A program made the translations under genes and the position numbers. A stretch of 64,000 nucleotides of DNA from a bacterium (GTDB lineage Bacteria; Calditrichota; Calditrichia; RBG-13-44-9; J042), in NCBI GenBank assembly GCA_015485355.1, contig WFTQ01000016.1, forward strand, positions 1 to 64,000, given 5' to 3'. Every line of letters starts with the position of its first letter. Position 1 is the stretch's first letter. This document shows positions 1-64,000 of this stretch, one piece after another. The notes below the pieces were generated by a model. That model was given only the letters and a program-made list of their open reading frames with translations, made no database searches and had not been told where the DNA came from.

Positions 1-1
1 G

Positions 2-1768
2 AATATCAGCTACACACTGGGTACCGATTATTCGACCGATGATCGTCGCACCGTGTATCCGCCCAGCAGTTCTTCTTATCCCGAAGGTCGGGTGATTCGT
101 GAAAAATTCACCTATCGGGAAACCGATGGTTATTTAGCCATCACCGCCAGTCGGCGTTTTGAACCCGCCAATGCCAATGTGAATGTCTTGCTGGGGCATC
201 AGATCAATCAGCGGGAATACAATGCTTTTCAGACCATCGGCGACAAGATGGCTGTGTATGGTTTCAACCAACTGGACAACACGGCTTCTTATGATCCCAA
301 TGAATTTGAGTATAAGATTCGCCAGGAGTCTTTCTTTGGTCAGGTGATGCTAGACCTCTGGGATCAATTGTATCTCTCTGCTTCGCTGCGAAACGACGGT
401 TCGTCCACCTTTGGGCGGGCGAAGAAACGCCACTGGTTCCCCAAGTTCAGTAGTGCCTGGGAATTCAGCTCTTTTGAAATGCTGAAACCCGTGCAGAACA
501 TTTTGAGCTATGGTAAGATTCGTGTTGCTTATGGTGAGACGGGTCGCGAACCGGGTGTGTATCAGACCATCACGGCGTACGGTTCAGATAATTTCGCCCA
601 GGGTTGGGGGATCGCTCTCTCTCCCACTGCCTTTGGCTTTGGAGGATTCTACACCAGTGGAACCAAGGGTAACAATGCCATCAGGCCCGAACGGAATAAA
701 GAATGGGAATATGGCATTGACTTAGGATTCTTGAACAACCGTATTGGTCTGGAGATTACGCGTTACGAAAGTCGTACCGAAGACGTTATCCTCTCCTTGC
801 CGGTGCCGCCATCCTTTGGATTCATCAGTAAGCTGGAGAATGCTGCGGTGATCGAAAACAAGGGTTGGGAAATTTCTATTGATGCGCAACCCATCAAGCT
901 GAAAAACTTTAAATGGGATGTCCGTTTGCTTTATGGAGAAAATAACAGTCTGGTTACGGATCTGGCGGGTGCGGAATATGTTGGCTTAGGTGGTTTTACC
1001 AGTGCGGCTGCCTATGCTGTGGAAAATCAGCCCTACGGGGTGATTCGCGGCCGTGATTTCGTCCGCTTTGGTCGCGGTGAAGTGGTGAATGGTGTTGATA
1101 TCGATAAGGCCTACTCCGGCTGGAAACCCGGCGATCTGTACATCGCCGAAGATGGTTATCCCATTCGTTCCTCCAAATTGTGGGTCATCGGGGATCCCAA
1201 TCCCGATTGGACGGGTAGCATCCGAAACACCTTCACGCTTTTCAATAACCTGCGAATCTCGGTTCTATTCGATATTAAGCAGGGCGGCGATATGTGGAAC
1301 GGTACCAAGGGTGCGCTGTACTTCTTTGGTACCCACAAAGACACCGAGAAACCTTTCCCGGAAAATCTGGTGGTCAAGATGGATGATTCCAAACGTGAGG
1401 GAACGGGTGTGTTCAAAGGTGTTGGCCCGGGTGCCGGTAAAGAAGTCACCGGTGGTATCCGGTGGTATCTGTTGAATGAAGGTAGTGGTTTCACCGGTCC
1501 GGCGTCACAATTTGTGGAAGATGCCAGCTATGTAAAACTGCGGGAAATCTCCATCTCTTACAAATTCCGTCATGAGATGATCAGCAAGTGGGTTGGTATC
1601 AAGGATATCAACGTTCGGTTCACAGGACGAAACCTGTTTACCTGGACCGATTACACGGGTATCGATCCGGAAACCAACCTGGCCGGAAACACCAACTGGC
1701 AGGGTCTGGATTACTTCAATATGCCCCAAACCCGTTCGTTTATCTTATCACTGCAGTTTAATTACTAA
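2..1768 (+). CDS. SusC/RagA-type TonB-linked outer membrane protein, C-terminal part (5' truncated by window edge)
   Basis: Frame open from base 2; beta-barrel C-terminus with 'NVRFTGRNLFTWTDYTGIDPETN...MPQTRSFILSLQFNY' typical of SusC family; followed directly by a SusD-like gene. Confidence 0.9.
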   Translation, partial: NISYTLGTDYSTDDRRTVYPPSSSSYPEGRVIREKFTYRETDGYLAITASRRFEPANANVNVLLGHQINQREYNAFQTIGDKMAVYGFNQLDNTASYDPNEFEYKIRQESFFGQVMLDLWDQLYLSASLRNDGSSTFGRAKKRHWFPKFSSAWEFSSFEMLKPVQNILSYGKIRVAYGETGREPGVYQTITAYGSDNFAQGWGIALSPTAFGFGGFYTSGTKGNNAIRPERNKEWEYGIDLGFLNNRIGLEITRYESRTEDVILSLPVPPSFGFISKLENAAVIENKGWEISIDAQPIKLKNFKWDVRLLYGENNSLVTDLAGAEYVGLGGFTSAAAYAVENQPYGVIRGRDFVRFGRGEVVNGVDIDKAYSGWKPGDLYIAEDGYPIRSSKLWVIGDPNPDWTGSIRNTFTLFNNLRISVLFDIKQGGDMWNGTKGALYFFGTHKDTEKPFPENLVVKMDDSKREGTGVFKGVGPGAGKEVTGGIRWYLLNEGSGFTGPASQFVEDASYVKLREISISYKFRHEMISKWVGIKDINVRFTGRNLFTWTDYTGIDPETNLAGNTNWQGLDYFNMPQTRSFILSLQFNY

Positions 1769-1785
1769 TAAAGGAGGGGATAAGA

Positions 1786-3291
1786 ATGATGAAGGAAATA
1801 AAAGCATCGAGAACATTTCTAATGCTATTAGCCTTTATTGGCTTAATACTGGTGGGATGCACCGAATTTCTGGATGATCCCGAGTTGCAAGAGGATCCCA
1901 ACCGGCCGGTGGACGTTCATCCCGATGTTTTATTGAATAGTATCCAGATTTCCCACTTCTTTATGCAGGAGGGAGCACTGGCCCGCACCTTCTCCATGTG
2001 GATGCAGCAGATGTCCGGAACAGACCGTCAATATCTGGCCTATGATCGATATTCTATTGTAGAAGCCGACCACGACGGCGAGTTCAATGACGTCTATACG
2101 GGTGGTGGATTGATCGATATCCGTAAGGTTATTCAGAAATTAGATGAGAATGGCTGGGTGAATTATCGAGGAATTGCCAAGGTATGGGAAGCCCTGGTTA
2201 TAGGAACGGCCACCAGTATCTGGGGCAACATTCCGTATTCCGAGGCGGTCAATCCGAATATTGAAACGCCCAAACTGGACACTCAGGCGGAAATTTACGC
2301 CGCCATTCAGACGTTGCTCGATGAAGCCATCCAGGATTTGCAAGAACCCGACGGTGGGTATTTACCTCCCAACGATCTGGTCTATGGCGGTGACCTGGAT
2401 AAATGGGTACGTTTTGCCCACTCTTTAAAGGCACGGTTCTATTTGCACTGGGGTGAAGTGTTTGAGGCCGGCGGCGATTTACCCTCGGGCTATACCAATC
2501 CTTACCAACAAGCATTGGAGCATGCCCAGAATGGCATCAATTCCACCTTAGGGGATTTCAAAACCAAGCACAGCGATGTGGAAACGGAATCGAACACCTG
2601 GTATCAGTTTTTCCGGGAACGCGATTCTTATATTCGTGCTGGAAAATTTCTGGTGGATCTGTTAATCAGCCGCAAAGACCCGCGTTTGCCCATTTACTTT
2701 GCCAAGACGGGTATTGATAGCTTGGGCAATCCCATCTTTGTGGGTTCTGCTCCTGGCGAAGGGAACACTGGTGCCTCTAAACTCAGTGAGGTTTTCCTGG
2801 CAAAGTCTAAATCTTACGATATCTTAACTTACGAAGAAACCCTCTTCATTCAGGCCGAAGCCGCCTTCAAGCTGGGCGATGAAGCCACCGCCAGGGATAA
2901 GCTCAATGAGGCCCTCCGGGTCATCGAAGGCAAATGGGGGTTGAAAGCCGATACGTTGGGAACTTATGACGCCACGGTGACGGGCGACGCGCTCTTCGAA
3001 GCGATCATGATGGAGAAATATATTGCCCTGTTTCTGAATATCGAGGTTTATAATGACTGGAAGCGAACCGGTTTTCCAAAAATTGTGGCTTACGGTGCAA
3101 CCGACTATACCCAGTCACCGGATATTATTCCTCACCGGCTGCCTATCAGCGACGATGAGCGGCAGACGAATCCGAATGTAGACGATCCCACACGACAGGA
3201 ATCTGGTCCGGACAAACAGGCCTATTATTGGGAGCCCACCGATCCCAACTATGGCCGCAATCAGAATGATCCGGTGCGGAACCCATTTTAA
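1786..3291 (+). CDS. SusD/RagB-like nutrient-binding lipoprotein
   Basis: Lipobox-like signal 'LLAFIGLILVGCTEFLDD'; SusD-like motifs; adjacent to SusC; SD aaaggagg upstream. Confidence 0.9.
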   Translation: MMKEIKASRTFLMLLAFIGLILVGCTEFLDDPELQEDPNRPVDVHPDVLLNSIQISHFFMQEGALARTFSMWMQQMSGTDRQYLAYDRYSIVEADHDGEFNDVYTGGGLIDIRKVIQKLDENGWVNYRGIAKVWEALVIGTATSIWGNIPYSEAVNPNIETPKLDTQAEIYAAIQTLLDEAIQDLQEPDGGYLPPNDLVYGGDLDKWVRFAHSLKARFYLHWGEVFEAGGDLPSGYTNPYQQALEHAQNGINSTLGDFKTKHSDVETESNTWYQFFRERDSYIRAGKFLVDLLISRKDPRLPIYFAKTGIDSLGNPIFVGSAPGEGNTGASKLSEVFLAKSKSYDILTYEETLFIQAEAAFKLGDEATARDKLNEALRVIEGKWGLKADTLGTYDATVTGDALFEAIMMEKYIALFLNIEVYNDWKRTGFPKIVAYGATDYTQSPDIIPHRLPISDDERQTNPNVDDPTRQESGPDKQAYYWEPTDPNYGRNQNDPVRNPF

Positions 3292-3318
3292 TCCGTGAAT
3301 CATTACCGTTTTTTCACC

Positions 3319-3362
3319 GCAGCCCGGTCGATCCGTCCTGGATGGCCGGGCTGCTTTTTTTA
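3319..3362 (+). terminator. Rho-independent terminator after SusC/SusD
   Basis: gcagcccggtcgatcc/ggatggccgggctgc stem followed by ttttttt. Confidence 0.85.
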
Positions 3363-3420
3363 GGATTATTTTGGGAACTAAATTCCCGATGATAACTCTA
3401 ACTAATAAAAAAGCTGTTTT

Positions 3421-5403
3421 GTGTGTGCCATGAACGGTGTTTTTCCCAAAAGCCGATGCCCAATTCTTTTGTTCTGTTGCTTTTTGTGGGGATTCCGTTG
3501 CTTGGTGGAACCGGCCGTGGCGATGCCTTTGGCGGAAGAGCCGACCTCACCATTGGAAACTGTCCGGAATGAAATAAAACAGAAGAATTACGGGAAAGCC
3601 AAGACGATTTTATTCCGCTTACTTCAACAAGATTCAACTTTTCAAGAAGCATCGGGTAGATCTTTGTGGGACTGGCTGGCCAGGGTGTATGAATGGGAGC
3701 AAAAACCGGACAGTGCCGCTCAAATTTTAGTGGAAGGGTATTTTACCCTGCAAAAGGCCCATAAAAGCGATCTTTATTTAAATTATAACCTGGTGCGCTT
3801 ATTTGCCGAACATGGCTTGTCCCAGCCTCAGATCAATATCACAGAACTCTTTTATCGATGGTTAAAAGAGGTTTCGCCCACACAACAACCGGATTTATGG
3901 GATTGGTTTTTTGACCAGAGTAAGATTCTACTGTATGAGGAAGAATTGAAACAATTTCAGCAGGTTTCCGATCCCCAACAACCCTGGATCGGGCAGCTTT
4001 TTTATAAAGCGTTTCGGCGCCAGGATCCCACCCCGGCTACCCTGGATAACGAGTATGTATTGCAATTTTTTAAGCGGGCCATGATTGCCCGACAAAAATT
4101 CCCCGATCCATTGCTTCCAAAAGGTTATGATGATCGAGGAGACATTTTTGTTTTGTTGGGCCCTACCAGTCGGATGTATGTTTCTCGCAGTGGTACCCGA
4201 GGGACCGGTGGATATGCCTTATATCCTTTCGAAATGTGGTTTTATAAACATATTCATCCGGATTTGTATTGGACCTTTGTGGGACGCGGAGGTAAAAATT
4301 TTTATCGCCTGGTGAGTGGACCGGAAGAAGTGCTGGGAATTTTTTATCGTGGCCGCACCGCGTTCTATGCCGGTAGAAGAACCGTGATGATACCCTTGTG
4401 GTTACGGTACGATTTGTACACCTCCCTGGCACCCCTGCATCGGGTATTCCGGGAACGCATCCGTTTGATGGATGAGCAGATCGATCCCCTGGAGGCCAAT
4501 GAATATGCCCGGACCCACTTCAAAGATGAAGATGAAATGCATTTTCGGTGGATGAAAAATTATATCTGCAGGCTGGTATTGGGAACCGATTTTACCCTGG
4601 ATACGTTGACGGTTTTTTATAACTGGATGCATTTTAAGGGGGACGAGGGTAAAACGTTGGTGGAGTTCAACTACTATGTGCCTAACGATGAAATCCAGTA
4701 TGTGTTCGAACCGGAATTTTACTCGGAAATCAAAAGCCAGATAGGTGTTTTTGATGAAGACTACCAACTGGTGGCGGCCGATTCAACCACCATTCCCATT
4801 TCCCATCAAAATGTGGGGGATACCTTTATTAGTAAATTTACGTTTTTGCTTCGTCCGGGTCGGTACCAGGTGATGTTTCGGGTGGAAAACCCCATTGGTG
4901 AGAAACTCCATGTACAACGAGCATCCTTGAAAGTGCCCAATTATATCGACACGGCTCTAACAATGTCCGATGTATTCCTTGTGGGCGATCTCCTGCCCAG
5001 CCGGGAGGATAACGTCTTTGTGAAGGATACGATGATGGTCATTCCTCAACCATTGCTGGAGCACGACAAGACGGTCCCTTTAAAAGTATATTTTGAAGTG
5101 TACAACCTGGCTCAGGATTCCGCAGGGAAATCCCATTTTGATATTTCTTTTAATTTATTCCGGTTGAACAAGGGGAAAAGCCTGTTTAAGAAGTTGTTTG
5201 GCTGGATGAAGAAAGAAAAAGCCCCGAATTTGGTTATCTCCGAAACCCGCCATGAATCCCACAGCAAACCTCGGGCTCAGATTGCCTGGAGCCGACCGGT
5301 GGAAAATTTAAAAGATGGCACTTATTTATTAACGGTGATGGTTACCGACCGAGTCAAAACTGCGCAGGCTACCAAAGAACTGCAATTTCTTCTCGTCCAT
5401 TAA
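3421..5403 (+). CDS. Secreted GWxTD-domain-type protein
   Basis: 'KGYDDRGDIFVLLGPTSRMY' resembles the GWxTDRG..vyi.yG.P motif; N-terminal TPR-like region; GTG start or ATG at 3430. Confidence 0.6.
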   Translation: MCAMNGVFPKSRCPILLFCCFLWGFRCLVEPAVAMPLAEEPTSPLETVRNEIKQKNYGKAKTILFRLLQQDSTFQEASGRSLWDWLARVYEWEQKPDSAAQILVEGYFTLQKAHKSDLYLNYNLVRLFAEHGLSQPQINITELFYRWLKEVSPTQQPDLWDWFFDQSKILLYEEELKQFQQVSDPQQPWIGQLFYKAFRRQDPTPATLDNEYVLQFFKRAMIARQKFPDPLLPKGYDDRGDIFVLLGPTSRMYVSRSGTRGTGGYALYPFEMWFYKHIHPDLYWTFVGRGGKNFYRLVSGPEEVLGIFYRGRTAFYAGRRTVMIPLWLRYDLYTSLAPLHRVFRERIRLMDEQIDPLEANEYARTHFKDEDEMHFRWMKNYICRLVLGTDFTLDTLTVFYNWMHFKGDEGKTLVEFNYYVPNDEIQYVFEPEFYSEIKSQIGVFDEDYQLVAADSTTIPISHQNVGDTFISKFTFLLRPGRYQVMFRVENPIGEKLHVQRASLKVPNYIDTALTMSDVFLVGDLLPSREDNVFVKDTMMVIPQPLLEHDKTVPLKVYFEVYNLAQDSAGKSHFDISFNLFRLNKGKSLFKKLFGWMKKEKAPNLVISETRHESHSKPRAQIAWSRPVENLKDGTYLLTVMVTDRVKTAQATKELQFLLVH

Positions 5404-5751
5404 AGCCGTTTTCTTTTGTTGTCCCTTGGTTCCCCCATCGTTCTCCTCTGTATGCCTATCTGTTTCGGGTCTGTCTATTGGATTGCTAAAAGGGGTTAAT
5501 TTTGTACTTTGATGGTGATTTCCGGGAACGGAAGCCCTGAAACCGTTTCGTGAAAATTCAGGGGCCATGCGCCTATCGGTTCCGTAAAGTCCCCTTTATT
5601 GGAGGGTACGTCACCAGACCTCCGATGGAAGCTGACAGTTGAAAAAGTGACTTCAATATGAATAGAATTTTCCGTAACTTTTACGTCATCGTAAATTTGG
5701 AATAAGCCGAGGAGGTTTGTAAAAAATTTAATAGGGGAGGATTGTCGAATC

Positions 5752-7737
5752 ATGAGAATTCCTTTTTGGGTCGGGATATGTGTCGGGTTTCTGGGGATTT
5801 CTCTGGGAATCCCTGCTCAGCTATTGACTCCTGAACAGGTTGTCGATATGCGTTGGGTAACCCAGGTGGCTATGCAGCCTCAGGGAGAGTTTGTCGCTTA
5901 CACGCTTCGGGTGCAGCGGGACTCTACCGAGAAACCCGGCGGCGCTTATAACGAGTTATGGGTGGTTTCTGTAGAAAAAGGAGAGCCTCAGGCCTATATC
6001 CGAAAGCCGGGGTCGGTTCGTTCGATTGCCTGGTCACCGGAGGGTAAAGCGATCTACTTTTTAAGTCGAAGAAAGGAAATTAATCCCAAACGCCAGGTAT
6101 ATGCCATTCCTTTGAGTGGGGGCGAGGCCCGATTGGTTACCCGGGCACCCCGAAACATTCTCCATTTTCGTCTTTCACCGAATGGCCAATGGCTGGCCTA
6201 TACCATGCGAGATGCGGTTCCCGCGGAGGTGAAAAAGAAGCGTCAACGGGGGTACGACCAGAAGGTGGAAGACACTTGGGATGTGTTGACCCGGATTCAT
6301 GTTCTGGACCTGACCAGTGGAGAAAGCTGGTTGGTGACCCGATCGGATCACAACGTATGGGATTTTGACTGGACACCTGACGGGGCGGCACTCCTTTATC
6401 GGGCTAGTGAACGACCCTTTACCGATGATCAATACATGTTTTCTGATAATTATCTGGTGCCCCGCGAAGGAGGGGAAGGGAAGCGTATTTACGATACCGA
6501 AGGTAAGCTGGAATTGGCCCGTTTATCACCCGATGGCAAATATGTGGCCTGGAGGGGGGCGGTGGATCTTCAGGATCCTTACCCGGGAAGCATTTTTGTA
6601 AAACCTCTGGATGGTGGAACCCCCCGGAATTTGCTGGAAGATTTCCCGGGTACGGCCATCTGGTTCGATTGGTTCAATTCCCGAACCCTGTTGGTTATAA
6701 CCATCGAAAAAACTCGAACCTATCTGTATCAAATCGCAATTCCTTCCGGAAACAGGAAACGCTTGTTGGGTGGGGAGGGTCCCGTGTTTCGTTCCCTGTC
6801 GTGGGCCAAAAAGGGCAAACGCTTCGCCGTAGCTGCCAATACCTATCGCCATCCCAATGAGGTTTATGTCGGCCGATTGGGGCACAAACGGTTGCGGCGG
6901 CTGACCCTATCCAATCCGGAGATGGAAAAAATGGCCTTTGGGGTGCAGGAAACCTTTTCCTGGAAAGGGCCCGACGGCCTCACCATTTATGGGATTTTAG
7001 TGAAGCCGGTGGGGTTTCAAAAAGGGCAGCGCTACCCTTTACAGGTTCAGGTGCATGGTGGACCCGAATCGGCACAGCTCGATGGATGGAATACCTACTA
7101 TAGCAGCTGGGTACAATTGTTGGCCCAGAGAGGGTTTATGGTATTGATGCCCAATTACAGAGGGAGTATTGGGCGGGGTGTGGCTTATGCCAAAGGCGAT
7201 CAGCTGGATTTAATGGGCAAGGAATTTCAAGATATTCTGGCGGGCATCGATAGCCTGATAGCCTGGGGAATGGTGGACTCCCTCCGGGTCGGCATCGGTG
7301 GGGGCTCCTATGGGGGGTATGCTTCCGCATGGGCGGCTACCCGATATAGTGACCGATTTCAGGCGGCCATTGTTTTTGCGGGAATTTCCAATCAAATCTC
7401 CAAAGGCGGTACCACGGACATCCCTGCAGAAAATGCGCTGGTACACTGGACCCGCTGGCTTTACGAGGATCTCGGTTTTGTTTGGGATCGGTCGCCTTTG
7501 AAATACATTGCCAATGCGAAAACACCAACGCTGATTGCCCATGGGGAGAAAGACCTGCGGGTTCCGGTCGGGCAGGCCTATGAACTCTATCGTGGATTGA
7601 AATATTTTGGGGTTGAGACGGAACTGATCGTATACCCCCGGGAACCTCATGGTTTAAGGGAACGAGCCCACCAGATCGACTTCTGCCGTCGGGCTCTGGA
7701 TTGGTATGAGCGTTTTTTAAAAAATCCCGTCCAATAG
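5752..7737 (+). CDS. S9 family prolyl oligopeptidase-type serine peptidase
   Basis: N-terminal WD40-like/TolB-like propeller, 'GGGSYGGYASAW' nucleophile motif, C-terminal 'HGEKDLRVPVGQAYELY' and 'EPHGL' His region. Confidence 0.93.
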   Translation: MRIPFWVGICVGFLGISLGIPAQLLTPEQVVDMRWVTQVAMQPQGEFVAYTLRVQRDSTEKPGGAYNELWVVSVEKGEPQAYIRKPGSVRSIAWSPEGKAIYFLSRRKEINPKRQVYAIPLSGGEARLVTRAPRNILHFRLSPNGQWLAYTMRDAVPAEVKKKRQRGYDQKVEDTWDVLTRIHVLDLTSGESWLVTRSDHNVWDFDWTPDGAALLYRASERPFTDDQYMFSDNYLVPREGGEGKRIYDTEGKLELARLSPDGKYVAWRGAVDLQDPYPGSIFVKPLDGGTPRNLLEDFPGTAIWFDWFNSRTLLVITIEKTRTYLYQIAIPSGNRKRLLGGEGPVFRSLSWAKKGKRFAVAANTYRHPNEVYVGRLGHKRLRRLTLSNPEMEKMAFGVQETFSWKGPDGLTIYGILVKPVGFQKGQRYPLQVQVHGGPESAQLDGWNTYYSSWVQLLAQRGFMVLMPNYRGSIGRGVAYAKGDQLDLMGKEFQDILAGIDSLIAWGMVDSLRVGIGGGSYGGYASAWAATRYSDRFQAAIVFAGISNQISKGGTTDIPAENALVHWTRWLYEDLGFVWDRSPLKYIANAKTPTLIAHGEKDLRVPVGQAYELYRGLKYFGVETELIVYPREPHGLRERAHQIDFCRRALDWYERFLKNPVQ

Positions 7738-8405
7738 GAAGGGGTGGTATTCAGCGTTTGAGTGAGGGCCCTTGGGCCCCCATTAAGCATTACCATGCGA
7801 GTCAAGCGTTGACAAGCGGGATGAAGAAGTGGTGTTACTCGGGCGAGGATGATCGACCGATCTCCAAACGTATTTGAAAATTTTCAGGGGCCGATAACCG
7901 CGGCATGGTGGATTCCCGTTTCCCCAATGTCCCTCCGGCGAATCGTTCCCTCAACTCCGCTTGATAACGTCACGTAATGGTATCGGAAAAGGATGGGGGG
8001 AAAAGTCGGTCGGCTTGGTGCGGGTCGGGGTCGTTTCCCATTGATCTCTGTCACTCAGGTGTGCCCGTGGGGCGGATGGGGCGACGAAAAAATATCCATT
8101 TCTGTAAAAATTTTGATGGTAATCCCTGCTTTCATTTAGTAATTTCTAAAATTAGGATCCTATGAGCTTTTGATTGATGAGTCGGAAAGTATACAAAAAT
8201 CAAGAAGTTAGGAGCCGAATCGTAAAATCGTTGCCGAACTTTTGGATTTGAATCACAAAAATGGCGATAGAATTCCGTCATTATGCATATGCCCCTTGCC
8301 TTTGGTGCAAGGTAAAATGATGGGGAACGGTCTGGCCATGGGTGAATATCTAATTTATCAATAGGTTGCGTCGATGATAACGGTAGAAACAAGAGGTAGG
8401 TTAAA

Positions 8406-8816
8406 ATGGAAGTGTATGCATGGCAGGATCGAGAACGTGGGGTGTTTGTGATTGAGGCACCACAGCGACTGGAGGGCGAGACCGCCGTCGCGTTTCGATC
8501 CAGAGTCAATTCCATTGTGGATGAGGGGCATTATCGGATTGTGATTGATTTAAAGAATACCGTTTACATGGATTCCAGTGGCCTGGGAGCAATGGTTTCC
8601 CGCATTGCGACGACCCGCTCCAATGGGGGGGATATCCGGCTGGCCAATCTGAATCGGTTTATTCAGGAATTGATACAGGTGACGAATTTGAACCGGGTGT
8701 TTCACATTTACGATTCCACGGAAGCGGCCATTGCCAGTTTTGTTTCGAATGATGATGCAGCAACGTCGGCGCAAGAAAAAGTGACGGCCTCCGGTGTTGT
8801 TATTCCACCACGCTAG
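8406..8816 (+). CDS. STAS-domain anti-sigma factor antagonist
   Basis: 'YRIVIDLKNTVYMDSSGLGAMVSRIATTRSNGGDIRLANLN' STAS signature with phosphorylatable Ser. Confidence 0.9.
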   Translation: MEVYAWQDRERGVFVIEAPQRLEGETAVAFRSRVNSIVDEGHYRIVIDLKNTVYMDSSGLGAMVSRIATTRSNGGDIRLANLNRFIQELIQVTNLNRVFHIYDSTEAAIASFVSNDDAATSAQEKVTASGVVIPPR

Positions 8817-8866
8817 TCATGGTTACCAATACCGTTCTACAGATAAATAAACAGGGATGTTGAGCT

Positions 8867-10744
8867 GTGCTGGCAACCCGACACACACCACCCGTTGTTC
8901 CGGTGGACCGAACACGCTTTCATTATCCAGAGCCGGATTACTCCCGGCCCGTTTTCGAGGTTCCCTGGTATTTCAAAGAGCGCATTCTGGACAAATTGAT
9001 CTTCCTGTACGGGGTTGATAATGCCTGGCAGGCGTATCTGGAAATCGAACGCCTGATGAAGGTGTATTATGCGCACAAGAGCCCCGAAATGCTGGAATGG
9101 GAAAAGCATTTTAATCCGGCCGATCGCTTTACGGAACGGGATGTTATTCTGATCACTTACGGTGATCTGATCCAAAACCACGATCAACCACCTTTAGAAA
9201 CCCTTTCGGAATTCTGTAAAAAATATTTACGGGGGGTGATTAGTACCTTACACCTTTTACCGTTTTTTCCCTATTCCTCCGATCGCGGGTTTGCGGTGGT
9301 CGATTTTGAACAAGTGAATCCGAATCTGGGTAGCTGGGAAGACATCCTGCAATTAAAAACCGATTTTAAGTTGATGTTCGATGGGGTGTTCAATCATGTT
9401 TCCTCAAAAAGCCGCTGGTTTCAGGAATTTCTGAATCAGAATCCCGAGTACAACGATTTCTTTATTGTATTTTCCACCCGCAGTACCATTTCCGAAGACC
9501 ATTTACGATTGATTGTGCGGCCCCGTACCACGGACTTGTTGACGGCTTTCAAGACGTTGAATGGCGAGCGCTGGGTTTGGACGACCTTCAGTCCGGATCA
9601 GGTCGATTTGAACTATAAAAATCCCCGGGTGCTGCAAAAAATGATCGAAATTTTGCTCTACTACATCCGCCGGGGGGCCGATATCATTCGGCTGGATGCG
9701 GTAACCTACTTATGGAGCGAGCTGGGCACCGAATGTGTGCATTTGCAACAAACCCATACGATTATCAAGCTGTTTCGGGATATTCTGGATGCGGTGGCGC
9801 CTCATGTGGGTCTGATTACCGAAACCAATGTGCCTCACGAGGAAAATATCCAGTATTTCGGAAATGGTCAGGATGAAGCCCAAATGGTGTATAATTTTGC
9901 CCTTCCTCCTCTGGTTCTATACACCTTTCAAACCGGCAATTCCGCACCTTTGACACGATGGGCTGCCAGCTTACCCAAATATTCGGATACCACAACCTTT
10001 CTGAATTTTCTGGATAGCCACGATGGTATTGGTGTGGTGGCGGTGCGTAATATCCTGAGTCCGGAAGAGATCGATTTAATGGCCTTGCGGGTTCTGGAAC
10101 ATGGGGGATTCATCTCCTACAAAAGCAATGGCGATGGTACCGTCAGTCCTTATGAGCTGAATATCACCTGGTACAGCGCCATTAATCGGGAAGATGCCGA
10201 TGAACCCATGGAAATGCAGGTGAAACGCTATCTGGCTTCTCGTTCCATTGCCCTGGTGCTCCAGGGAGTACCGGGAGTGTATTTGCATGGATTGCTGGGT
10301 TCGAAAAACGATGCCGAGGCCGTGCTCACGGAACGGCAGACGCGTAGCATTAACCGAAAAACCATCGATCGGGATAGCCTGTACGAGGCTTTGGAAAATC
10401 CGGAAACAACGACGTATCAAGTTACTCATCGTTTTGTGGAAATGATTCGTAAACGTATTGGAGAAAAGGCTTTTCATCCTAATGCTCCTCAAAAGGTGTT
10501 GGATGTATCCTCGTGCTTTTTTACCCTCCTGCGATCCTCCCTCGATGGGGAGGAACACATCCTGGCCATCACCAACGTGACCCACCGTACTCAGCGATTT
10601 TCGTTTCCCATCCAGGCCCTGGAGCTTCCCGTGTACGAATGGATAAACCTCCTAAACCGGGAAAGAATTGCTGTCGATGATGGATGGATTCAATTGGATG
10701 TGGAACCTTATGGAATATACTGGTTGAAGGGAATCGTACCCTAA
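8867..10744 (+). CDS. GH13 alpha-amylase family enzyme, sucrose phosphorylase / glucosylglycerate phosphorylase-like
   Basis: 'IIRLDAVTYLW' nucleophile, 'LITETNVPHEENIQYFG' acid/base, 'FLDSHDGIGV' motif; GTG start. Confidence 0.88.
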   Translation: MLATRHTPPVVPVDRTRFHYPEPDYSRPVFEVPWYFKERILDKLIFLYGVDNAWQAYLEIERLMKVYYAHKSPEMLEWEKHFNPADRFTERDVILITYGDLIQNHDQPPLETLSEFCKKYLRGVISTLHLLPFFPYSSDRGFAVVDFEQVNPNLGSWEDILQLKTDFKLMFDGVFNHVSSKSRWFQEFLNQNPEYNDFFIVFSTRSTISEDHLRLIVRPRTTDLLTAFKTLNGERWVWTTFSPDQVDLNYKNPRVLQKMIEILLYYIRRGADIIRLDAVTYLWSELGTECVHLQQTHTIIKLFRDILDAVAPHVGLITETNVPHEENIQYFGNGQDEAQMVYNFALPPLVLYTFQTGNSAPLTRWAASLPKYSDTTTFLNFLDSHDGIGVVAVRNILSPEEIDLMALRVLEHGGFISYKSNGDGTVSPYELNITWYSAINREDADEPMEMQVKRYLASRSIALVLQGVPGVYLHGLLGSKNDAEAVLTERQTRSINRKTIDRDSLYEALENPETTTYQVTHRFVEMIRKRIGEKAFHPNAPQKVLDVSSCFFTLLRSSLDGEEHILAITNVTHRTQRFSFPIQALELPVYEWINLLNRERIAVDDGWIQLDVEPYGIYWLKGIVP

Positions 10745-11799
10745 TGAATTCATCGCCTAAAAATCAAGCTCCGTCCCATGCCTCTTTCAACACCAAGGTC
10801 ATCAAACAGATGCGCATTTTAATTGTGGATGATGCCCGGGACAACCGTGTGATGCTGCGGGCCGTTTTGCGGAAGGAGGGCTACCGCAATGTGGACATCG
10901 CGGGATCGGCGGCGGAGGCCTACAGGCGATTAGGACTGGAAGGCAGTCCGGGACAACCGAAGGCGGATTACGATTTAATTTTGCTGGATATTATGATGCC
11001 GGAAGAAAATGGCATCGATGCCTGCCGTAAGATAAAATCCCATGAATCCACACGCGACATTCCTATTGTTATGGTTTCTGCCCAGACCGACGTGATGTGG
11101 TTGAGCCTTGCGTTTGAATCCGGAGCGATTGATTACCTCACCAAACCGGTGAATCGCATGGAGATGTTGGCCCGTGTCGGTGCCGTGCTGCGTTTGAAAT
11201 ATGAGATGGATATGCGCAAGGCCCGAGAGGAAGAACTGTTGCGGGTAAAGGCGGAATTGGAAGAGGCGAATATGGAACTGGCGCGGCTGTCGATTCTGGA
11301 TGGATTGACGGGTATACCCAACCGCCGTCGCTTTGACGAGTTTCTGGAAATGGAATGCCGGCGGGCCCGCCGAAACAACTTGCCTCTCTCGCTGATTCTG
11401 ATCGATGTCGATCATTTCAAGCTGTACAATGATTTTTACGGGCACCTGAAAGGGGACGAATGCTTGCAACGGATGGCGCGGGCCTTGTCCGAAGTCGTAC
11501 ATCGGCCGGGAGACCTCGTGGCTCGCTACGGGGGAGAAGAATTTGCAGCCATTTTGTCCGAAACCGACGCTGAAGGAGCGATGACCATTGCGGGTAAATT
11601 TCAGGAAACCGTTGACGGCTTGGGGCTCCCGCACGAACAATCCCGGGTGGCTTCTGTGGTTACGGTGAGTCAGGGCATAACCACCTGCACCCGGCCCGAG
11701 GCCATGAAACCCGCCACATTGATTCAATATGCGGATCGGGCCTTGTACCAGGCCAAACAGAATGGTCGAAATCAGTTCCAGTTTCTTCCTTGCCCCTGA
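10744..11799 (+). CDS. Response regulator with GGDEF diguanylate cyclase domain
   Basis: REC domain 'ILIVDDARDNR...LILLDIMMPEENG...PIVMVSAQ', GGDEF 'RYGGEEFAAIL'; ATG overlaps previous stop TAATG. Confidence 0.93.
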   Translation: MNSSPKNQAPSHASFNTKVIKQMRILIVDDARDNRVMLRAVLRKEGYRNVDIAGSAAEAYRRLGLEGSPGQPKADYDLILLDIMMPEENGIDACRKIKSHESTRDIPIVMVSAQTDVMWLSLAFESGAIDYLTKPVNRMEMLARVGAVLRLKYEMDMRKAREEELLRVKAELEEANMELARLSILDGLTGIPNRRRFDEFLEMECRRARRNNLPLSLILIDVDHFKLYNDFYGHLKGDECLQRMARALSEVVHRPGDLVARYGGEEFAAILSETDAEGAMTIAGKFQETVDGLGLPHEQSRVASVVTVSQGITTCTRPEAMKPATLIQYADRALYQAKQNGRNQFQFLPCP

Positions 11800-11861
11800 A
11801 CATGCGTCCAGGGTTTTTCCCTCAAGAATGCCTACGAACCTCCGATATTAGATTAAAATAA

Positions 11862-12251
11862 ATGGTGGGGCAAAAACGTATCCAAGAGGAGGTAACGTTG
11901 ACGAATCCACAGGTTATCGATCGCGAAGAGTTAATGAACCGCCTGGACGGAGACATGGAGTTGCTGGAGGAGCTTTTTGAACTTTTTGTGGAGGACTACC
12001 CGCAGTTCTTGGCAGACATTGAAACGGCTATTCTTCATCGGGATGGGCAAAAATTGAAACAGGCCGCCCATACCTTAAAAGGGGCGGTGGGAAACTTTGC
12101 CGCGAAAAAGGCCTTCGATCTGGCATTCCGGCTGGAAATGATGGGCCAGGAGGGGGATTTTCAGGATGCCGAACCGGTTTTTCGGGATTTAAATCGGGCG
12201 GTTGAAGAGATCAAGGAAGCGCTGGCAGCGTTGAAACGGGAACCGGTGTAA
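11862..12251 (+). CDS. Hpt (histidine phosphotransfer) domain protein
   Basis: 'LKQAAHTLKGAVGNFAAKKAFDLAFRLE' Hpt signature. Confidence 0.9.
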   Translation: MVGQKRIQEEVTLTNPQVIDREELMNRLDGDMELLEELFELFVEDYPQFLADIETAILHRDGQKLKQAAHTLKGAVGNFAAKKAFDLAFRLEMMGQEGDFQDAEPVFRDLNRAVEEIKEALAALKREPV

Positions 12252-12327
12252 CGGAAAGAATCGGTGATGCCGGCCTTTCAAAAGGGTTAAAAGAATCCCT
12301 TTGTTGAGGCAATTCTTCGATGTTCCA

Positions 12328-12356
12328 ACCCGACCGCATCCAGGGTCGGGTTTTTG
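12328..12356 (+). terminator. Rho-independent terminator after Hpt gene
   Basis: acccgacc-gcatccag-ggtcgggt followed by tttttg. Confidence 0.8.
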
Positions 12357-12429
12357 TGTGTCCACTAAAAGCCCCTGCACCAATCGTCATCCCAGTGGCC
12401 CCTGACAATTTTTTTCTGAATCAAAATAT

Positions 12430-12457
12430 TTGAAATTTGTCACAAAATTATTATATT
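12430..12457 (+). promoter_or_regulatory. Candidate sigma70-type promoter for aro leader
   Basis: TTGAAA (12430-12435), 16-nt spacer, TATATT (12452-12457), about 43 nt before the leader ATG. Confidence 0.5.
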
Positions 12458-12499
12458 TATAGGTCAAATTTGAATGTAAAAGGGGTACAAGAGATCGTG

Positions 12500-12565
12500 A
12501 TGGCATCTACTGAGAGGCTCGTGCGTCTTTTTAATTTTTATTTTGGTTATTATTGGACTTGGTAG
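12500..12565 (+). CDS. Aromatic-residue-rich leader peptide MASTERLVRLFNFYFGYYWTW (inner GTG start possible at 12521)
   Basis: ATG GCA TCT ACT GAG AGG CTC GTG CGT CTT TTT AAT TTT TAT TTT GGT TAT TAT TGG ACT TGG TAG read from sequence; 8 of last 11 residues are F/Y/W; immediately upstream of attenuator and aroF. Confidence 0.85.
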   Translation: MASTERLVRLFNFYFGYYWTW

Positions 12566-12638
12566 GTCCCGCCTCTCGGTAGATTGAGTCCATAACATAA
12601 TTTTGAAGCCCCTCTCAATCTACTGAGAGGGGCTTTTC
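12505..12638 (+). promoter_or_regulatory. Ribosome-mediated transcription attenuator (1:2 pause hairpin, 2:3 antiterminator, 3:4 terminator)
   Basis: 12505-12518 pairs with 12571-12584 (14 bp, one G-U); 12572-12588 pairs with 12614-12630 (17 bp, one G-U); competing terminator 12607-12617/12624-12634 (11 bp perfect) then tttt. Confidence 0.88.
12607..12638 (+). terminator. Attenuator terminator hairpin
   Basis: agcccctctca-atctac-tgagaggggct-ttt. Confidence 0.9.
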
Positions 12639-12665
12639 GTTTATAGATAAATTTGGAGGAGAGCC

Positions 12666-13697
12666 ATGGTTATTGTGATGAATCAGCACGCGTCCGAAGA
12701 CGAGATCATGAATGTGATCGAATTTGTTGAAGCATTGGGCGCACGCACCCATTTATCCCGGGGGCAGGAAAAAATAGTTATCGGGGTCATCGGGGATAAG
12801 CGAAATATCCAAAAGGAGCAGATCAAAGTGCTTCCGGGGGTGGAGGATGTTGTTAGTATTCTCAAACCCTACAAGTTGGTGAGTCGGGAGTTTAAGGAGC
12901 AGGATACCGTAATTCGACTGAATGGAGTGGAAATTGGTGGCGGGCAACCGGTGGTGATTGCGGGTCCTTGTTCCGTGGAGAGCGAGGAACAGATCATCCA
13001 GACCGCCCGTTTGGTGAAAGCCCATGGGGCGCAGCTGTTAAGAGGGGGGGCGTTTAAGCCCCGGACCAGTCCTTACAGTTTTCAGGGCCTGGGAGAGGAT
13101 GGATTGAAATTATTGAAAAAAGCCAAAGATGAAACCGGTTTGTACATCGTTACCGAAGTACTGGATGCGATGGATGTTTCCCTGGTGGCCCAATACGCCG
13201 ACATTTTGCAAATTGGTGCCCGTAACATGCAGAATTATAAGCTGTTAAAGGCCGTGGGCAAGATGGACAAACCGGTGTTGCTGAAACGCGGCCTGTCCGC
13301 CACCTTGACCGAATTTTTATTAAGTGCCGAATACATACTGTCTGAAGGCAATCCTAACGTGATTTTATGCGAGCGGGGAATCCGAACGTTTGTGGAATAT
13401 TCTCGCAATACCCTGGATTTGAATATCGTACCCATGATCAAGCGGGTTTCTCATTTGCCTATCTTGGTGGATCCCAGTCATGGCACCGGTCGCCGGGAAC
13501 TGGTCCTCCCTCTTAGTCTGGCGGCCGTCGTCTCGGGTGCCGATGGCTTATTGATCGAAGTCCATCCTCAACCAGAACGTTCCTGGTCCGATGCCGACCA
13601 GACCCTTTCGCCGGATCAGTTTGCCGTGTTAATGAAGCGCCTGGACAGCTTGGTAAAGTGGTTGAGAAATGAAGAATCCGTTATATATACGAATTAA
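12666..13697 (+). CDS. aroF: 3-deoxy-7-phosphoheptulonate synthase (type I beta, N-terminal regulatory domain)
   Basis: '[16 protein letters not shown]', '[24 protein letters not shown]', '[15 protein letters not shown]'; SD ggagga. Confidence 0.97.
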
Positions 13698-14754
13698 ATC
13701 GCAGGAACGACACATCCCGGTGTATGTCGGGAAAGGGCTGGAAAAACAACTGGTTCACTGGCTGAATGAAATCTATCCGCAGCATGCGGTGTTCGCCATC
13801 ATGGACGATCATGTCTATTCCATATATGCCCAGCGCGTACGGGATCATCTGTTGGCCCACCCAGGATTTAAAAAAATCCTGAAATTCCCCGCAGGGGAGT
13901 TTAGCAAGAATCGGCGTACCAAGTCCGTACTGGAGGATCAGCTGTTGTCTGCCCGGGCGGGAAGGGATACGGTATTGCTGGCCATGGGTGGGGGAGTGAC
14001 CGGCGATCTGGCCGGATTTGTAGCCGCCACCCTACACCGTGGAATTCCACTGATCCACGTCCCAACCAGCCTTCTGGCCCAGGTGGATAGCTCCATTGGT
14101 GGAAAGGTGGGCATCAATCACCAGCAGGGCAAAAATTTGATAGGAGCCTTTTATCAACCCGCGGCCGTGTTCTCGGACATCCGATATTTGCGTACCCTTC
14201 CCCGGGATGAATTTATCAACGGCCTGGCGGAAGTGATTAAATATGCTGTGATTTTGGAACCGAGTTTGATCGATTTCCTGGAAAACCATCGGGAACGGAT
14301 TCTGGCCCGAGAAGAAGATACCCTGCTGGAGATCGTCTCCCTTTGTGTGTCTCTGAAGATCCGCGTTGTGGAAAAGGATGAAAAAGAGGCGGGCTATCGT
14401 AGCATTCTGAATTTCGGGCATACCGTGGGACATGCCATAGAGAAGTTAACCGATTATCGCACCAAGCATGGGATGGCTGTTGCCACCGGAATGCGGGTGG
14501 CGTTGAAATTGTCGCACCAATTATTGGGCTATCCCTTCAGTCAGGTGCAGCGCATCTGCCGGCTTCTGGACGGCTTTGAACTCCGGGAGATTCAGGTGCA
14601 TTCCTTACAGTTTCATGAGCTCTGGAACGCAATTTTATCGGATAAAAAAGCCAGGCAACAAACCCCCCGCTTCACCTTGATGCGTTCTCTGAAAGAACCC
14701 GCATTGTTTTACCCCGTAAAACAGGAGGAATTAAAATATGCCGTCGGAGGGTAA
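13669..14754 (+). CDS. aroB: 3-dehydroquinate synthase
   Basis: '[60 protein letters not shown]', '[12 protein letters not shown]'; overlaps aroF by 29 bp. Confidence 0.97.
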
Positions 14755-16234
14755 TCCCTTGTGCCTGAGTCTTCTGCCGACTCGTATCGAGGATCTGGAG
14801 GAGTGGGCTCCCCAAAGCCGGGATGCCGATATGGTGGAGTTAAGACTGGACCGGTTTCCCAATCCCGATTTGAACCGTTTACGGCGTTTGTTTCCCCAAC
14901 CTTTGATTTATACCTGCCGGCTGGTTTCTGAGGGGGGAGGATGGCACGATGCCTCCGAGAAACGTGTCCCCTTATTTCAGGCCGCCATTGATGCAGGATT
15001 CGAATTCATTGATGTGGAATTCGACAGCGTAACCCGCATCCTTCCCCAATTGTCCTTTTCCGGAAAAACGCGACTGATTCTGTCGCACCACACGCAAGAG
15101 GTGGGGTATGCTGCCTTGAACGTTAAACTCCGGCAAATGCTGGAAGTCCCCGCCGAAGTTTACAAACTGATTTACCAGGCCTATCACCTCAACGATAATC
15201 TGATTACTTTAGAACTTATCGATTCCGCCCGGAAAAAAGGTGTGCGTTATCTGATACATGCCATGGGGGAGGAGGGGCGGCTTTCGCGGATTCTGGGGGC
15301 CCTGAAGGGCAATGCCTGGACGTATGTGGCGTTTCGTCCCACAAAGGAAACCGCCAGTGGACAATTAACCTTTCAAAGCGCGCGGTATCATTACTTTTTA
15401 ACCGATAAAACCTCCCCTGCCCGATTGATCGGGTTGGTGGGTTACCCCATTCGGCAAAGCAAGGGCTATCGGTTGCATAATTTACTGTTTCAGCAAAAAC
15501 TCCCGCCGAAGCTGCGAAGAACGTTCCTTTATGTCAATTTTCCGGTAAAAGAGTGGCCGGCGTTCTGGCAGGCCTGGAAGGAACAAGTATATGGATTGAG
15601 CATCACCCTTCCCCACAAAGAGGCGGTCGTGGCCTATCTGGACGAAAAATCTCCAGGGGTACGAATATCCGGTGTTTGCAATACCATGGTCCGTTCCCGG
15701 AACGGATGGAAGGGGCATAATACCGATTTGTTTGCCATCGAGAATTTGTTGAAACCCTACAAACCGCTGCTGAAAGAGGGAGCGGTGATTATCGGCACCG
15801 GAGCCACGGCTCGCAGTGCCATTGCCGCACTGAAGCGCTTAGAAGTATATCCCATTGTGGTAACGGGTAGAAACCTGGAGCGGGGTCAGTGGTTGGCCCG
15901 ATGGTTCGGCATTAACTTTTTAACCTTTTCCGAGGTGCAGGGGATTAGCGCTTCGGTCATTATCCAGACCACACCGGTGGGAATGTTCCCGGAGGTGGAT
16001 CAGGTACCGCCGGGCGTTGAATTATTAAAAAAAGATCGTATTGTGCTGGATGTTATTTACAATCCCCACAAGACCCGGTTTTTACAGATTGCTGAAGAGC
16101 GTGGATGTCGGATCCTCTCCGGTGTGGATATGTTCCTTCTCCAGGCTGCCCGTCAATTCAAATTGTTTACCGGGGAAAGCGTTTCGGTTTCGGAAGTGAA
16201 AGAGGCCTGGGAAAAAATTTCGCTTTTTAATTAA
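14738..16234 (+). CDS. aroDE: Bifunctional type I 3-dehydroquinate dehydratase / shikimate dehydrogenase
   Basis: N-terminal DHQase ('MVELRLDR', 'RLILSHHTQ', 'EVYKLIYQA'), C-terminal SDH ('LSITLPHKEAV', 'GVCNTMV', 'GHNTDLFAIE', 'IIGTGATARSAIAAL'). Confidence 0.95.
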   Translation: MPSEGNPLCLSLLPTRIEDLEEWAPQSRDADMVELRLDRFPNPDLNRLRRLFPQPLIYTCRLVSEGGGWHDASEKRVPLFQAAIDAGFEFIDVEFDSVTRILPQLSFSGKTRLILSHHTQEVGYAALNVKLRQMLEVPAEVYKLIYQAYHLNDNLITLELIDSARKKGVRYLIHAMGEEGRLSRILGALKGNAWTYVAFRPTKETASGQLTFQSARYHYFLTDKTSPARLIGLVGYPIRQSKGYRLHNLLFQQKLPPKLRRTFLYVNFPVKEWPAFWQAWKEQVYGLSITLPHKEAVVAYLDEKSPGVRISGVCNTMVRSRNGWKGHNTDLFAIENLLKPYKPLLKEGAVIIGTGATARSAIAALKRLEVYPIVVTGRNLERGQWLARWFGINFLTFSEVQGISASVIIQTTPVGMFPEVDQVPPGVELLKKDRIVLDVIYNPHKTRFLQIAEERGCRILSGVDMFLLQAARQFKLFTGESVSVSEVKEAWEKISLFN

Positions 16235-16310
16235 GGGCGGATTTCCGATGAAGCATTTTCCGCCCGCCCGATCCTGGTGACCTCCACTATTGAAAGAACG
16301 AGAGGGCGGT

Positions 16311-17609
16311 ATGACGACGATCAACGGTAGATCCATTCCTCCCGGACGCCTGGAAGGTAATATTCGGGTGCCATCTTCCAAAAGCATTACCCATCGTGCG
16401 GCAATTCTGGCGGCCTTGAGTAGGCGGCCGACCCGAATAGCCCATCCCCTCGAGTGCGAAGATACCTTATACACCCTGAAGGCCCTGGAAACGTTGGGAT
16501 ATGAATTTGAGCGCCGGCGGGATGCCTGGGTATTTACCGGAAAATACCAAAGGCCTTCGGCCCCGGTGCATATTTTTGTGGGAAATTCTGGAACCACTGC
16601 ACGTCTGATTACCGCCTTTGCTGCTTTGCAGCCCATAGAATCCACCATCGACGGAACCCCGCGAATGCGCCGGCGACCCATGTCCCCGCTGATCCGGGCT
16701 CTGAAAACGCTGCATATTTCCCTGGACGATACCAACGGGTCATTGCCTCTGCGCATTCGGGGTGGGCGGCCCAAAGGCAACATTGTCGAGGTGGATGCGA
16801 CGACTTCCTCGCAGTATTTATCTGCCCTGATGCTGATCGCCCCCTTTCTTCCCGGAGGATTGACCTTGGTGCCCACCGGCAAGGTGGTCTCTCGAGCCTA
16901 TGTTCGGCTGACCATGGAACTTCTGCATCGAGTGGGCATAGAGGTGTACGAAAATTCTCAGGGGTATCGCATACAGGAAGTCTCCACGCTTAACATGGGT
17001 ACCCTGGATGTAGAAGGAGACGTCTCCAGTGCTTCGTATTTCTTGATTGGTGCGGCCATAAGTGGGGGATGGGTGCAGATTCTCAACGTCGGCACGTCCT
17101 CTATTCAGGGCGACCGGGAAATATTTTCTATTCTGGCGGCGGCGGGTGCACAGGTGGAAGCTGACGGAAACAACGTGCGGGTGGCAGCAAACCCATTGCG
17201 TGCCATCGATTGGGATATGGAAGAATGTCCCGATCTGGTACCCGGGGTGGCCATAATGGCTTTGTTCAGCCGGGGACGGTCCCGGCTCCGGAAGGTGCAG
17301 CACTTGAGGTTCAAAGAATCGGATCGAATTGAGGCAATTATTCAGAATGTCCGCCGTTTGGGTGGCCGGGCTTTGGTGGAGGGCGATGATTTGCTGGTTC
17401 ACAGTGGAGTCCGTAGCGGTGCCTCTATTCATTCGTTTAACGACCACCGAATTGCCATGAGCTTTGCTCTGGCGGGATTACGGCTGCCGGGTGTGGTTAT
17501 TGAACAGCCCGAATGCGTCGCCAAGTCATATCCTGGATTCTGGCAGGATCTCATTCGGTTGCATCGCCCGGTATCGGAAGGGGAGCACCTTCCGAAGGAA
17601 AAGATTTAA
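16311..17609 (+). CDS. aroA: 3-phosphoshikimate 1-carboxyvinyltransferase (EPSP synthase)
   Basis: 'IRVPSSKSITHRAAIL', 'VGNSGTTARLI', 'TPRMRRRPMSPLIRAL', 'LRFKESDRIEAI', 'FNDHRIAMSFALAG'. Confidence 0.96.
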   Translation: MTTINGRSIPPGRLEGNIRVPSSKSITHRAAILAALSRRPTRIAHPLECEDTLYTLKALETLGYEFERRRDAWVFTGKYQRPSAPVHIFVGNSGTTARLITAFAALQPIESTIDGTPRMRRRPMSPLIRALKTLHISLDDTNGSLPLRIRGGRPKGNIVEVDATTSSQYLSALMLIAPFLPGGLTLVPTGKVVSRAYVRLTMELLHRVGIEVYENSQGYRIQEVSTLNMGTLDVEGDVSSASYFLIGAAISGGWVQILNVGTSSIQGDREIFSILAAAGAQVEADGNNVRVAANPLRAIDWDMEECPDLVPGVAIMALFSRGRSRLRKVQHLRFKESDRIEAIIQNVRRLGGRALVEGDDLLVHSGVRSGASIHSFNDHRIAMSFALAGLRLPGVVIEQPECVAKSYPGFWQDLIRLHRPVSEGEHLPKEKI

Positions 17610-17643
17610 GCGGTAACCGCGGCAAGGGACAGAAGGTTTGTCA

Positions 17644-18168
17644 ATGGTTGATACCGCCAACATCGAAAAGGTGGTTTTTATTGGTTTCCGTGGAGCGGGA
17701 AAAACCACCATTGCCCGAACACTGGCGGCGCGGCTGGAATGGGATTATCTTTCCACCGACGATTGGATTCAGGAACAGATTCGGTGTAGCATTTCGCAGT
17801 TTGTAAAGAAGAGAGGGTGGGATGCCTTTCGGACACTGGAGAGACGGGTGATTCAGCAGTTGTCGGAGCGGCGGGAAGTCATTCTGGACTGTGGTGGGGG
17901 TGTGGTGGAAAATCCTGAAAATATGAAACGATTGATTCGGAACGCATTCGTGATATGGGTGGATGCCGATGTTCGGGACATTTTAGCCCGGTTGAAAGAA
18001 AGTGGAGATCGGCCTCTGTTAAATCGGCGGTGTTTGGAGGACGATGTGAGGGTGAATTATCGGCGGCGTCGCCCTTTATATGCCCGTTACGGGCACCTTC
18101 GGGTCGATACTTCCGTCGACCATTTGGAAGCTATTCTGGAAACGATCTTAAAGGCATTGGGGCAATAG
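17644..18168 (+). CDS. aroK: Shikimate kinase
   Basis: Walker A 'FIGFRGAGKTTIA', 'LSTDDWIQ', 'ILDCGGGVV', 'RPLL'. Confidence 0.92.
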   Translation: MVDTANIEKVVFIGFRGAGKTTIARTLAARLEWDYLSTDDWIQEQIRCSISQFVKKRGWDAFRTLERRVIQQLSERREVILDCGGGVVENPENMKRLIRNAFVIWVDADVRDILARLKESGDRPLLNRRCLEDDVRVNYRRRRPLYARYGHLRVDTSVDHLEAILETILKALGQ

Positions 18169-19509
18169 ATGAGTGGTAATGTTTTTGGACAGGCCTTTCG
18201 GGTGATGACTTTTGGGGAGAGTCACGGCCCGTATATTGGGGTGGTAATCGATGGGGTGCGTCCGGGCATTCCCCTTGATGTGGAATGGCTGCAGCGGGAA
18301 CTGGAACGTCGGCGTCCCGGACAGAGTGCCGTTGTTACCCCCCGGCAGGAGAGTGATCGGGTGCAGGTCATTAGTGGCATTTTTGAAGGCAAGACTACCG
18401 GGACTCCAATTTGTTTATTGATTCCCAATCACGATCAACGTTCCCAAGATTATTCCCACATTCAGGCGATATTTCGTCCCGGGCACGCGGGTTTTACTTT
18501 TTTAAAGAAATATGGTGTATTTGATTATCGGGGAGGTGGGCGCGCCAGCGGCCGGGAAACAGCCGCCCGGGTGGCGGCGGGTGCCGTAGCCAAGCAGTTG
18601 TTAGCCGGTCGGGGGATTCGAATCATCGGCTTTACCCGGCAGATCGGGGACGTGGAAATTACGCGGGTGGATCTGGACGCGATCGATAAAAATCCTGTTC
18701 GGGCCCCGGACCTTCAGGCGGCGCAAGCCATGATCGCCGCGATACGAAAGGCGAAAAAGGCCGGCGATTCCCTGGGAGGCGTGGTGGAAATACGGGTTCA
18801 AAATTGCCCTCCGGGACTGGGGGAACCGGTATTTCATAAATTGGAGGCCGACCTGGCGGCGGCATTAATGTCCATCGGCGCCGTTAAAGGCTTCGAAATG
18901 GGAAGTGGGTTTGCTGCCGCCCGTATGAAAGGCAGCGAGCATAACGATTCTTTTGTTCAAGATGAAAACGGCCGCATCCATCTGGCCACCAATCGCGCGG
19001 GAGGGGTTCTGGGAGGCATCAGCACGGGGGATGACTTGATCATGCACATTGCCGTAAAGCCCCCCTCTTCCATTGGGAAGAAACAGCGAACCGTGGATCA
19101 TCAGGGACGACCGGTGGAGTTTCAAATTGGCGGTCGCCATGATCCCTGTATCTGTCCCCGGGTGGTACCCGTCGCCGAGGCCATGGTGGCTTTGGTGCTG
19201 ATCGATCACCTTTTAATGCAGGAACGGTTGCTCCAGAGCAACGAACTGGAAACCTTGCGCCAACAGATTGATACCATAGATACCCAGCTTCTGCTGTTGT
19301 TGGCCCAGCGGAAACGACTGGTGGAGCAGATCGCCCGCATCAAGGCCGATCGGGGAATCGCCGTTCAGGACCGGGCCCGGGAAGATGCGTTGTTACGCCG
19401 GTGGAAGGACTTTTCCCGACAGCTGGACTTATCCGAGTCATTTACCCGGGAACTGGCCGATGTGTTGTTACGCTTTTCCCGTAAGCTGCAGGAGGAATTT
19501 CTATCATGA
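18169..19509 (+). CDS. aroC: Chorismate synthase fused to C-terminal AroQ-type chorismate mutase
   Basis: Chorismate synthase motifs 'GESHGPYIGVVIDGVRPG', 'RRPGQS', 'DYRGGGRASGRETAARVAAGA', 'GGRHDPCICPRVVPVAEAM'; C-terminal 'LRQQIDTIDTQLLLLLAQRKRLVEQIARIKADRGIAVQDRAREDALL...SRKLQ'. Confidence 0.96.
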   Translation: MSGNVFGQAFRVMTFGESHGPYIGVVIDGVRPGIPLDVEWLQRELERRRPGQSAVVTPRQESDRVQVISGIFEGKTTGTPICLLIPNHDQRSQDYSHIQAIFRPGHAGFTFLKKYGVFDYRGGGRASGRETAARVAAGAVAKQLLAGRGIRIIGFTRQIGDVEITRVDLDAIDKNPVRAPDLQAAQAMIAAIRKAKKAGDSLGGVVEIRVQNCPPGLGEPVFHKLEADLAAALMSIGAVKGFEMGSGFAAARMKGSEHNDSFVQDENGRIHLATNRAGGVLGGISTGDDLIMHIAVKPPSSIGKKQRTVDHQGRPVEFQIGGRHDPCICPRVVPVAEAMVALVLIDHLLMQERLLQSNELETLRQQIDTIDTQLLLLLAQRKRLVEQIARIKADRGIAVQDRAREDALLRRWKDFSRQLDLSESFTRELADVLLRFSRKLQEEFLS

Positions 19510-20249
19510 ATCCCCTGGGTATCCTTGGTTTCGGGCGTTTCGGGCAGTTACTCTACAAGCATCTGAAAAACCGGGTGGACCTTGCCGTTTACGATCCCTA
19601 TCAGCGTTATCAACGCAAATTTTCCCGGGTTCCCTTTGTTGAGCTTTCCCGGATAGCCCGAATGCCCCATTTAATCTTGGCGGTGCCTGTAGCCGCCATC
19701 GAAGAAGTAGCCCGAAAATTAAACCCGCATATTCGATCCGATGCCCTGGTAATGGATGTGTGTGCCGTCAAAACCTATCCCCTTCAGGTGCTGGAAAAGG
19801 AATTGCCTTCAACCGTGGAGATCGTGGGCAGTCATCCCCTGTTTGGGCCGGACTCCGCCGCCGATTCCTTTCGCAATCATATTTTGATTCTGAGTCCTGT
19901 GAGAATTGCGGCGCCGCGATTCCAAATGGTGCGGAGGTTCTGGCAGGCCCTCGGTGTGCAAATTGTGGAAATGACCCCTGCAGAGCAGGATCGGTTGATG
20001 GCCTGGAGCCTGGCCCTGACGCATTTTCTGGGACGCGCCCTTACCCGCTTGCCCTTACCGGAAACCCCCGTCTCCACCCGGGACTATCAAAATCTGTTGA
20101 AACTGGTGGCGAAAATCAATCGGGACACGGTGGAATTGTTCCAGGATATGCATCGCTTTAATCCATATACCCGGGAAATGCGGGAGGTGCTGTACAAATC
20201 CATTGCCGATTTAAAGTCCGAACTGGACAGTATTCAAAAGGTGGAATGA
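19506..20249 (+). CDS. tyrA: Prephenate/arogenate dehydrogenase, copy 1
   Basis: 'LGILGFGRFGQLLYKHL' Rossmann, 'DVCAVKTYP', 'VGSHPLFGP'; ATGA overlap with aroC. Confidence 0.88.
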   Translation: MNPLGILGFGRFGQLLYKHLKNRVDLAVYDPYQRYQRKFSRVPFVELSRIARMPHLILAVPVAAIEEVARKLNPHIRSDALVMDVCAVKTYPLQVLEKELPSTVEIVGSHPLFGPDSAADSFRNHILILSPVRIAAPRFQMVRRFWQALGVQIVEMTPAEQDRLMAWSLALTHFLGRALTRLPLPETPVSTRDYQNLLKLVAKINRDTVELFQDMHRFNPYTREMREVLYKSIADLKSELDSIQKVE

Positions 20250-20410
20250 GCTCTGCTTCAACCGGGAAAGAATGCCTGCAGGCAATCGCATCATCAGGGG
20301 TTTGACGATCGGCATCACCGGAAATACCGATGCTGAAATACTTTGTCCATAGGGCCGATTGAAACGAGGCATGATGTCGGTGGATTTAGAGTAAATCGGG
20401 GAAACGGCGA

Positions 20411-21295
20411 GTGACTTATTGGGGAGAGATTGCAGCCCTGGGAACGGCCATCTGTTGGTCTTTTTCGGCGGTCTTTTTTACCATCGCCAGTAGAAGAGTT
20501 GGGGCATTAACCATCAACCTGTTTCGTCTTCCGCTGGCCATCTTCTTGTTGTGGGGAACCTACCTGATATCGGGCGGCGATTTTTCCATTCCGAGGGAAG
20601 CCTTATTTTACCTGGCCATGAGCGGTGTGTTGGGGTTGGCCATCGGAGATACGTTTTTATTCTACTCCATGGTACGGGTAGGTTCTCGCATAAGCATGTT
20701 GTTGCTGTCTTTGGCTCCCCCCATTACGGCGCTGTTAGCGTTTATGGTATTGGGCGAGGTTCTTTCCCCGAAGGAAATTCTGGGTATTGCCCTGGCGATT
20801 TTAGGGGTCTCCTGGGTGGTTCTGGAACAAAACGACGCCCCCCGGGCACAAAGGCGATCGTTTCTAAAGGGAGTGCTTTTGGGAGTACTATCGGCTTTTA
20901 CCCAGGCTCTCAATTTGATTTTTGCTAAGAAGGCGCTGGTAATGGATGTCGATCCCCTCTACGGTACGCTGATCCGGATGCTGAGTGCCGCCCTGATACT
21001 GTGGCCGACAAGTTTCCTGTTGCGAAAAATTAAAAATCCGCTTAAAATGTTAAAGGCCGATATAACGGCGATAAAGTATTTGCTCTCGGGGGTTGCCATG
21101 GGACCTTACCTGGGCGTGTGGCTTTCGCTGGTGGCCGTCAAATTTACTCATACGGGGGTAGCCGCAACGATCATGTCCATTGTTCCGGTAACGATGATCC
21201 CCATCTCCATTCGATTTGAAAAGGAAACGCCTTCCATTCGCTCGGTGATTGGTGCCGTTATTACCGTGGTGGGAATTGCCTTTTTGTTCCTGTAG
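20411..21295 (+). CDS. EamA/DMT family permease
   Basis: Ten predicted hydrophobic segments with duplicated EamA pattern; 'ICWSFSAVFFTIASRRVGALTINLFRLPLA'; GTG start. Confidence 0.88.
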   Translation: MTYWGEIAALGTAICWSFSAVFFTIASRRVGALTINLFRLPLAIFLLWGTYLISGGDFSIPREALFYLAMSGVLGLAIGDTFLFYSMVRVGSRISMLLLSLAPPITALLAFMVLGEVLSPKEILGIALAILGVSWVVLEQNDAPRAQRRSFLKGVLLGVLSAFTQALNLIFAKKALVMDVDPLYGTLIRMLSAALILWPTSFLLRKIKNPLKMLKADITAIKYLLSGVAMGPYLGVWLSLVAVKFTHTGVAATIMSIVPVTMIPISIRFEKETPSIRSVIGAVITVVGIAFLFL

Positions 21296-21465
21296 CAATC
21301 TCGGATGTTTGCTTCCGGTTCCAGTAGAATCCAAAGACGATTCCCGCAAGGCTCTCGATCAACAGCCGGTATGTCCGGTATTCGGCCATGCAGCTTAGGG
21401 GGGATGGATGTTTTCCATGGACCGGCCAAGATGCTTTCCTTTGTCACTTAACGAGGAGGGATAAA

Positions 21466-22200
21466 ATGGAGGCTCTGGGTATCATCGGATTCGGCCGTTT
21501 TGGGCAATTATTATATCAGTTTTTGTTTCGAAAATATCATGTAGTCCTTTACGATCCTCACCAGCAGTATCGCCCCGAGTTTGAGAATTATCCTTTCGGC
21601 AGCCTGGAAGAGGTATGCTACAATCCGCTGGTGATTATTGCGACTCCTATTTCGGCTTTGGATCGCCTGGTGCGCAACATCGCCAGATGGTTAAAACCCG
21701 AAACCGTTGTAATGGATGTTTGTTCTGTGAAAAATTATCCCTTGAACCTGTTATTAAACTTCTTGCCCGAAGAGGTGGAAATTGTAGGCAGTCATCCTTT
21801 GTTTGGACCCGAATCTGTAAAAAAGAGTTTGAAAGGGCATTATGTGGTATTGATCCCCGCCCGAATTTCTTCCCGGAGGTATGAACAAATGAAGAGGTTC
21901 TGGAAGGAGCTGGGTGTTCGGCTTGTGGAGATGGAGGCCATTGAGCACGATCGTATTATGGCCTGGACCCTGGCGTTAACCCACTTTTTAGGACGAGGTC
22001 TGAAGCGGCTGGAATTGCCCGGCACACGGGTGGCTACGCGGGATTTTCGGATTCTAAGCCATTTGATCGACAGGGTCAATCGGGATACTATCCAACTGTT
22101 TCAAGATATGCATCGCTTTAATCCCCATACCCGTAAGATGCGCAAAGCGGTTTTGAAACAATTTCGGGAGTTGGATAAGGCGTTGGATCAGCTGAGTTGA
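21466..22200 (+). CDS. tyrA: Prephenate/arogenate dehydrogenase, copy 2
   Basis: 'LGIIGFGRFGQLLYQFL', 'DVCSVKNYP', 'VGSHPLFGPESVKKSLKG'; strong similarity along full length to copy 1; SD gaggaggg before ATG 21466. Confidence 0.88.
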   Translation: MEALGIIGFGRFGQLLYQFLFRKYHVVLYDPHQQYRPEFENYPFGSLEEVCYNPLVIIATPISALDRLVRNIARWLKPETVVMDVCSVKNYPLNLLLNFLPEEVEIVGSHPLFGPESVKKSLKGHYVVLIPARISSRRYEQMKRFWKELGVRLVEMEAIEHDRIMAWTLALTHFLGRGLKRLELPGTRVATRDFRILSHLIDRVNRDTIQLFQDMHRFNPHTRKMRKAVLKQFRELDKALDQLS

Positions 22201-22706
22201 AAAAGAGGAGACCGCTTTTGGCGATCCAGGAAATTGGACGGCCGGTGTGGGAGGATTGTGTGGAAAGACTGGGAGCGAAACCTCCCCGTTCCGATTTTCG
22301 ATGGGAGTTTCTTCTGCCCAGCAATTTGTACTATGCCGACCGTGCAGCCGTGGCCCTGTTGAGGCGTTTTCATGAGGTGGAATGGCGTCGTTGCTGGGAT
22401 GTCCCCATTCGCCTGGCGGTGGTTGAATGCCTCAGCAATGCGATTGAACATGGCAATCGTTTTCAGGCGAAGAAGGTGGTTCGGATGCGGGTATGGTGTA
22501 ACCCTCAACGCATTCGCATCGTGATCCGCGATCAGGGTCGGGGATTCGATCCTTCCCGAAAACGAAGTCTGGAACAATTGAACCGAAAGTTCAAGGATCG
22601 CGGCAGAGGCCTGCACATCGTGCAGCACCTGATGGATGAGGTCAAATTCTACCTCAAGGGTCGGGAGGTGCGTTTAGTCAAAAAATTGATTTCCGCCGAC
22701 CGGTAG
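22197..22706 (+). CDS. RsbW/SpoIIAB-like anti-sigma serine kinase (HATPase)
   Basis: 'LAVVECLSNAIEHGNRF' N-box and 'VIRDQGRGFDPS' / 'DRGRGLHIVQHLMDEV' G-boxes; TTG start overlapping tyrA stop. Confidence 0.88.
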   Translation: MKKRRPLLAIQEIGRPVWEDCVERLGAKPPRSDFRWEFLLPSNLYYADRAAVALLRRFHEVEWRRCWDVPIRLAVVECLSNAIEHGNRFQAKKVVRMRVWCNPQRIRIVIRDQGRGFDPSRKRSLEQLNRKFKDRGRGLHIVQHLMDEVKFYLKGREVRLVKKLISADR

Positions 22707-22719
22707 AAATTTTCGGATA

Positions 22720-22778
22720 AAAAGAAAAAGGGGTGGATTCTGATCCTTCTATGCCTAAGTTGCCAGGCAATCCATCCC
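22720..22778 (-). terminator. Terminator of pgsA (minus strand)
   Basis: On minus strand gggatggatt ... aatccacccc stem (one wobble) followed by tttttcttttt. Confidence 0.6.
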
Positions 22779-22820
22779 CAAGGGGAAGGAAGCCTTTGGG
22801 AAGGTGGCAAAGAGAACCGT

Positions 22821-23486
22821 TTACAGTGATCTTTTGTCAAATAGAAAAAAATGCAGGCATTGTCTGAGCATATTGCCCACCAGTTCCCGGTTCTCATATA
22901 AATAAATCAGGCCCGAGCTGATGGTGAGAAGGGTAACGCTCCACATGGCCACCGCGATGACCGTTTCGAAACCGCTGATGTAGGGATTGGGATCCGGGAA
23001 GGTGTAATTTCGGAAATTGATGAAGATGAGGATGAGAAAGATGGTGGCCATCTGAAGAGCGGTTTTCCATTTCGCCAGAATATGGGTCACGATGGGGGTG
23101 CCGATATACAGGGCATACATGCGGATGGAGGTTACCAGAAAGTCTCGCGCAACAATCGTCCAGACCATCCATGCGGCAACGGTGTGATGCACGGCAAAGA
23201 CGATGAGAGCGGAGCTGACCAGGATTTTATCCGCCAGAGGGTCCATAAACTGTCCCCATCGGGTGATGACATGATATTTGCGAGCATACCAGCCGTCATA
23301 CCAGTCGGTCAGGGAAGCGATCAGGAAAACGATCGAGGCGGCCAGCTGATGGCCCGGGGTTTTTTTAAGAAACAGAATCAGGAAGCAGGGGGTCAGAAAC
23401 ATTCGCAGCAGGGTTAATTGATTGGGGACTGTGAAGCGCATGCCGGTCTTCAATTTTTCATTTAATTTAATAATGGGGCCCTGCAT
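22821..23486 (-). CDS. pgsA: CDP-diacylglycerol-glycerol-3-phosphate 3-phosphatidyltransferase
   Basis: CDP-alcohol phosphatidyltransferase motif 'DWYDGWYARKYHVITRWGQFMDPLADK'. Confidence 0.9.
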   Translation of the reverse strand: MQGPIIKLNEKLKTGMRFTVPNQLTLLRMFLTPCFLILFLKKTPGHQLAASIVFLIASLTDWYDGWYARKYHVITRWGQFMDPLADKILVSSALIVFAVHHTVAAWMVWTIVARDFLVTSIRMYALYIGTPIVTHILAKWKTALQMATIFLILIFINFRNYTFPDPNPYISGFETVIAVAMWSVTLLTISSGLIYLYENRELVGNMLRQCLHFFLFDKRSL

Positions 23487-23723
23487 AACGTAATGAAATT
23501 TTAAAACTTCCCGATTCCTTTTTTTTTAAGGAAATAAAAAAGACCTAATTATTCGAGGGGAGGTTTCGAAAATAGTAATGAGCTCCGTGAGGGTGCGATA
23601 ATTCTTGTTTACGATAAATTTAACCCAATTTTTTCTGTGAGGTGAGTCATCGTACCGGGTGGGGCTCCTGCTATATTTGGCGACTGTAATTGACGTGGCG
23701 GAGCTATATATAACGCAATTTTC

Positions 23724-24758
23724 ATGAAAAACAATTCCGTACGCACATCACCGAGGAAGACCGACACCACCGTGGATGAGAAACAACATCCTCCTACTCA
23801 ACCGCTCTCCAATATCGCCATAGTGGGGCTCAATCGGATTGGGTGGAACATTTATAAAAATCCCGGTCGTTTTATTCGTCCGAATCAGCAGATCGTGGGT
23901 TTTATCAATGTGTATCCCCTGGAGGATTCCGATAGTCACTGGACCTCGCTGCTCAATTTGCTGGGCGATTTCAGCGAGTTTTCCCGAATCATTCAAAAGC
24001 ACGATATCTCCAGAGTTATTGTGGCCCTCGATCCTCATGATGTTCAAAAAATCCATGAGGTTCTACAGGCCTGCCAGCAACACGGGGTTCAGTACGATCT
24101 GGTTTCGGACCTCTACGACGTTGTCTACGGAAATACCTTCAAAGAGATATTAAAGGATATTTCTCAACCTTTTGAATTCTCCATTCGTCGCGTGTTGGAC
24201 CTGTTTTTTTCCATCCTTTTATTTCTACTATTTTTACCCTCCTGGATTGTGATCGCCATGGCCATCAAATTCGACTCGCCCGGAACGGTGCTTTACTCCC
24301 AGGAACGGGTGGGTAAAAACGGACGCATCTTTCGCATCTTCAAATTCCGGAGCATGCGGGCCGATGCAGAAAAGTATTCCGGACCGCAACTGGCCACTCA
24401 GAACGATCCCCGAATTACCCGCGTGGGACGGATATTGCGTAAAACCCGCCTGGATGAATTGCCCCAACTCATTAACGTCATCGTGGGAGACATGAGTTTT
24501 ATCGGTCCCCGGCCGGAACGACCCTATTTCGTCGAAAAATATCGCCGGGAAATCCCCTTTTATGTCAATCGGCTGAAAGTGAAACCCGGTTTGACCGGAT
24601 TGGCCCAGGTGGAGACCGGCTATGATGAATCCATTGAAGATGTCCGCCAAAAATTAAAATATGACCTCTATTACATTGAACACTACAATTCTGTTGCCCT
24701 GAATCTAAAAATTCTCTTCAAAACCATCTGGGTGGTTCTGACCGCACAGGGACAATAA
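23724..24758 (+). CDS. Exopolysaccharide polyprenyl glycosylphosphotransferase (initiating sugar transferase)
   Basis: '[20 protein letters not shown]', '[38 protein letters not shown]', '[10 protein letters not shown]'. Confidence 0.95.
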
Positions 24759-24762
24759 CCAT

Positions 24763-25620
24763 ATGCCGAAGAATATTCTTTCGTTTGATATTGAAGACTG
24801 GTTTCACCCGGAGATTTTCGATGGACGGTTTCCCCTGGAGCACTGGATCCGTCTGGAAAGTCGGGTGGAACAAAACACGGAGATCATTTTGGAGTTCTTG
24901 AAGCGGAAAAACATGACGGCTACCTTCTTTGTGCTGGGATGGGTAGCGGAAAAATATCCGGAACTGATTCGTAGCATCGCCCGGGAAGGTCATGAAATCG
25001 GTTCCCATCTGTTCAGTCACAAAATGATAACCAAGATGACCCCCGATCAATTCCAGCAGGAACTGGAACGCTCTTTACAAGTGCTTCGGGAACTGACCCA
25101 ACAACCGGTGATGGGGTTTCGGGCGCCCACCTTTTCGATTACCCGTAAAACCCTGTGGGCCTTTCCCATTATGTACCGGGCCGGTATCCGATACGATTCC
25201 TCGGTGTTTCCCATTGTGCACGATCGCTATGGCATACCGGATTCGCCCCGGAAACCGTATATCATTTATAAAGATGAGCACTCCCGGGGGGGGATTGTGG
25301 AATTTCCCATGACCACCTTGCGTTTTGGGAGGGTCAATTTCCCCCTGGGCGGGGGAGGGTATTTCCGGCTCTATCCTTTCTGGTTCAGCCGGTTTCTGAT
25401 GAAGCGTTGCCAGGCCGAAGGCGTTCCGATCATCTTTTATGCGCACCCCTGGGAGTTTGATAAAAATTTACCTCGAGTGGACTTGAATTTCGTGGGGAAA
25501 ATCCGACACTATACAGGAATAAAAAAGTTTCTGGAGCGTTTGGATCGTTTGACCGATACGTTTGAATTTACCTCGTTCGAAAAGTCTGGAATGTTGAATG
25601 CCTATTCTTTATCTCAATAA
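24763..25620 (+). CDS. Polysaccharide deacetylase, DUF3473/XrtA-associated type
   Basis: 'LSFDIEDWFHPEIF', 'HEIGSHLFSHKMITKMT', 'GFRAPTFSITRKTLWAF', 'FYAHPWEFD'. Confidence 0.9.
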   Translation: MPKNILSFDIEDWFHPEIFDGRFPLEHWIRLESRVEQNTEIILEFLKRKNMTATFFVLGWVAEKYPELIRSIAREGHEIGSHLFSHKMITKMTPDQFQQELERSLQVLRELTQQPVMGFRAPTFSITRKTLWAFPIMYRAGIRYDSSVFPIVHDRYGIPDSPRKPYIIYKDEHSRGGIVEFPMTTLRFGRVNFPLGGGGYFRLYPFWFSRFLMKRCQAEGVPIIFYAHPWEFDKNLPRVDLNFVGKIRHYTGIKKFLERLDRLTDTFEFTSFEKSGMLNAYSLSQ

Positions 25621-25933
25621 GTGGCATTTTTTGCGAAGGGTCACAACGCCGAATTGTGGCATGAGGAAATTAAACCTGATCTTGAGCGCGAAAGGAAGGG
25701 GAACGGTGTCCTGGCAGGGTTTACCGGGAAAAAATGAAAACATTTCCCGCGCTTCAGTCGGATGAATAAGCATGTCCCGTAGAGAAGACGAGTGGATACA
25801 TTTTGAAAAACCGGTTTGAAACGGCCAACGCCGGCATTATATGTGAGATGGTTTCTGGTGGGTGCGGTTATTGATGGGTACCGGCGTTAAATCGCCGATA
25901 AAATAGAAATAAAATAAAGGTGAAGAAAGACCT

Positions 25934-26797
25934 ATGATCGATCAAGAAGGCATTAAAATTGACACGAAGTTTTTAGACGAGGATGGTCAGATTGCCCTGG
26001 TGGAATTGAGTGGATACGTGGATCAGGCGAATGTGCATCTGTTGCAAAAAACCATCGATAACAGCCTGGAAAGCGGCACCTACAAACTCATATTCGATTT
26101 GAGAGACCTGGTTTATATGAGCAGTGCCGGCTGGGGCGTATTGATCGGGGAAATTAAACGCTTTCGGGAAAATGGCGGGGACATTAAACTGGTGAATATG
26201 AGTCCGGAAATCTACGAAGTCTATCAAATGCTGGAGTTTTACCATATATTGTCGGAGTATCCCTCGGTGGAAGAGGCCCTGGCAAGTTTCACCCGCGGGC
26301 AGGAACCGACGAACGCCAAGCCTTCGATGACCCAGGTCGATGAAGCCCGGCAAACTCAGGAAGAGGTTGTGGAACCCAAACAGGAGGTGGAAACCTCCAC
26401 CACGGAGATTCAGGATATCCTGGAACATATCGGAGGGAGCAATAACAACAACCGGCACGAGGAAGCCGAGATCGTGGAGGAGGATATTGAGCTGGAGCTG
26501 GATGATGTGGTGGAAAAAGATTTAAACATCGGGGGGGACAGCCGGGATAAAGTCCATGTGGAATTTAATCCTGTTACCGTGGAACGTCCTCCCGATTTTA
26601 AGATACTTCCTCTGCCTGAAAAAATTCGGGCGATTGTGGCCCAGTTTCCTCATTTTGGTCCCTGGAAAATTCGGAAGATGTTGCGCCATCCGGAGTTTGG
26701 AAATGTTAAAATCGGCTATTTTAAGTTACGACGGCTGTTGAAACAATTGGATCTGGACACCAAAGAAAAACGATATCGGTATTACCGTTCCTGTTAA
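25934..26797 (+). CDS. STAS domain - acidic linker - C-terminal helix-turn-helix-like domain
   Basis: STAS 'YKLIFDLRDLVYMSSAGWGVLIGEIKRFRENGGDIKLVN'; acidic linker 'EEAEIVEEDIELELDDVVEKDL'; C-term 'LPEKIRAIVAQFPHFGPWKIRKMLRHPEFGNVKIGYFKLRRLLKQLDL'. Confidence 0.8.
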   Translation: MIDQEGIKIDTKFLDEDGQIALVELSGYVDQANVHLLQKTIDNSLESGTYKLIFDLRDLVYMSSAGWGVLIGEIKRFRENGGDIKLVNMSPEIYEVYQMLEFYHILSEYPSVEEALASFTRGQEPTNAKPSMTQVDEARQTQEEVVEPKQEVETSTTEIQDILEHIGGSNNNNRHEEAEIVEEDIELELDDVVEKDLNIGGDSRDKVHVEFNPVTVERPPDFKILPLPEKIRAIVAQFPHFGPWKIRKMLRHPEFGNVKIGYFKLRRLLKQLDLDTKEKRYRYYRSC

Positions 26798-26821
26798 ATC
26801 GATAACCATTTGGAGGTTGGA

Positions 26822-27559
26822 GTGATTCGACAATTCAAGCAGACCCGATGGTTAAAACCGTGGGTGGTGTTGTTGATCGGGCAATTATTGCTCTTGCCGC
26901 AGATCGGATGGGTGACTCCGGCAGGGATCCCCGGCAGCGAAAGCGAACCCCCTAAGGCCCCTCAAGCGTTCACGGTCAAAAAATCGATCTTTGTCCCCGG
27001 CGATGCGGTCGAAATTTCCGTGTTCCCGGACACCACCTCGTTTCTGAACCAGGTTTTCCCCATCGACGATCGGGGCTACATCGATTTGCCCATCATCGGA
27101 AAAGTGAAGATCACCGATATGTCCAAACAGGAATTCATCGAATTCATTCAGGAAAATTTCAAAGATTATTTGAGGTATCCCTACATTGTGGTAAAACCCA
27201 TGATCCGTATCAGTGTGCTGGGAGGTGTGCTCCGCCCCGGGTTTTATTATGTGGACCCCGATATGACCTTGTGGGAGGTGATGCACCGCGTAGGGGGTAC
27301 TCTGGATGAAGAAGGACTAAAGGAAATGCGCTGGGAACGGGACCGCGAAGTGGTGCAAAAAGATCTCATCCCTTATTTGCAGAAGGGCACCTCCTTAAGG
27401 GCGATGGGGTTTCGTTCGGGCGATCAAATCTGGGTCAAATCGCCGGGTAAACCGGGGTTGATGGATAAGGTGCTGCGCTATATGCCTGTGGTCACCATGT
27501 TTACCACCTTGTTTACCCTGTATTATACCTATCAGAGAACGATTTTGATCAGGAGATAA
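26822..27559 (+). CDS. Wza-like polysaccharide export outer membrane protein (poly-export + SLBB)
   Basis: 'FVPGDAVEISVFPDTTSFLNQVFPIDDRGYIDLPIIGKVKITDMSKQEFIEFIQENF...YIVVKPMIRISVLGGVLRPGFYYVDPDMTLWEVMHRVGG'. Confidence 0.92.
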   Translation: MIRQFKQTRWLKPWVVLLIGQLLLLPQIGWVTPAGIPGSESEPPKAPQAFTVKKSIFVPGDAVEISVFPDTTSFLNQVFPIDDRGYIDLPIIGKVKITDMSKQEFIEFIQENFKDYLRYPYIVVKPMIRISVLGGVLRPGFYYVDPDMTLWEVMHRVGGTLDEEGLKEMRWERDREVVQKDLIPYLQKGTSLRAMGFRSGDQIWVKSPGKPGLMDKVLRYMPVVTMFTTLFTLYYTYQRTILIRR

Positions 27560-27579
27560 AAACCATTTGAGGATAAGCC

Positions 27580-29934
27580 ATGAGTTCAAACAACAAAAAT
27601 AATGGTTTTGGACAGGTTTCGGGTCAAACCGAAAGCGAAATTAAGAAGTATTTAAGAATTTTACAAAAACGCAAATGGATTATCATCAGCACATCGATTG
27701 TTTTCTTTTGGTTCTGGATGGCCTTTGTTATTGTATTCCAGGGAAAACCTACCTATACATCCACGGTGTTGTTAACATTTCAGGATCCGCGTAGCATGAG
27801 TGCCGTGGGGGTGGTGGAACGGCGGCCGGTAAATGTGGGGAAGGCCAGTCTGATAAAAACGAATCTTCTGCTGGGACAGGTAGTGGAGTCCCTTCAGTTG
27901 AACTTATCCATGGTTACCGACAATGTGCACCGTCAGGAGTTGTTTGACACCGTGCGGGTCAATCGCAGTTCGGTGCCCGGGACGTATAAGATTGTCCCCG
28001 ACAGTGAGGGTTACAGGCTGATGTATACAGACAAACGCCGGGACATTTCCGATAGCCTGCTGATCCGTTTTCGGCCGGGGGATACCGTGGCCGTCCATAA
28101 TTTCATGTTTGTGCTGCGGCCGGAGGTGTTTCGGCATAAGAAACTAAAAGAGGTGGAATTCAGGATCAACGATTTTAAACTGGCGATCGAATGGTTGCGT
28201 CGCACGGTGGAGTACAAGCTGGATCGTTATCAGACCATTCTGTACATCACCGCCCGGCACAAAGATCCCAATATGGCGGCCAAGATCGTCAACACGCTGG
28301 CCGAGCTGTTTGTGCAGTTGAATTTGAAGATGAAACGCTTTAAAAGCGATGAAGTGTTGCGCATCCTGGAAGACCAGTTGCAGCTGGCCAGGAAAGATCT
28401 GGATAAAGCCAACGATCGCTTGAAACGTTTCCGGGAGCGTTATCCCTGGGTGGTTTTGACCGCCGACGCGGGCATGCGGGTGAGCTCGGTAGCCTCCCTG
28501 GAAGATAATATGAATTCCCTGGATTTGAAAATCGGTGACTTGCAGGGGTTGATCCGGCGGATGCGTCAGGCCGCCAATATGGACGAAAAGATTTCGGCGG
28601 CCCGTGAATTGTTGACCTTTCTGGAAACCGAAGGCGTGCCCACGGCTACCGCTTTTCGGAGCGAGTTCGGCGACCTTTACCTGAAACGAAACGAGCTGTT
28701 GGGCCAGTATGCCATATCCCATCCGTTTGTGAAGGAAAATGAACAGCAGTTTCAAAATCTGTTCCTGAAAATCGAAGCTGCGGCGAAAGATCGTATCTCC
28801 AAACTGGAAGGGCGCAAACAGCAGATTCAGTCCAAGGTCGCTTCCGAAAGGGCCAAATTGCGCAAATTGCCTTCCAAGGAGCTGGAACTGGCCGAGTTGC
28901 TGCGAGACCAGGAAGTGAAGAATGATCTTTATCGGCGGATTCTGGCACGCTATAATGCCGCCAAAATAGAGAACGAAGTGGAAGTGAGCGATGTTTTCAT
29001 TGTGGATTACGGTACCCCGCCGCCGCCCCAGGGGGTTCTGGCGGTTATCATCAAAAAGGGATTGGTAGGCATTTTCATCGCTTTGGGGTTGGGCTTTGGG
29101 CTGGCACTGGTGATTGAATTTTTCGATAAAACGGTTCAAAATGCCGATGAGTTACAAACCCGGGTAAAGTATCCCGTTTTGGGGAGTATACCCGTGATCA
29201 AGGATGACAAGGAATTGCCGGACGATTTCGAAGAACTGAAAGGCAAACGGGATCCTAAACTCATTACCCTGGACTATTCCCCAACCCTGGAATCTGAATC
29301 CTACCGGGACCTGCGTACAAAGATTTTGTACATGAACCAGAATCAGGACTTTTCTTCCTTTATTGTGACCAGCCTGCGTCCTAACGAAGGGAAGTCGCTG
29401 ACGGCGGCCAATCTGGCCATAACCATCGCTCAACAAAAAATCTCTACCCTGCTCATCGATGCCGACCTGCGTCGGGGGGTGTTGCACAATGTGTTCGGCA
29501 ACAAAAAGAAACCCGGATTAAGCGATTTCTTGATTTCCAACGCCACAGTGGATTATGAAAATTTGAGCAAATTGATTCAAAATACCTTTATTCCCAATCT
29601 GTATCTGATCACCGCCGGATCACCCATTCCCAATCCCACCGAAATGCTCGGTTCCGAACGAATGGCCATGTTGTTAAGCGTATTGCGTAAAAAGTTCGGC
29701 ATGATCATTCTGGATACGGCTCCCTTTCAGGCCAGCTCCGATGGCGCCATCCTGGCCAACTATGTGGATGCTGTGTTGATTGTGATCCGGGCAGGTACCA
29801 CCAATGTGGATCATTTGGTTCAAAAAGTTGAAGAGTATCCCAATCTTCAACGAAAGGTGATGGGGTTGATTCTGAACGCCGTAAAAGTAGACTTAAAGAA
29901 AAATCAATATCAGTACTCTTACTATAACTATTAG
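27580..29934 (+). CDS. Wzc-like polysaccharide co-polymerase with BY-kinase domain
   Basis: Wzz region near N-terminus; Walker A 'SLRPNEGKSLTAANLAI', 'TLLIDADLRRG', 'MIILDTAP'; Tyr-rich C-tail 'NQYQYSYYNY'. Confidence 0.94.
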   Translation: MSSNNKNNGFGQVSGQTESEIKKYLRILQKRKWIIISTSIVFFWFWMAFVIVFQGKPTYTSTVLLTFQDPRSMSAVGVVERRPVNVGKASLIKTNLLLGQVVESLQLNLSMVTDNVHRQELFDTVRVNRSSVPGTYKIVPDSEGYRLMYTDKRRDISDSLLIRFRPGDTVAVHNFMFVLRPEVFRHKKLKEVEFRINDFKLAIEWLRRTVEYKLDRYQTILYITARHKDPNMAAKIVNTLAELFVQLNLKMKRFKSDEVLRILEDQLQLARKDLDKANDRLKRFRERYPWVVLTADAGMRVSSVASLEDNMNSLDLKIGDLQGLIRRMRQAANMDEKISAARELLTFLETEGVPTATAFRSEFGDLYLKRNELLGQYAISHPFVKENEQQFQNLFLKIEAAAKDRISKLEGRKQQIQSKVASERAKLRKLPSKELELAELLRDQEVKNDLYRRILARYNAAKIENEVEVSDVFIVDYGTPPPPQGVLAVIIKKGLVGIFIALGLGFGLALVIEFFDKTVQNADELQTRVKYPVLGSIPVIKDDKELPDDFEELKGKRDPKLITLDYSPTLESESYRDLRTKILYMNQNQDFSSFIVTSLRPNEGKSLTAANLAITIAQQKISTLLIDADLRRGVLHNVFGNKKKPGLSDFLISNATVDYENLSKLIQNTFIPNLYLITAGSPIPNPTEMLGSERMAMLLSVLRKKFGMIILDTAPFQASSDGAILANYVDAVLIVIRAGTTNVDHLVQKVEEYPNLQRKVMGLILNAVKVDLKKNQYQYSYYNY

Positions 29935-29936
29935 GC

Positions 29937-30983
29937 ATGGGTGGAAACATTTCCTTTACGGTCAGTCATACCCCTCCCTCCGGCTGGGATGCGTTTGTCC
30001 AGCAGCATCCGGAAGGGAAGATCTATCACCTGAGTGCATGGAATGAGTTGATCTGGGAAACCTTTGGACACGATCCCTATTATGTCGTGTTTCGGGAAAA
30101 CGACGACCAGATAGTGGGGGTGTTGCCCATAACTCATTTCAAGTCTTTTTTCTTTGGCAAATTTGCGGTTTCTTTGCCCTTTGTGAACTATGGGGGGCCC
30201 TTATTGCTGAGGAACGAGTTGATGGAGCAAGTGTCCAGTTACCTGATGGATTTCCGGCGCCAGATGGATATTGAATATGTAGAATTACGCATGTCACACT
30301 GTTTCGAAACTCCGCTGGCTGTAAAAACCCATAAGGTGACGTATCTGTTAAAATTGCCGGATAATGACGAAGCCCTGTGGACCTCTTTTAAATCCAAGTT
30401 GCGCAGTCAGATTCGTCGTCCCCTGAAAGAACATATGTTTGTTCGCACCGGCGGAATCGAACGGGTAGACGATTTCTATTATGTGTTTTCCCATAACATG
30501 CGGGATCTGGGTACTCCGGTCTATAGCAAGTCGTTTTTCCAAAACATATGTACCCGATTTCCTCACAATGCCTTTATTGTTGTTGTGTACAGTGATGATG
30601 ATATACCCGTGGCCGCCTCCTTCTTGATTCGGTACCAGGAGACTATGGAGATACCCTGGGCCTCTTCTTTAAAAGCTTATAATCGGTTCAGCCCCAACAT
30701 GCTTTTATACTGGGAGTCCCTGAAGCTGGCAATTCATCTGGGGTGCAAAGTGTTCGATTTCGGGCGGTGTACCCCCGGCAGTGGTACCTGCCGTTTTAAA
30801 AAACAATGGGGTGCCGAGGAGAAACAGTTGTATTGGTATTACGCTCTCAAAACGGGAGAGGCCCTTCCGGAAATTAACCCCGCCAATCCCCGGTTTGGGG
30901 TGATGGTACGGCTATGGCAAAAGATGCCTCTTATTTTTACCAACACCATCGGCCCCTATATCATCCGCAATATCCCGGCATAA
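29937..30983 (+). CDS. FemAB-like / GNAT transferase (XrtA/PEP-CTERM-associated FemAB-like)
   Basis: 'IYHLSAWNELIWETFGHDPYYVVFRENDDQIVGVLPITH', 'VFDFGRCTPGSGTCRFKKQWGAEEKQLYWYY'. Confidence 0.82.
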   Translation: MGGNISFTVSHTPPSGWDAFVQQHPEGKIYHLSAWNELIWETFGHDPYYVVFRENDDQIVGVLPITHFKSFFFGKFAVSLPFVNYGGPLLLRNELMEQVSSYLMDFRRQMDIEYVELRMSHCFETPLAVKTHKVTYLLKLPDNDEALWTSFKSKLRSQIRRPLKEHMFVRTGGIERVDDFYYVFSHNMRDLGTPVYSKSFFQNICTRFPHNAFIVVVYSDDDIPVAASFLIRYQETMEIPWASSLKAYNRFSPNMLLYWESLKLAIHLGCKVFDFGRCTPGSGTCRFKKQWGAEEKQLYWYYALKTGEALPEINPANPRFGVMVRLWQKMPLIFTNTIGPYIIRNIPA

Positions 30984-31157
30984 ATCCTCCTTGGCATTCA
31001 GAAACGATTTCTCCAAATTGGTTGAAAATGGAGTTCTTTGACACTGCCCCTGAAGATGAGACCGGGAAGGTTGGGCTTCTCCCTAAAGTCGATACCTAAA
31101 CTCTGGTACCGCCGCCTAAACCCTTTATCCAGGCATTTACGGAAACAAGGATGATTT

Positions 31158-32348
31158 ATGGATCGGAACACACCGGTCGTGATTGGTAATTTGATGCTGG
31201 GACGGTGTTTTACTCTGGCTGATGTACCTTTTGTAGGAATCACCTCGCGGGGGGATTTACGTATTACCTATTCGCGAAAGTGTATTCGGGGCTACCAGAT
31301 GCCCAATCCGGAAGAAGACATGGAAGGGGCTTTTCAGAAACTGGTGAGCATTGTGGAAGCGATTGGTGAAGGACATCCTCTTTTTTGCAGCAATGATGGG
31401 CATCTAAAAATGATGCTGATACACTGGGAAGAGATGCGGCGCATGTTCCGTTTTGTTTCCGTGGAAAAAAAGTTGCTGGAAACCTTAATAAATAAAGAAA
31501 AGTTCATCCCATTTGCCCGGGAAAATAATTTACCCATCCCGGCGACGCTGGTCCAGGAGGAACTGGATAACCACCCGGGATTGGAATTTCCTGTCATGAT
31601 TAAGCCCATTATTCGTTTAAACTGGTTTAACAGCGAGGCCGTCCGGCGGTATGGAGGTAAACACTATAAAGGGATTCTGGTAGAAAATCAGAAGCAGTTC
31701 GAAAAAGTTCGGCGTCTGGTGGAAAAGGAGCGAATTGAATATGTGGTGCAACAGTTTATTCCGGGACCGGAGTCGAATATCTTCAGTTTTCATAGTTTTT
31801 TTACCGAAGATTCCCGGCCTCTGGGCTATTTTGTAGGCCGTAAAATCCGAACCTATCCCACGGATTATGGGGAGAGCTGTGCATTGCGTTTAACCGATTA
31901 TCCCGGCATTGTGGAGACCAGCCTGAATTTGCTTCGGAAAATCCGGTTTAAAGGGCCCGTGAAGATCGATTATAAACGGGATGACCGATCCGGCAAATTA
32001 TACCTGCTGGAATTGAATCCTACTCGTTATAATATGTGGCATTATTTAGGAGCCCGAGGGGGGGTCAATATTCCTTATTTAGCTTATCGGTATATGACGG
32101 GTGAGTCACCGGATGGCGTTGCGGTCCAATGGCGGAAGGATATTGTCTGGTTCAATGTGGTAAATGATGTTCAGGCGTTTCTGGAATTGCGTCACAAAGG
32201 TCGGATGAGCATATGGCAATGGTTGAAAACCTATCGGGGAAAGCGGATTTACAAAACCTTGGCGCTGGATGACCTCCCGCCCGTGATATACGGCATTCGC
32301 ATGACCTGGAAAGGCGTTGTCCGTCGGCTTCGCAGGATTTTTCGATGA
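31158..32348 (+). CDS. ATP-grasp domain protein, copy 1
   Basis: 'FPVMIKPIIRLNW', 'YVVQQFIPGPESNIFSFHSFF', 'KIDYKRDDRSGKLYLLELNPTRYNMWHY'. Confidence 0.85.
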   Translation: MDRNTPVVIGNLMLGRCFTLADVPFVGITSRGDLRITYSRKCIRGYQMPNPEEDMEGAFQKLVSIVEAIGEGHPLFCSNDGHLKMMLIHWEEMRRMFRFVSVEKKLLETLINKEKFIPFARENNLPIPATLVQEELDNHPGLEFPVMIKPIIRLNWFNSEAVRRYGGKHYKGILVENQKQFEKVRRLVEKERIEYVVQQFIPGPESNIFSFHSFFTEDSRPLGYFVGRKIRTYPTDYGESCALRLTDYPGIVETSLNLLRKIRFKGPVKIDYKRDDRSGKLYLLELNPTRYNMWHYLGARGGVNIPYLAYRYMTGESPDGVAVQWRKDIVWFNVVNDVQAFLELRHKGRMSIWQWLKTYRGKRIYKTLALDDLPPVIYGIRMTWKGVVRRLRRIFR

Positions 32349-33130
32349 GATACCTGATTTTCTCGGATGTCCATGGCAATCTGTTCGGGTTGCAACGGGT
32401 TCTCCAATACGCTCGGAGAGAGGAAATCGATAAACTTTACTGCCTCGGGGATCTGGTGGGGTACCATGGGTATCCAGCCGAATGTATCGATCGCATCCGT
32501 GAGCATGGGATCGCCAGTGTTAAAGGCAATCATGAAGGACTGCTACTGGGGGAATTGTCGGGATTTTCTCGCATAGCGGAGCGGGCTCAGCATTCGCTGA
32601 AAGTGACCCGCGGCCTATTAACGACCGAATCGGTAGAATTTCTCCGACAGCTGCCTTTTTCCATTGGCATATCGGAGCGGATCCTTCTACTTCATGCCAA
32701 TTTCTGGGATGTTAAACAGACCATTAATACCATTGAGAAGGCCCGCCGGAATTTTGAGGCCATGCAGGAAAGAAACCTCTGGCTGACCTTTTTTGGGCAT
32801 ACTCATCGGCCCGAAGCCTTCATCGCCGATAAGGACCTTCAGCATATTCAGCGGGTGGGGTTTGACCATCCCATTGATCTGGATGAGGAGCGGTATTACC
32901 TGATTAATCCCGGCACCGTAGGGGTCCGCCGACACGGGTTACCTTATAGCTTTGTCGTATACGACGAAACCCGAAAACAGGTGCAATATGTGCCTTTTGA
33001 GTTGACTGACGCGGAAGTTCAGCGCCTGAGCGAACGGGATAAAGCGCTTTTCGGCGGGTTTAGCTTGCGGCGCCTGCCGGCTCAAATACGAGAACGGGTT
33101 CGGCGGTTGTATTATGCGCTGTCCCGATAA
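32345..33130 (+). CDS. Calcineurin-like metallophosphoesterase
   Basis: 'YLIFSDVHGNLFGL', 'YCLGDLVGYHGYP', 'VKGNHE', 'FFGHTHRPE'; ATGA overlap with upstream gene. Confidence 0.92.
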   Translation: MRYLIFSDVHGNLFGLQRVLQYARREEIDKLYCLGDLVGYHGYPAECIDRIREHGIASVKGNHEGLLLGELSGFSRIAERAQHSLKVTRGLLTTESVEFLRQLPFSIGISERILLLHANFWDVKQTINTIEKARRNFEAMQERNLWLTFFGHTHRPEAFIADKDLQHIQRVGFDHPIDLDEERYYLINPGTVGVRRHGLPYSFVVYDETRKQVQYVPFELTDAEVQRLSERDKALFGGFSLRRLPAQIRERVRRLYYALSR

Positions 33131-33261
33131 CCGTGAGGATGGGATATTAGTGGGATTAGCGGTGATATTGGTGCACCACATTCGGCCGATCGGCTCGATA
33201 ATGAAACGATTGCCGTGCGGATGAGGAAGATGATGACAATCGAATGGAGCGATAAGCTGAG

Positions 33262-34437
33262 ATGATTGTTTTGTATTGGCTTTTCTGGGTGGCGGTTTTA
33301 TTGTTGATGTATAACTATATTTTCTATCCTTTGATTTTGTACCTGTATCAAAAACGACATCGAAATCGCCTATACCCCCGGCCTTGGTCGGAATGGCCCC
33401 CGGTTACCCTGATTATTTCGGCGTTCAACGAAGCGGCGGTGATGGGGAAAAAACTTCAAAATTCCATAGAACTGGATTATCCCGCCGAGAAGCTGGAAAT
33501 TCTGGTCGTCTCGGATGCGTCTACCGATGGTACGGACGAGATTGTACAGCGCTGGATGGAACAGGATGAGCGGATTCGGCTGATTCGCATGCCGGAACGG
33601 CGAGGTAAAACCGCAGGGTTGAATCGAGCGGTCCCTCAGGCAAGGGGAGAGATTATTATTTTCTCGGATGCCAATGCCATGTACGAAAAAACCGCGGTTC
33701 AGGAATTGGTGCGTTACTTTTCTGATGCGCGGGTGGGGTATGTGGTGGGGAAAGCGGTTTATCTGGAAGAAAATACCTCTCCAGCCAGTTTCAGTGAAAA
33801 CATTTATTGGAAATACGAGCTCTGGATAAAGCAACTGGAATCCGACTTTCATTCGGTCGTGGGGGGCGATGGGGCCATTTATGCCATACGACGCTCATTG
33901 TTTGATCCCTTGCAGGCCGATGATATCAATGATTTTGTGAATCCGCTTCAAATTGTTGCGAAAGGGTATCGGGGAATCTTTAACCCCAACGCCGTCTGTT
34001 ATGAATATGCCGCCAGCGAATTTATGAAAGAGTACTGGCGGAAGCGCCGAATCGTCAATCGCAGCTGGAGAGCCTTTAAACGTTACGTTAAACTTTTTGA
34101 TCTGCAAAAACAGTGGCAATTTCTTTTTCTCCTCTTTTCCCATAAAGTCATCCGCTGGTTCAATTGGGTATTGTTGATTATTGTTTATGTCACCACCATC
34201 CTGATCAATTTATGGGACGATGCCCCCTTGTTCCGGATCATGCTCATCCTGGAAGGCCTCTTCGTCATATTCTCCGTGATAGGTTTTTGGTTCGACCGGA
34301 AGAAACGCCCCATTCCCATTGTATTTTATCTTCCCTATTATTATCACCTGATCAATCTGGCCGCCCTGGCCGGAATTGTGGATGATTTGCGAGGAAAGAA
34401 GTATGTAAAATGGGATCATGTTCGGGTGGACCATTAA
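33262..34437 (+). CDS. Glycosyltransferase family 2
   Basis: 'PPVTLIISAFNEAAVMGKKLQNSIELDYPAEKLEILVVSDASTDGTDEIV', 'IIIFSDANAMYE', 'GGDGAIYAIRR'. Confidence 0.93.
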   Translation: MIVLYWLFWVAVLLLMYNYIFYPLILYLYQKRHRNRLYPRPWSEWPPVTLIISAFNEAAVMGKKLQNSIELDYPAEKLEILVVSDASTDGTDEIVQRWMEQDERIRLIRMPERRGKTAGLNRAVPQARGEIIIFSDANAMYEKTAVQELVRYFSDARVGYVVGKAVYLEENTSPASFSENIYWKYELWIKQLESDFHSVVGGDGAIYAIRRSLFDPLQADDINDFVNPLQIVAKGYRGIFNPNAVCYEYAASEFMKEYWRKRRIVNRSWRAFKRYVKLFDLQKQWQFLFLLFSHKVIRWFNWVLLIIVYVTTILINLWDDAPLFRIMLILEGLFVIFSVIGFWFDRKKRPIPIVFYLPYYYHLINLAALAGIVDDLRGKKYVKWDHVRVDH

Positions 34438-34575
34438 TGGGGAAGAAATGACGAAAAGCTTGAATGGAAAGTCGCGGGAAATCCTCCCCGAAACAATAAA
34501 AATCCCCGCCGCCTTTTTAAGGGATCATCATTTTCCTGAATTGGTCGATGATGCCATCGATTGGAAACAGGAAGA

Positions 34576-35748
34576 ATGATTTTCAGGGAAGAAGCCATGA
34601 AAGCAGACCTTAAGGATCGGAAGGCACTTCGTATTCAACGCCGGTGGATAGAATCCACTGAGGATTTTTTTCATCTCAAATCGGAGTGGAAGCGCTTATT
34701 ATCCCGAATTCCCGGTCATACTATATTCCTCACCTGGGAGTGGATGTACACTTGGTGGGAGGCCTACCATCGACGGTTTAAAGAAGCTCGGTTGCGAATT
34801 CTTACCTATTACCTCGCCAACGAGTTGGTGGGGATTTTACCCTATTATATTTACACCGATACTGCAGGCCCCTTTTCACTACGCAAGGCCGCCTTTCTGG
34901 GCAGCCGGATCGAATCATCAGATTACCTGGATGTTATTGTTCCGGAAGCGTTGCAGTCGTATTTCCAGCAGCACCTGTTGGAGGATATACGAACATTAGC
35001 GGAAGGGGTTGATCTGATTGAGATCAACAATTGCCTGGCAGACAGCCTGGTTTTTCGGGTGTGGGGGCAGCAACAAAATGGCACCGCTTTTGTGGAGAGG
35101 TATCGGGTGTGTCCCTATGTCCATTTGCCGGAGTCTTTCGAGGCCTATTTGAAGGGGCTGAGTTCCAATTTTCGATACAATGTGCGCCGTCGACTGCGGA
35201 AGCTGCTTCAGAAGGAGAATGCCCGGGTGGAGCTTCTTGAGGATTGGCGGCGGCTGGACGAGGCCATAAAGGACATTTTCGATCTTCATTACCTGCGGGC
35301 ACGGCAGAAAGGGTTGAACACCAAATTCGTGCGGGAGTTGCGTCTGGGTTTTCATCAAAAAGCGGCCCGGGCCCTGGCCCCGGAAGGATACATTAAGATT
35401 TTCAATATGTTTTCGGCTGAAGGGCATAAAATTGCAGGAATGTATTGTTTTGATTATGACAACGTTTTGGCCTATTTCCAGGCGGGTTTCGATCCCCGAT
35501 GGTCCAATCGGAGCCCCGGAACCGTTATCCTGGCCGAGGCGATTCACTATGCGATCCGTCAGGGAAAAGGCATTTTCGATTTTATGCGGGGGGGCGAACA
35601 GTATAAAAAAGATTGGGGTACATCCGATCGTTATATATATTTAATTACCATCCCCAACAGTTGGAAAGGCCGGTTGTTTCTATCCTACTACCGGAGCCGC
35701 AAACGCCTGGCCCCCGTTGTCAAGAAAATAATCCATTCCACCCAATAA
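34576..35748 (+). CDS. GNAT-family (CelD/BcsL-like) acyltransferase
   Basis: 'TIFLTWEWMYTWWEAY', 'LSSNFRYNVRRRLRKL', 'GIFDFMRGGEQYKKDWGTSDRYIY'. Confidence 0.85.
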   Translation: MIFREEAMKADLKDRKALRIQRRWIESTEDFFHLKSEWKRLLSRIPGHTIFLTWEWMYTWWEAYHRRFKEARLRILTYYLANELVGILPYYIYTDTAGPFSLRKAAFLGSRIESSDYLDVIVPEALQSYFQQHLLEDIRTLAEGVDLIEINNCLADSLVFRVWGQQQNGTAFVERYRVCPYVHLPESFEAYLKGLSSNFRYNVRRRLRKLLQKENARVELLEDWRRLDEAIKDIFDLHYLRARQKGLNTKFVRELRLGFHQKAARALAPEGYIKIFNMFSAEGHKIAGMYCFDYDNVLAYFQAGFDPRWSNRSPGTVILAEAIHYAIRQGKGIFDFMRGGEQYKKDWGTSDRYIYLITIPNSWKGRLFLSYYRSRKRLAPVVKKIIHSTQ

Positions 35749-35770
35749 ATGATTAAGATGAAGGGAGTGA

Positions 35771-36982
35771 ATGACCTCGACCACACGACCTGTCGCATTC
35801 GTCCTGGGAGAGTCCATCAATGCACTGGGAGTGGTTAAAGCCCTGGGCCGACAGAGGGTACCAACCTATTTAATTCAATCTTTACCCGATCCTGTATCCG
35901 GGGCAAGCCGTTTTGCTCGCCCTTTTCTGGCTCCGGATCCCATTCAGGAAACCCATGCCTATCTTCAATTTCTGGAATCCTTGCAGAAGGCTCTGGGGGC
36001 ACCCGGGGTCCTTTTACCCACCACCGATGTGACCGTGATGGTCTTGTCAAAACATCGGGAACAATTGTCCCGGCGTTTTGCATTTGTTATCCCGCCTCCG
36101 GAGGTGATTCAAAAGGTCACCAGTAAGGAGGGCTTTTATGAATTGGCTGTCAAACACCATTTGCCTGTACCACGCACCTTTGCCGCCGAGTCTCTGGAGG
36201 ATGTGGAAAAAATAATGACTCAGCTGGAGTTTCCTTGTGCCATTAAACCTTACTACTCCCATGTGTGGCGATCTCCGGAGTTCCGGGAACGTTTTGGAAG
36301 AATACAGATAGTGAAAGTCGACACTCCGGAAATGCTGGTGAAAACTTACCGGGAATTTGCCTCTTACGATCCTCGGATGGTCATTCAGGAATTTATTCAG
36401 GGGACGGACGATTGTGAGTATTCGCTGCACACTTATACCAGTCGAAATGGAAGACAAATGATCCATTTCCTGGCCCATAAAATTCGGCTGGATCCCATCC
36501 ATCATGGTTCGGCTGCATTTATCGAGACGGCTCATGAAGAAACGATTTTTCGCCTGGGGGGCGACTTTCTGCGCAAACTGGGTTATCGGGGCATGTCCAG
36601 CTTTCAGTTTAAATGGGACCCTGTACGGGGAAAATATTTTGCGATCGAGCTGAATCCCCGCTTTAGTCTCTGGAACTTCCTGGAACCTTCCTGTGGAGTG
36701 AACTATCCTTATATCAATTATCTGGACAGTCTGGGGGAATCGTTCGAAATCCCCGGCGATTATCCGGATGGGGTAAAGTGGTTTTCCATCGAACGGGACA
36801 TCAGTGCGTTTTGGGCCTATCGGAAGGAAGGCAGTTTAACCTTCTGGCAATGGATTCGGAGTTATGGGGGGCCCAAGGTATGTGCCGAGTTTTCCTGGGA
36901 CGATCCTGCTCCCTTTTTTCAGTTTTTAAAAAAAATGATCCGGCGTTTCTGGAACGCCTTAAAGAAACGAATCCAACAATAA
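35771..36982 (+). CDS. ATP-grasp domain protein, copy 2
   Basis: 'FPCAIKPYYSHVW', 'MVIQEFIQGTDDCEYSLHTY', 'SSFQFKWDPVRGKYFAIELNPRFSLWNF'; C-terminal similarity to copy 1. Confidence 0.88.
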   Translation: MTSTTRPVAFVLGESINALGVVKALGRQRVPTYLIQSLPDPVSGASRFARPFLAPDPIQETHAYLQFLESLQKALGAPGVLLPTTDVTVMVLSKHREQLSRRFAFVIPPPEVIQKVTSKEGFYELAVKHHLPVPRTFAAESLEDVEKIMTQLEFPCAIKPYYSHVWRSPEFRERFGRIQIVKVDTPEMLVKTYREFASYDPRMVIQEFIQGTDDCEYSLHTYTSRNGRQMIHFLAHKIRLDPIHHGSAAFIETAHEETIFRLGGDFLRKLGYRGMSSFQFKWDPVRGKYFAIELNPRFSLWNFLEPSCGVNYPYINYLDSLGESFEIPGDYPDGVKWFSIERDISAFWAYRKEGSLTFWQWIRSYGGPKVCAEFSWDDPAPFFQFLKKMIRRFWNALKKRIQQ

Positions 36983-36994
36983 CGATTTGATACG

Positions 36995-38269
36995 ATGCCG
37001 CTGACTGCAATCGTCTTCATGGCCGTATTCGCCATCGGTATGGTGGCCACCCTGTTTAATCCCGTTTTTGGCATTCTTCTGTATGTTTTTGAATGGCATA
37101 ATCACCCGCCTTATATGTGGTGGGGCGACTCCGTTCCCGATTTACGCTATCCCTTTTTAATTGGTATTGTAACGCTGATCAGCTTTTTTTTGAATCGCCA
37201 TAAGCTCAGGCGTATGCCCCATATTTACCTGGGACCTTTCGTGTGGCTGGTGATCCTGGTGCTCTGGATGTACATTGTTTCCTTCGGTTGGGCTCTCAGG
37301 CCGGATGAAAGTTTTCGGCAGACCTGGGAATTTACCAAGTTTGCGCTGTTTTATTTGATGATGATTTTGATATTGCGGGAACGAAAACATTACGATTGGT
37401 TTATTCTGACCCTGATGCTTGGGGTGGCCAATTTTGGGCGAATTGCTTATGAACGTGGCAGCAACCGCTACCTTGGGGTCATCGCACCCAATGCCACCGA
37501 AGAAAACGCGATTTCCGCTCATGTGGTCAGTGTCATGCCCTATTTCGGTACCCGCTTTCTGAGTGGAAACAGATGGTTGAAAATTTTTATCATCCTTTCG
37601 GTGCCCTTTTTAATCAATCTCATGATCCTGGCCAACAGCCGCGGCGCTTTTGTGGCCCTGTTAATGATTGGTGCGGTTGGGTTTGTGCTTTTTCCTCCCA
37701 AAGAAAAATTGAAAATTGTTTTGGCACTGGTGGCGGCCGGGGTCATGGTCTTGTGGTTGGCGAACGAACAATTCTGGGAACGACAGAAAACCACCCTGAA
37801 GCCCAAAGAAGAGGGTTCTGCAGCCAGCCGGTTTTATTTGTGGCGGGGTGCCCTGAACGTGATTAAGGATTATCCCCTGGGGGTTGGCGATGAAGGATTT
37901 TCGTTGTTGGTGTTCGATTATGTTCCCGAATTGGTTCCTAAAATGGAAGAAAAGGGCGCGAGAACCGTTCATAATACCTTTTTGTTAGCCGGCGTGGACT
38001 GGGGAATCCCGGGTTTTATTCTCTTTATGGGGTTTCTCATCCATACGTTTTGGGTCATTCACCGCTTAAAGAGGCGCTTAAAGCAATATCCTGATTTGCG
38101 AAGAAAATATTATTATGAACTCATCTCGCTGCAACTGGCCATCATCGGTCTGTTAACGGCAGGATTTTTTACCAATCGGCTCTATGCCGAGGTACTATAT
38201 TGGTATGCGGCACTGGCGGTGGTGTTGGCCAATGTGGTTAATCGGGAAATGGAAGAGCAGACTCCATGA
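36995..38269 (+). CDS. O-antigen ligase-like / exosortase-A-associated O-glycosylation ligase-like membrane protein
   Basis: Multi-TM; 'LANSRGAFVALLMIGAVGFVLF', 'YLWRGALNVIKDYPLGVGDEGF', 'VHNTFLLAGVDWGIPGFILF'. Confidence 0.82.
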   Translation: MPLTAIVFMAVFAIGMVATLFNPVFGILLYVFEWHNHPPYMWWGDSVPDLRYPFLIGIVTLISFFLNRHKLRRMPHIYLGPFVWLVILVLWMYIVSFGWALRPDESFRQTWEFTKFALFYLMMILILRERKHYDWFILTLMLGVANFGRIAYERGSNRYLGVIAPNATEENAISAHVVSVMPYFGTRFLSGNRWLKIFIILSVPFLINLMILANSRGAFVALLMIGAVGFVLFPPKEKLKIVLALVAAGVMVLWLANEQFWERQKTTLKPKEEGSAASRFYLWRGALNVIKDYPLGVGDEGFSLLVFDYVPELVPKMEEKGARTVHNTFLLAGVDWGIPGFILFMGFLIHTFWVIHRLKRRLKQYPDLRRKYYYELISLQLAIIGLLTAGFFTNRLYAEVLYWYAALAVVLANVVNREMEEQTP

Positions 38270-39645
38270 AAGCGGAAAAGAAAATTCTATTTATCACCCC
38301 CCATTTTCCGCCCAATCAATCCGTAGGGACTCAACGCATAGTGAAATTGATTAAATACCTGAGACAACAGGGCTGGGAGGTTTTTGTTCTTACCTTGAAG
38401 GAAAAATATTATTCCGGGCAAGCCGTCATCGATTATCAACTTTTCTTGAAAGATACCGTGCATGTGGTTCGGACCGGGAAGATCGATCCGTTTCTCTGGT
38501 GGGATCGACTCAAGCGGAGGCTCCGGCGCAATTCCAGGCGGACGCCTTTCAATAGGCCGGCTTCAGTGCCGGGGGCGGCATCCGGCGGCAAACAAACAGG
38601 CTCCTGGCTCTTTCGGATAAAGGAGTTTATTACCCGGATGATGCAATACCCCGACCGGGAGAATGGCTGGATTCTTCCCGTGTTTTTTCATGCTTTCCGT
38701 TTGATTCGTCAATACCAAATTCCCTTTGTGCTGGCCAGTTCTCCCCCTCATTCTCCCTACATTGCATTGAACGCTTTGCATCGATGGGTCGATTTTATCT
38801 ATATCACCGATTTTCGAGACCCCTGGGCTCGGAGCCAGTGGTCCAAGGAAGTGCGCAATGCGTACGAAAAGACCGCTCGTTATCTGGACCTGCGTTATGA
38901 ACAAAAAACGTTAAAAACGGCCGATATTCTGATTTTCAATAACGAAGTCTTGCAAAAGGAATATTGGGATTGTTATCCCGATTCCGGGATTCGAGAGAAA
39001 AGCGTGGTGGTAACCAATGGTTTTGATCCTCAACTGACCGATATCGAACGGGTGTGGGCCCCCCGATCCACCCGCGGGAAACCGGAGATGGTGATCATCC
39101 ATGCTGGAACCCTTTATAAGAAAAGAGACCCTTACAATATATTTCAGGCTTTTTTGAAATTTCGAGAAGCTTACCCCGACGTCGGCGGGCGGGTTCGTTT
39201 TAAGTTTCTGGGGCATGTAACGCCCGATTTGCAATACCTGTATCGCTTTGTCGAGGAACAACAATTGCAGAATCAGGTAGCATTTTTACCCAGTCGGCCG
39301 TACCAGGCGGCCCTGCAGGAAATGCAACGTGCCGACTGGTTGTTGATCCTGCAGCCGGTAACCCGCATTCAAGTGCCGGCGAAATTCTTTGATTATTTAA
39401 CCGTTCCCAGGCCCATCTGGGGCGTTGTAGAGCCGGGTAGTATCAGCGAAAAATTAATTCAACGGCTTCGAGTGGGACTGGTATCTTACAATTCCGTGGA
39501 AGCATCGATCATGCAATTTTTTCACTTTCTTCGGACGCATCCTGGGCCTTCCTTTGAACCGGACAGCCGGGAAATGCAGAAATTCATGGTTCCTAACATT
39601 GTTCGTCAGCTGGAAACCGTTTTGTTGTCTCGAATGGAGGATTGA
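38266..39645 (+). CDS. Glycosyltransferase family 4-like
   Basis: 'ILFITPHFPPNQSVGTQRIVKLIKYLRQQGWEVFVLT', C-terminal 'FFDYLTVPRPIWGVVEPGSISEKL'. Confidence 0.85.
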   Translation: MKAEKKILFITPHFPPNQSVGTQRIVKLIKYLRQQGWEVFVLTLKEKYYSGQAVIDYQLFLKDTVHVVRTGKIDPFLWWDRLKRRLRRNSRRTPFNRPASVPGAASGGKQTGSWLFRIKEFITRMMQYPDRENGWILPVFFHAFRLIRQYQIPFVLASSPPHSPYIALNALHRWVDFIYITDFRDPWARSQWSKEVRNAYEKTARYLDLRYEQKTLKTADILIFNNEVLQKEYWDCYPDSGIREKSVVVTNGFDPQLTDIERVWAPRSTRGKPEMVIIHAGTLYKKRDPYNIFQAFLKFREAYPDVGGRVRFKFLGHVTPDLQYLYRFVEEQQLQNQVAFLPSRPYQAALQEMQRADWLLILQPVTRIQVPAKFFDYLTVPRPIWGVVEPGSISEKLIQRLRVGLVSYNSVEASIMQFFHFLRTHPGPSFEPDSREMQKFMVPNIVRQLETVLLSRMED

Positions 39646-41145
39646 GTGGGTATTCGGGAAAAAGCCAAAGCCGGTATCGCCTGGAACGTCTTTGCCGATA
39701 TCGGAATTCAGATTTTGCGCTTTGGTGGGAGCATCATACTGGCCCGCATTTTATTTCCGGAAGATTTTGGATTGATGGGCATTGCCGCTATTTTCATCAA
39801 TTTTGCCAAACGGCTGGCCAATTTCGGTTTCACGGCGTCGCTGGTTCAAAAAAAAGAGATTGACCGCTGGCATGTCGACAGCATGTTCTGGTTTAATTTT
39901 GGTATTTATGGAGTGATCACTTTGGGGGTGGTTTTCGCCGCTTCATCCATCAAGAGCTTTTTTAACAGTCCCATGCTGGAGGCCATTTTGCCCGTAATAG
40001 CCATAGCGTTTTTTATCGAATCCCTGTCCGGAGTACCCGATGCCCTACTCAAGAAAAAGTTGAAGTTTAAGCAACTGGCTCTGTCCCGGCTGATACGAAA
40101 CATATTGAATATTACCATTGCAGTGGTCTTTGCCGTTCTGGGGTTCGGCGTTTGGAGCTTGGTATGGGGGATGGTTGTAGGCAATACGGTCCGGCTGATT
40201 CTGTTGTTGGGTTATGCCCGCTGGTTCCCCGGTTGGCGGTTCCGTCTGTCCCGAGTGAAAGAGCTGGCCAAATTCGGGATGGGGGTGACCTTGGCCAACT
40301 ACCTGAATTATTTCATCAAAAACACCGACTATTTTATTATCGGAAAGTTTCTGGGCACCGATCAGTTGGGCTATTATGAACGGGCTTTCAATTTGATGAA
40401 TATGACCCGGCGTCGGGTGGCGCGGAATATGAATGCGGTGTTGTTTGCTGCTTATTCAACAATACAGGATCAGGATGTCAAAATCAAAGCCGGGGTGCAC
40501 AAAGTCCTGCAAAGTGTCGGGGTCATTTCGTATCCCATCCACGGATTGTTATTCTTTCTGGCGCCCGCTCTGATTTATAACCTGTACGGCCCCAAATGGA
40601 TACCAACGATAGCCCCATTGCAAATCATGTGTGCTTCGGGATTGATTAACTCGATGGTGGTTATTTTTAATCCCGTGGTGATGGCTAAAAAGCGGGTATT
40701 TAGATGGACGGCCGTTCAGGCCCTGTATTGGTTGCTTCTGGCCAGTAGCATTTATTTCAGTCTGCCGTTGGGTATCACGGGAGTGGCCGTGGCGGTGGTG
40801 GTGAGCAGTGCCTTTTATTTATTGGGCATGATATTGCTGGTATCTCGGGTAATTCCTTTTGGTTTTAAAGACTTCATCCGAAACCAGAAAGATTTGTGGC
40901 TGTATTTTGTTCCTGTTTTTGGGATTACGTTTCTCGGCAATGCCTGGTTGGGGCAGTATTTTAATGTGTATAGCCCCATAAAGGCGTTGTTGCTGACCAT
41001 CCTTTTTGGAGCCACATTGGCAGCCTCTCATGTCGTCTGGCGCCGATCTTTTGTCGAAGAATTTTGGGCCGAAATAACCGAATTTTTTAGAAAGGGATTC
41101 GCGAAAATGCAGGGAAAGCCGAATGAAGGCCTGGTTAAAAAATAA
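39646..41145 (+). CDS. Wzx-like oligosaccharide flippase (MOP superfamily)
   Basis: 'GIAWNVFADIGIQILRFGGSIILARILFPEDFGLMGIAAIFI', 'LGTDQLGYYERAFNL'; multi-TM. Confidence 0.92.
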   Translation: MGIREKAKAGIAWNVFADIGIQILRFGGSIILARILFPEDFGLMGIAAIFINFAKRLANFGFTASLVQKKEIDRWHVDSMFWFNFGIYGVITLGVVFAASSIKSFFNSPMLEAILPVIAIAFFIESLSGVPDALLKKKLKFKQLALSRLIRNILNITIAVVFAVLGFGVWSLVWGMVVGNTVRLILLLGYARWFPGWRFRLSRVKELAKFGMGVTLANYLNYFIKNTDYFIIGKFLGTDQLGYYERAFNLMNMTRRRVARNMNAVLFAAYSTIQDQDVKIKAGVHKVLQSVGVISYPIHGLLFFLAPALIYNLYGPKWIPTIAPLQIMCASGLINSMVVIFNPVVMAKKRVFRWTAVQALYWLLLASSIYFSLPLGITGVAVAVVVSSAFYLLGMILLVSRVIPFGFKDFIRNQKDLWLYFVPVFGITFLGNAWLGQYFNVYSPIKALLLTILFGATLAASHVVWRRSFVEEFWAEITEFFRKGFAKMQGKPNEGLVKK

Positions 41146-42160
41146 TCTGGCCAACCTGCTCGAATACAGTGGTCTCAACGCCCTGAAAAGATGGCTCCGG
41201 CAAAACTCGGTAGTGGTATTAACCTACCATGGGGTCATTCCCAGGGACCTCATTAAAAACGAAGAACATCTGTTTGAATACCGCAATGTCGTAACCCAGG
41301 AAGACTTTGAAAAGCAAATCCAGTTTGTCCGCAGGCACTATATCCCGCTTTCTTTAAACGAGCTCCAGGAGGTGATTGGAGGAAGACGGCAGAAAGTTTG
41401 CCGGCCCTACATTTTGATTACTTTTGATGACGGTTTCGAAAATAATTACAAATATGCTTTTCCGGTATTGAAGAAATATGGGGTAGTGGGGCATTTTTTT
41501 CTTACCACCGATTTTATGGGATCGCAAAAAATGCTCTGGACCGAGGAAGTGAATTATCGAATTATGCATACCCAAAAAAAACGGATTGAACTGGTGATCG
41601 GCGGTCATCGGTACGAATTTCCCACCGGTACGGTTGCTCAGAAAGAACATGCCTCCATTCGATTGCGGAGGATTCTAAAATTACAGCGACGGCCGGTTAT
41701 TGTGGAAGTGCTCCGGGAGTTGCGCGAGCAGACGCCTGACGTGGTTCTGGAAGCCTTGACTCCGGAACGCTATCGGTTTATGAGCTGGGATCAGATACGG
41801 GAAATGAGCCGATCGGGGATGATTTTTGGTTCGCATACGACGCATCATTTTTTGTTGAATAACCTGACGGCCGAAGAAGTGGCCCATACGCTGGCGGAGT
41901 CCAAACGAGTGATCGAGCAGGAAACCCGGGAAACCTGCAACTATTTTTCCTATCCGAACGGAGAAAAGGAAAACTTTTCTGAACGCGACACCCGCATCCT
42001 GATGCGGTTGGGATATCGGTTTGCCTTCACTCAGATTCCGGGGTTTAATGAAGCGGATTTTATTCCTCTGCGACGATACGCCTTGTACCGAATCAATATC
42101 AGCCATTTTATGAGCCTGCCGATTTTTAAATCCATTATCGCAGGCACCTGGATCCACTAA
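41123..42160 (+). CDS. Polysaccharide deacetylase
   Basis: 'VVLTYHGVIP', 'YILITFDDGFENNYKYAFPVLKKY', 'FGSHTTHHFLLNNLT', 'FSYPNGEKENFS'; overlaps flippase by 23 bp. Confidence 0.93.
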   Translation: MKAWLKNNLANLLEYSGLNALKRWLRQNSVVVLTYHGVIPRDLIKNEEHLFEYRNVVTQEDFEKQIQFVRRHYIPLSLNELQEVIGGRRQKVCRPYILITFDDGFENNYKYAFPVLKKYGVVGHFFLTTDFMGSQKMLWTEEVNYRIMHTQKKRIELVIGGHRYEFPTGTVAQKEHASIRLRRILKLQRRPVIVEVLRELREQTPDVVLEALTPERYRFMSWDQIREMSRSGMIFGSHTTHHFLLNNLTAEEVAHTLAESKRVIEQETRETCNYFSYPNGEKENFSERDTRILMRLGYRFAFTQIPGFNEADFIPLRRYALYRINISHFMSLPIFKSIIAGTWIH

Positions 42161-42211
42161 ACAAGTTGGGAAAATTTACGATAAATAAAAAACCATTACC
42201 ATGGAGGAATT

Positions 42212-43192
42212 ATGAAGGTATTAGTCACTGGGGGTGCCGGTTTTATCGGCAGCCATCTCGTCGATCGACTGGTTGAGGTGGGATATGATGTGGTGGTTCT
42301 GGACAATTTTCGGCGCGGCAACAAACTGGAAAAAGCAACCTTGAAAAAGATCCGTCTGATCGAGGGCGATGTACGGGATTACCAGACGGTGATGGATGCG
42401 GCCCGGGATTGTGACTATATTTATCATTTTGCTGCGGTATTAGGGGTGGATATTGTGGCCGATAATCCCGTGGAAACCATGGAAACAGAAGTCGTGGGCA
42501 TGACCAACGTCGCCAAAGCGGCCGTCTATTACGGCGTCGAAAAAATTATTTATGCCTCCACCAGTGGCGTTTACGGCAAATCGGCTATTGAGCAGGCGGT
42601 AAAGGAAGATTTCGATGTCTCTCCCAAATCCAGCTATGCCATTGCCAAACGGTATAACGAAATTTATCTGGCCTCTTTGTATGAAGAAAAAAATTTGCAG
42701 TCCGTATCCCTGCGATTTTTTAATGTGTATGGACCCAAACAGGACAATCGTATGGTAATCCCAAGGTTCTTCGAGCAGGCGCTCACGGGGAGACCCATCA
42801 CGATTTATGGGACCGGTAAACAGACCCGGGATTTTACCTGGATCGGAGATGTGGTTACCGCCACCGTAGAATTGACCCAGAAAGCCACCGGTTGCGGGAT
42901 ATTCAATATTTCCAATGAAGACGAAATCACCATTGAAGAACTGGCCTTTAAAATCAAAGAAATCACCGGCTCCGAATCGGAAATTGTTTACATTACGCCC
43001 TCAAAAAACCGCTACGATTTTGAAGTCGAAAGACGATTTGGCTCCTCTCAAAAACTTTACGAAACCACCGGTTTCAAGCCCAATACGCCTTTAGATTATG
43101 GCCTGAAAGAGGTTTATAAATATATTCTCAAACATTCTCCCTCCGGTGTGAAATATGCCGCGAAAATAGCCGCGCAAAATCCGGAATCGTGA
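42212..43192 (+). CDS. NAD-dependent sugar epimerase/dehydratase
   Basis: 'KVLVTGGAGFIGSHLVDRLVEVGYDVVVLDNFRRG', 'STSGVYG', 'SSYAIAKRYNE'. Confidence 0.94.
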   Translation: MKVLVTGGAGFIGSHLVDRLVEVGYDVVVLDNFRRGNKLEKATLKKIRLIEGDVRDYQTVMDAARDCDYIYHFAAVLGVDIVADNPVETMETEVVGMTNVAKAAVYYGVEKIIYASTSGVYGKSAIEQAVKEDFDVSPKSSYAIAKRYNEIYLASLYEEKNLQSVSLRFFNVYGPKQDNRMVIPRFFEQALTGRPITIYGTGKQTRDFTWIGDVVTATVELTQKATGCGIFNISNEDEITIEELAFKIKEITGSESEIVYITPSKNRYDFEVERRFGSSQKLYETTGFKPNTPLDYGLKEVYKYILKHSPSGVKYAAKIAAQNPES

Positions 43193-43353
43193 TATCGACC
43201 CACTGTTCTTGATAAAAGCACAAACGACTTTCCACCCTTTTCGTGCTGTTCGAAAACGGCATTGAGCAGGGTGGATTCTCATTATACGGGTAAGTTCCCA
43301 ACCGGTTGTCCGTCGTATATAAAAATGATGTGGGAGAAGCATACAGAGGGATT

Positions 43354-44505
43354 ATGGACAAGGAAAAAATTCGCGTGGGTTATCTGGCAAATTATTTCGT
43401 CCCTGCGGGACTGGAAAATTTTGTATTGACCCTTTTGAATCATCTGGATCGGGAAACCTTTCAGCCGTTCCTGTATGTGCTTCATTACAGCGACCCGGAA
43501 TTTTGTTCCCGGGTCAAAAAAGATGTTCCCATCTTTCATTTAAATCGCCAGTCGGGTCACGACTTCCGATCTCTTTGGCATCTATCGCGCCGAATTAAAG
43601 CCGATCGGATTCAAATTCTTCAGATTCATAATTGGAGTACTTTTTTAGAGGGCATTTTTATCAAACTGCTGCATCCCCGTCTTCAATTGATTCACGTGCA
43701 GCAGGGAATGGAATACGAGTTGACATTAAAGGCTTCCCCCGGAAAGCGACGTATCCGTAAAATCTTGCGGCATCTGTTTATGCCCCTGGTTTCTGTGGCA
43801 GTGGGGTGTTCCCGTCAGGCTCAGGCGTTTCTTAAAAAGGAGTGGGGAGCCCGACGCCCGATTCTGATCTACAACAGCGTCGATACACGCACTTTTCAGG
43901 GGCAGGTTACTCCGGAATCCCGGATCGATACCGAAGGCAGCTTCTCCGTCTGTACGGTGGGGCGCATTGTTCCAGTGAAAAACTTCCTGTGCCTTTTTAA
44001 AGCCATCAATCTGTTAAAAGATCGCATCCCCAATATTAAGCTTTTCCATATTGGAGCCAATCCTGTCAAAGGGCAGCGCTACGATGGTGAATTGATTCAA
44101 TATTTAAAACGACACCGTCTGAATGATCACATTGTATTCCTGGGTCCTCGGAATGACTTACCCACCTTGCTCGGGAATTTTGATGCCTTTGCGCTCACTT
44201 CGTTTTCGGAGGGTCTGTCCTTTTCCCTCCTGGAAGCTCAGGCCTCGGGACTTCCGGCCGTGGCGACCAATGTGGGGGGCAACCCGGAAGTCGTTCGTGA
44301 TGGCGTAAATGGGTATCTGGTTCCCTCGGATGATGAACAAGCGGTTGCCGATGCGCTTTTTAAACTTTATGCCGATGAGGAACGGCGCAAGCGGATGGGA
44401 CAAAAAGCCCGCGAAATCGTCCGCCAAAATTTCAGCGTGGATGTCATGGTGCAACAGTATCAGGCGCTGTATACCATGACGGTTGCAGGAAAGGCCCCTC
44501 CTTAA
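43354..44505 (+). CDS. Glycosyltransferase family 4
   Basis: 'VCTVGRIVPVKNFLCLFKAINLL', 'ALTSFSEGLSFSLLEAQASGLPAVATNVGGNPEVVRDGVNGYLV'. Confidence 0.94.
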   Translation: MDKEKIRVGYLANYFVPAGLENFVLTLLNHLDRETFQPFLYVLHYSDPEFCSRVKKDVPIFHLNRQSGHDFRSLWHLSRRIKADRIQILQIHNWSTFLEGIFIKLLHPRLQLIHVQQGMEYELTLKASPGKRRIRKILRHLFMPLVSVAVGCSRQAQAFLKKEWGARRPILIYNSVDTRTFQGQVTPESRIDTEGSFSVCTVGRIVPVKNFLCLFKAINLLKDRIPNIKLFHIGANPVKGQRYDGELIQYLKRHRLNDHIVFLGPRNDLPTLLGNFDAFALTSFSEGLSFSLLEAQASGLPAVATNVGGNPEVVRDGVNGYLVPSDDEQAVADALFKLYADEERRKRMGQKAREIVRQNFSVDVMVQQYQALYTMTVAGKAPP

Positions 44506-44731
44506 GGATTTCCAAAACCGGTTGAAGAGCGAATCCTGTAAAAACAGTCCCAAAGAATACGCGAAAGGGCTGGTGAAGACAGGGCCTTCGAAAGACAGCT
44601 GCATTGTTTTGGCATGGAACGATGCCTTTTTGGAGCCACGTCGGTTCCGGTGAGCGGTGTTCTCATCCAAGTCATTGTGGGTTTTGATCATGTAACCCAA
44701 AATTCTGTGCAAATTAACCGAAACAGGGGGG

Positions 44732-45718
44732 ATGATGAAAGCAACATCCAACAACCATCACAAAACACCCGTTTTTATAATTGGGGCACCGCGCTCGGGA
44801 ACAACGTTTCTTACCCGGGTGATGAATACCTTTTTAGACGTGCATATTGCCAGGGATGGGGGGACGTTTTTGCGGTTCTTTAAGATGCTGCCGGAGTTTG
44901 GGGATTTATCCCGCGAAGAAAATTTGCGACAATTGGTGGAAAGTCTTTTCCAGGATCATTTTTTTAACATTCGCCTTCTGGAAAGGGGATTGAGTCTGAC
45001 CATCGAGGCCGTGTTGGAGCGTTTTACGGGAACGACCTATACGGAGCTGGTAAATTGGATAATGACAGAAATGGCGCATCAGCAGGGAAAAAGTCGTTGG
45101 GGAATTAAACGACCTTCCTACGCTCTTTACGTGGAAGATCTGGTGGACATGTTTCCCGGGGCGAAAATTTTACATATTGTTCGGGACGGTCGGGATGTCG
45201 CCTTCTCAATGCGCCAGGCAAGACAATCCTCTTTTGAACGGAACTGGTATTATGCCATTAAAGACTGGGAATATCACGTCTGTGAGGCCCGGGAAGGGGG
45301 CAATCGACTACCGGAAAATCAGTACATGGAAGTACGGTATGAAGATTTGATGAAGGCGCCTGTCGCCGAGTTTGAAAAGATTATTCATTTTATGGGGGAA
45401 ACAGAAGAAAACACGAAGCGGTTAAAGCAGTTTACCTCTAAGATTCAGCAGATGATAAAACCGGGAAATTATGAGAAATGGCGACACCAGGTACCCGAAT
45501 ATGCCGTTAAAATCATGGAACAGGCCGCAGGCAATACCCTCGAAGCATTCGGCTATTCCCTGATGTTTCCACATCTGGCAAACCAACCGTTTAATCCTGT
45601 CCAAAAGGTCTGGTTCTTTCTGGATAATATCCAGGGTAAGATATGGTCGTCTTCGGTGAAGAAAAGTGTCGTTTATCGGTATCATTGGTTGCGGACCCGG
45701 TGGAAATTATCGGGATAA
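44732..45718 (+). CDS. PAPS-dependent sulfotransferase
   Basis: 5'-PSB 'VFIIGAPRSGTTFLTRVMN', 'ILHIVRDGRDVAFSMRQARQ'. Confidence 0.9.
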   Translation: MMKATSNNHHKTPVFIIGAPRSGTTFLTRVMNTFLDVHIARDGGTFLRFFKMLPEFGDLSREENLRQLVESLFQDHFFNIRLLERGLSLTIEAVLERFTGTTYTELVNWIMTEMAHQQGKSRWGIKRPSYALYVEDLVDMFPGAKILHIVRDGRDVAFSMRQARQSSFERNWYYAIKDWEYHVCEAREGGNRLPENQYMEVRYEDLMKAPVAEFEKIIHFMGETEENTKRLKQFTSKIQQMIKPGNYEKWRHQVPEYAVKIMEQAAGNTLEAFGYSLMFPHLANQPFNPVQKVWFFLDNIQGKIWSSSVKKSVVYRYHWLRTRWKLSG

Positions 45719-45877
45719 ATATTGGTTTCGTTTTACGGAAGACGTTCGTCCCCGGATGCTGGGGATGCTCCAACCATCCGGGCGTTGAATGGTTGGGAGG
45801 TCATGTTTTCGTCCATCTTGGTAAACAGGATCTCTTACCGGCCGATTTAAATAAAAGTGTCGCAAGGGTGCTTGTTG

Positions 45878-46963
45878 AATGAATGGGGAGTGGAAAAAAT
45901 TTCTGAGACCGTCGGTTCCCGGAAGCTGACCCAATCGGAAAAATTGGAGAAGGCCCTGCAGCGGTTTTTGGAAAGTTCAGCGTTTAACAGGGCGGGCATC
46001 GGGGCTTTGCGGCGCTGTCGACGGGTGAAAATCTTCGAACGCCCTTATTCGCTGCAAGCGATTTACCACCTGGAAGGGGCTGAAGGCACCTGCAACGTGT
46101 ATGTAAAAATTTTTAAGAATTGGCGTGGTAAGCCGGAGGATCAGTTTACCCGCGAAATTGAAATGGAATATCAAACCATTTGTTTCTGGTACGAGCAGTT
46201 AAAGGACAATGAGGAAGCCACGACATTTCGTCCCCTGTTTTTTTCTCCGGAATATCATTGTATCATCACCGAAGAAACCCCCGGGAAAAACCTGGCGGTA
46301 TGGATACAAGAAAAGGCTCGTTACCGCCCTTCTCCCCGGGTTCTGACCATGTTGGAAGATTACCTTTATAAATGTGGAAGATTGTTGGGGGATTTTCAAT
46401 CGAAAACACGTCAATCAACCCACTATGCGTACGAGGCATTGATTGAGGATGTGGACATCCGATTAAAACAGCTGGTCCGGTTGCCTCGATCCGGCCTAAC
46501 GGAAATGGACCGTGGGCAAATACTGGGATTTTACCGCAAGCATCTCTCTCTGGCGAAACAGAAGCCTTTTCGGGAAGTTTATTTGCATCGGGATTTTGGA
46601 TTAGGCAATATCCTGATTGCCGGCCGTGTTGTTGTCGTGCACGATTTTAATCGTCTGGAAAAGGGGCATCCCTATTTCGATTTTACCCGGTTATACCATC
46701 AGCTGGAAATGTTGCTGTACAAACCGATTTACAATCCCCGGGTGATACGTACGCTTCAGGATGCTTATTTCAATGGATACGGCTTTCGGGCGGGAAGAGA
46801 CGATCTGGTTTTTAATTTCTTTCTGTTAAGGCATTACTTTACCCATCTATTGGGACTGGTACGCGGCAAAGAGTCGTCCCTGGTTTCTCGGCTCTATTCA
46901 ACCTGGGTTCGGTTTAACCATAAAAGACGCATCAAGGAGATTATTCAAAAGGCCTATTCTTAA
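45878..46963 (+). CDS. LPS-kinase/aminoglycoside-phosphotransferase-like protein (start uncertain; ORF open from 45857)
   Basis: 'EVYLHRDFGLGNILIAGRVVVVHDFNRLEKGHPYFDF' resembles HxDxxxxN...D kinase motifs. Confidence 0.75.
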   Translation, partial: NEWGVEKISETVGSRKLTQSEKLEKALQRFLESSAFNRAGIGALRRCRRVKIFERPYSLQAIYHLEGAEGTCNVYVKIFKNWRGKPEDQFTREIEMEYQTICFWYEQLKDNEEATTFRPLFFSPEYHCIITEETPGKNLAVWIQEKARYRPSPRVLTMLEDYLYKCGRLLGDFQSKTRQSTHYAYEALIEDVDIRLKQLVRLPRSGLTEMDRGQILGFYRKHLSLAKQKPFREVYLHRDFGLGNILIAGRVVVVHDFNRLEKGHPYFDFTRLYHQLEMLLYKPIYNPRVIRTLQDAYFNGYGFRAGRDDLVFNFFLLRHYFTHLLGLVRGKESSLVSRLYSTWVRFNHKRRIKEIIQKAYS

Positions 46964-46981
46964 CCAAAGCGAGCGGCTCCT

Positions 46982-49264
46982 ATGTTACAGAAATTCAAAC
47001 ATAAGTCCCGGGATGAGTTGGTTTTCCGCGCCCGGACATTGCTGGAAAAGAAATTGGAGAAATGGTTATTCCGTTCCCACAGGTATTCACGGAAGTTGCG
47101 GCGGATTACGGTACCCGGGAGCGTGGAGGCGTTTCTGGAACATCCCGGGCGGAAGACCTTTTTTTTCCATCCCACACGCAATGCCTGTCGAGCCCTGTTC
47201 CAGGAACATCTCCAGAAAGAGTTGGAAACGACCATTGCGCGGGCAGAGCAGTTTTCAGCCCATCGATTCGATATGTTAGGGGCACAGTTTTCTTTTGGAG
47301 AACGCATTCCCTGGCAGGTGAATCCGGCTACGGGCAAAGCTTACGAACAGGTGTTCTATCAGGATATTGCCATTTTTGCCGACGATGGTGTGACGGACAT
47401 CAAACATGTATGGGAAATCAATCGTCATCAATTTTTTATCGAGGTGGCCAAAGCGTATTTCGTCACCGGCGATGCGAAATACGCCCACAAGGTTCTGGAG
47501 TGGTTAAACGATTGGATTACCCAGAATCCTTTCAAGATTGGGGTCAATTGGACCAGTGCTCTGGAGGTTGCTGTTCGAGCTTACTCCTGGATCTGGAGTT
47601 TTTATTTCTTATTGGACTCTCCGCTGATGACCGGCGAGGTGCTGGAGCGGGTTCTCAAGCAGCTGTATCTGCATGGCCGCTATATTCGAGAAAATTTGTC
47701 TTTTTATTTCAGCCCTTACAATCATCTTATCGGCGAAGCCTCTGCTTTATTTATGATTGGGTATTTGTTTCCGGAGCTGCCCGAATCCCGGGAATGGCGA
47801 TCGACGGGCTGGCGCATTCTGACCGATGAAATGCCCCGGCAGTTTCATCCGGATGGGATTACGGTGGAGCAGGCCACCTTTTATCATCATTTTACTCTGG
47901 GGTTTTACTTGATGCCCGTAATCATTCGCTTGCAGAATGGCGATCCGGTTCCGAAGTCCATGGTTGAACAATTGCGTCGGATTTTCGAATTTAATCTGCA
48001 TTTTACCAAGCCCGACGGGACTTTCCCCTGGGTGGGCGATATTGATAACGCCCGCTCTATTTATTTCCAGGCGCCGGAACATTGGGACTTTCGGAATATC
48101 CTGGCCATCGGCGCTGTCTTGTTCCGATGGCCCGAGTTGAAATTTGTGGCGGAAAAAAGCTGGGAAGACGTCTTGTGGTTATTTGGAGCGGCTGGTTGGG
48201 AGACCTACCGGCAGTTACCCGCCCGGGTTCCCGGGAAAACCCGGGCCGTTTTTCCTCGTAGTGGGTACGCCGTGGCGCGTTCGGCCTGGGAAAAGACCGC
48301 CCACTACTGCTGGATGGATGTCGGGGAGATTGCCGATGGCTTGTATGCTGATGATACGCCGTCCGCCGCCCACGGTCAGGCCGATATCCTCCATTTTGAA
48401 ATTACCGCCTGGGGAAAAAACTTCATCGTGGATAGTGGATTTCATAATTACCGGGGCAATTTCGAATGGCATCGGCACTTTCGACTCACCCGGGCCCATA
48501 ATACCGTCGAAATCGACGAACAAAGCCAGGCCGAACACGGTCCGCGCATGATGTTGTGGTCCCTTTGTCCCCAACCCCGAATCCTGAAAATGGTGGATCG
48601 AGCGGGTTTGTTCTATCTTCGGGCCACGCACACCGGGTATCATAGGCTGCCTGGACGTCCAGCTCACATCCGCAACTTCTTTTTTCTTTCCGACGCCTAT
48701 TGGGTCATATGGGACGAAATTGTCGGAGAAGGAATCCATCGGGTCGATTCTTACCTGCATTTTAATTACGATTGTCAGGTTACCCTTCGGGGCAACGAAA
48801 TCCATTGTCAATTACAGGACGAACACTTGTTGATTCTGTCTCACGGGAGCCTGCAACAAATAGAGTTCCAGGAAAGTGGGACGCATCCCGAGAACGGCTG
48901 GATTTCTCCTCTATATCGGCACGCTATGCCCGCCCCGCGGTTGAAGTTTTCGGCCCAGGGAGAATTGCCCATGCAGCATGGTTTTTGCATTTTTCCGGTT
49001 ACCGACGTGGATAAATGGGTGGCACACCCCAACGGGGGTGGACAACTGGATTCATTGGCCCGTTCGGTGGAAGTGGAATTTTTGAATTCTCTGGAATTGC
49101 CTTTTACGGAATGTTTTTTTGTCATTCGGGAAAAACAAAAGAGTGGTTTACCAACCGGTTGGGCCTTTGGCCGGGAAGGCCATTTCTATAAAATTCTGGC
49201 CTTCCAGCTGGAAGCGGATGGTGAATGGCGTATCATTCAGGAGGAAACCTTTGAAAGGACGTAA
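46982..49264 (+). CDS. Heparinase II/III family protein (polysaccharide lyase-like)
   Basis: 'YSPYNHLIGEASALFMIGYLFPELPES', 'PHADD-like ADDTPSAAHGQADILHFEI', 'GKNFIVDSGFHNYRGNFEWHRHFRLTRAHNTVEID'. Confidence 0.9.
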   Translation: MLQKFKHKSRDELVFRARTLLEKKLEKWLFRSHRYSRKLRRITVPGSVEAFLEHPGRKTFFFHPTRNACRALFQEHLQKELETTIARAEQFSAHRFDMLGAQFSFGERIPWQVNPATGKAYEQVFYQDIAIFADDGVTDIKHVWEINRHQFFIEVAKAYFVTGDAKYAHKVLEWLNDWITQNPFKIGVNWTSALEVAVRAYSWIWSFYFLLDSPLMTGEVLERVLKQLYLHGRYIRENLSFYFSPYNHLIGEASALFMIGYLFPELPESREWRSTGWRILTDEMPRQFHPDGITVEQATFYHHFTLGFYLMPVIIRLQNGDPVPKSMVEQLRRIFEFNLHFTKPDGTFPWVGDIDNARSIYFQAPEHWDFRNILAIGAVLFRWPELKFVAEKSWEDVLWLFGAAGWETYRQLPARVPGKTRAVFPRSGYAVARSAWEKTAHYCWMDVGEIADGLYADDTPSAAHGQADILHFEITAWGKNFIVDSGFHNYRGNFEWHRHFRLTRAHNTVEIDEQSQAEHGPRMMLWSLCPQPRILKMVDRAGLFYLRATHTGYHRLPGRPAHIRNFFFLSDAYWVIWDEIVGEGIHRVDSYLHFNYDCQVTLRGNEIHCQLQDEHLLILSHGSLQQIEFQESGTHPENGWISPLYRHAMPAPRLKFSAQGELPMQHGFCIFPVTDVDKWVAHPNGGGQLDSLARSVEVEFLNSLELPFTECFFVIREKQKSGLPTGWAFGREGHFYKILAFQLEADGEWRIIQEETFERT

Positions 49265-50333
49265 AAGGGTGAAAGTTTTACACATCACTTCATATCCACC
49301 GCCCCGCTCGGGATGGGGCATTCGAGTCTATTTTCTAAAGCAAGAAATGGAGCGGCAGGGGGAGATTTGCGAGGTGTTGAACACCGGCAAGGGACGTAAA
49401 CTCAAAGGTAGAGATTTCATCCCTTTGTATAACGGGTTGGATTACGTCTGGAAAGTTTTGAAATATCGCCTGAAAGGGTATTTAATTCACATTCACTTAA
49501 ATGGGGACTCCCCTAAAAAATTTGCCATGACCATCATCGCCCAATTGATCAGTTTACTGACCTTCCGACGTACGGTGATTACCTTTCATGCGGGACCGGT
49601 GCAGCGGTATTTTCCCCAGTTTCGGGCACCCTATTTGACGCCCATGTACAAATTCATCTTCAGTGAGGCAAAATACATCATCTGCAACAATGAGGCCGTC
49701 AAGGAAACGATCGCCGGTTATGGAATCAATCCCGATAAAATTATTCCCATTCAATCGTTTAGCAAACAATATCTTCAGTTCCGGGAAATTCCTCTGGATG
49801 GGAAGGTGAAAGCGGTTTTTACCCGGGGTCATCCGGTGATTGTGAGTTATGTGTATTTTCGTCCCGAGTTTTTTGTGGAACATTTGATTCGATTTTTTAA
49901 ACGGTTTGTGGAAAAATATCCCCGCGCTTATCTGGTGATCATCGGTCATGAAACGGGTTCCGAACCCATCAAGGCCTTCGTATCCCGCATGAAGCTGAAA
50001 GAGAGGGTCTATTTTGCAGGCGATCTGGACCACGATACTTTTCTGACCTATCTGAAACGGGCCACGCTTTTTTTACGGACGCCCGTCAAAGACGGGGTCT
50101 GTAGCTCGGTGTTGGAAGCTCTGGCGTTAAAAACCCCCGTTGTGGCCAGCGAGAACGGATCCCGTCCCGATGGGGTTGTCACCTATGAGAATGGTAACAT
50201 CGATGATATGGTGGAAAAGGTGACCTATGTGGTGGAAAATCTGGAGCAAATCAGGCGATCCCTGAGAGAACCGGAAATACCCGACACCGTCAATGAAGAA
50301 ATTCTGTTGATTCGTAAGGCATATCTGAATTAG
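49251..50333 (+). CDS. Glycosyltransferase family 4 (TTG start 49251 or GTG 49269)
   Basis: 'VKVLHITSYPPPRSGWGIRVYFLKQEMERQG', 'FLRTPVKDGVCSSVLEALALKTPVVASENGSRPDGVV'. Confidence 0.87.
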   Translation: MKGRKRVKVLHITSYPPPRSGWGIRVYFLKQEMERQGEICEVLNTGKGRKLKGRDFIPLYNGLDYVWKVLKYRLKGYLIHIHLNGDSPKKFAMTIIAQLISLLTFRRTVITFHAGPVQRYFPQFRAPYLTPMYKFIFSEAKYIICNNEAVKETIAGYGINPDKIIPIQSFSKQYLQFREIPLDGKVKAVFTRGHPVIVSYVYFRPEFFVEHLIRFFKRFVEKYPRAYLVIIGHETGSEPIKAFVSRMKLKERVYFAGDLDHDTFLTYLKRATLFLRTPVKDGVCSSVLEALALKTPVVASENGSRPDGVVTYENGNIDDMVEKVTYVVENLEQIRRSLREPEIPDTVNEEILLIRKAYLN

Positions 50334-50604
50334 TCCAACGGTCAACACGGTTCGCATAGGGTGGACATGGGCTGCGGTGGAGGCGCCACGTGTGGAAAAG
50401 GGTTGCGCAATTTTTATACATCCGCCGAAGAGGAAGGTAATTTTCTCCCATTGAAATTTTCCGTAAATGATAATTCTATAAAGCCCAATGTCCTGTATGC
50501 ACTCTGGTATAGATTTTGAAACGGGAATCGTTACCAAGTTGGTTAAAACATCGGGAATGTCAGAAAAGCGAGCGCTCTGGTGAACACATAACAGGGGGTC
50601 CATA

Positions 50605-53184
50605 ATGAGAGCAGCCGTGGGGATCATCATTCTATCAGTTATTGCGGGCCTGGCGGGGCTTTCGGCGCAGGTATATCAATGGAAACATAACACCGATATT
50701 GTATACGTCCGTCCCGTGGCGGAGGGCGGCGGGTTGGTACGAACCGTTCGGGGCGTTGTCGGTTCGGGGATAAAGATACAAATCGTTAATGGTACAGTGA
50801 CCTTTACTGCCAAAGCCGTAACGCTTAATGGGGCGTCGGCGTCTGTGGATTATAATATGCCCGCGGAAATCCGTTATCAATTCTTTCTTCACAGTCCCGA
50901 TGCCAATGGCAATGATATGGTCAATTCCATCAGTGGTGTACTGAGCGGGCCTCAATCGATTCAGTGGTCTTCCGGTTCGGTGCCTGATGGCGTGTATGCC
51001 GTGAGTATCCGGTTATATTCCGGTGGAACCTCTTCCAATGCCGATATCAGCCGTTTTCGCTCCCGACCGTTAATCATTATTGTCGATAATGAGGGAAATC
51101 CCAAAACCGGTCCCCAGTGGTTGCCTGTTACCGGATACGAGGGGATGCGATCCCGCAATTATGGGGGCACCGGGGTGGATTGGGTCTGGTATCCGGGTTG
51201 GAGCCTGCCCCAATCCAACAATTATCCCTATCAATTTATCGACCCGCCCACCACCACACAGGCCAGAAATAAACTGGCTTCGGATAATCAGTGGTTTACC
51301 GAAACCTGGTGGGGATCGTTAAACGCCCGATATGACGAAGAACCGACTTTTGCACGAACCAACGAAGGACATGTGGTGATTGTTGGGACCGACTTTTACA
51401 CCGCCAACCAGAAAAAGTCGGATGCCCTTCATACCTTCCTGACCGACGGGCCCCGCAATCAAGGGGGGGTAATGGGTCCCACCACGCTGGTAGCCAATGC
51501 CAGGGGGCCGGGGGTTCTGGGCGCCACTCATGCCGATCGCATCATCTACGCCGGGCCCGAAGGCATCTACACCGTCGCGGGATACGTAACCCGTCCGGAT
51601 GCCCTCCCCTGCATCATGGGAGATTGTTCAGAAAATAATCTGTTGGACCAAAAACAGCTGATCGGCAATTTTGTTGATGACCAGGGGTTTGCTTTCAGCA
51701 AACAATCGGAATTGGTATTCGATCCTCAGGATGACAACAAGATTTATGTCTCCGATTCTTATAATCACCGCATCGCTCTATTAGAGGTGAACGGTTGTGA
51801 TCAAACCTTCCGGAATTGCTCCCCGGGTTATCCCAGAATCAGCACCCTTGCCGGTCAATATGGAATCTCCGGATATGAAGATGGAGCGGCATCCACCGCC
51901 AAATTCAATCAACCCGAAGGCATGGCGGTTATCGGCCGTACCCTGTATGTCGCCGATCGAGGTAATAATGCGGTTCGATCTATCGATCTGGATCAGGGGA
52001 CGGTGAGCACGGTACTGGGTCCCGGTGCTTTTGGGGACGCTCCGTACATTGTCCGCCGTACCTCTCAAGGGAATCTGGTGGTTAAAGCGGGTCGCCCTAT
52101 CTATCATGTGGATTTGTCCACCAAAAGTGTTACATATATCACCGATGGGGGTAAGGAAGATCGTATGGGGATGGATGTAGATTGGCGGGGAAATTTTGGA
52201 CCGGTCGATGACATCATTTTTACAGGGTATGAAAGTGATCATGGCATTGCCCGGGTCCCTCTGGATGGATCGTCTCGAGTGAAATTAATTGGAGACGCCG
52301 GATATCCGGTGTACTATAAAGACGCCATGGGAGGAGGTGCCGGTTCTTACGGATTGCAGATAGCGATTGATGATGAAGAAGCCCGGTTATATATCACCTA
52401 CACTTATCGAGAACGTTTGAGTGTTATCCGCCCCTTACGCAATACCGATCCGGATGATATCGATGTGGACCTGGCCCAGCGGGGCAAATACATTTTGCAT
52501 TTTGGCACCGTATGGGACTTTAATCAACACTGGCAGCGCGCTTCGCTGGCCGCCATCCACGGCCCCACAGGGCATCACTGGCTGGGGAATACCATTCCCA
52601 CTTTTGATGAATTGGCGGAAATGAGCGATCTGGAACTGGCGGCCTATATTCAAAAGGGAATGGGGGGGCATATTCCCCGGCCCGAAATCACCGGGAAAGA
52701 TCTACAGGCGCTGATCTATTATATCAAAGTTTCTGCCTTAAAGGGCAAATTGGAACCCGTGGATCCCACCATTATCAAACAAAATCTGGCCGGTACGGAA
52801 TATTGGCCGGACGTCAGTGATAATAGTGCTCCCCGTATCAGCAACATTGTCGTGGTGGATCTGGGCGGCGGTACGTATGAGATCAACTGGGAAACCGATG
52901 AACCCGCCATTGGATTGGTTGTCTATGGTACCAGCAATGCAACGATTAATTATAAAGGCCCTATTCAGCGAGACGTTTATGGATTGTTTTCGGAAATCGA
53001 GGACGGTTATTTTCAGCAACACAGTGTAAAATTGTATCATGTGCCCGCCGACCAGCGCATGAAGTTTAAAATTTTCAGTAAAGACAAAGCAGGCAATGTG
53101 GCCAAAAGTAACGAGTTGATTCTGGAAGCCGGGAGTCCGGGGCAGCCTCCCAGTCCCCCGAAAAATTTAAGAATCCGTCCCTGA
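50605..53184 (+). CDS. Secreted NHL-repeat protein with cytochrome-c-like helical segment and C-terminal Fn3-like domain
   Basis: Signal 'AAVGIIILSVIAGLAGLSAQ'; 'STLAGQYGISGYEDGAASTAKFNQPEGMAVIGRTLYVADRGNNAVRSIDL' NHL; C-term 'YEINWETDEPAIGLVVYG'. Confidence 0.8.
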   Translation: MRAAVGIIILSVIAGLAGLSAQVYQWKHNTDIVYVRPVAEGGGLVRTVRGVVGSGIKIQIVNGTVTFTAKAVTLNGASASVDYNMPAEIRYQFFLHSPDANGNDMVNSISGVLSGPQSIQWSSGSVPDGVYAVSIRLYSGGTSSNADISRFRSRPLIIIVDNEGNPKTGPQWLPVTGYEGMRSRNYGGTGVDWVWYPGWSLPQSNNYPYQFIDPPTTTQARNKLASDNQWFTETWWGSLNARYDEEPTFARTNEGHVVIVGTDFYTANQKKSDALHTFLTDGPRNQGGVMGPTTLVANARGPGVLGATHADRIIYAGPEGIYTVAGYVTRPDALPCIMGDCSENNLLDQKQLIGNFVDDQGFAFSKQSELVFDPQDDNKIYVSDSYNHRIALLEVNGCDQTFRNCSPGYPRISTLAGQYGISGYEDGAASTAKFNQPEGMAVIGRTLYVADRGNNAVRSIDLDQGTVSTVLGPGAFGDAPYIVRRTSQGNLVVKAGRPIYHVDLSTKSVTYITDGGKEDRMGMDVDWRGNFGPVDDIIFTGYESDHGIARVPLDGSSRVKLIGDAGYPVYYKDAMGGGAGSYGLQIAIDDEEARLYITYTYRERLSVIRPLRNTDPDDIDVDLAQRGKYILHFGTVWDFNQHWQRASLAAIHGPTGHHWLGNTIPTFDELAEMSDLELAAYIQKGMGGHIPRPEITGKDLQALIYYIKVSALKGKLEPVDPTIIKQNLAGTEYWPDVSDNSAPRISNIVVVDLGGGTYEINWETDEPAIGLVVYGTSNATINYKGPIQRDVYGLFSEIEDGYFQQHSVKLYHVPADQRMKFKIFSKDKAGNVAKSNELILEAGSPGQPPSPPKNLRIRP

Positions 53185-53387
53185 ACGGTTCGAGTGCGGC
53201 GATAAGCGTAACCCGCTTCACATGTTGTCCATCTTAAAAACATTCCTCCCATGTTGTGATGGATTGCAGGCCGCGGCCGGATAAGATCATCCCTATGATC
53301 CACCCATTGAATGTTTGCTTGATAAACCCAAAAGTTCTGTTACATCCCTAACCAAAGTGTTAACCGGTTCAATGATACGAGGTTACC

Positions 53388-54203
53388 GTGGAACGCGGCT
53401 GGTACAAAAATTGGATTAAACACACATTATTAAGAAAAGCGAATTTTCGCCGAATTCATATCATTGGGTGTGCACGCTCCGGAACCACGTTATTGAATTT
53501 TGTTCTGAGTGGATTCAGAAACACGATCTTGCATCAAAAGGAAGTTTCGGTATGGAATTGGCCCAGTTTAAGACAAACGTTCTCCCTGGTCCGGAAGTAC
53601 GGATTTGGAGCAGAGCCCTTTTTCCTGGTAACCAAAAGAAATGCCACCTGGTGGTTTCCGGAAAAATTGGAGCGCTTGATTCGCTACACAGAACGGTTCC
53701 AGATAGGCATCATCTACTTGATTCGTGATCCTCGGGATGTGTTAACCAGTAAGCATGCACTGGACGAGCGGCAATATTATGTCTCTTTCGATACCTGGAA
53801 GCATTCCATCGAAGCCGGAGAATTGATATTAGACCGATTAAAGAATTACCCGGGTTTACTGATTATTCGATATGAGGATCTGATCGAGGACATTCATCGG
53901 GTGGAAAAATCCTTGAAAGCCACATTTGGCCTCCAGTTAAAACCCAATGTGGCTTCTTTGAGCCGCCTGAACGATTATCTGGACGAAGACAGCCGTAAGA
54001 GTCGAATGATTCAATACATGCATGGCCTCAGGAATTTTGATTCCGGTTCGATTAATAAATGGAAGAAAGATCCCAAAAAACGGCATTATCTGAAAACCCT
54101 GTGGGAGGATCCGGAAAAAAGAGACCGTCTGGAAAGTGTCCTGAAAAAATACAACTATTCACCCCATTCACTCGAAAAAGAGGATACCCGTTATGAAAGA
54201 TAA
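53388..54203 (+). CDS. Sulfotransferase, copy 2
   Basis: 'IHIIGCARSGTTLLNFVLSGF', 'IIYLIRDPRDVLTSKHA'; GTG start. Confidence 0.88.
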   Translation: MERGWYKNWIKHTLLRKANFRRIHIIGCARSGTTLLNFVLSGFRNTILHQKEVSVWNWPSLRQTFSLVRKYGFGAEPFFLVTKRNATWWFPEKLERLIRYTERFQIGIIYLIRDPRDVLTSKHALDERQYYVSFDTWKHSIEAGELILDRLKNYPGLLIIRYEDLIEDIHRVEKSLKATFGLQLKPNVASLSRLNDYLDEDSRKSRMIQYMHGLRNFDSGSINKWKKDPKKRHYLKTLWEDPEKRDRLESVLKKYNYSPHSLEKEDTRYER

Positions 54204-55464
54204 TGGGAAAAGGTTAAAGGTATTATTTTTATCGCAGCGTTTCTTGTTCCCGCAGGATACCGGAGGTAAAATCCGTACCGGAAAAATTTTAGAACAGTTG
54301 CATAACCATTACCAAATAACCGTCATCAGTAATGTCGAATCCCCCAAAGATGATCCTTACATTCCGCAAATGCAGCAAATTTGCACTAAATTTGTGCCGG
54401 TTCCCTGGAAAGAAATACCCCGGTATACCGTGAAATGGTATTGGGATATTTTCAAAAAGTCGTTTTCCATGTATCCGGTGCCCATGTTGAATGATTACTC
54501 TCCGGAGTTGGAACATGCGGTTTTGGAGGAACTTCGGAAAGAAGCGTATGATCTGGCCATTTGCGATTTTATGCAATCCACCCTGAATTTCCGCCAGGTT
54601 ACCGGGATACCCAAGATATTGTTTCAACACAATGTGGAAGCGACGATCTCTTGGCGGCACATGAAGCGGGCCCGTGATCCTCTGTTCAAGATGTTCTGGT
54701 GGTTACAATTCCGGAAAATGTTTTATCACGAGAAACGAGAGTCGTCCCGATTCGATGCCGTCATCGCCGTCTCGGAGCTGGACAAGCAGCGGTTTGAAGA
54801 GTGGTATGGACTGCGACATGTGTACGTGATACCCACCGGGGTGGATACGCAATTCTATGCCCCTCGCCCCGAAGTACCCGAAAAAAAACAGATAGTCTTT
54901 GTGGGAGCCATGGATTGGCTCCCGAATCATGATGCCATGCTGTATTTTCTGGAAGAAATCTTTCCCCGAATTGTGAAGGAAGAACCCGAGGTCCGGTTTG
55001 TGATTGTGGGGCGTAATCCCGCTCCCAGACTCCAAAAGCTGGTGCAACGCTATTCCCAGGTGGAACTAACCGGGTGGGTGGAGGATACCCGGCCGTATGT
55101 TCACGAAAGTGCGGTATTTATCGTCCCCATTCGGATTGGCGGTGGAACCCGGATGAAGATCTATGAAGCCATGTCCATGGAAAAGGCCATTGTTTCCACA
55201 CGGGTGGGAGCCGAGGGACTACCGCTGACAGATCGTCAACATCTTTATCTGGCCGATACCCCGGAGGCATTCGCCCGGGACGTGTTAGCCTTACTGCGGG
55301 ACGAAGCGGAACGTCAACGCATCGGTAAACAAGCCCGACAGTACGTTTACGACCACTTCCGTTGGGAAAAGGTGGCTCAGGTGTTTGCCGAGATTTGCGA
55401 GCGTGTTGTTCAACAAAAAGCATCGCCTGCCTATGATGAGGAACGGGTGATGGAGACCCATTAG
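54193..55464 (+). CDS. Glycosyltransferase family 4, resembling TIGR03087-type XrtA-system GT
   Basis: 'KVLFLSQRFLFPQDTGGKIRTGKILEQLHNHYQITVIS', 'IVFVGAMDWLPNHDAMLYFLEEIFP', 'GGGTRMKIYEAMSMEKAIVSTRVGAEGL'. Confidence 0.92.
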   Translation: MKDNGKRLKVLFLSQRFLFPQDTGGKIRTGKILEQLHNHYQITVISNVESPKDDPYIPQMQQICTKFVPVPWKEIPRYTVKWYWDIFKKSFSMYPVPMLNDYSPELEHAVLEELRKEAYDLAICDFMQSTLNFRQVTGIPKILFQHNVEATISWRHMKRARDPLFKMFWWLQFRKMFYHEKRESSRFDAVIAVSELDKQRFEEWYGLRHVYVIPTGVDTQFYAPRPEVPEKKQIVFVGAMDWLPNHDAMLYFLEEIFPRIVKEEPEVRFVIVGRNPAPRLQKLVQRYSQVELTGWVEDTRPYVHESAVFIVPIRIGGGTRMKIYEAMSMEKAIVSTRVGAEGLPLTDRQHLYLADTPEAFARDVLALLRDEAERQRIGKQARQYVYDHFRWEKVAQVFAEICERVVQQKASPAYDEERVMETH

Positions 55465-55498
55465 GGCGGGTCCATCATTCAGGGTTTTGATTGTTAAA

Positions 55499-56827
55499 AT
55501 GGAGGGCAAGAGTTTGAGAATCGGGATATTTGGTTTAGGGTATGTGGGCTGCGTGTCCGCCGCCTGTTTTGCCAAAGAAGGCCACCAGGTCATTGGTGTG
55601 GATGTCAATGTCGATAAGGTCAGCATTATTAATGCCGGTAAAAGTCCCATTGTAGAGCCGGGATTGGATGAATTAATCGGCGAAGTCGTTCAGCAGGGTA
55701 GGCTGCGGGCTACCAGGGACTATAAAGAAGCGGTGGCTCATTCGGATATCTCGTTGATTTGCGTGGGGACTCCCAGCCATAAAAATGGAAGTGTCAGCCT
55801 GGAATACGTCTTTCGGGTTGCCGAACAGATTGGAGAAGCCATCCGGGAAATCGACCACTATCATGTGGTGGTCATCCGAAGTACCGTGCCCCCGGGAACT
55901 CTGGAAAAGGTGTTACAGATCATCGCTGACAAATCCGGAAAGACCATGGGGGAGCATTTCGGTGGCTGTTCGAATCCCGAGTTCTTACGCGAGGGCACCG
56001 CGTTAAAGGATTTTTATGATCCGCCCTATACCATCATCGGAGAACTGGACCACAAGAGTGGTGCCCTGGTGGAACAAATGTATGCTTTCCTGAAGGCCCC
56101 CCTGATTCGTACCGAGGTCAAAGTGGCGGAATTGGTGAAATATGCCAACAACGTTTTCCATGCCTTAAAAGTGGCCTTTGCCAACGAAATGGGTACGATT
56201 TGTAAGGCGCACGGGGTGGACAGCCACAAGTTGATGGAAATCTTTGTTATGGATACCAAATTGAACATTTCCGCTTATTATTTAAAACCCGGCTTTGCCT
56301 TCGGGGGCTCCTGTTTGCCCAAGGATGTGCGGGCGCTGACCTATCAAGCCAAAGAACTGGATCTGGAGCTGCCCTTGATCCGCTCCCTTATGCCAAGCAA
56401 TCAGGAACATATCCGCCGGGCGGTGGAGATGATTCTGGCCCACGGTCAAAAACGCATAGGCGTTATGGGGTTAAGCTTTAAAGGCAATACCGATGATCTT
56501 CGAGAAAGCCCCATGGTGGATGTGGTCGAAACTCTCATCGGGAAAGGCTACGATATTCGAATTTACGATCGCAATGTCCACCTGGCCCGCCTGTTCGGGG
56601 CCAATAAAGAATATATCAATAAAAAAATTCCCCATATTTCCCGGCTGATGGTCGATCGGGTGGATAAAATCCTGGAATTTGCCGAAATCATCGTCATTGG
56701 TAACAAGAACCCGGAATTTGCCGGCTTGATTGAACATCTAAACCATCATTTCATCGTCATCGACTTCGTCCGGATCGTGGAAGATCTCAGCCGCCTTCAG
56801 GTGAAATACGATGGGTTGTGTTGGTAG
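55499..56827 (+). CDS. UDP-glucose/GDP-mannose 6-dehydrogenase family
   Basis: 'LRIGIFGLGYVGCVSAACFAKEGHQVIGVDV', 'EPGLDELI', 'FAFGGSCLPKDVRAL', 'GLSFKGNTDDLRESP'. Confidence 0.96.
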   Translation: MEGKSLRIGIFGLGYVGCVSAACFAKEGHQVIGVDVNVDKVSIINAGKSPIVEPGLDELIGEVVQQGRLRATRDYKEAVAHSDISLICVGTPSHKNGSVSLEYVFRVAEQIGEAIREIDHYHVVVIRSTVPPGTLEKVLQIIADKSGKTMGEHFGGCSNPEFLREGTALKDFYDPPYTIIGELDHKSGALVEQMYAFLKAPLIRTEVKVAELVKYANNVFHALKVAFANEMGTICKAHGVDSHKLMEIFVMDTKLNISAYYLKPGFAFGGSCLPKDVRALTYQAKELDLELPLIRSLMPSNQEHIRRAVEMILAHGQKRIGVMGLSFKGNTDDLRESPMVDVVETLIGKGYDIRIYDRNVHLARLFGANKEYINKKIPHISRLMVDRVDKILEFAEIIVIGNKNPEFAGLIEHLNHHFIVIDFVRIVEDLSRLQVKYDGLCW

Positions 56828-56842
56828 AGATGAGGCCAAACG

Positions 56843-57838
56843 ATGTCCAGGGTGTATTTTTTATTGACGATTGATACCGAAGAAGACAATGCCTGGAATC
56901 TGGATTTTAAGCCGCACTCGGAACAAACGGTACATAACATTCAATGGTTACCCCGATTTCAGGATTTCTGCGAAGCACTGGGTATTCGTCCCACTTACCT
57001 GGTGGATTATCCCGTGGCGGTGGATACAGAGGCGGCCCGGGTGTTGCGGGACCTGGCCTCCGGGACGGATTGTGAGGTGGGGGCCCATCTTCATCCCTGG
57101 TGCAACCCGCCTTACCGGGAAACACCCGGGGTCGTAAATTCTTTTTTCCATCGTTTACCCCAGGCGCTGCAACTCGAAAAAATGCAGGTGTTGACCCAAG
57201 CCATCGAAGCCAATCTGGGAGTGAGACCGATTTCCTATCGGGCGGGACGCTACGGTTTCGATGCCACAACCATTCCCGTTCTGGAACAACTGGGCTATCG
57301 GGTGGATTCCAGTGTGGTCCCCTATCGGCGGGCTAAGCACCCGGGAGAGCCTTCTTTCCCGATAACCACGCTGTATCCGTATCCCTTGCATCGGGATGAC
57401 GTTTGTGCATCCGGGGATAGTTCCATCCTGGAAGTCCCGATTACCGTAGGCTTTACACGTCGAGTACCGAAGTGGCTTAAAAAAATCTATCCCGATTTAC
57501 CCAATGTAGGGATTCGCAGGGTGCTGCGCTCCACATTGGGATTGGATCTGGTCTGGTTAAGACCCTCATATGCTTCGGTGGACGCCATGGCGCGACTGGC
57601 CGATAACGTATTGCAATCAGGTGTACCGATTTTAAACATGATGTTCCACTCCAGTGAGCTGATGCCGGGAGCATCGCCTTATAACCGAACCAAAGATGAT
57701 GTGCAACGTTTTCTGGACAGGATCCGGCAATTTCTGGTAATCCTGAAGAATGCCCACACCCTGCATTGCATCACCCTTGGGGAAACCTACCCAATCTTTT
57801 ATAAATCCCCTCTGCATGTTGGTAACCCGCCCGCTTAG
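56843..57838 (+). CDS. Polysaccharide deacetylase-like (WalW-type)
   Basis: 'FLLTIDTEEDNAWN', 'EVGAHLHPWCNPP', 'SYRAGRYGFDATTIPVLEQLGYRVDSSVVPY'. Confidence 0.87.
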   Translation: MSRVYFLLTIDTEEDNAWNLDFKPHSEQTVHNIQWLPRFQDFCEALGIRPTYLVDYPVAVDTEAARVLRDLASGTDCEVGAHLHPWCNPPYRETPGVVNSFFHRLPQALQLEKMQVLTQAIEANLGVRPISYRAGRYGFDATTIPVLEQLGYRVDSSVVPYRRAKHPGEPSFPITTLYPYPLHRDDVCASGDSSILEVPITVGFTRRVPKWLKKIYPDLPNVGIRRVLRSTLGLDLVWLRPSYASVDAMARLADNVLQSGVPILNMMFHSSELMPGASPYNRTKDDVQRFLDRIRQFLVILKNAHTLHCITLGETYPIFYKSPLHVGNPPA

Positions 57839-58245
57839 TTCCTGGGGTAGGCATGGTCATGTATTCCTAAGTACCCTTTACAAAGGGCTAAAAACTTCTG
57901 GAAGGCCTTGAATGGGGAATGCGTAGTCGCCGCTGTCCGGGAAAGGGTTTTCATCTATTACTTGTTAAGATAGGTTTGAGGACCAAAGAGTCCGGAATGT
58001 CCGCTCGGCTTGAGGTTCCCTGTTTATTGACCTCCGCTGTGGTGGAATCGGACCTTCGGAGCGGGATTCACCCATGCCGGATGTGAAAAAAGTTCACAGC
58101 CACCAGGGGTTGGATTTTTCTTTCGCCGTTAACCCGTCGCTCGAGGTATTGATAAATCGAGGCGGAAAAGGCCCCCAACCGGCCCGGTCAAACCTGGTAT
58201 AGCCTTTGCAAACAAGGAGTGAGCAAACTTTGACGGCAGGAAGCG

Positions 58246-59475
58246 ATGGTGGTTAAAAAAGCGGCGTTGATTGGGTGTTTTGTAGTAGGGATGGCGTTGT
58301 CGCAGACGCCGGCACCCACAGCAGGAACGGCCAGCAATCTTTTCCTCCGCAGTAGCATCAGTGCGCGGGTGTCTGGCTTAGGGGATGCTTTTACCGGTGG
58401 ACCGTTTGGAGAAGATGCCCTGTATTACAATCCCGCCGGGTTAGGCGTGTTGAATAAATTCATCGTTGGGTTTAACCACACCCGCTGGTTCGAGGATATC
58501 CGTTTCGATAATTTAACCCTCGCTTTACCATTGAATTCCCAACTGACAATGGCTGCGGGGGTATCCTACATGTGGATGCCCGAAATTCAGGGGAAGGATG
58601 GTTTTGGGCAGCCGACGGAATTGTTGCGGGTATCCAGTGGTGTGGCTTATCTGGGTATGGCCTTTCAATTTCATCCCGCTGTGTATGGGGGAGTGACGAT
58701 CAAATATTTTCGGGACCAGCTGGCCCGGTTTAGCGCGAGCGGGGTGGCGGTGGATGTGGGCTACTTCATGTACACGTTTATCGAAGGCCTGTCCGTGGGA
58801 ATCACGGTACAAAATCTGGGAGGAAAAATCCAGTATTTTCGGGAAAAGCAACCCATTCCCCTCACAGTGCGCACCGGAGTGGCCTATCGATTTTATCCCT
58901 CCCGGTTTCAAATAGCCCTGGACGCCGTTAAATCCATCGATACCGACGTCAATATCAACCTGGGTCTGGAATATATTTTTCAGAATGTCTTTGCCCTTCG
59001 TCTGGGAAATCAATTTCGGCAAAACGAGATTTTCCGGCCCTCCCTGGGCATCGGTTTCCAGGTACTGAAGACCTATATGATCAATTATACCTATGCGGCC
59101 TTTGCTGATCTGGGGGAAACCCATCGGGTGGGATTGACGATTGATTTTAAAAAGCCGCGCCGATACCCCCGCCGGAGTACCCCCGCCCGGGAACGGTTTG
59201 TCCTTCCGCCGGAAAAAGCACCCCGGATCATCGCGCGAATTGAAGGAAACAAATTGATAATCAATTGGCCAAAGCTCCCCGGAGCTTCATACAACATCTA
59301 TGCCCGTTCTGCAGGACATTTGAACTGGAAGAAAATCAACACCAAACCCCTTACCCGGAATACAATAACCTTTAAAAAACCTACCAAACCCGGCATATAC
59401 TATTTTAAAGTATCGGTGCTGAAAGGTAAACGGGAAGTGGACCTTGCAGATGAGGTGCAGGTACATGTCCGTTAA
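58246..59475 (+). CDS. PorV/PorQ-family outer membrane protein with C-terminal Fn3-like domain
   Basis: 'FLRSSISARVSGLGDAFTGGPFGEDALYYNPAGLGVLNKFIVGFNHTRWFEDIRFD'; C-term 'LIINWPKLPGASYNIYARSAGHLNWKKINTKPLTRNTITFKKPTKPGIYYFKVS'. Confidence 0.85.
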   Translation: MVVKKAALIGCFVVGMALSQTPAPTAGTASNLFLRSSISARVSGLGDAFTGGPFGEDALYYNPAGLGVLNKFIVGFNHTRWFEDIRFDNLTLALPLNSQLTMAAGVSYMWMPEIQGKDGFGQPTELLRVSSGVAYLGMAFQFHPAVYGGVTIKYFRDQLARFSASGVAVDVGYFMYTFIEGLSVGITVQNLGGKIQYFREKQPIPLTVRTGVAYRFYPSRFQIALDAVKSIDTDVNINLGLEYIFQNVFALRLGNQFRQNEIFRPSLGIGFQVLKTYMINYTYAAFADLGETHRVGLTIDFKKPRRYPRRSTPARERFVLPPEKAPRIIARIEGNKLIINWPKLPGASYNIYARSAGHLNWKKINTKPLTRNTITFKKPTKPGIYYFKVSVLKGKREVDLADEVQVHVR

Positions 59476-62353
59476 GCGGTTTATAATCCTTTTTTTGGTG
59501 GGATTGATGGGTGGAATGAGTCCAGAAACGTTGCCGGCCCAGACCGGCAGCTGGCGGGTGGTCTGGGATAGAAACAACGAATCCGACATGTTTTTTTATG
59601 AAGTCTACCGAAAAGTGGGCAATGGCTCCTACAGTAAGATCGCAGAAGTCTACCATCCCGATACCCTGTTTGTGGATGCCGCTATTGAAAAGGGGGTTTT
59701 GTACACTTATCGCGTCAAAGCGGTGGATTCTTCGTACAACAAAAGCGATTTTTCTCCGGAGGACAATGCTGCCGTCCCGAAAATCACGGGTTTACCCGGC
59801 TCGATGATGTTGCCTCCCGATACAACGGTCAGTATGGATCTGGACGATTATGTTGTCGATCCCGATCATTCAGACGATCAGTTAAATTGGTCGCTTTCCG
59901 GCGCTTCCCGTCTACAGGTGCAGCTGGATGCGAATACTCATGTTCTAACCATTCAAACCCCTGGAGATTGGAGTGGTACGGAGACCCTTCGAATGGTTGT
60001 GGAAGATCCCGATCGTTTTTTTGATGTAGGAGTATTGACAATATCCGGTCCCACCCTGAACACGGCGCCGGTCCTTGCCGATATCCCCGATCAAACCATT
60101 CAGGAGGGGCAATCGTTTTCTCCTATTCCACTGGATGATTACGTGACGGATCCCGATCATTCGGATGGGGAATTGATCTGGACCGCCCGGGGAGCCCAGA
60201 GCTTAAAAGTATCCCTCGATACCAACCGAGTAGCGACGATCCAGGTACCCGACGCCGATTGGTTTGGGCAGGAGAGTATCATCTTCCGGGTCACGGATCC
60301 AGATAGTCAGTTTGCCGAAGATACCGTGCATTTCAGGGTGAATCCGGTAAACGACCCCCCGGTGATTGCCGATATTCCGGATCAGTTTATAGAGGAAGGG
60401 GAAACTTTTCAACCGATTGCTCTGGACGACTTTGTAACCGATGTGGATCATGCCGATGAGTTGTTGAATTGGTTTGTGTTGGATGCTCGTCATGTTCAAA
60501 TCGATATTGACAGCAACCGGGTGGCGACCATAAGCCTGGTGGATGCTGCCTGGAGTGGTATGGATACCGTTCACTTTGTGGTTCGGGATCCAGAGGGAGC
60601 CGAGGATCAGGAAGCCGTCATCTTTGGACGCACCGTAAGAATTCCGCCAACCCTTCGGGCCATTCCCGATCAGGTGATAGATGAAGGAGAAACCTTTGCC
60701 CCATTGACCCTGGATGATTATGTATCGGACCTCGATAACCCGACCTATGAACTGACCTGGAGCTATGAGGGTGCCGATTTCGTGCGGGTACGGATAGGCA
60801 GTGACCGCGTGGCCCGCGTTGCCCCGTTGGATTCTAACTGGTTTGGGCGGGATACCGTGCTCTTTCGGGTGACCGATCCCGACGGACAATCCGATGAGCA
60901 GGAGGTGTTGTTTATCGTCCGTCCGGTGAACGATCCCCCCGTGGTTTTCCATATTCCCGGGCAGAACATTCGGCCGGGTCAGCGCTTCGATCCTATTCCC
61001 CTAAACAGTTTTGTCAAGGATGTGGATGATGATCCGGAAAGCCTTTCCTGGAGTTTTTACGGGGCCGATAGTTTGTTGGTCATCATCGATGACAATGCGG
61101 TGGCCGATTTTTACTTCGTAAAAAGCAACTGGGTCGGGGCCGATACCATTGTGTTTCGGGCCACCGATCCTCAAGGTGCGTTTGATGAAGATGCCGTCAT
61201 CCTCCGGGTCGTTAGTTTTAATGCGCCGCTGGTGGCCAATATCCCCGATCAGGCCGTTCTGGAAGGCCAGAGTTTCTCCGAAATCCCTCTGGATGATTAT
61301 GTGGAGGATGGCGACAATACCGATGCAGAGATTCAATGGTCGGTGAGTGGGAAAAATCAACTGGATGTTTCCATTACTCCAGAGCGCGTGGCGCGGATTC
61401 TTCTGCCCGATAGCAACTGGTTTGGAAAGGAAACATTGATTTTTCGGGCCACCGATCCCAATGGCAACTGGGCGACGGATGAAGTCTCCTTTACCGTGCA
61501 TCCGGTGAACGATCCCCCGGTTATTCGCCCCATTCCCGACCAGGTGATCCGACGCGGGGAAAGCTTTCCCGCTATATACCTGGATGACTATGTGGAAGAT
61601 GTCGATAATCGTCCCCACGAATTGGTCTGGACGATTCGAGGGTATCAGAACTTGACCGTTTACCTTCGGGAAGATCGGATGGTAATCGTGGAACCCCCCG
61701 GCGGCAATTGGTCGGGTACAGAGGTGCTGATCTTTCGGGCTACGGATCCCGAAGGCCTGTACGATGAAACGGCGGTGCGTTTTACCGTGGAAAATGTGGT
61801 CGACGATTTCTTTCCTTCGATAACCCAGCAATATTTTGGCGGCGGCCAAAACGTTTTGATCCACTGGATGACCGCCTTGCCTACCCGGGATTATATCGAA
61901 TATGGACCAAACGACCGCTACGGACAAAAAAGCGAACTCGATTCCGTGTACACCACCGAGCACCAGACCCTGTTAACGGGTCTGGAACCGAACCGGACCT
62001 ATTATTATCGAATTGTGTCCTTCACCACTTCCGGGGAGGTCGTCTATTCGGAGCAAAAGCAATTTCGCACCGGAGCGGCCGAAGGGATCAATGTGTTTCC
62101 CATTCCCTTTCAGGCTGGGGCGACTCCAGAACCTCAGGCCATTCACTTTGTGAATTTGCCGCCGGGGGGAATCTTGAATATTTACAATCTGCTGGGGGAA
62201 CGGGTCTTTTTCCGTAAAATCGATTCGAATCTATTCCGCTGGAATGTGAAGAACAATGCCGGCAGAGAAGTGCTGTCCGGGCTCTACATCTATGTGGTGC
62301 GCGATCCGGAAAACAATAAAGTGGCTTCGGGAAAATTAATCATTATCCGCTGA
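59465..62353 (+). CDS. Secreted multi-repeat protein: Fn3-like - 7 Ig/cadherin-like repeats - Fn3-like - T9SS-type C-terminal domain
   Basis: ATG 59465 overlaps previous CDS by 11 bp; repeats of form 'xxAxIPDQxIxEGxxFxPIxLDDYVxDxDHxD...'; C-term 'INVFPIPFQAG...LNIYNLLGERVF...LSGLYIYVVRDPENNKVASGKLIIIR'. Confidence 0.88.
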   Translation: MSVKRFIILFLVGLMGGMSPETLPAQTGSWRVVWDRNNESDMFFYEVYRKVGNGSYSKIAEVYHPDTLFVDAAIEKGVLYTYRVKAVDSSYNKSDFSPEDNAAVPKITGLPGSMMLPPDTTVSMDLDDYVVDPDHSDDQLNWSLSGASRLQVQLDANTHVLTIQTPGDWSGTETLRMVVEDPDRFFDVGVLTISGPTLNTAPVLADIPDQTIQEGQSFSPIPLDDYVTDPDHSDGELIWTARGAQSLKVSLDTNRVATIQVPDADWFGQESIIFRVTDPDSQFAEDTVHFRVNPVNDPPVIADIPDQFIEEGETFQPIALDDFVTDVDHADELLNWFVLDARHVQIDIDSNRVATISLVDAAWSGMDTVHFVVRDPEGAEDQEAVIFGRTVRIPPTLRAIPDQVIDEGETFAPLTLDDYVSDLDNPTYELTWSYEGADFVRVRIGSDRVARVAPLDSNWFGRDTVLFRVTDPDGQSDEQEVLFIVRPVNDPPVVFHIPGQNIRPGQRFDPIPLNSFVKDVDDDPESLSWSFYGADSLLVIIDDNAVADFYFVKSNWVGADTIVFRATDPQGAFDEDAVILRVVSFNAPLVANIPDQAVLEGQSFSEIPLDDYVEDGDNTDAEIQWSVSGKNQLDVSITPERVARILLPDSNWFGKETLIFRATDPNGNWATDEVSFTVHPVNDPPVIRPIPDQVIRRGESFPAIYLDDYVEDVDNRPHELVWTIRGYQNLTVYLREDRMVIVEPPGGNWSGTEVLIFRATDPEGLYDETAVRFTVENVVDDFFPSITQQYFGGGQNVLIHWMTALPTRDYIEYGPNDRYGQKSELDSVYTTEHQTLLTGLEPNRTYYYRIVSFTTSGEVVYSEQKQFRTGAAEGINVFPIPFQAGATPEPQAIHFVNLPPGGILNIYNLLGERVFFRKIDSNLFRWNVKNNAGREVLSGLYIYVVRDPENNKVASGKLIIIR
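60071..61800 (+). repeat. Six ~96-97-aa (288-291 bp) in-frame tandem repeats (a seventh degenerate copy from ~59796)
   Basis: Repeat starts near 60071, 60361, 60649, 60940, 61229, 61520. Confidence 0.85.
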
Positions 62354-62512
62354 ATCCCCTCTTACCATCATATTCCGTCTGCCAAACCGCCGTCCCTTGT
62401 TGTGTTTTCGTCCGCCCGTTGCCGGAAACCCGGGGGATAGGCTGTTTTTGCCAGATGGAGGAAACCTCGGGAGGTGCATGAAAATGACCGTGTGGAGTAA
62501 ACGGGTGGTGCG

Positions 62513-63376
62513 ATGTCGCGGATCGGAATAAAGGGTTTGCTGCTGGTCTTTCCCTTTTGTGTATGGGCCCAGGCGGTTTCGTGGAAGCTCATCTGGACGG
62601 CCAATGACGAAGCCGATATCTGGTACTATGAGATTTATCGGGATACCGTGCCGGATCCCCGGATTCAGATCGCCACCGTAATTCATCCGGAAACGGTGTA
62701 TGTGGACCGGAACATCCAAAAAGGAGTACTCTATTTTTATCGCATGCGGGCGGTGGATTCTTCTTATACTAAAAGCGCCTTTTCAACGACGGTCAGTGCG
62801 GCCGTTCCCCGACTGGTAAATTGGCCCGAGCGGGTGGTGATGCCTCCCGATACCACCATCGGGTTTGACCTGGACAATCGTGTGCGGGATCCCGATGATG
62901 CATTCGATCGGTTAAACTGGAGCTTCAGCGGTAATCGACTCCTGGTGTTGGAATTGGATGATCAACGGCGGCGCCTGAAAGTTCGGTCCCCTGTTGATTG
63001 GAGTGGGTGGGAAACGGTTCAGTGCCGGGTGAGCGATCCTCATGGCTTTTCGGATCAGATGGAAATCACCTTTACCGCCGGGGACACGGCCTCTTCGGCG
63101 GCGGAGCCTGTTAACGTGTATCCCATCCCTTTTGTGATTGGCCCCCATGGCACGGTCGCGGGAATTACCTTCGAAAATCTACCGCTGAACGGCACGCTTT
63201 CGATTTTTAATTTGTTGGGGGAGCCGGTGTTTCGAACCCGCATTATTGACCGCACCTTTTTATGGGATGTACGCAACAGCCGGGGGCGGGCCGTTCAATC
63301 GGGATTGTACATTTATGTGGTAAAGGATGATCGCGGGCGGCGGATCGACTCGAAAAAATTGGTGATTATCCGATAA
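62513..63376 (+). CDS. Short paralogue of upstream gene: Fn3-like - one Ig-like repeat - T9SS-type C-terminal domain
   Basis: 'WKLIWTANDEADIWYYEIYRDTV...YRMRAVDSSYTKSAFS' matches the upstream N-terminus; C-term 'VNVYPIPFVIG...LSIFNLLGEPVFRT...QSGLYIYVVKDDRGRRIDSKKLVIIR'. Confidence 0.87.
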   Translation: MSRIGIKGLLLVFPFCVWAQAVSWKLIWTANDEADIWYYEIYRDTVPDPRIQIATVIHPETVYVDRNIQKGVLYFYRMRAVDSSYTKSAFSTTVSAAVPRLVNWPERVVMPPDTTIGFDLDNRVRDPDDAFDRLNWSFSGNRLLVLELDDQRRRLKVRSPVDWSGWETVQCRVSDPHGFSDQMEITFTAGDTASSAAEPVNVYPIPFVIGPHGTVAGITFENLPLNGTLSIFNLLGEPVFRTRIIDRTFLWDVRNSRGRAVQSGLYIYVVKDDRGRRIDSKKLVIIR

Positions 63377-63582
63377 CGCCCCTTGACCCGCGGCCGAATA
63401 ATTTAACCAAAATAAATTATTATTAAAGATTTACAGAAAATACCGACCATGTAAATGTTGCCGGATGGCAATAGCAGGGTTTCCTTGCGCTTCCGGTTAA
63501 TCGAGGCAGACCATTTCAAGGAACCGTCTTTAACCCAAAGAGGGCGATCAAATTCCAGTTGATGTGCCCTAATGGTGAGGAG

Positions 63583-64000
63583 ATGAGAGTATTGATCACG
63601 GGGGTAAGCGGATTTATTGGACGTCACGTGGCGGAACAATTGCTGACCGGGCCGTACCGGCTGACGGGGCTGATCCGACCGGGAACGGTTTCGGAGCGCG
63701 TGTCCCGGTTTACAGGAAAAATAGAACTGGTTGAGATTGATCTGGCCGACGGCCGGGCGCTCCAACGGTTTCTATCCTCCCGACGGTTTGATGTCATTCT
63801 TCACATAGGTGCCCTGAGGGGAGCCCGGAAGTTTGCCCGGGACGTTTACCGGGCCGTGAACATCGCTGCCACCCGGATATTGATGGAATATGCTCTGACC
63901 CGGCAAAGCCGATTTATTTTTTGTTCCTCGGTTGGAGTATTCGGTGCCGTTCCTGTTACCCTTCCGGCGGATAATGCCACGCCCCGGCAACCAGACACAT
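63583..64000 (+). CDS. NAD-dependent epimerase/dehydratase (3' truncated by window edge)
   Basis: ATG AGA GTA TTG ATC ACG GGG GTA AGC GGA TTT ATT GGA -> MRVLITGVSGFIGRHVAEQLLTGPYRLTGLIRPGT; open to end of window. Confidence 0.88.
   Translation, partial: MRVLITGVSGFIGRHVAEQLLTGPYRLTGLIRPGTVSERVSRFTGKIELVEIDLADGRALQRFLSSRRFDVILHIGALRGARKFARDVYRAVNIAATRILMEYALTRQSRFIFCSSVGVFGAVPVTLPADNATPRQPDT

Follow-up and report, generated by a model that had tools for sequence, protein, structure and literature searches.

The shikimate operon within the window, the 64,000 nt stretch of Calditrichota DNA analysed here (contig WFTQ01000016.1, positions 1 to 64,000), is very probably controlled by a ribosome-mediated transcription attenuator. 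This reading, first proposed in an earlier note on the same DNA, is well supported because of the conservation of the locus in relatives, compensatory base changes in the paired RNA and folding with ribosome masking. All features lie on the forward strand, in the order upstream-gene terminator, promoter-like site, leader ORF, attenuator terminator and aroF, which begins at 12666. A terminator scan placed the intrinsic terminator of the upstream gene at 12327..12352, isolating the leader transcription unit. The promoter-like site is a sigma-70-like TTGAAA-16-TATATT (12430..12457; 10/12 matches), and identical hexamers and spacing are present in a same-genus relative (L013).

The putative leader peptide, MASTERLVRLFNFYFGYYWTW, is encoded by a 21-codon ORF at 12500..12565 (TAG included), recognized from the sequence and from orthologous leaders; an alternative in-frame GTG start is possible at 12497. 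As read from the sequence, the control codons are F11, F13, Y14, F15, Y17, Y18, W19 and W21 (12530..12562), so that the last 11 codons hold three Phe, three Tyr and two Trp codons. An equally aromatic short ORF arose in 0/5000 dinucleotide shuffles, and the aromatic leader that had been described ahead of the operon is thus present beyond chance. Apart from the leader, the window has a single short frame as rich in aromatic codons, at 24172; it lies within a sugar-transferase coding region and was rejected as chance.

Downstream of the leader, the first gene of the operon is aroF (12666..13697), encoding 3-deoxy-7-phosphoheptulonate (DAHP) synthase (NCBIfam NF006421, TIGR01361). It is followed by aroB, 3-dehydroquinate synthase (13669..14754; TIGR01357), an aroD-aroE fusion encoding dehydroquinate dehydratase/shikimate dehydrogenase (14738..16234; TIGR01093 and TIGR00507, both below cut-offs), aroA, EPSP synthase (16308..17609; TIGR01356), aroK, shikimate kinase (17638..18168), aroC fused to a chorismate mutase (CM) domain (18169..19509; TIGR00033 and CM models) and tyrA, prephenate dehydrogenase (19506..20249). 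As these genes mostly overlap or nearly touch, aroF to tyrA probably form one operon. The window DAHP synthase is 95% identical to the copy in a same-genus Calditrichota MAG (JAADJD010000012). A DMT-family transporter gene and a second tyrA-like gene come after tyrA; the transporter, whose YddG-like match is weak, stands between two tyrA-like prephenate dehydrogenase genes (19506-22200), an arrangement also kept in G002 and G003.

Between the leader ORF and aroF stands an intrinsic terminator (12607..12634), a hairpin whose 11 bp arms (12607-12617/12624-12634) contain no mismatch, with a 6 nt loop and TTTCGTTT behind it. Two further helices share one partner and are therefore mutually exclusive. 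The protector, segment 1 (12505..12518, within leader codons 2-7), forms a 14 bp helix with 12571-12584 that includes one G-U, and segment 2 (12571..12588) can instead pair through 12572-12588 with segment 3 (12614..12630) over 17 bp, again with one G-U (12578:12624). Segment 3 consists of the last 4 nt of the terminator ascending arm, the loop and 7 nt of the descending arm. The word ATCTACTGAGAGG occurs within the window only at 12505 and 12618, which bears out the earlier observation that segment 1 and the terminator region have a word in common, and the coordinates previously given for all three pairings proved exact on recheck. A 13 nt direct repeat appeared in 2/5000 dinucleotide shuffles, and as many 10 nt inverted repeats in 1/2000.

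The arrangement had been likened to a mirror of the Escherichia coli trp leader, and the comparison holds for the overall logic: as in trpL, a leader ORF, a 1:2 protector, a 2:3 antiterminator and a terminator are present, and the stop codon lies just ahead of segment 2 (5 nt separate the end of the leader stop from it). The comparison does not hold for the placement of the parts. In trpL, segment 1 contains the control codons and segment 3 forms the ascending arm of the terminator, whereas here the control codons occupy the loop that separates segment 1 from segment 2, and the antiterminator engages mainly the terminator loop and descending arm rather than the ascending arm. The strict trp geometry, with segment 3 as the ascending arm, is thus absent from the window, and the leader codes for three aromatic amino acids rather than the one of trpL.

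Folding of the free window RNA gave the 1:2 helix together with the terminator. When everything up to 15 nt past the P site was masked, the antiterminator formed for ribosomes at codons 15-21 and the terminator returned for a ribosome at the stop codon. With the G002 leader the antiterminator formed from codon 1 onwards, until the ribosome had all but reached the stop, and in G003 the switch went off exactly once the final aromatic codon had been passed. Where the ribosome stalls at the earliest aromatic codons of the window, the terminator is the equilibrium winner at full length, but the antiterminator forms first during elongation; in folds of the growing chain it nucleates at the loop before the descending arm exists, and then displaces that arm. 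The equilibrium fold favours the terminator in G037, G038 and G040. In shuffled leaders that kept the terminator, loss of the terminator on stalling only was seen in 0, 2, 1 and 0 of 1000 for the window, G002, G003 and G039, respectively. Folding with and without ribosome masking had been suggested as a check, and provided that the RNA behind the ribosome is unavailable, the terminator was lost only for a stall at aromatic codons. With a bare 29 nt footprint mask (codon labels off by one base), the 1:2 helix re-closed behind a late-block stall and the terminator returned, so the model needs steric exclusion in the 52 nt loop or a following ribosome on segment 1; we infer that one of these keeps segment 1 unavailable behind the stalled ribosome.

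These structures are consistent with a mechanism in which three states of translation would set the outcome. According to the computed folds, without translation segments 1 and 2 would pair, the terminator would form and transcription would stop near 12635-12642. With an ample supply of charged aromatic tRNAs, the ribosome would reach the stop codon and mask the 5' portion of segment 2, again allowing the terminator to form. If an aromatic tRNA runs short, the ribosome would stall in the F/Y/W block and make segment 1 unavailable, and the freed segment 2 is predicted to zip onto the terminator loop and descending arm during their transcription. The presumed consequence is antitermination, with RNA polymerase reading through into aroF-tyrA. 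The signal would most securely be charged tRNA-Phe and tRNA-Tyr, and possibly tRNA-Trp.

Conservation of the locus was assessed across the phylum, in which a related DAHP synthase is encoded in 41/41 genomes examined. F/Y/W-rich leaders of differing sequence, each with a terminator, stand at the equivalent position in six relatives from the window's order (G002, VMASTERLNHFFGFYFGYYYWTQ; G003, MVQSIEKQWSLTNVFYFYYYWGFYVSASQ; G037, MRMVCKMVYFEFQLYYFYYFP; G038, MKSLKNTFYYYGYYYYFGGWCSDSQ; G039, MKSFESREYYQTFDYYGFYFYGGSNSRLSID; G040, MKTNVNKIYYFSYYFYQRGYSINLP), and within the order they precede the long form of DAHP synthase; in G001 the leader is unreadable as the contig ends at the terminator. The aromatic leader of each relative was equalled in only 0-2/2000 shuffles. 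The peptides vary in sequence and length with the aromatic runs kept, and the aromatic blocks of the window and G002 are one codon indel apart. Outside family f1 the operon content differs (aroF-aroA-aroC/CM-tyrA-pheA in G038 and G040), yet the leader still precedes aroF. The hairpin core CTCTCAATCTNNNGAGAG has one mismatch-free copy per genome, always at this locus (n=7 genomes), and the same three-way pairing as in the window is found in four relatives. No aromatic leader is present in family f4 of the same class, where aroF directly follows another gene, and none was seen in the 330 nt viewed at the second DAHP synthase/pheA locus of the window's own genome. In G029 (L066), the attenuator terminator (CCCCTCTCAATCTGTTGAGAGGGG) persists ahead of a DAHP synthase match starting at query residue 71, and no aromatic leader ORF was found there; it is possible that this locus represents decay of the switch.

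Five homologous leaders were aligned to examine covariation. Pairing in helix 1:2 reaches 90%, with three two-sided compensatory changes (12510:12579, 12516:12573 and 12517:12572), slid versions of the helix all falling to 37-43%; in G003 this helix is extended outwards. For helix 2:3 the figure is 94% (31-47% when slid), with a single two-sided change, from G-C to A-U at 12579:12623. Because 12623 is a terminator-loop base free of terminator pairing, this change speaks specifically for the antiterminator. Helix 2:3 alone did not beat the shuffle control on covariation (101/500); most of its positions are invariant because one sequence serves segment 1, segment 2 and the terminator, and this invariance weakens the statistics for 2:3 taken by itself. 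A duplex calculation indicated a trpL-like topology for G037, in which segment 2 pairs with the ascending arm or the flank 5' of it, and the same topology was read by eye in G040. The search for covariation and conserved F/Y/W codons in relatives, also proposed earlier as a check, therefore recovered leaders, pairing and compensatory changes alike.

The rival with the strongest claim keeps the attenuator and narrows its signal: in practice the switch may answer to Phe and/or Tyr alone, with the Trp codons incidental or minor. We regard this as a serious contender that falls a little short of an even chance. The leaders of G037, G039 and G040 contain no Trp codon, and a ribosome stalled at W21, so near to the stop codon, is already in contact with segment 2, although a fold with a stall at W19 or W21 still yields the antiterminator. 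A separate WWWW leader (MKQFLFKYTPKKSWWWWTLTLSGWRR), followed by a terminator, precedes trpE in the window's genome (L099:9-89, contig C55), so that Trp has a leader of its own. A precedent is provided by the aroR leader of Corynebacterium glutamicum, located before aroF, which encodes Phe-Tyr-Phe and is reported to respond to Phe but not to Tyr (Neshat et al. 2014, as described in PMC11802643). Against this, the three readable f1 leaders, which come from genomes with trp genes, each carry one or two Trp codons, whereas in G037-G040 neither trpE nor a trpA above the cut-off was found and a Trp codon occurs in G038 only. This correspondence of Trp codons with trp genes, to which G038 is the exception and in which several of the genomes are incomplete, suggests that Trp may be sensed. 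The earlier note had one peptide sensing Phe, Tyr and Trp: codons for all three are indeed present, some orthologues lack the Trp codons, and the sensing itself is a reading of codons.

Leaders elsewhere in the phylum have codons that match the products of the pathway they precede, as seen at trpE and pheA. G002 and G003 also have WWWW leaders ahead of trpE, two genomes of the sister family f2 have WWW leaders there, and in f2 pheA is preceded by aromatic leaders such as MLNIFAGFYFYFYFWFIKPEPARVN. These leaders of the order come with a terminator, those with WWWW or WWW codons before trpE at L099, L097, L098, L094 and L096, and the f2 aromatic ones before pheA at L091, L090, L087 and L089; few aromatic codons remain in the pheA leaders of G030 and G031 (L088, L085). 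We tentatively offer a fuller version of the attenuator, which taken whole we consider possible but rather doubtful. The switch would be trivalent, answering to three aromatic tRNAs through one peptide; the loop would act as a toehold from which the descending arm is stripped; the choice of codons would track what the host can synthesize, Trp codons having been lost with the trp genes; and the topology would have been rewired between families while the leader was retained.

The other rivals dispense with attenuation at the intrinsic terminator. That the leader acts mainly on aroF translation or via Rho is improbable: the U-tract of the window terminator is imperfect, being interrupted (TTTTCGTTT), but a G+C-rich hairpin with a T-tract is found in 7/7 readable leaders, ends about 31-36 nt upstream of aroF and leaves the aroF ribosome-binding site uncovered. 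Control by a T-box or another riboswitch, with the ORF incidental, is still less probable. Aromatic genes of Firmicutes are under T-boxes (PMC1262725, citing others), but within the window no Rfam family scored at its gathering threshold, T-box and amino-acid leaders included, and among relatives the aromatic ORF is kept, unlike the RNA between the paired segments. Finally, a chance ORF in an A+T-rich spacer before an ordinary terminator and a constitutive operon is hardly credible, as TTT and TAT codons arise easily in T-rich DNA but the shuffles and the conservation of the leader and three-way pairing in other genera contradict it.

Classic leaders had been said usually to sense one or two amino acids, yet mixed-specificity leaders are not unprecedented. 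The enterobacterial ilvGMEDA leader is multivalent, its codons covering several end products made by a common pathway; it resembles the attenuator described here in that one leader serves several end products, and differs in that these are branched-chain rather than aromatic amino acids. Across the literature, the nearest functional relative that we found is aroR of C. glutamicum, a member of a different phylum (the leader is also noted in PMC4046766). Both are aromatic leaders directly upstream of a DAHP synthase gene and attributed to ribosome-mediated attenuation, but aroR has Phe-Tyr-Phe only, compared here with eight F/Y/W codons ahead of an entire shikimate operon, and the likeness is drawn from codons and position. 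The pheL and pheST leaders of E. coli likewise use aromatic codons for transcription attenuation of an aromatic-related operon (PMC11802643), but they carry Phe codons only and govern pheA or the synthetase instead of the common pathway.

For a long time, records of leader-peptide attenuation came mainly from Proteobacteria and Actinobacteria, with Firmicutes added later (PMC2965389, 2010). No description of such a leader in Calditrichota was found in the open literature, closed journals lying outside the scope of the search. The type of switch is known; the Calditrichota example is new, and the mechanism is not. Two traits are unusual, namely mixed F/Y/W codons for the common pathway and an antiterminator on the loop and descending arm, and these would make it a variant if confirmed experimentally. 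The Calditrichota set, with Trp leaders at trpE, mixed F/Y/W leaders at the shikimate operon and F/Y leaders at pheA in the sister family, represents a natural series for studying how one peptide integrates several tRNA signals. It also lends itself to asking how the logic of an RNA switch persists as the pairing partners are exchanged.

Similar short ORFs were seen outside the phylum. MAGs of the archaeal Candidatus Micrarchaeota carry short F/Y/W-rich ORFs ahead of DAHP synthase (MTEVKANQQNWSFGFSFGYFG, MNQARLNRTYRAFWFSFGYFG, MNQRKNQWSYPTFGFSFGYYQ, MAGTEARWNFGYSFSFGY), at loci L135/L033 (G041), L143 (G048), L137 (G049), L138 (G050) and possibly L139 (G044), each equalled in 0-4/2000 shuffles. 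In at least two cases the aromatic ORF directly follows a trpA-like gene, and a long hairpin, for example GGGAAAAACCC/GGGTTTTTCCC, lies downstream of some of them. These ORFs are candidates for archaeal leader-peptide control, which, if true, would be more surprising than the Calditrichota attenuator. A Phe-rich short ORF (MKLTNTILKSSKLNNYFFSFFLGFFSAGFFTYKNRICNNNKLNSNFI) followed by a terminator was also observed upstream of DAHP synthase in a Eubacteriales MAG (L027:2758-2901).
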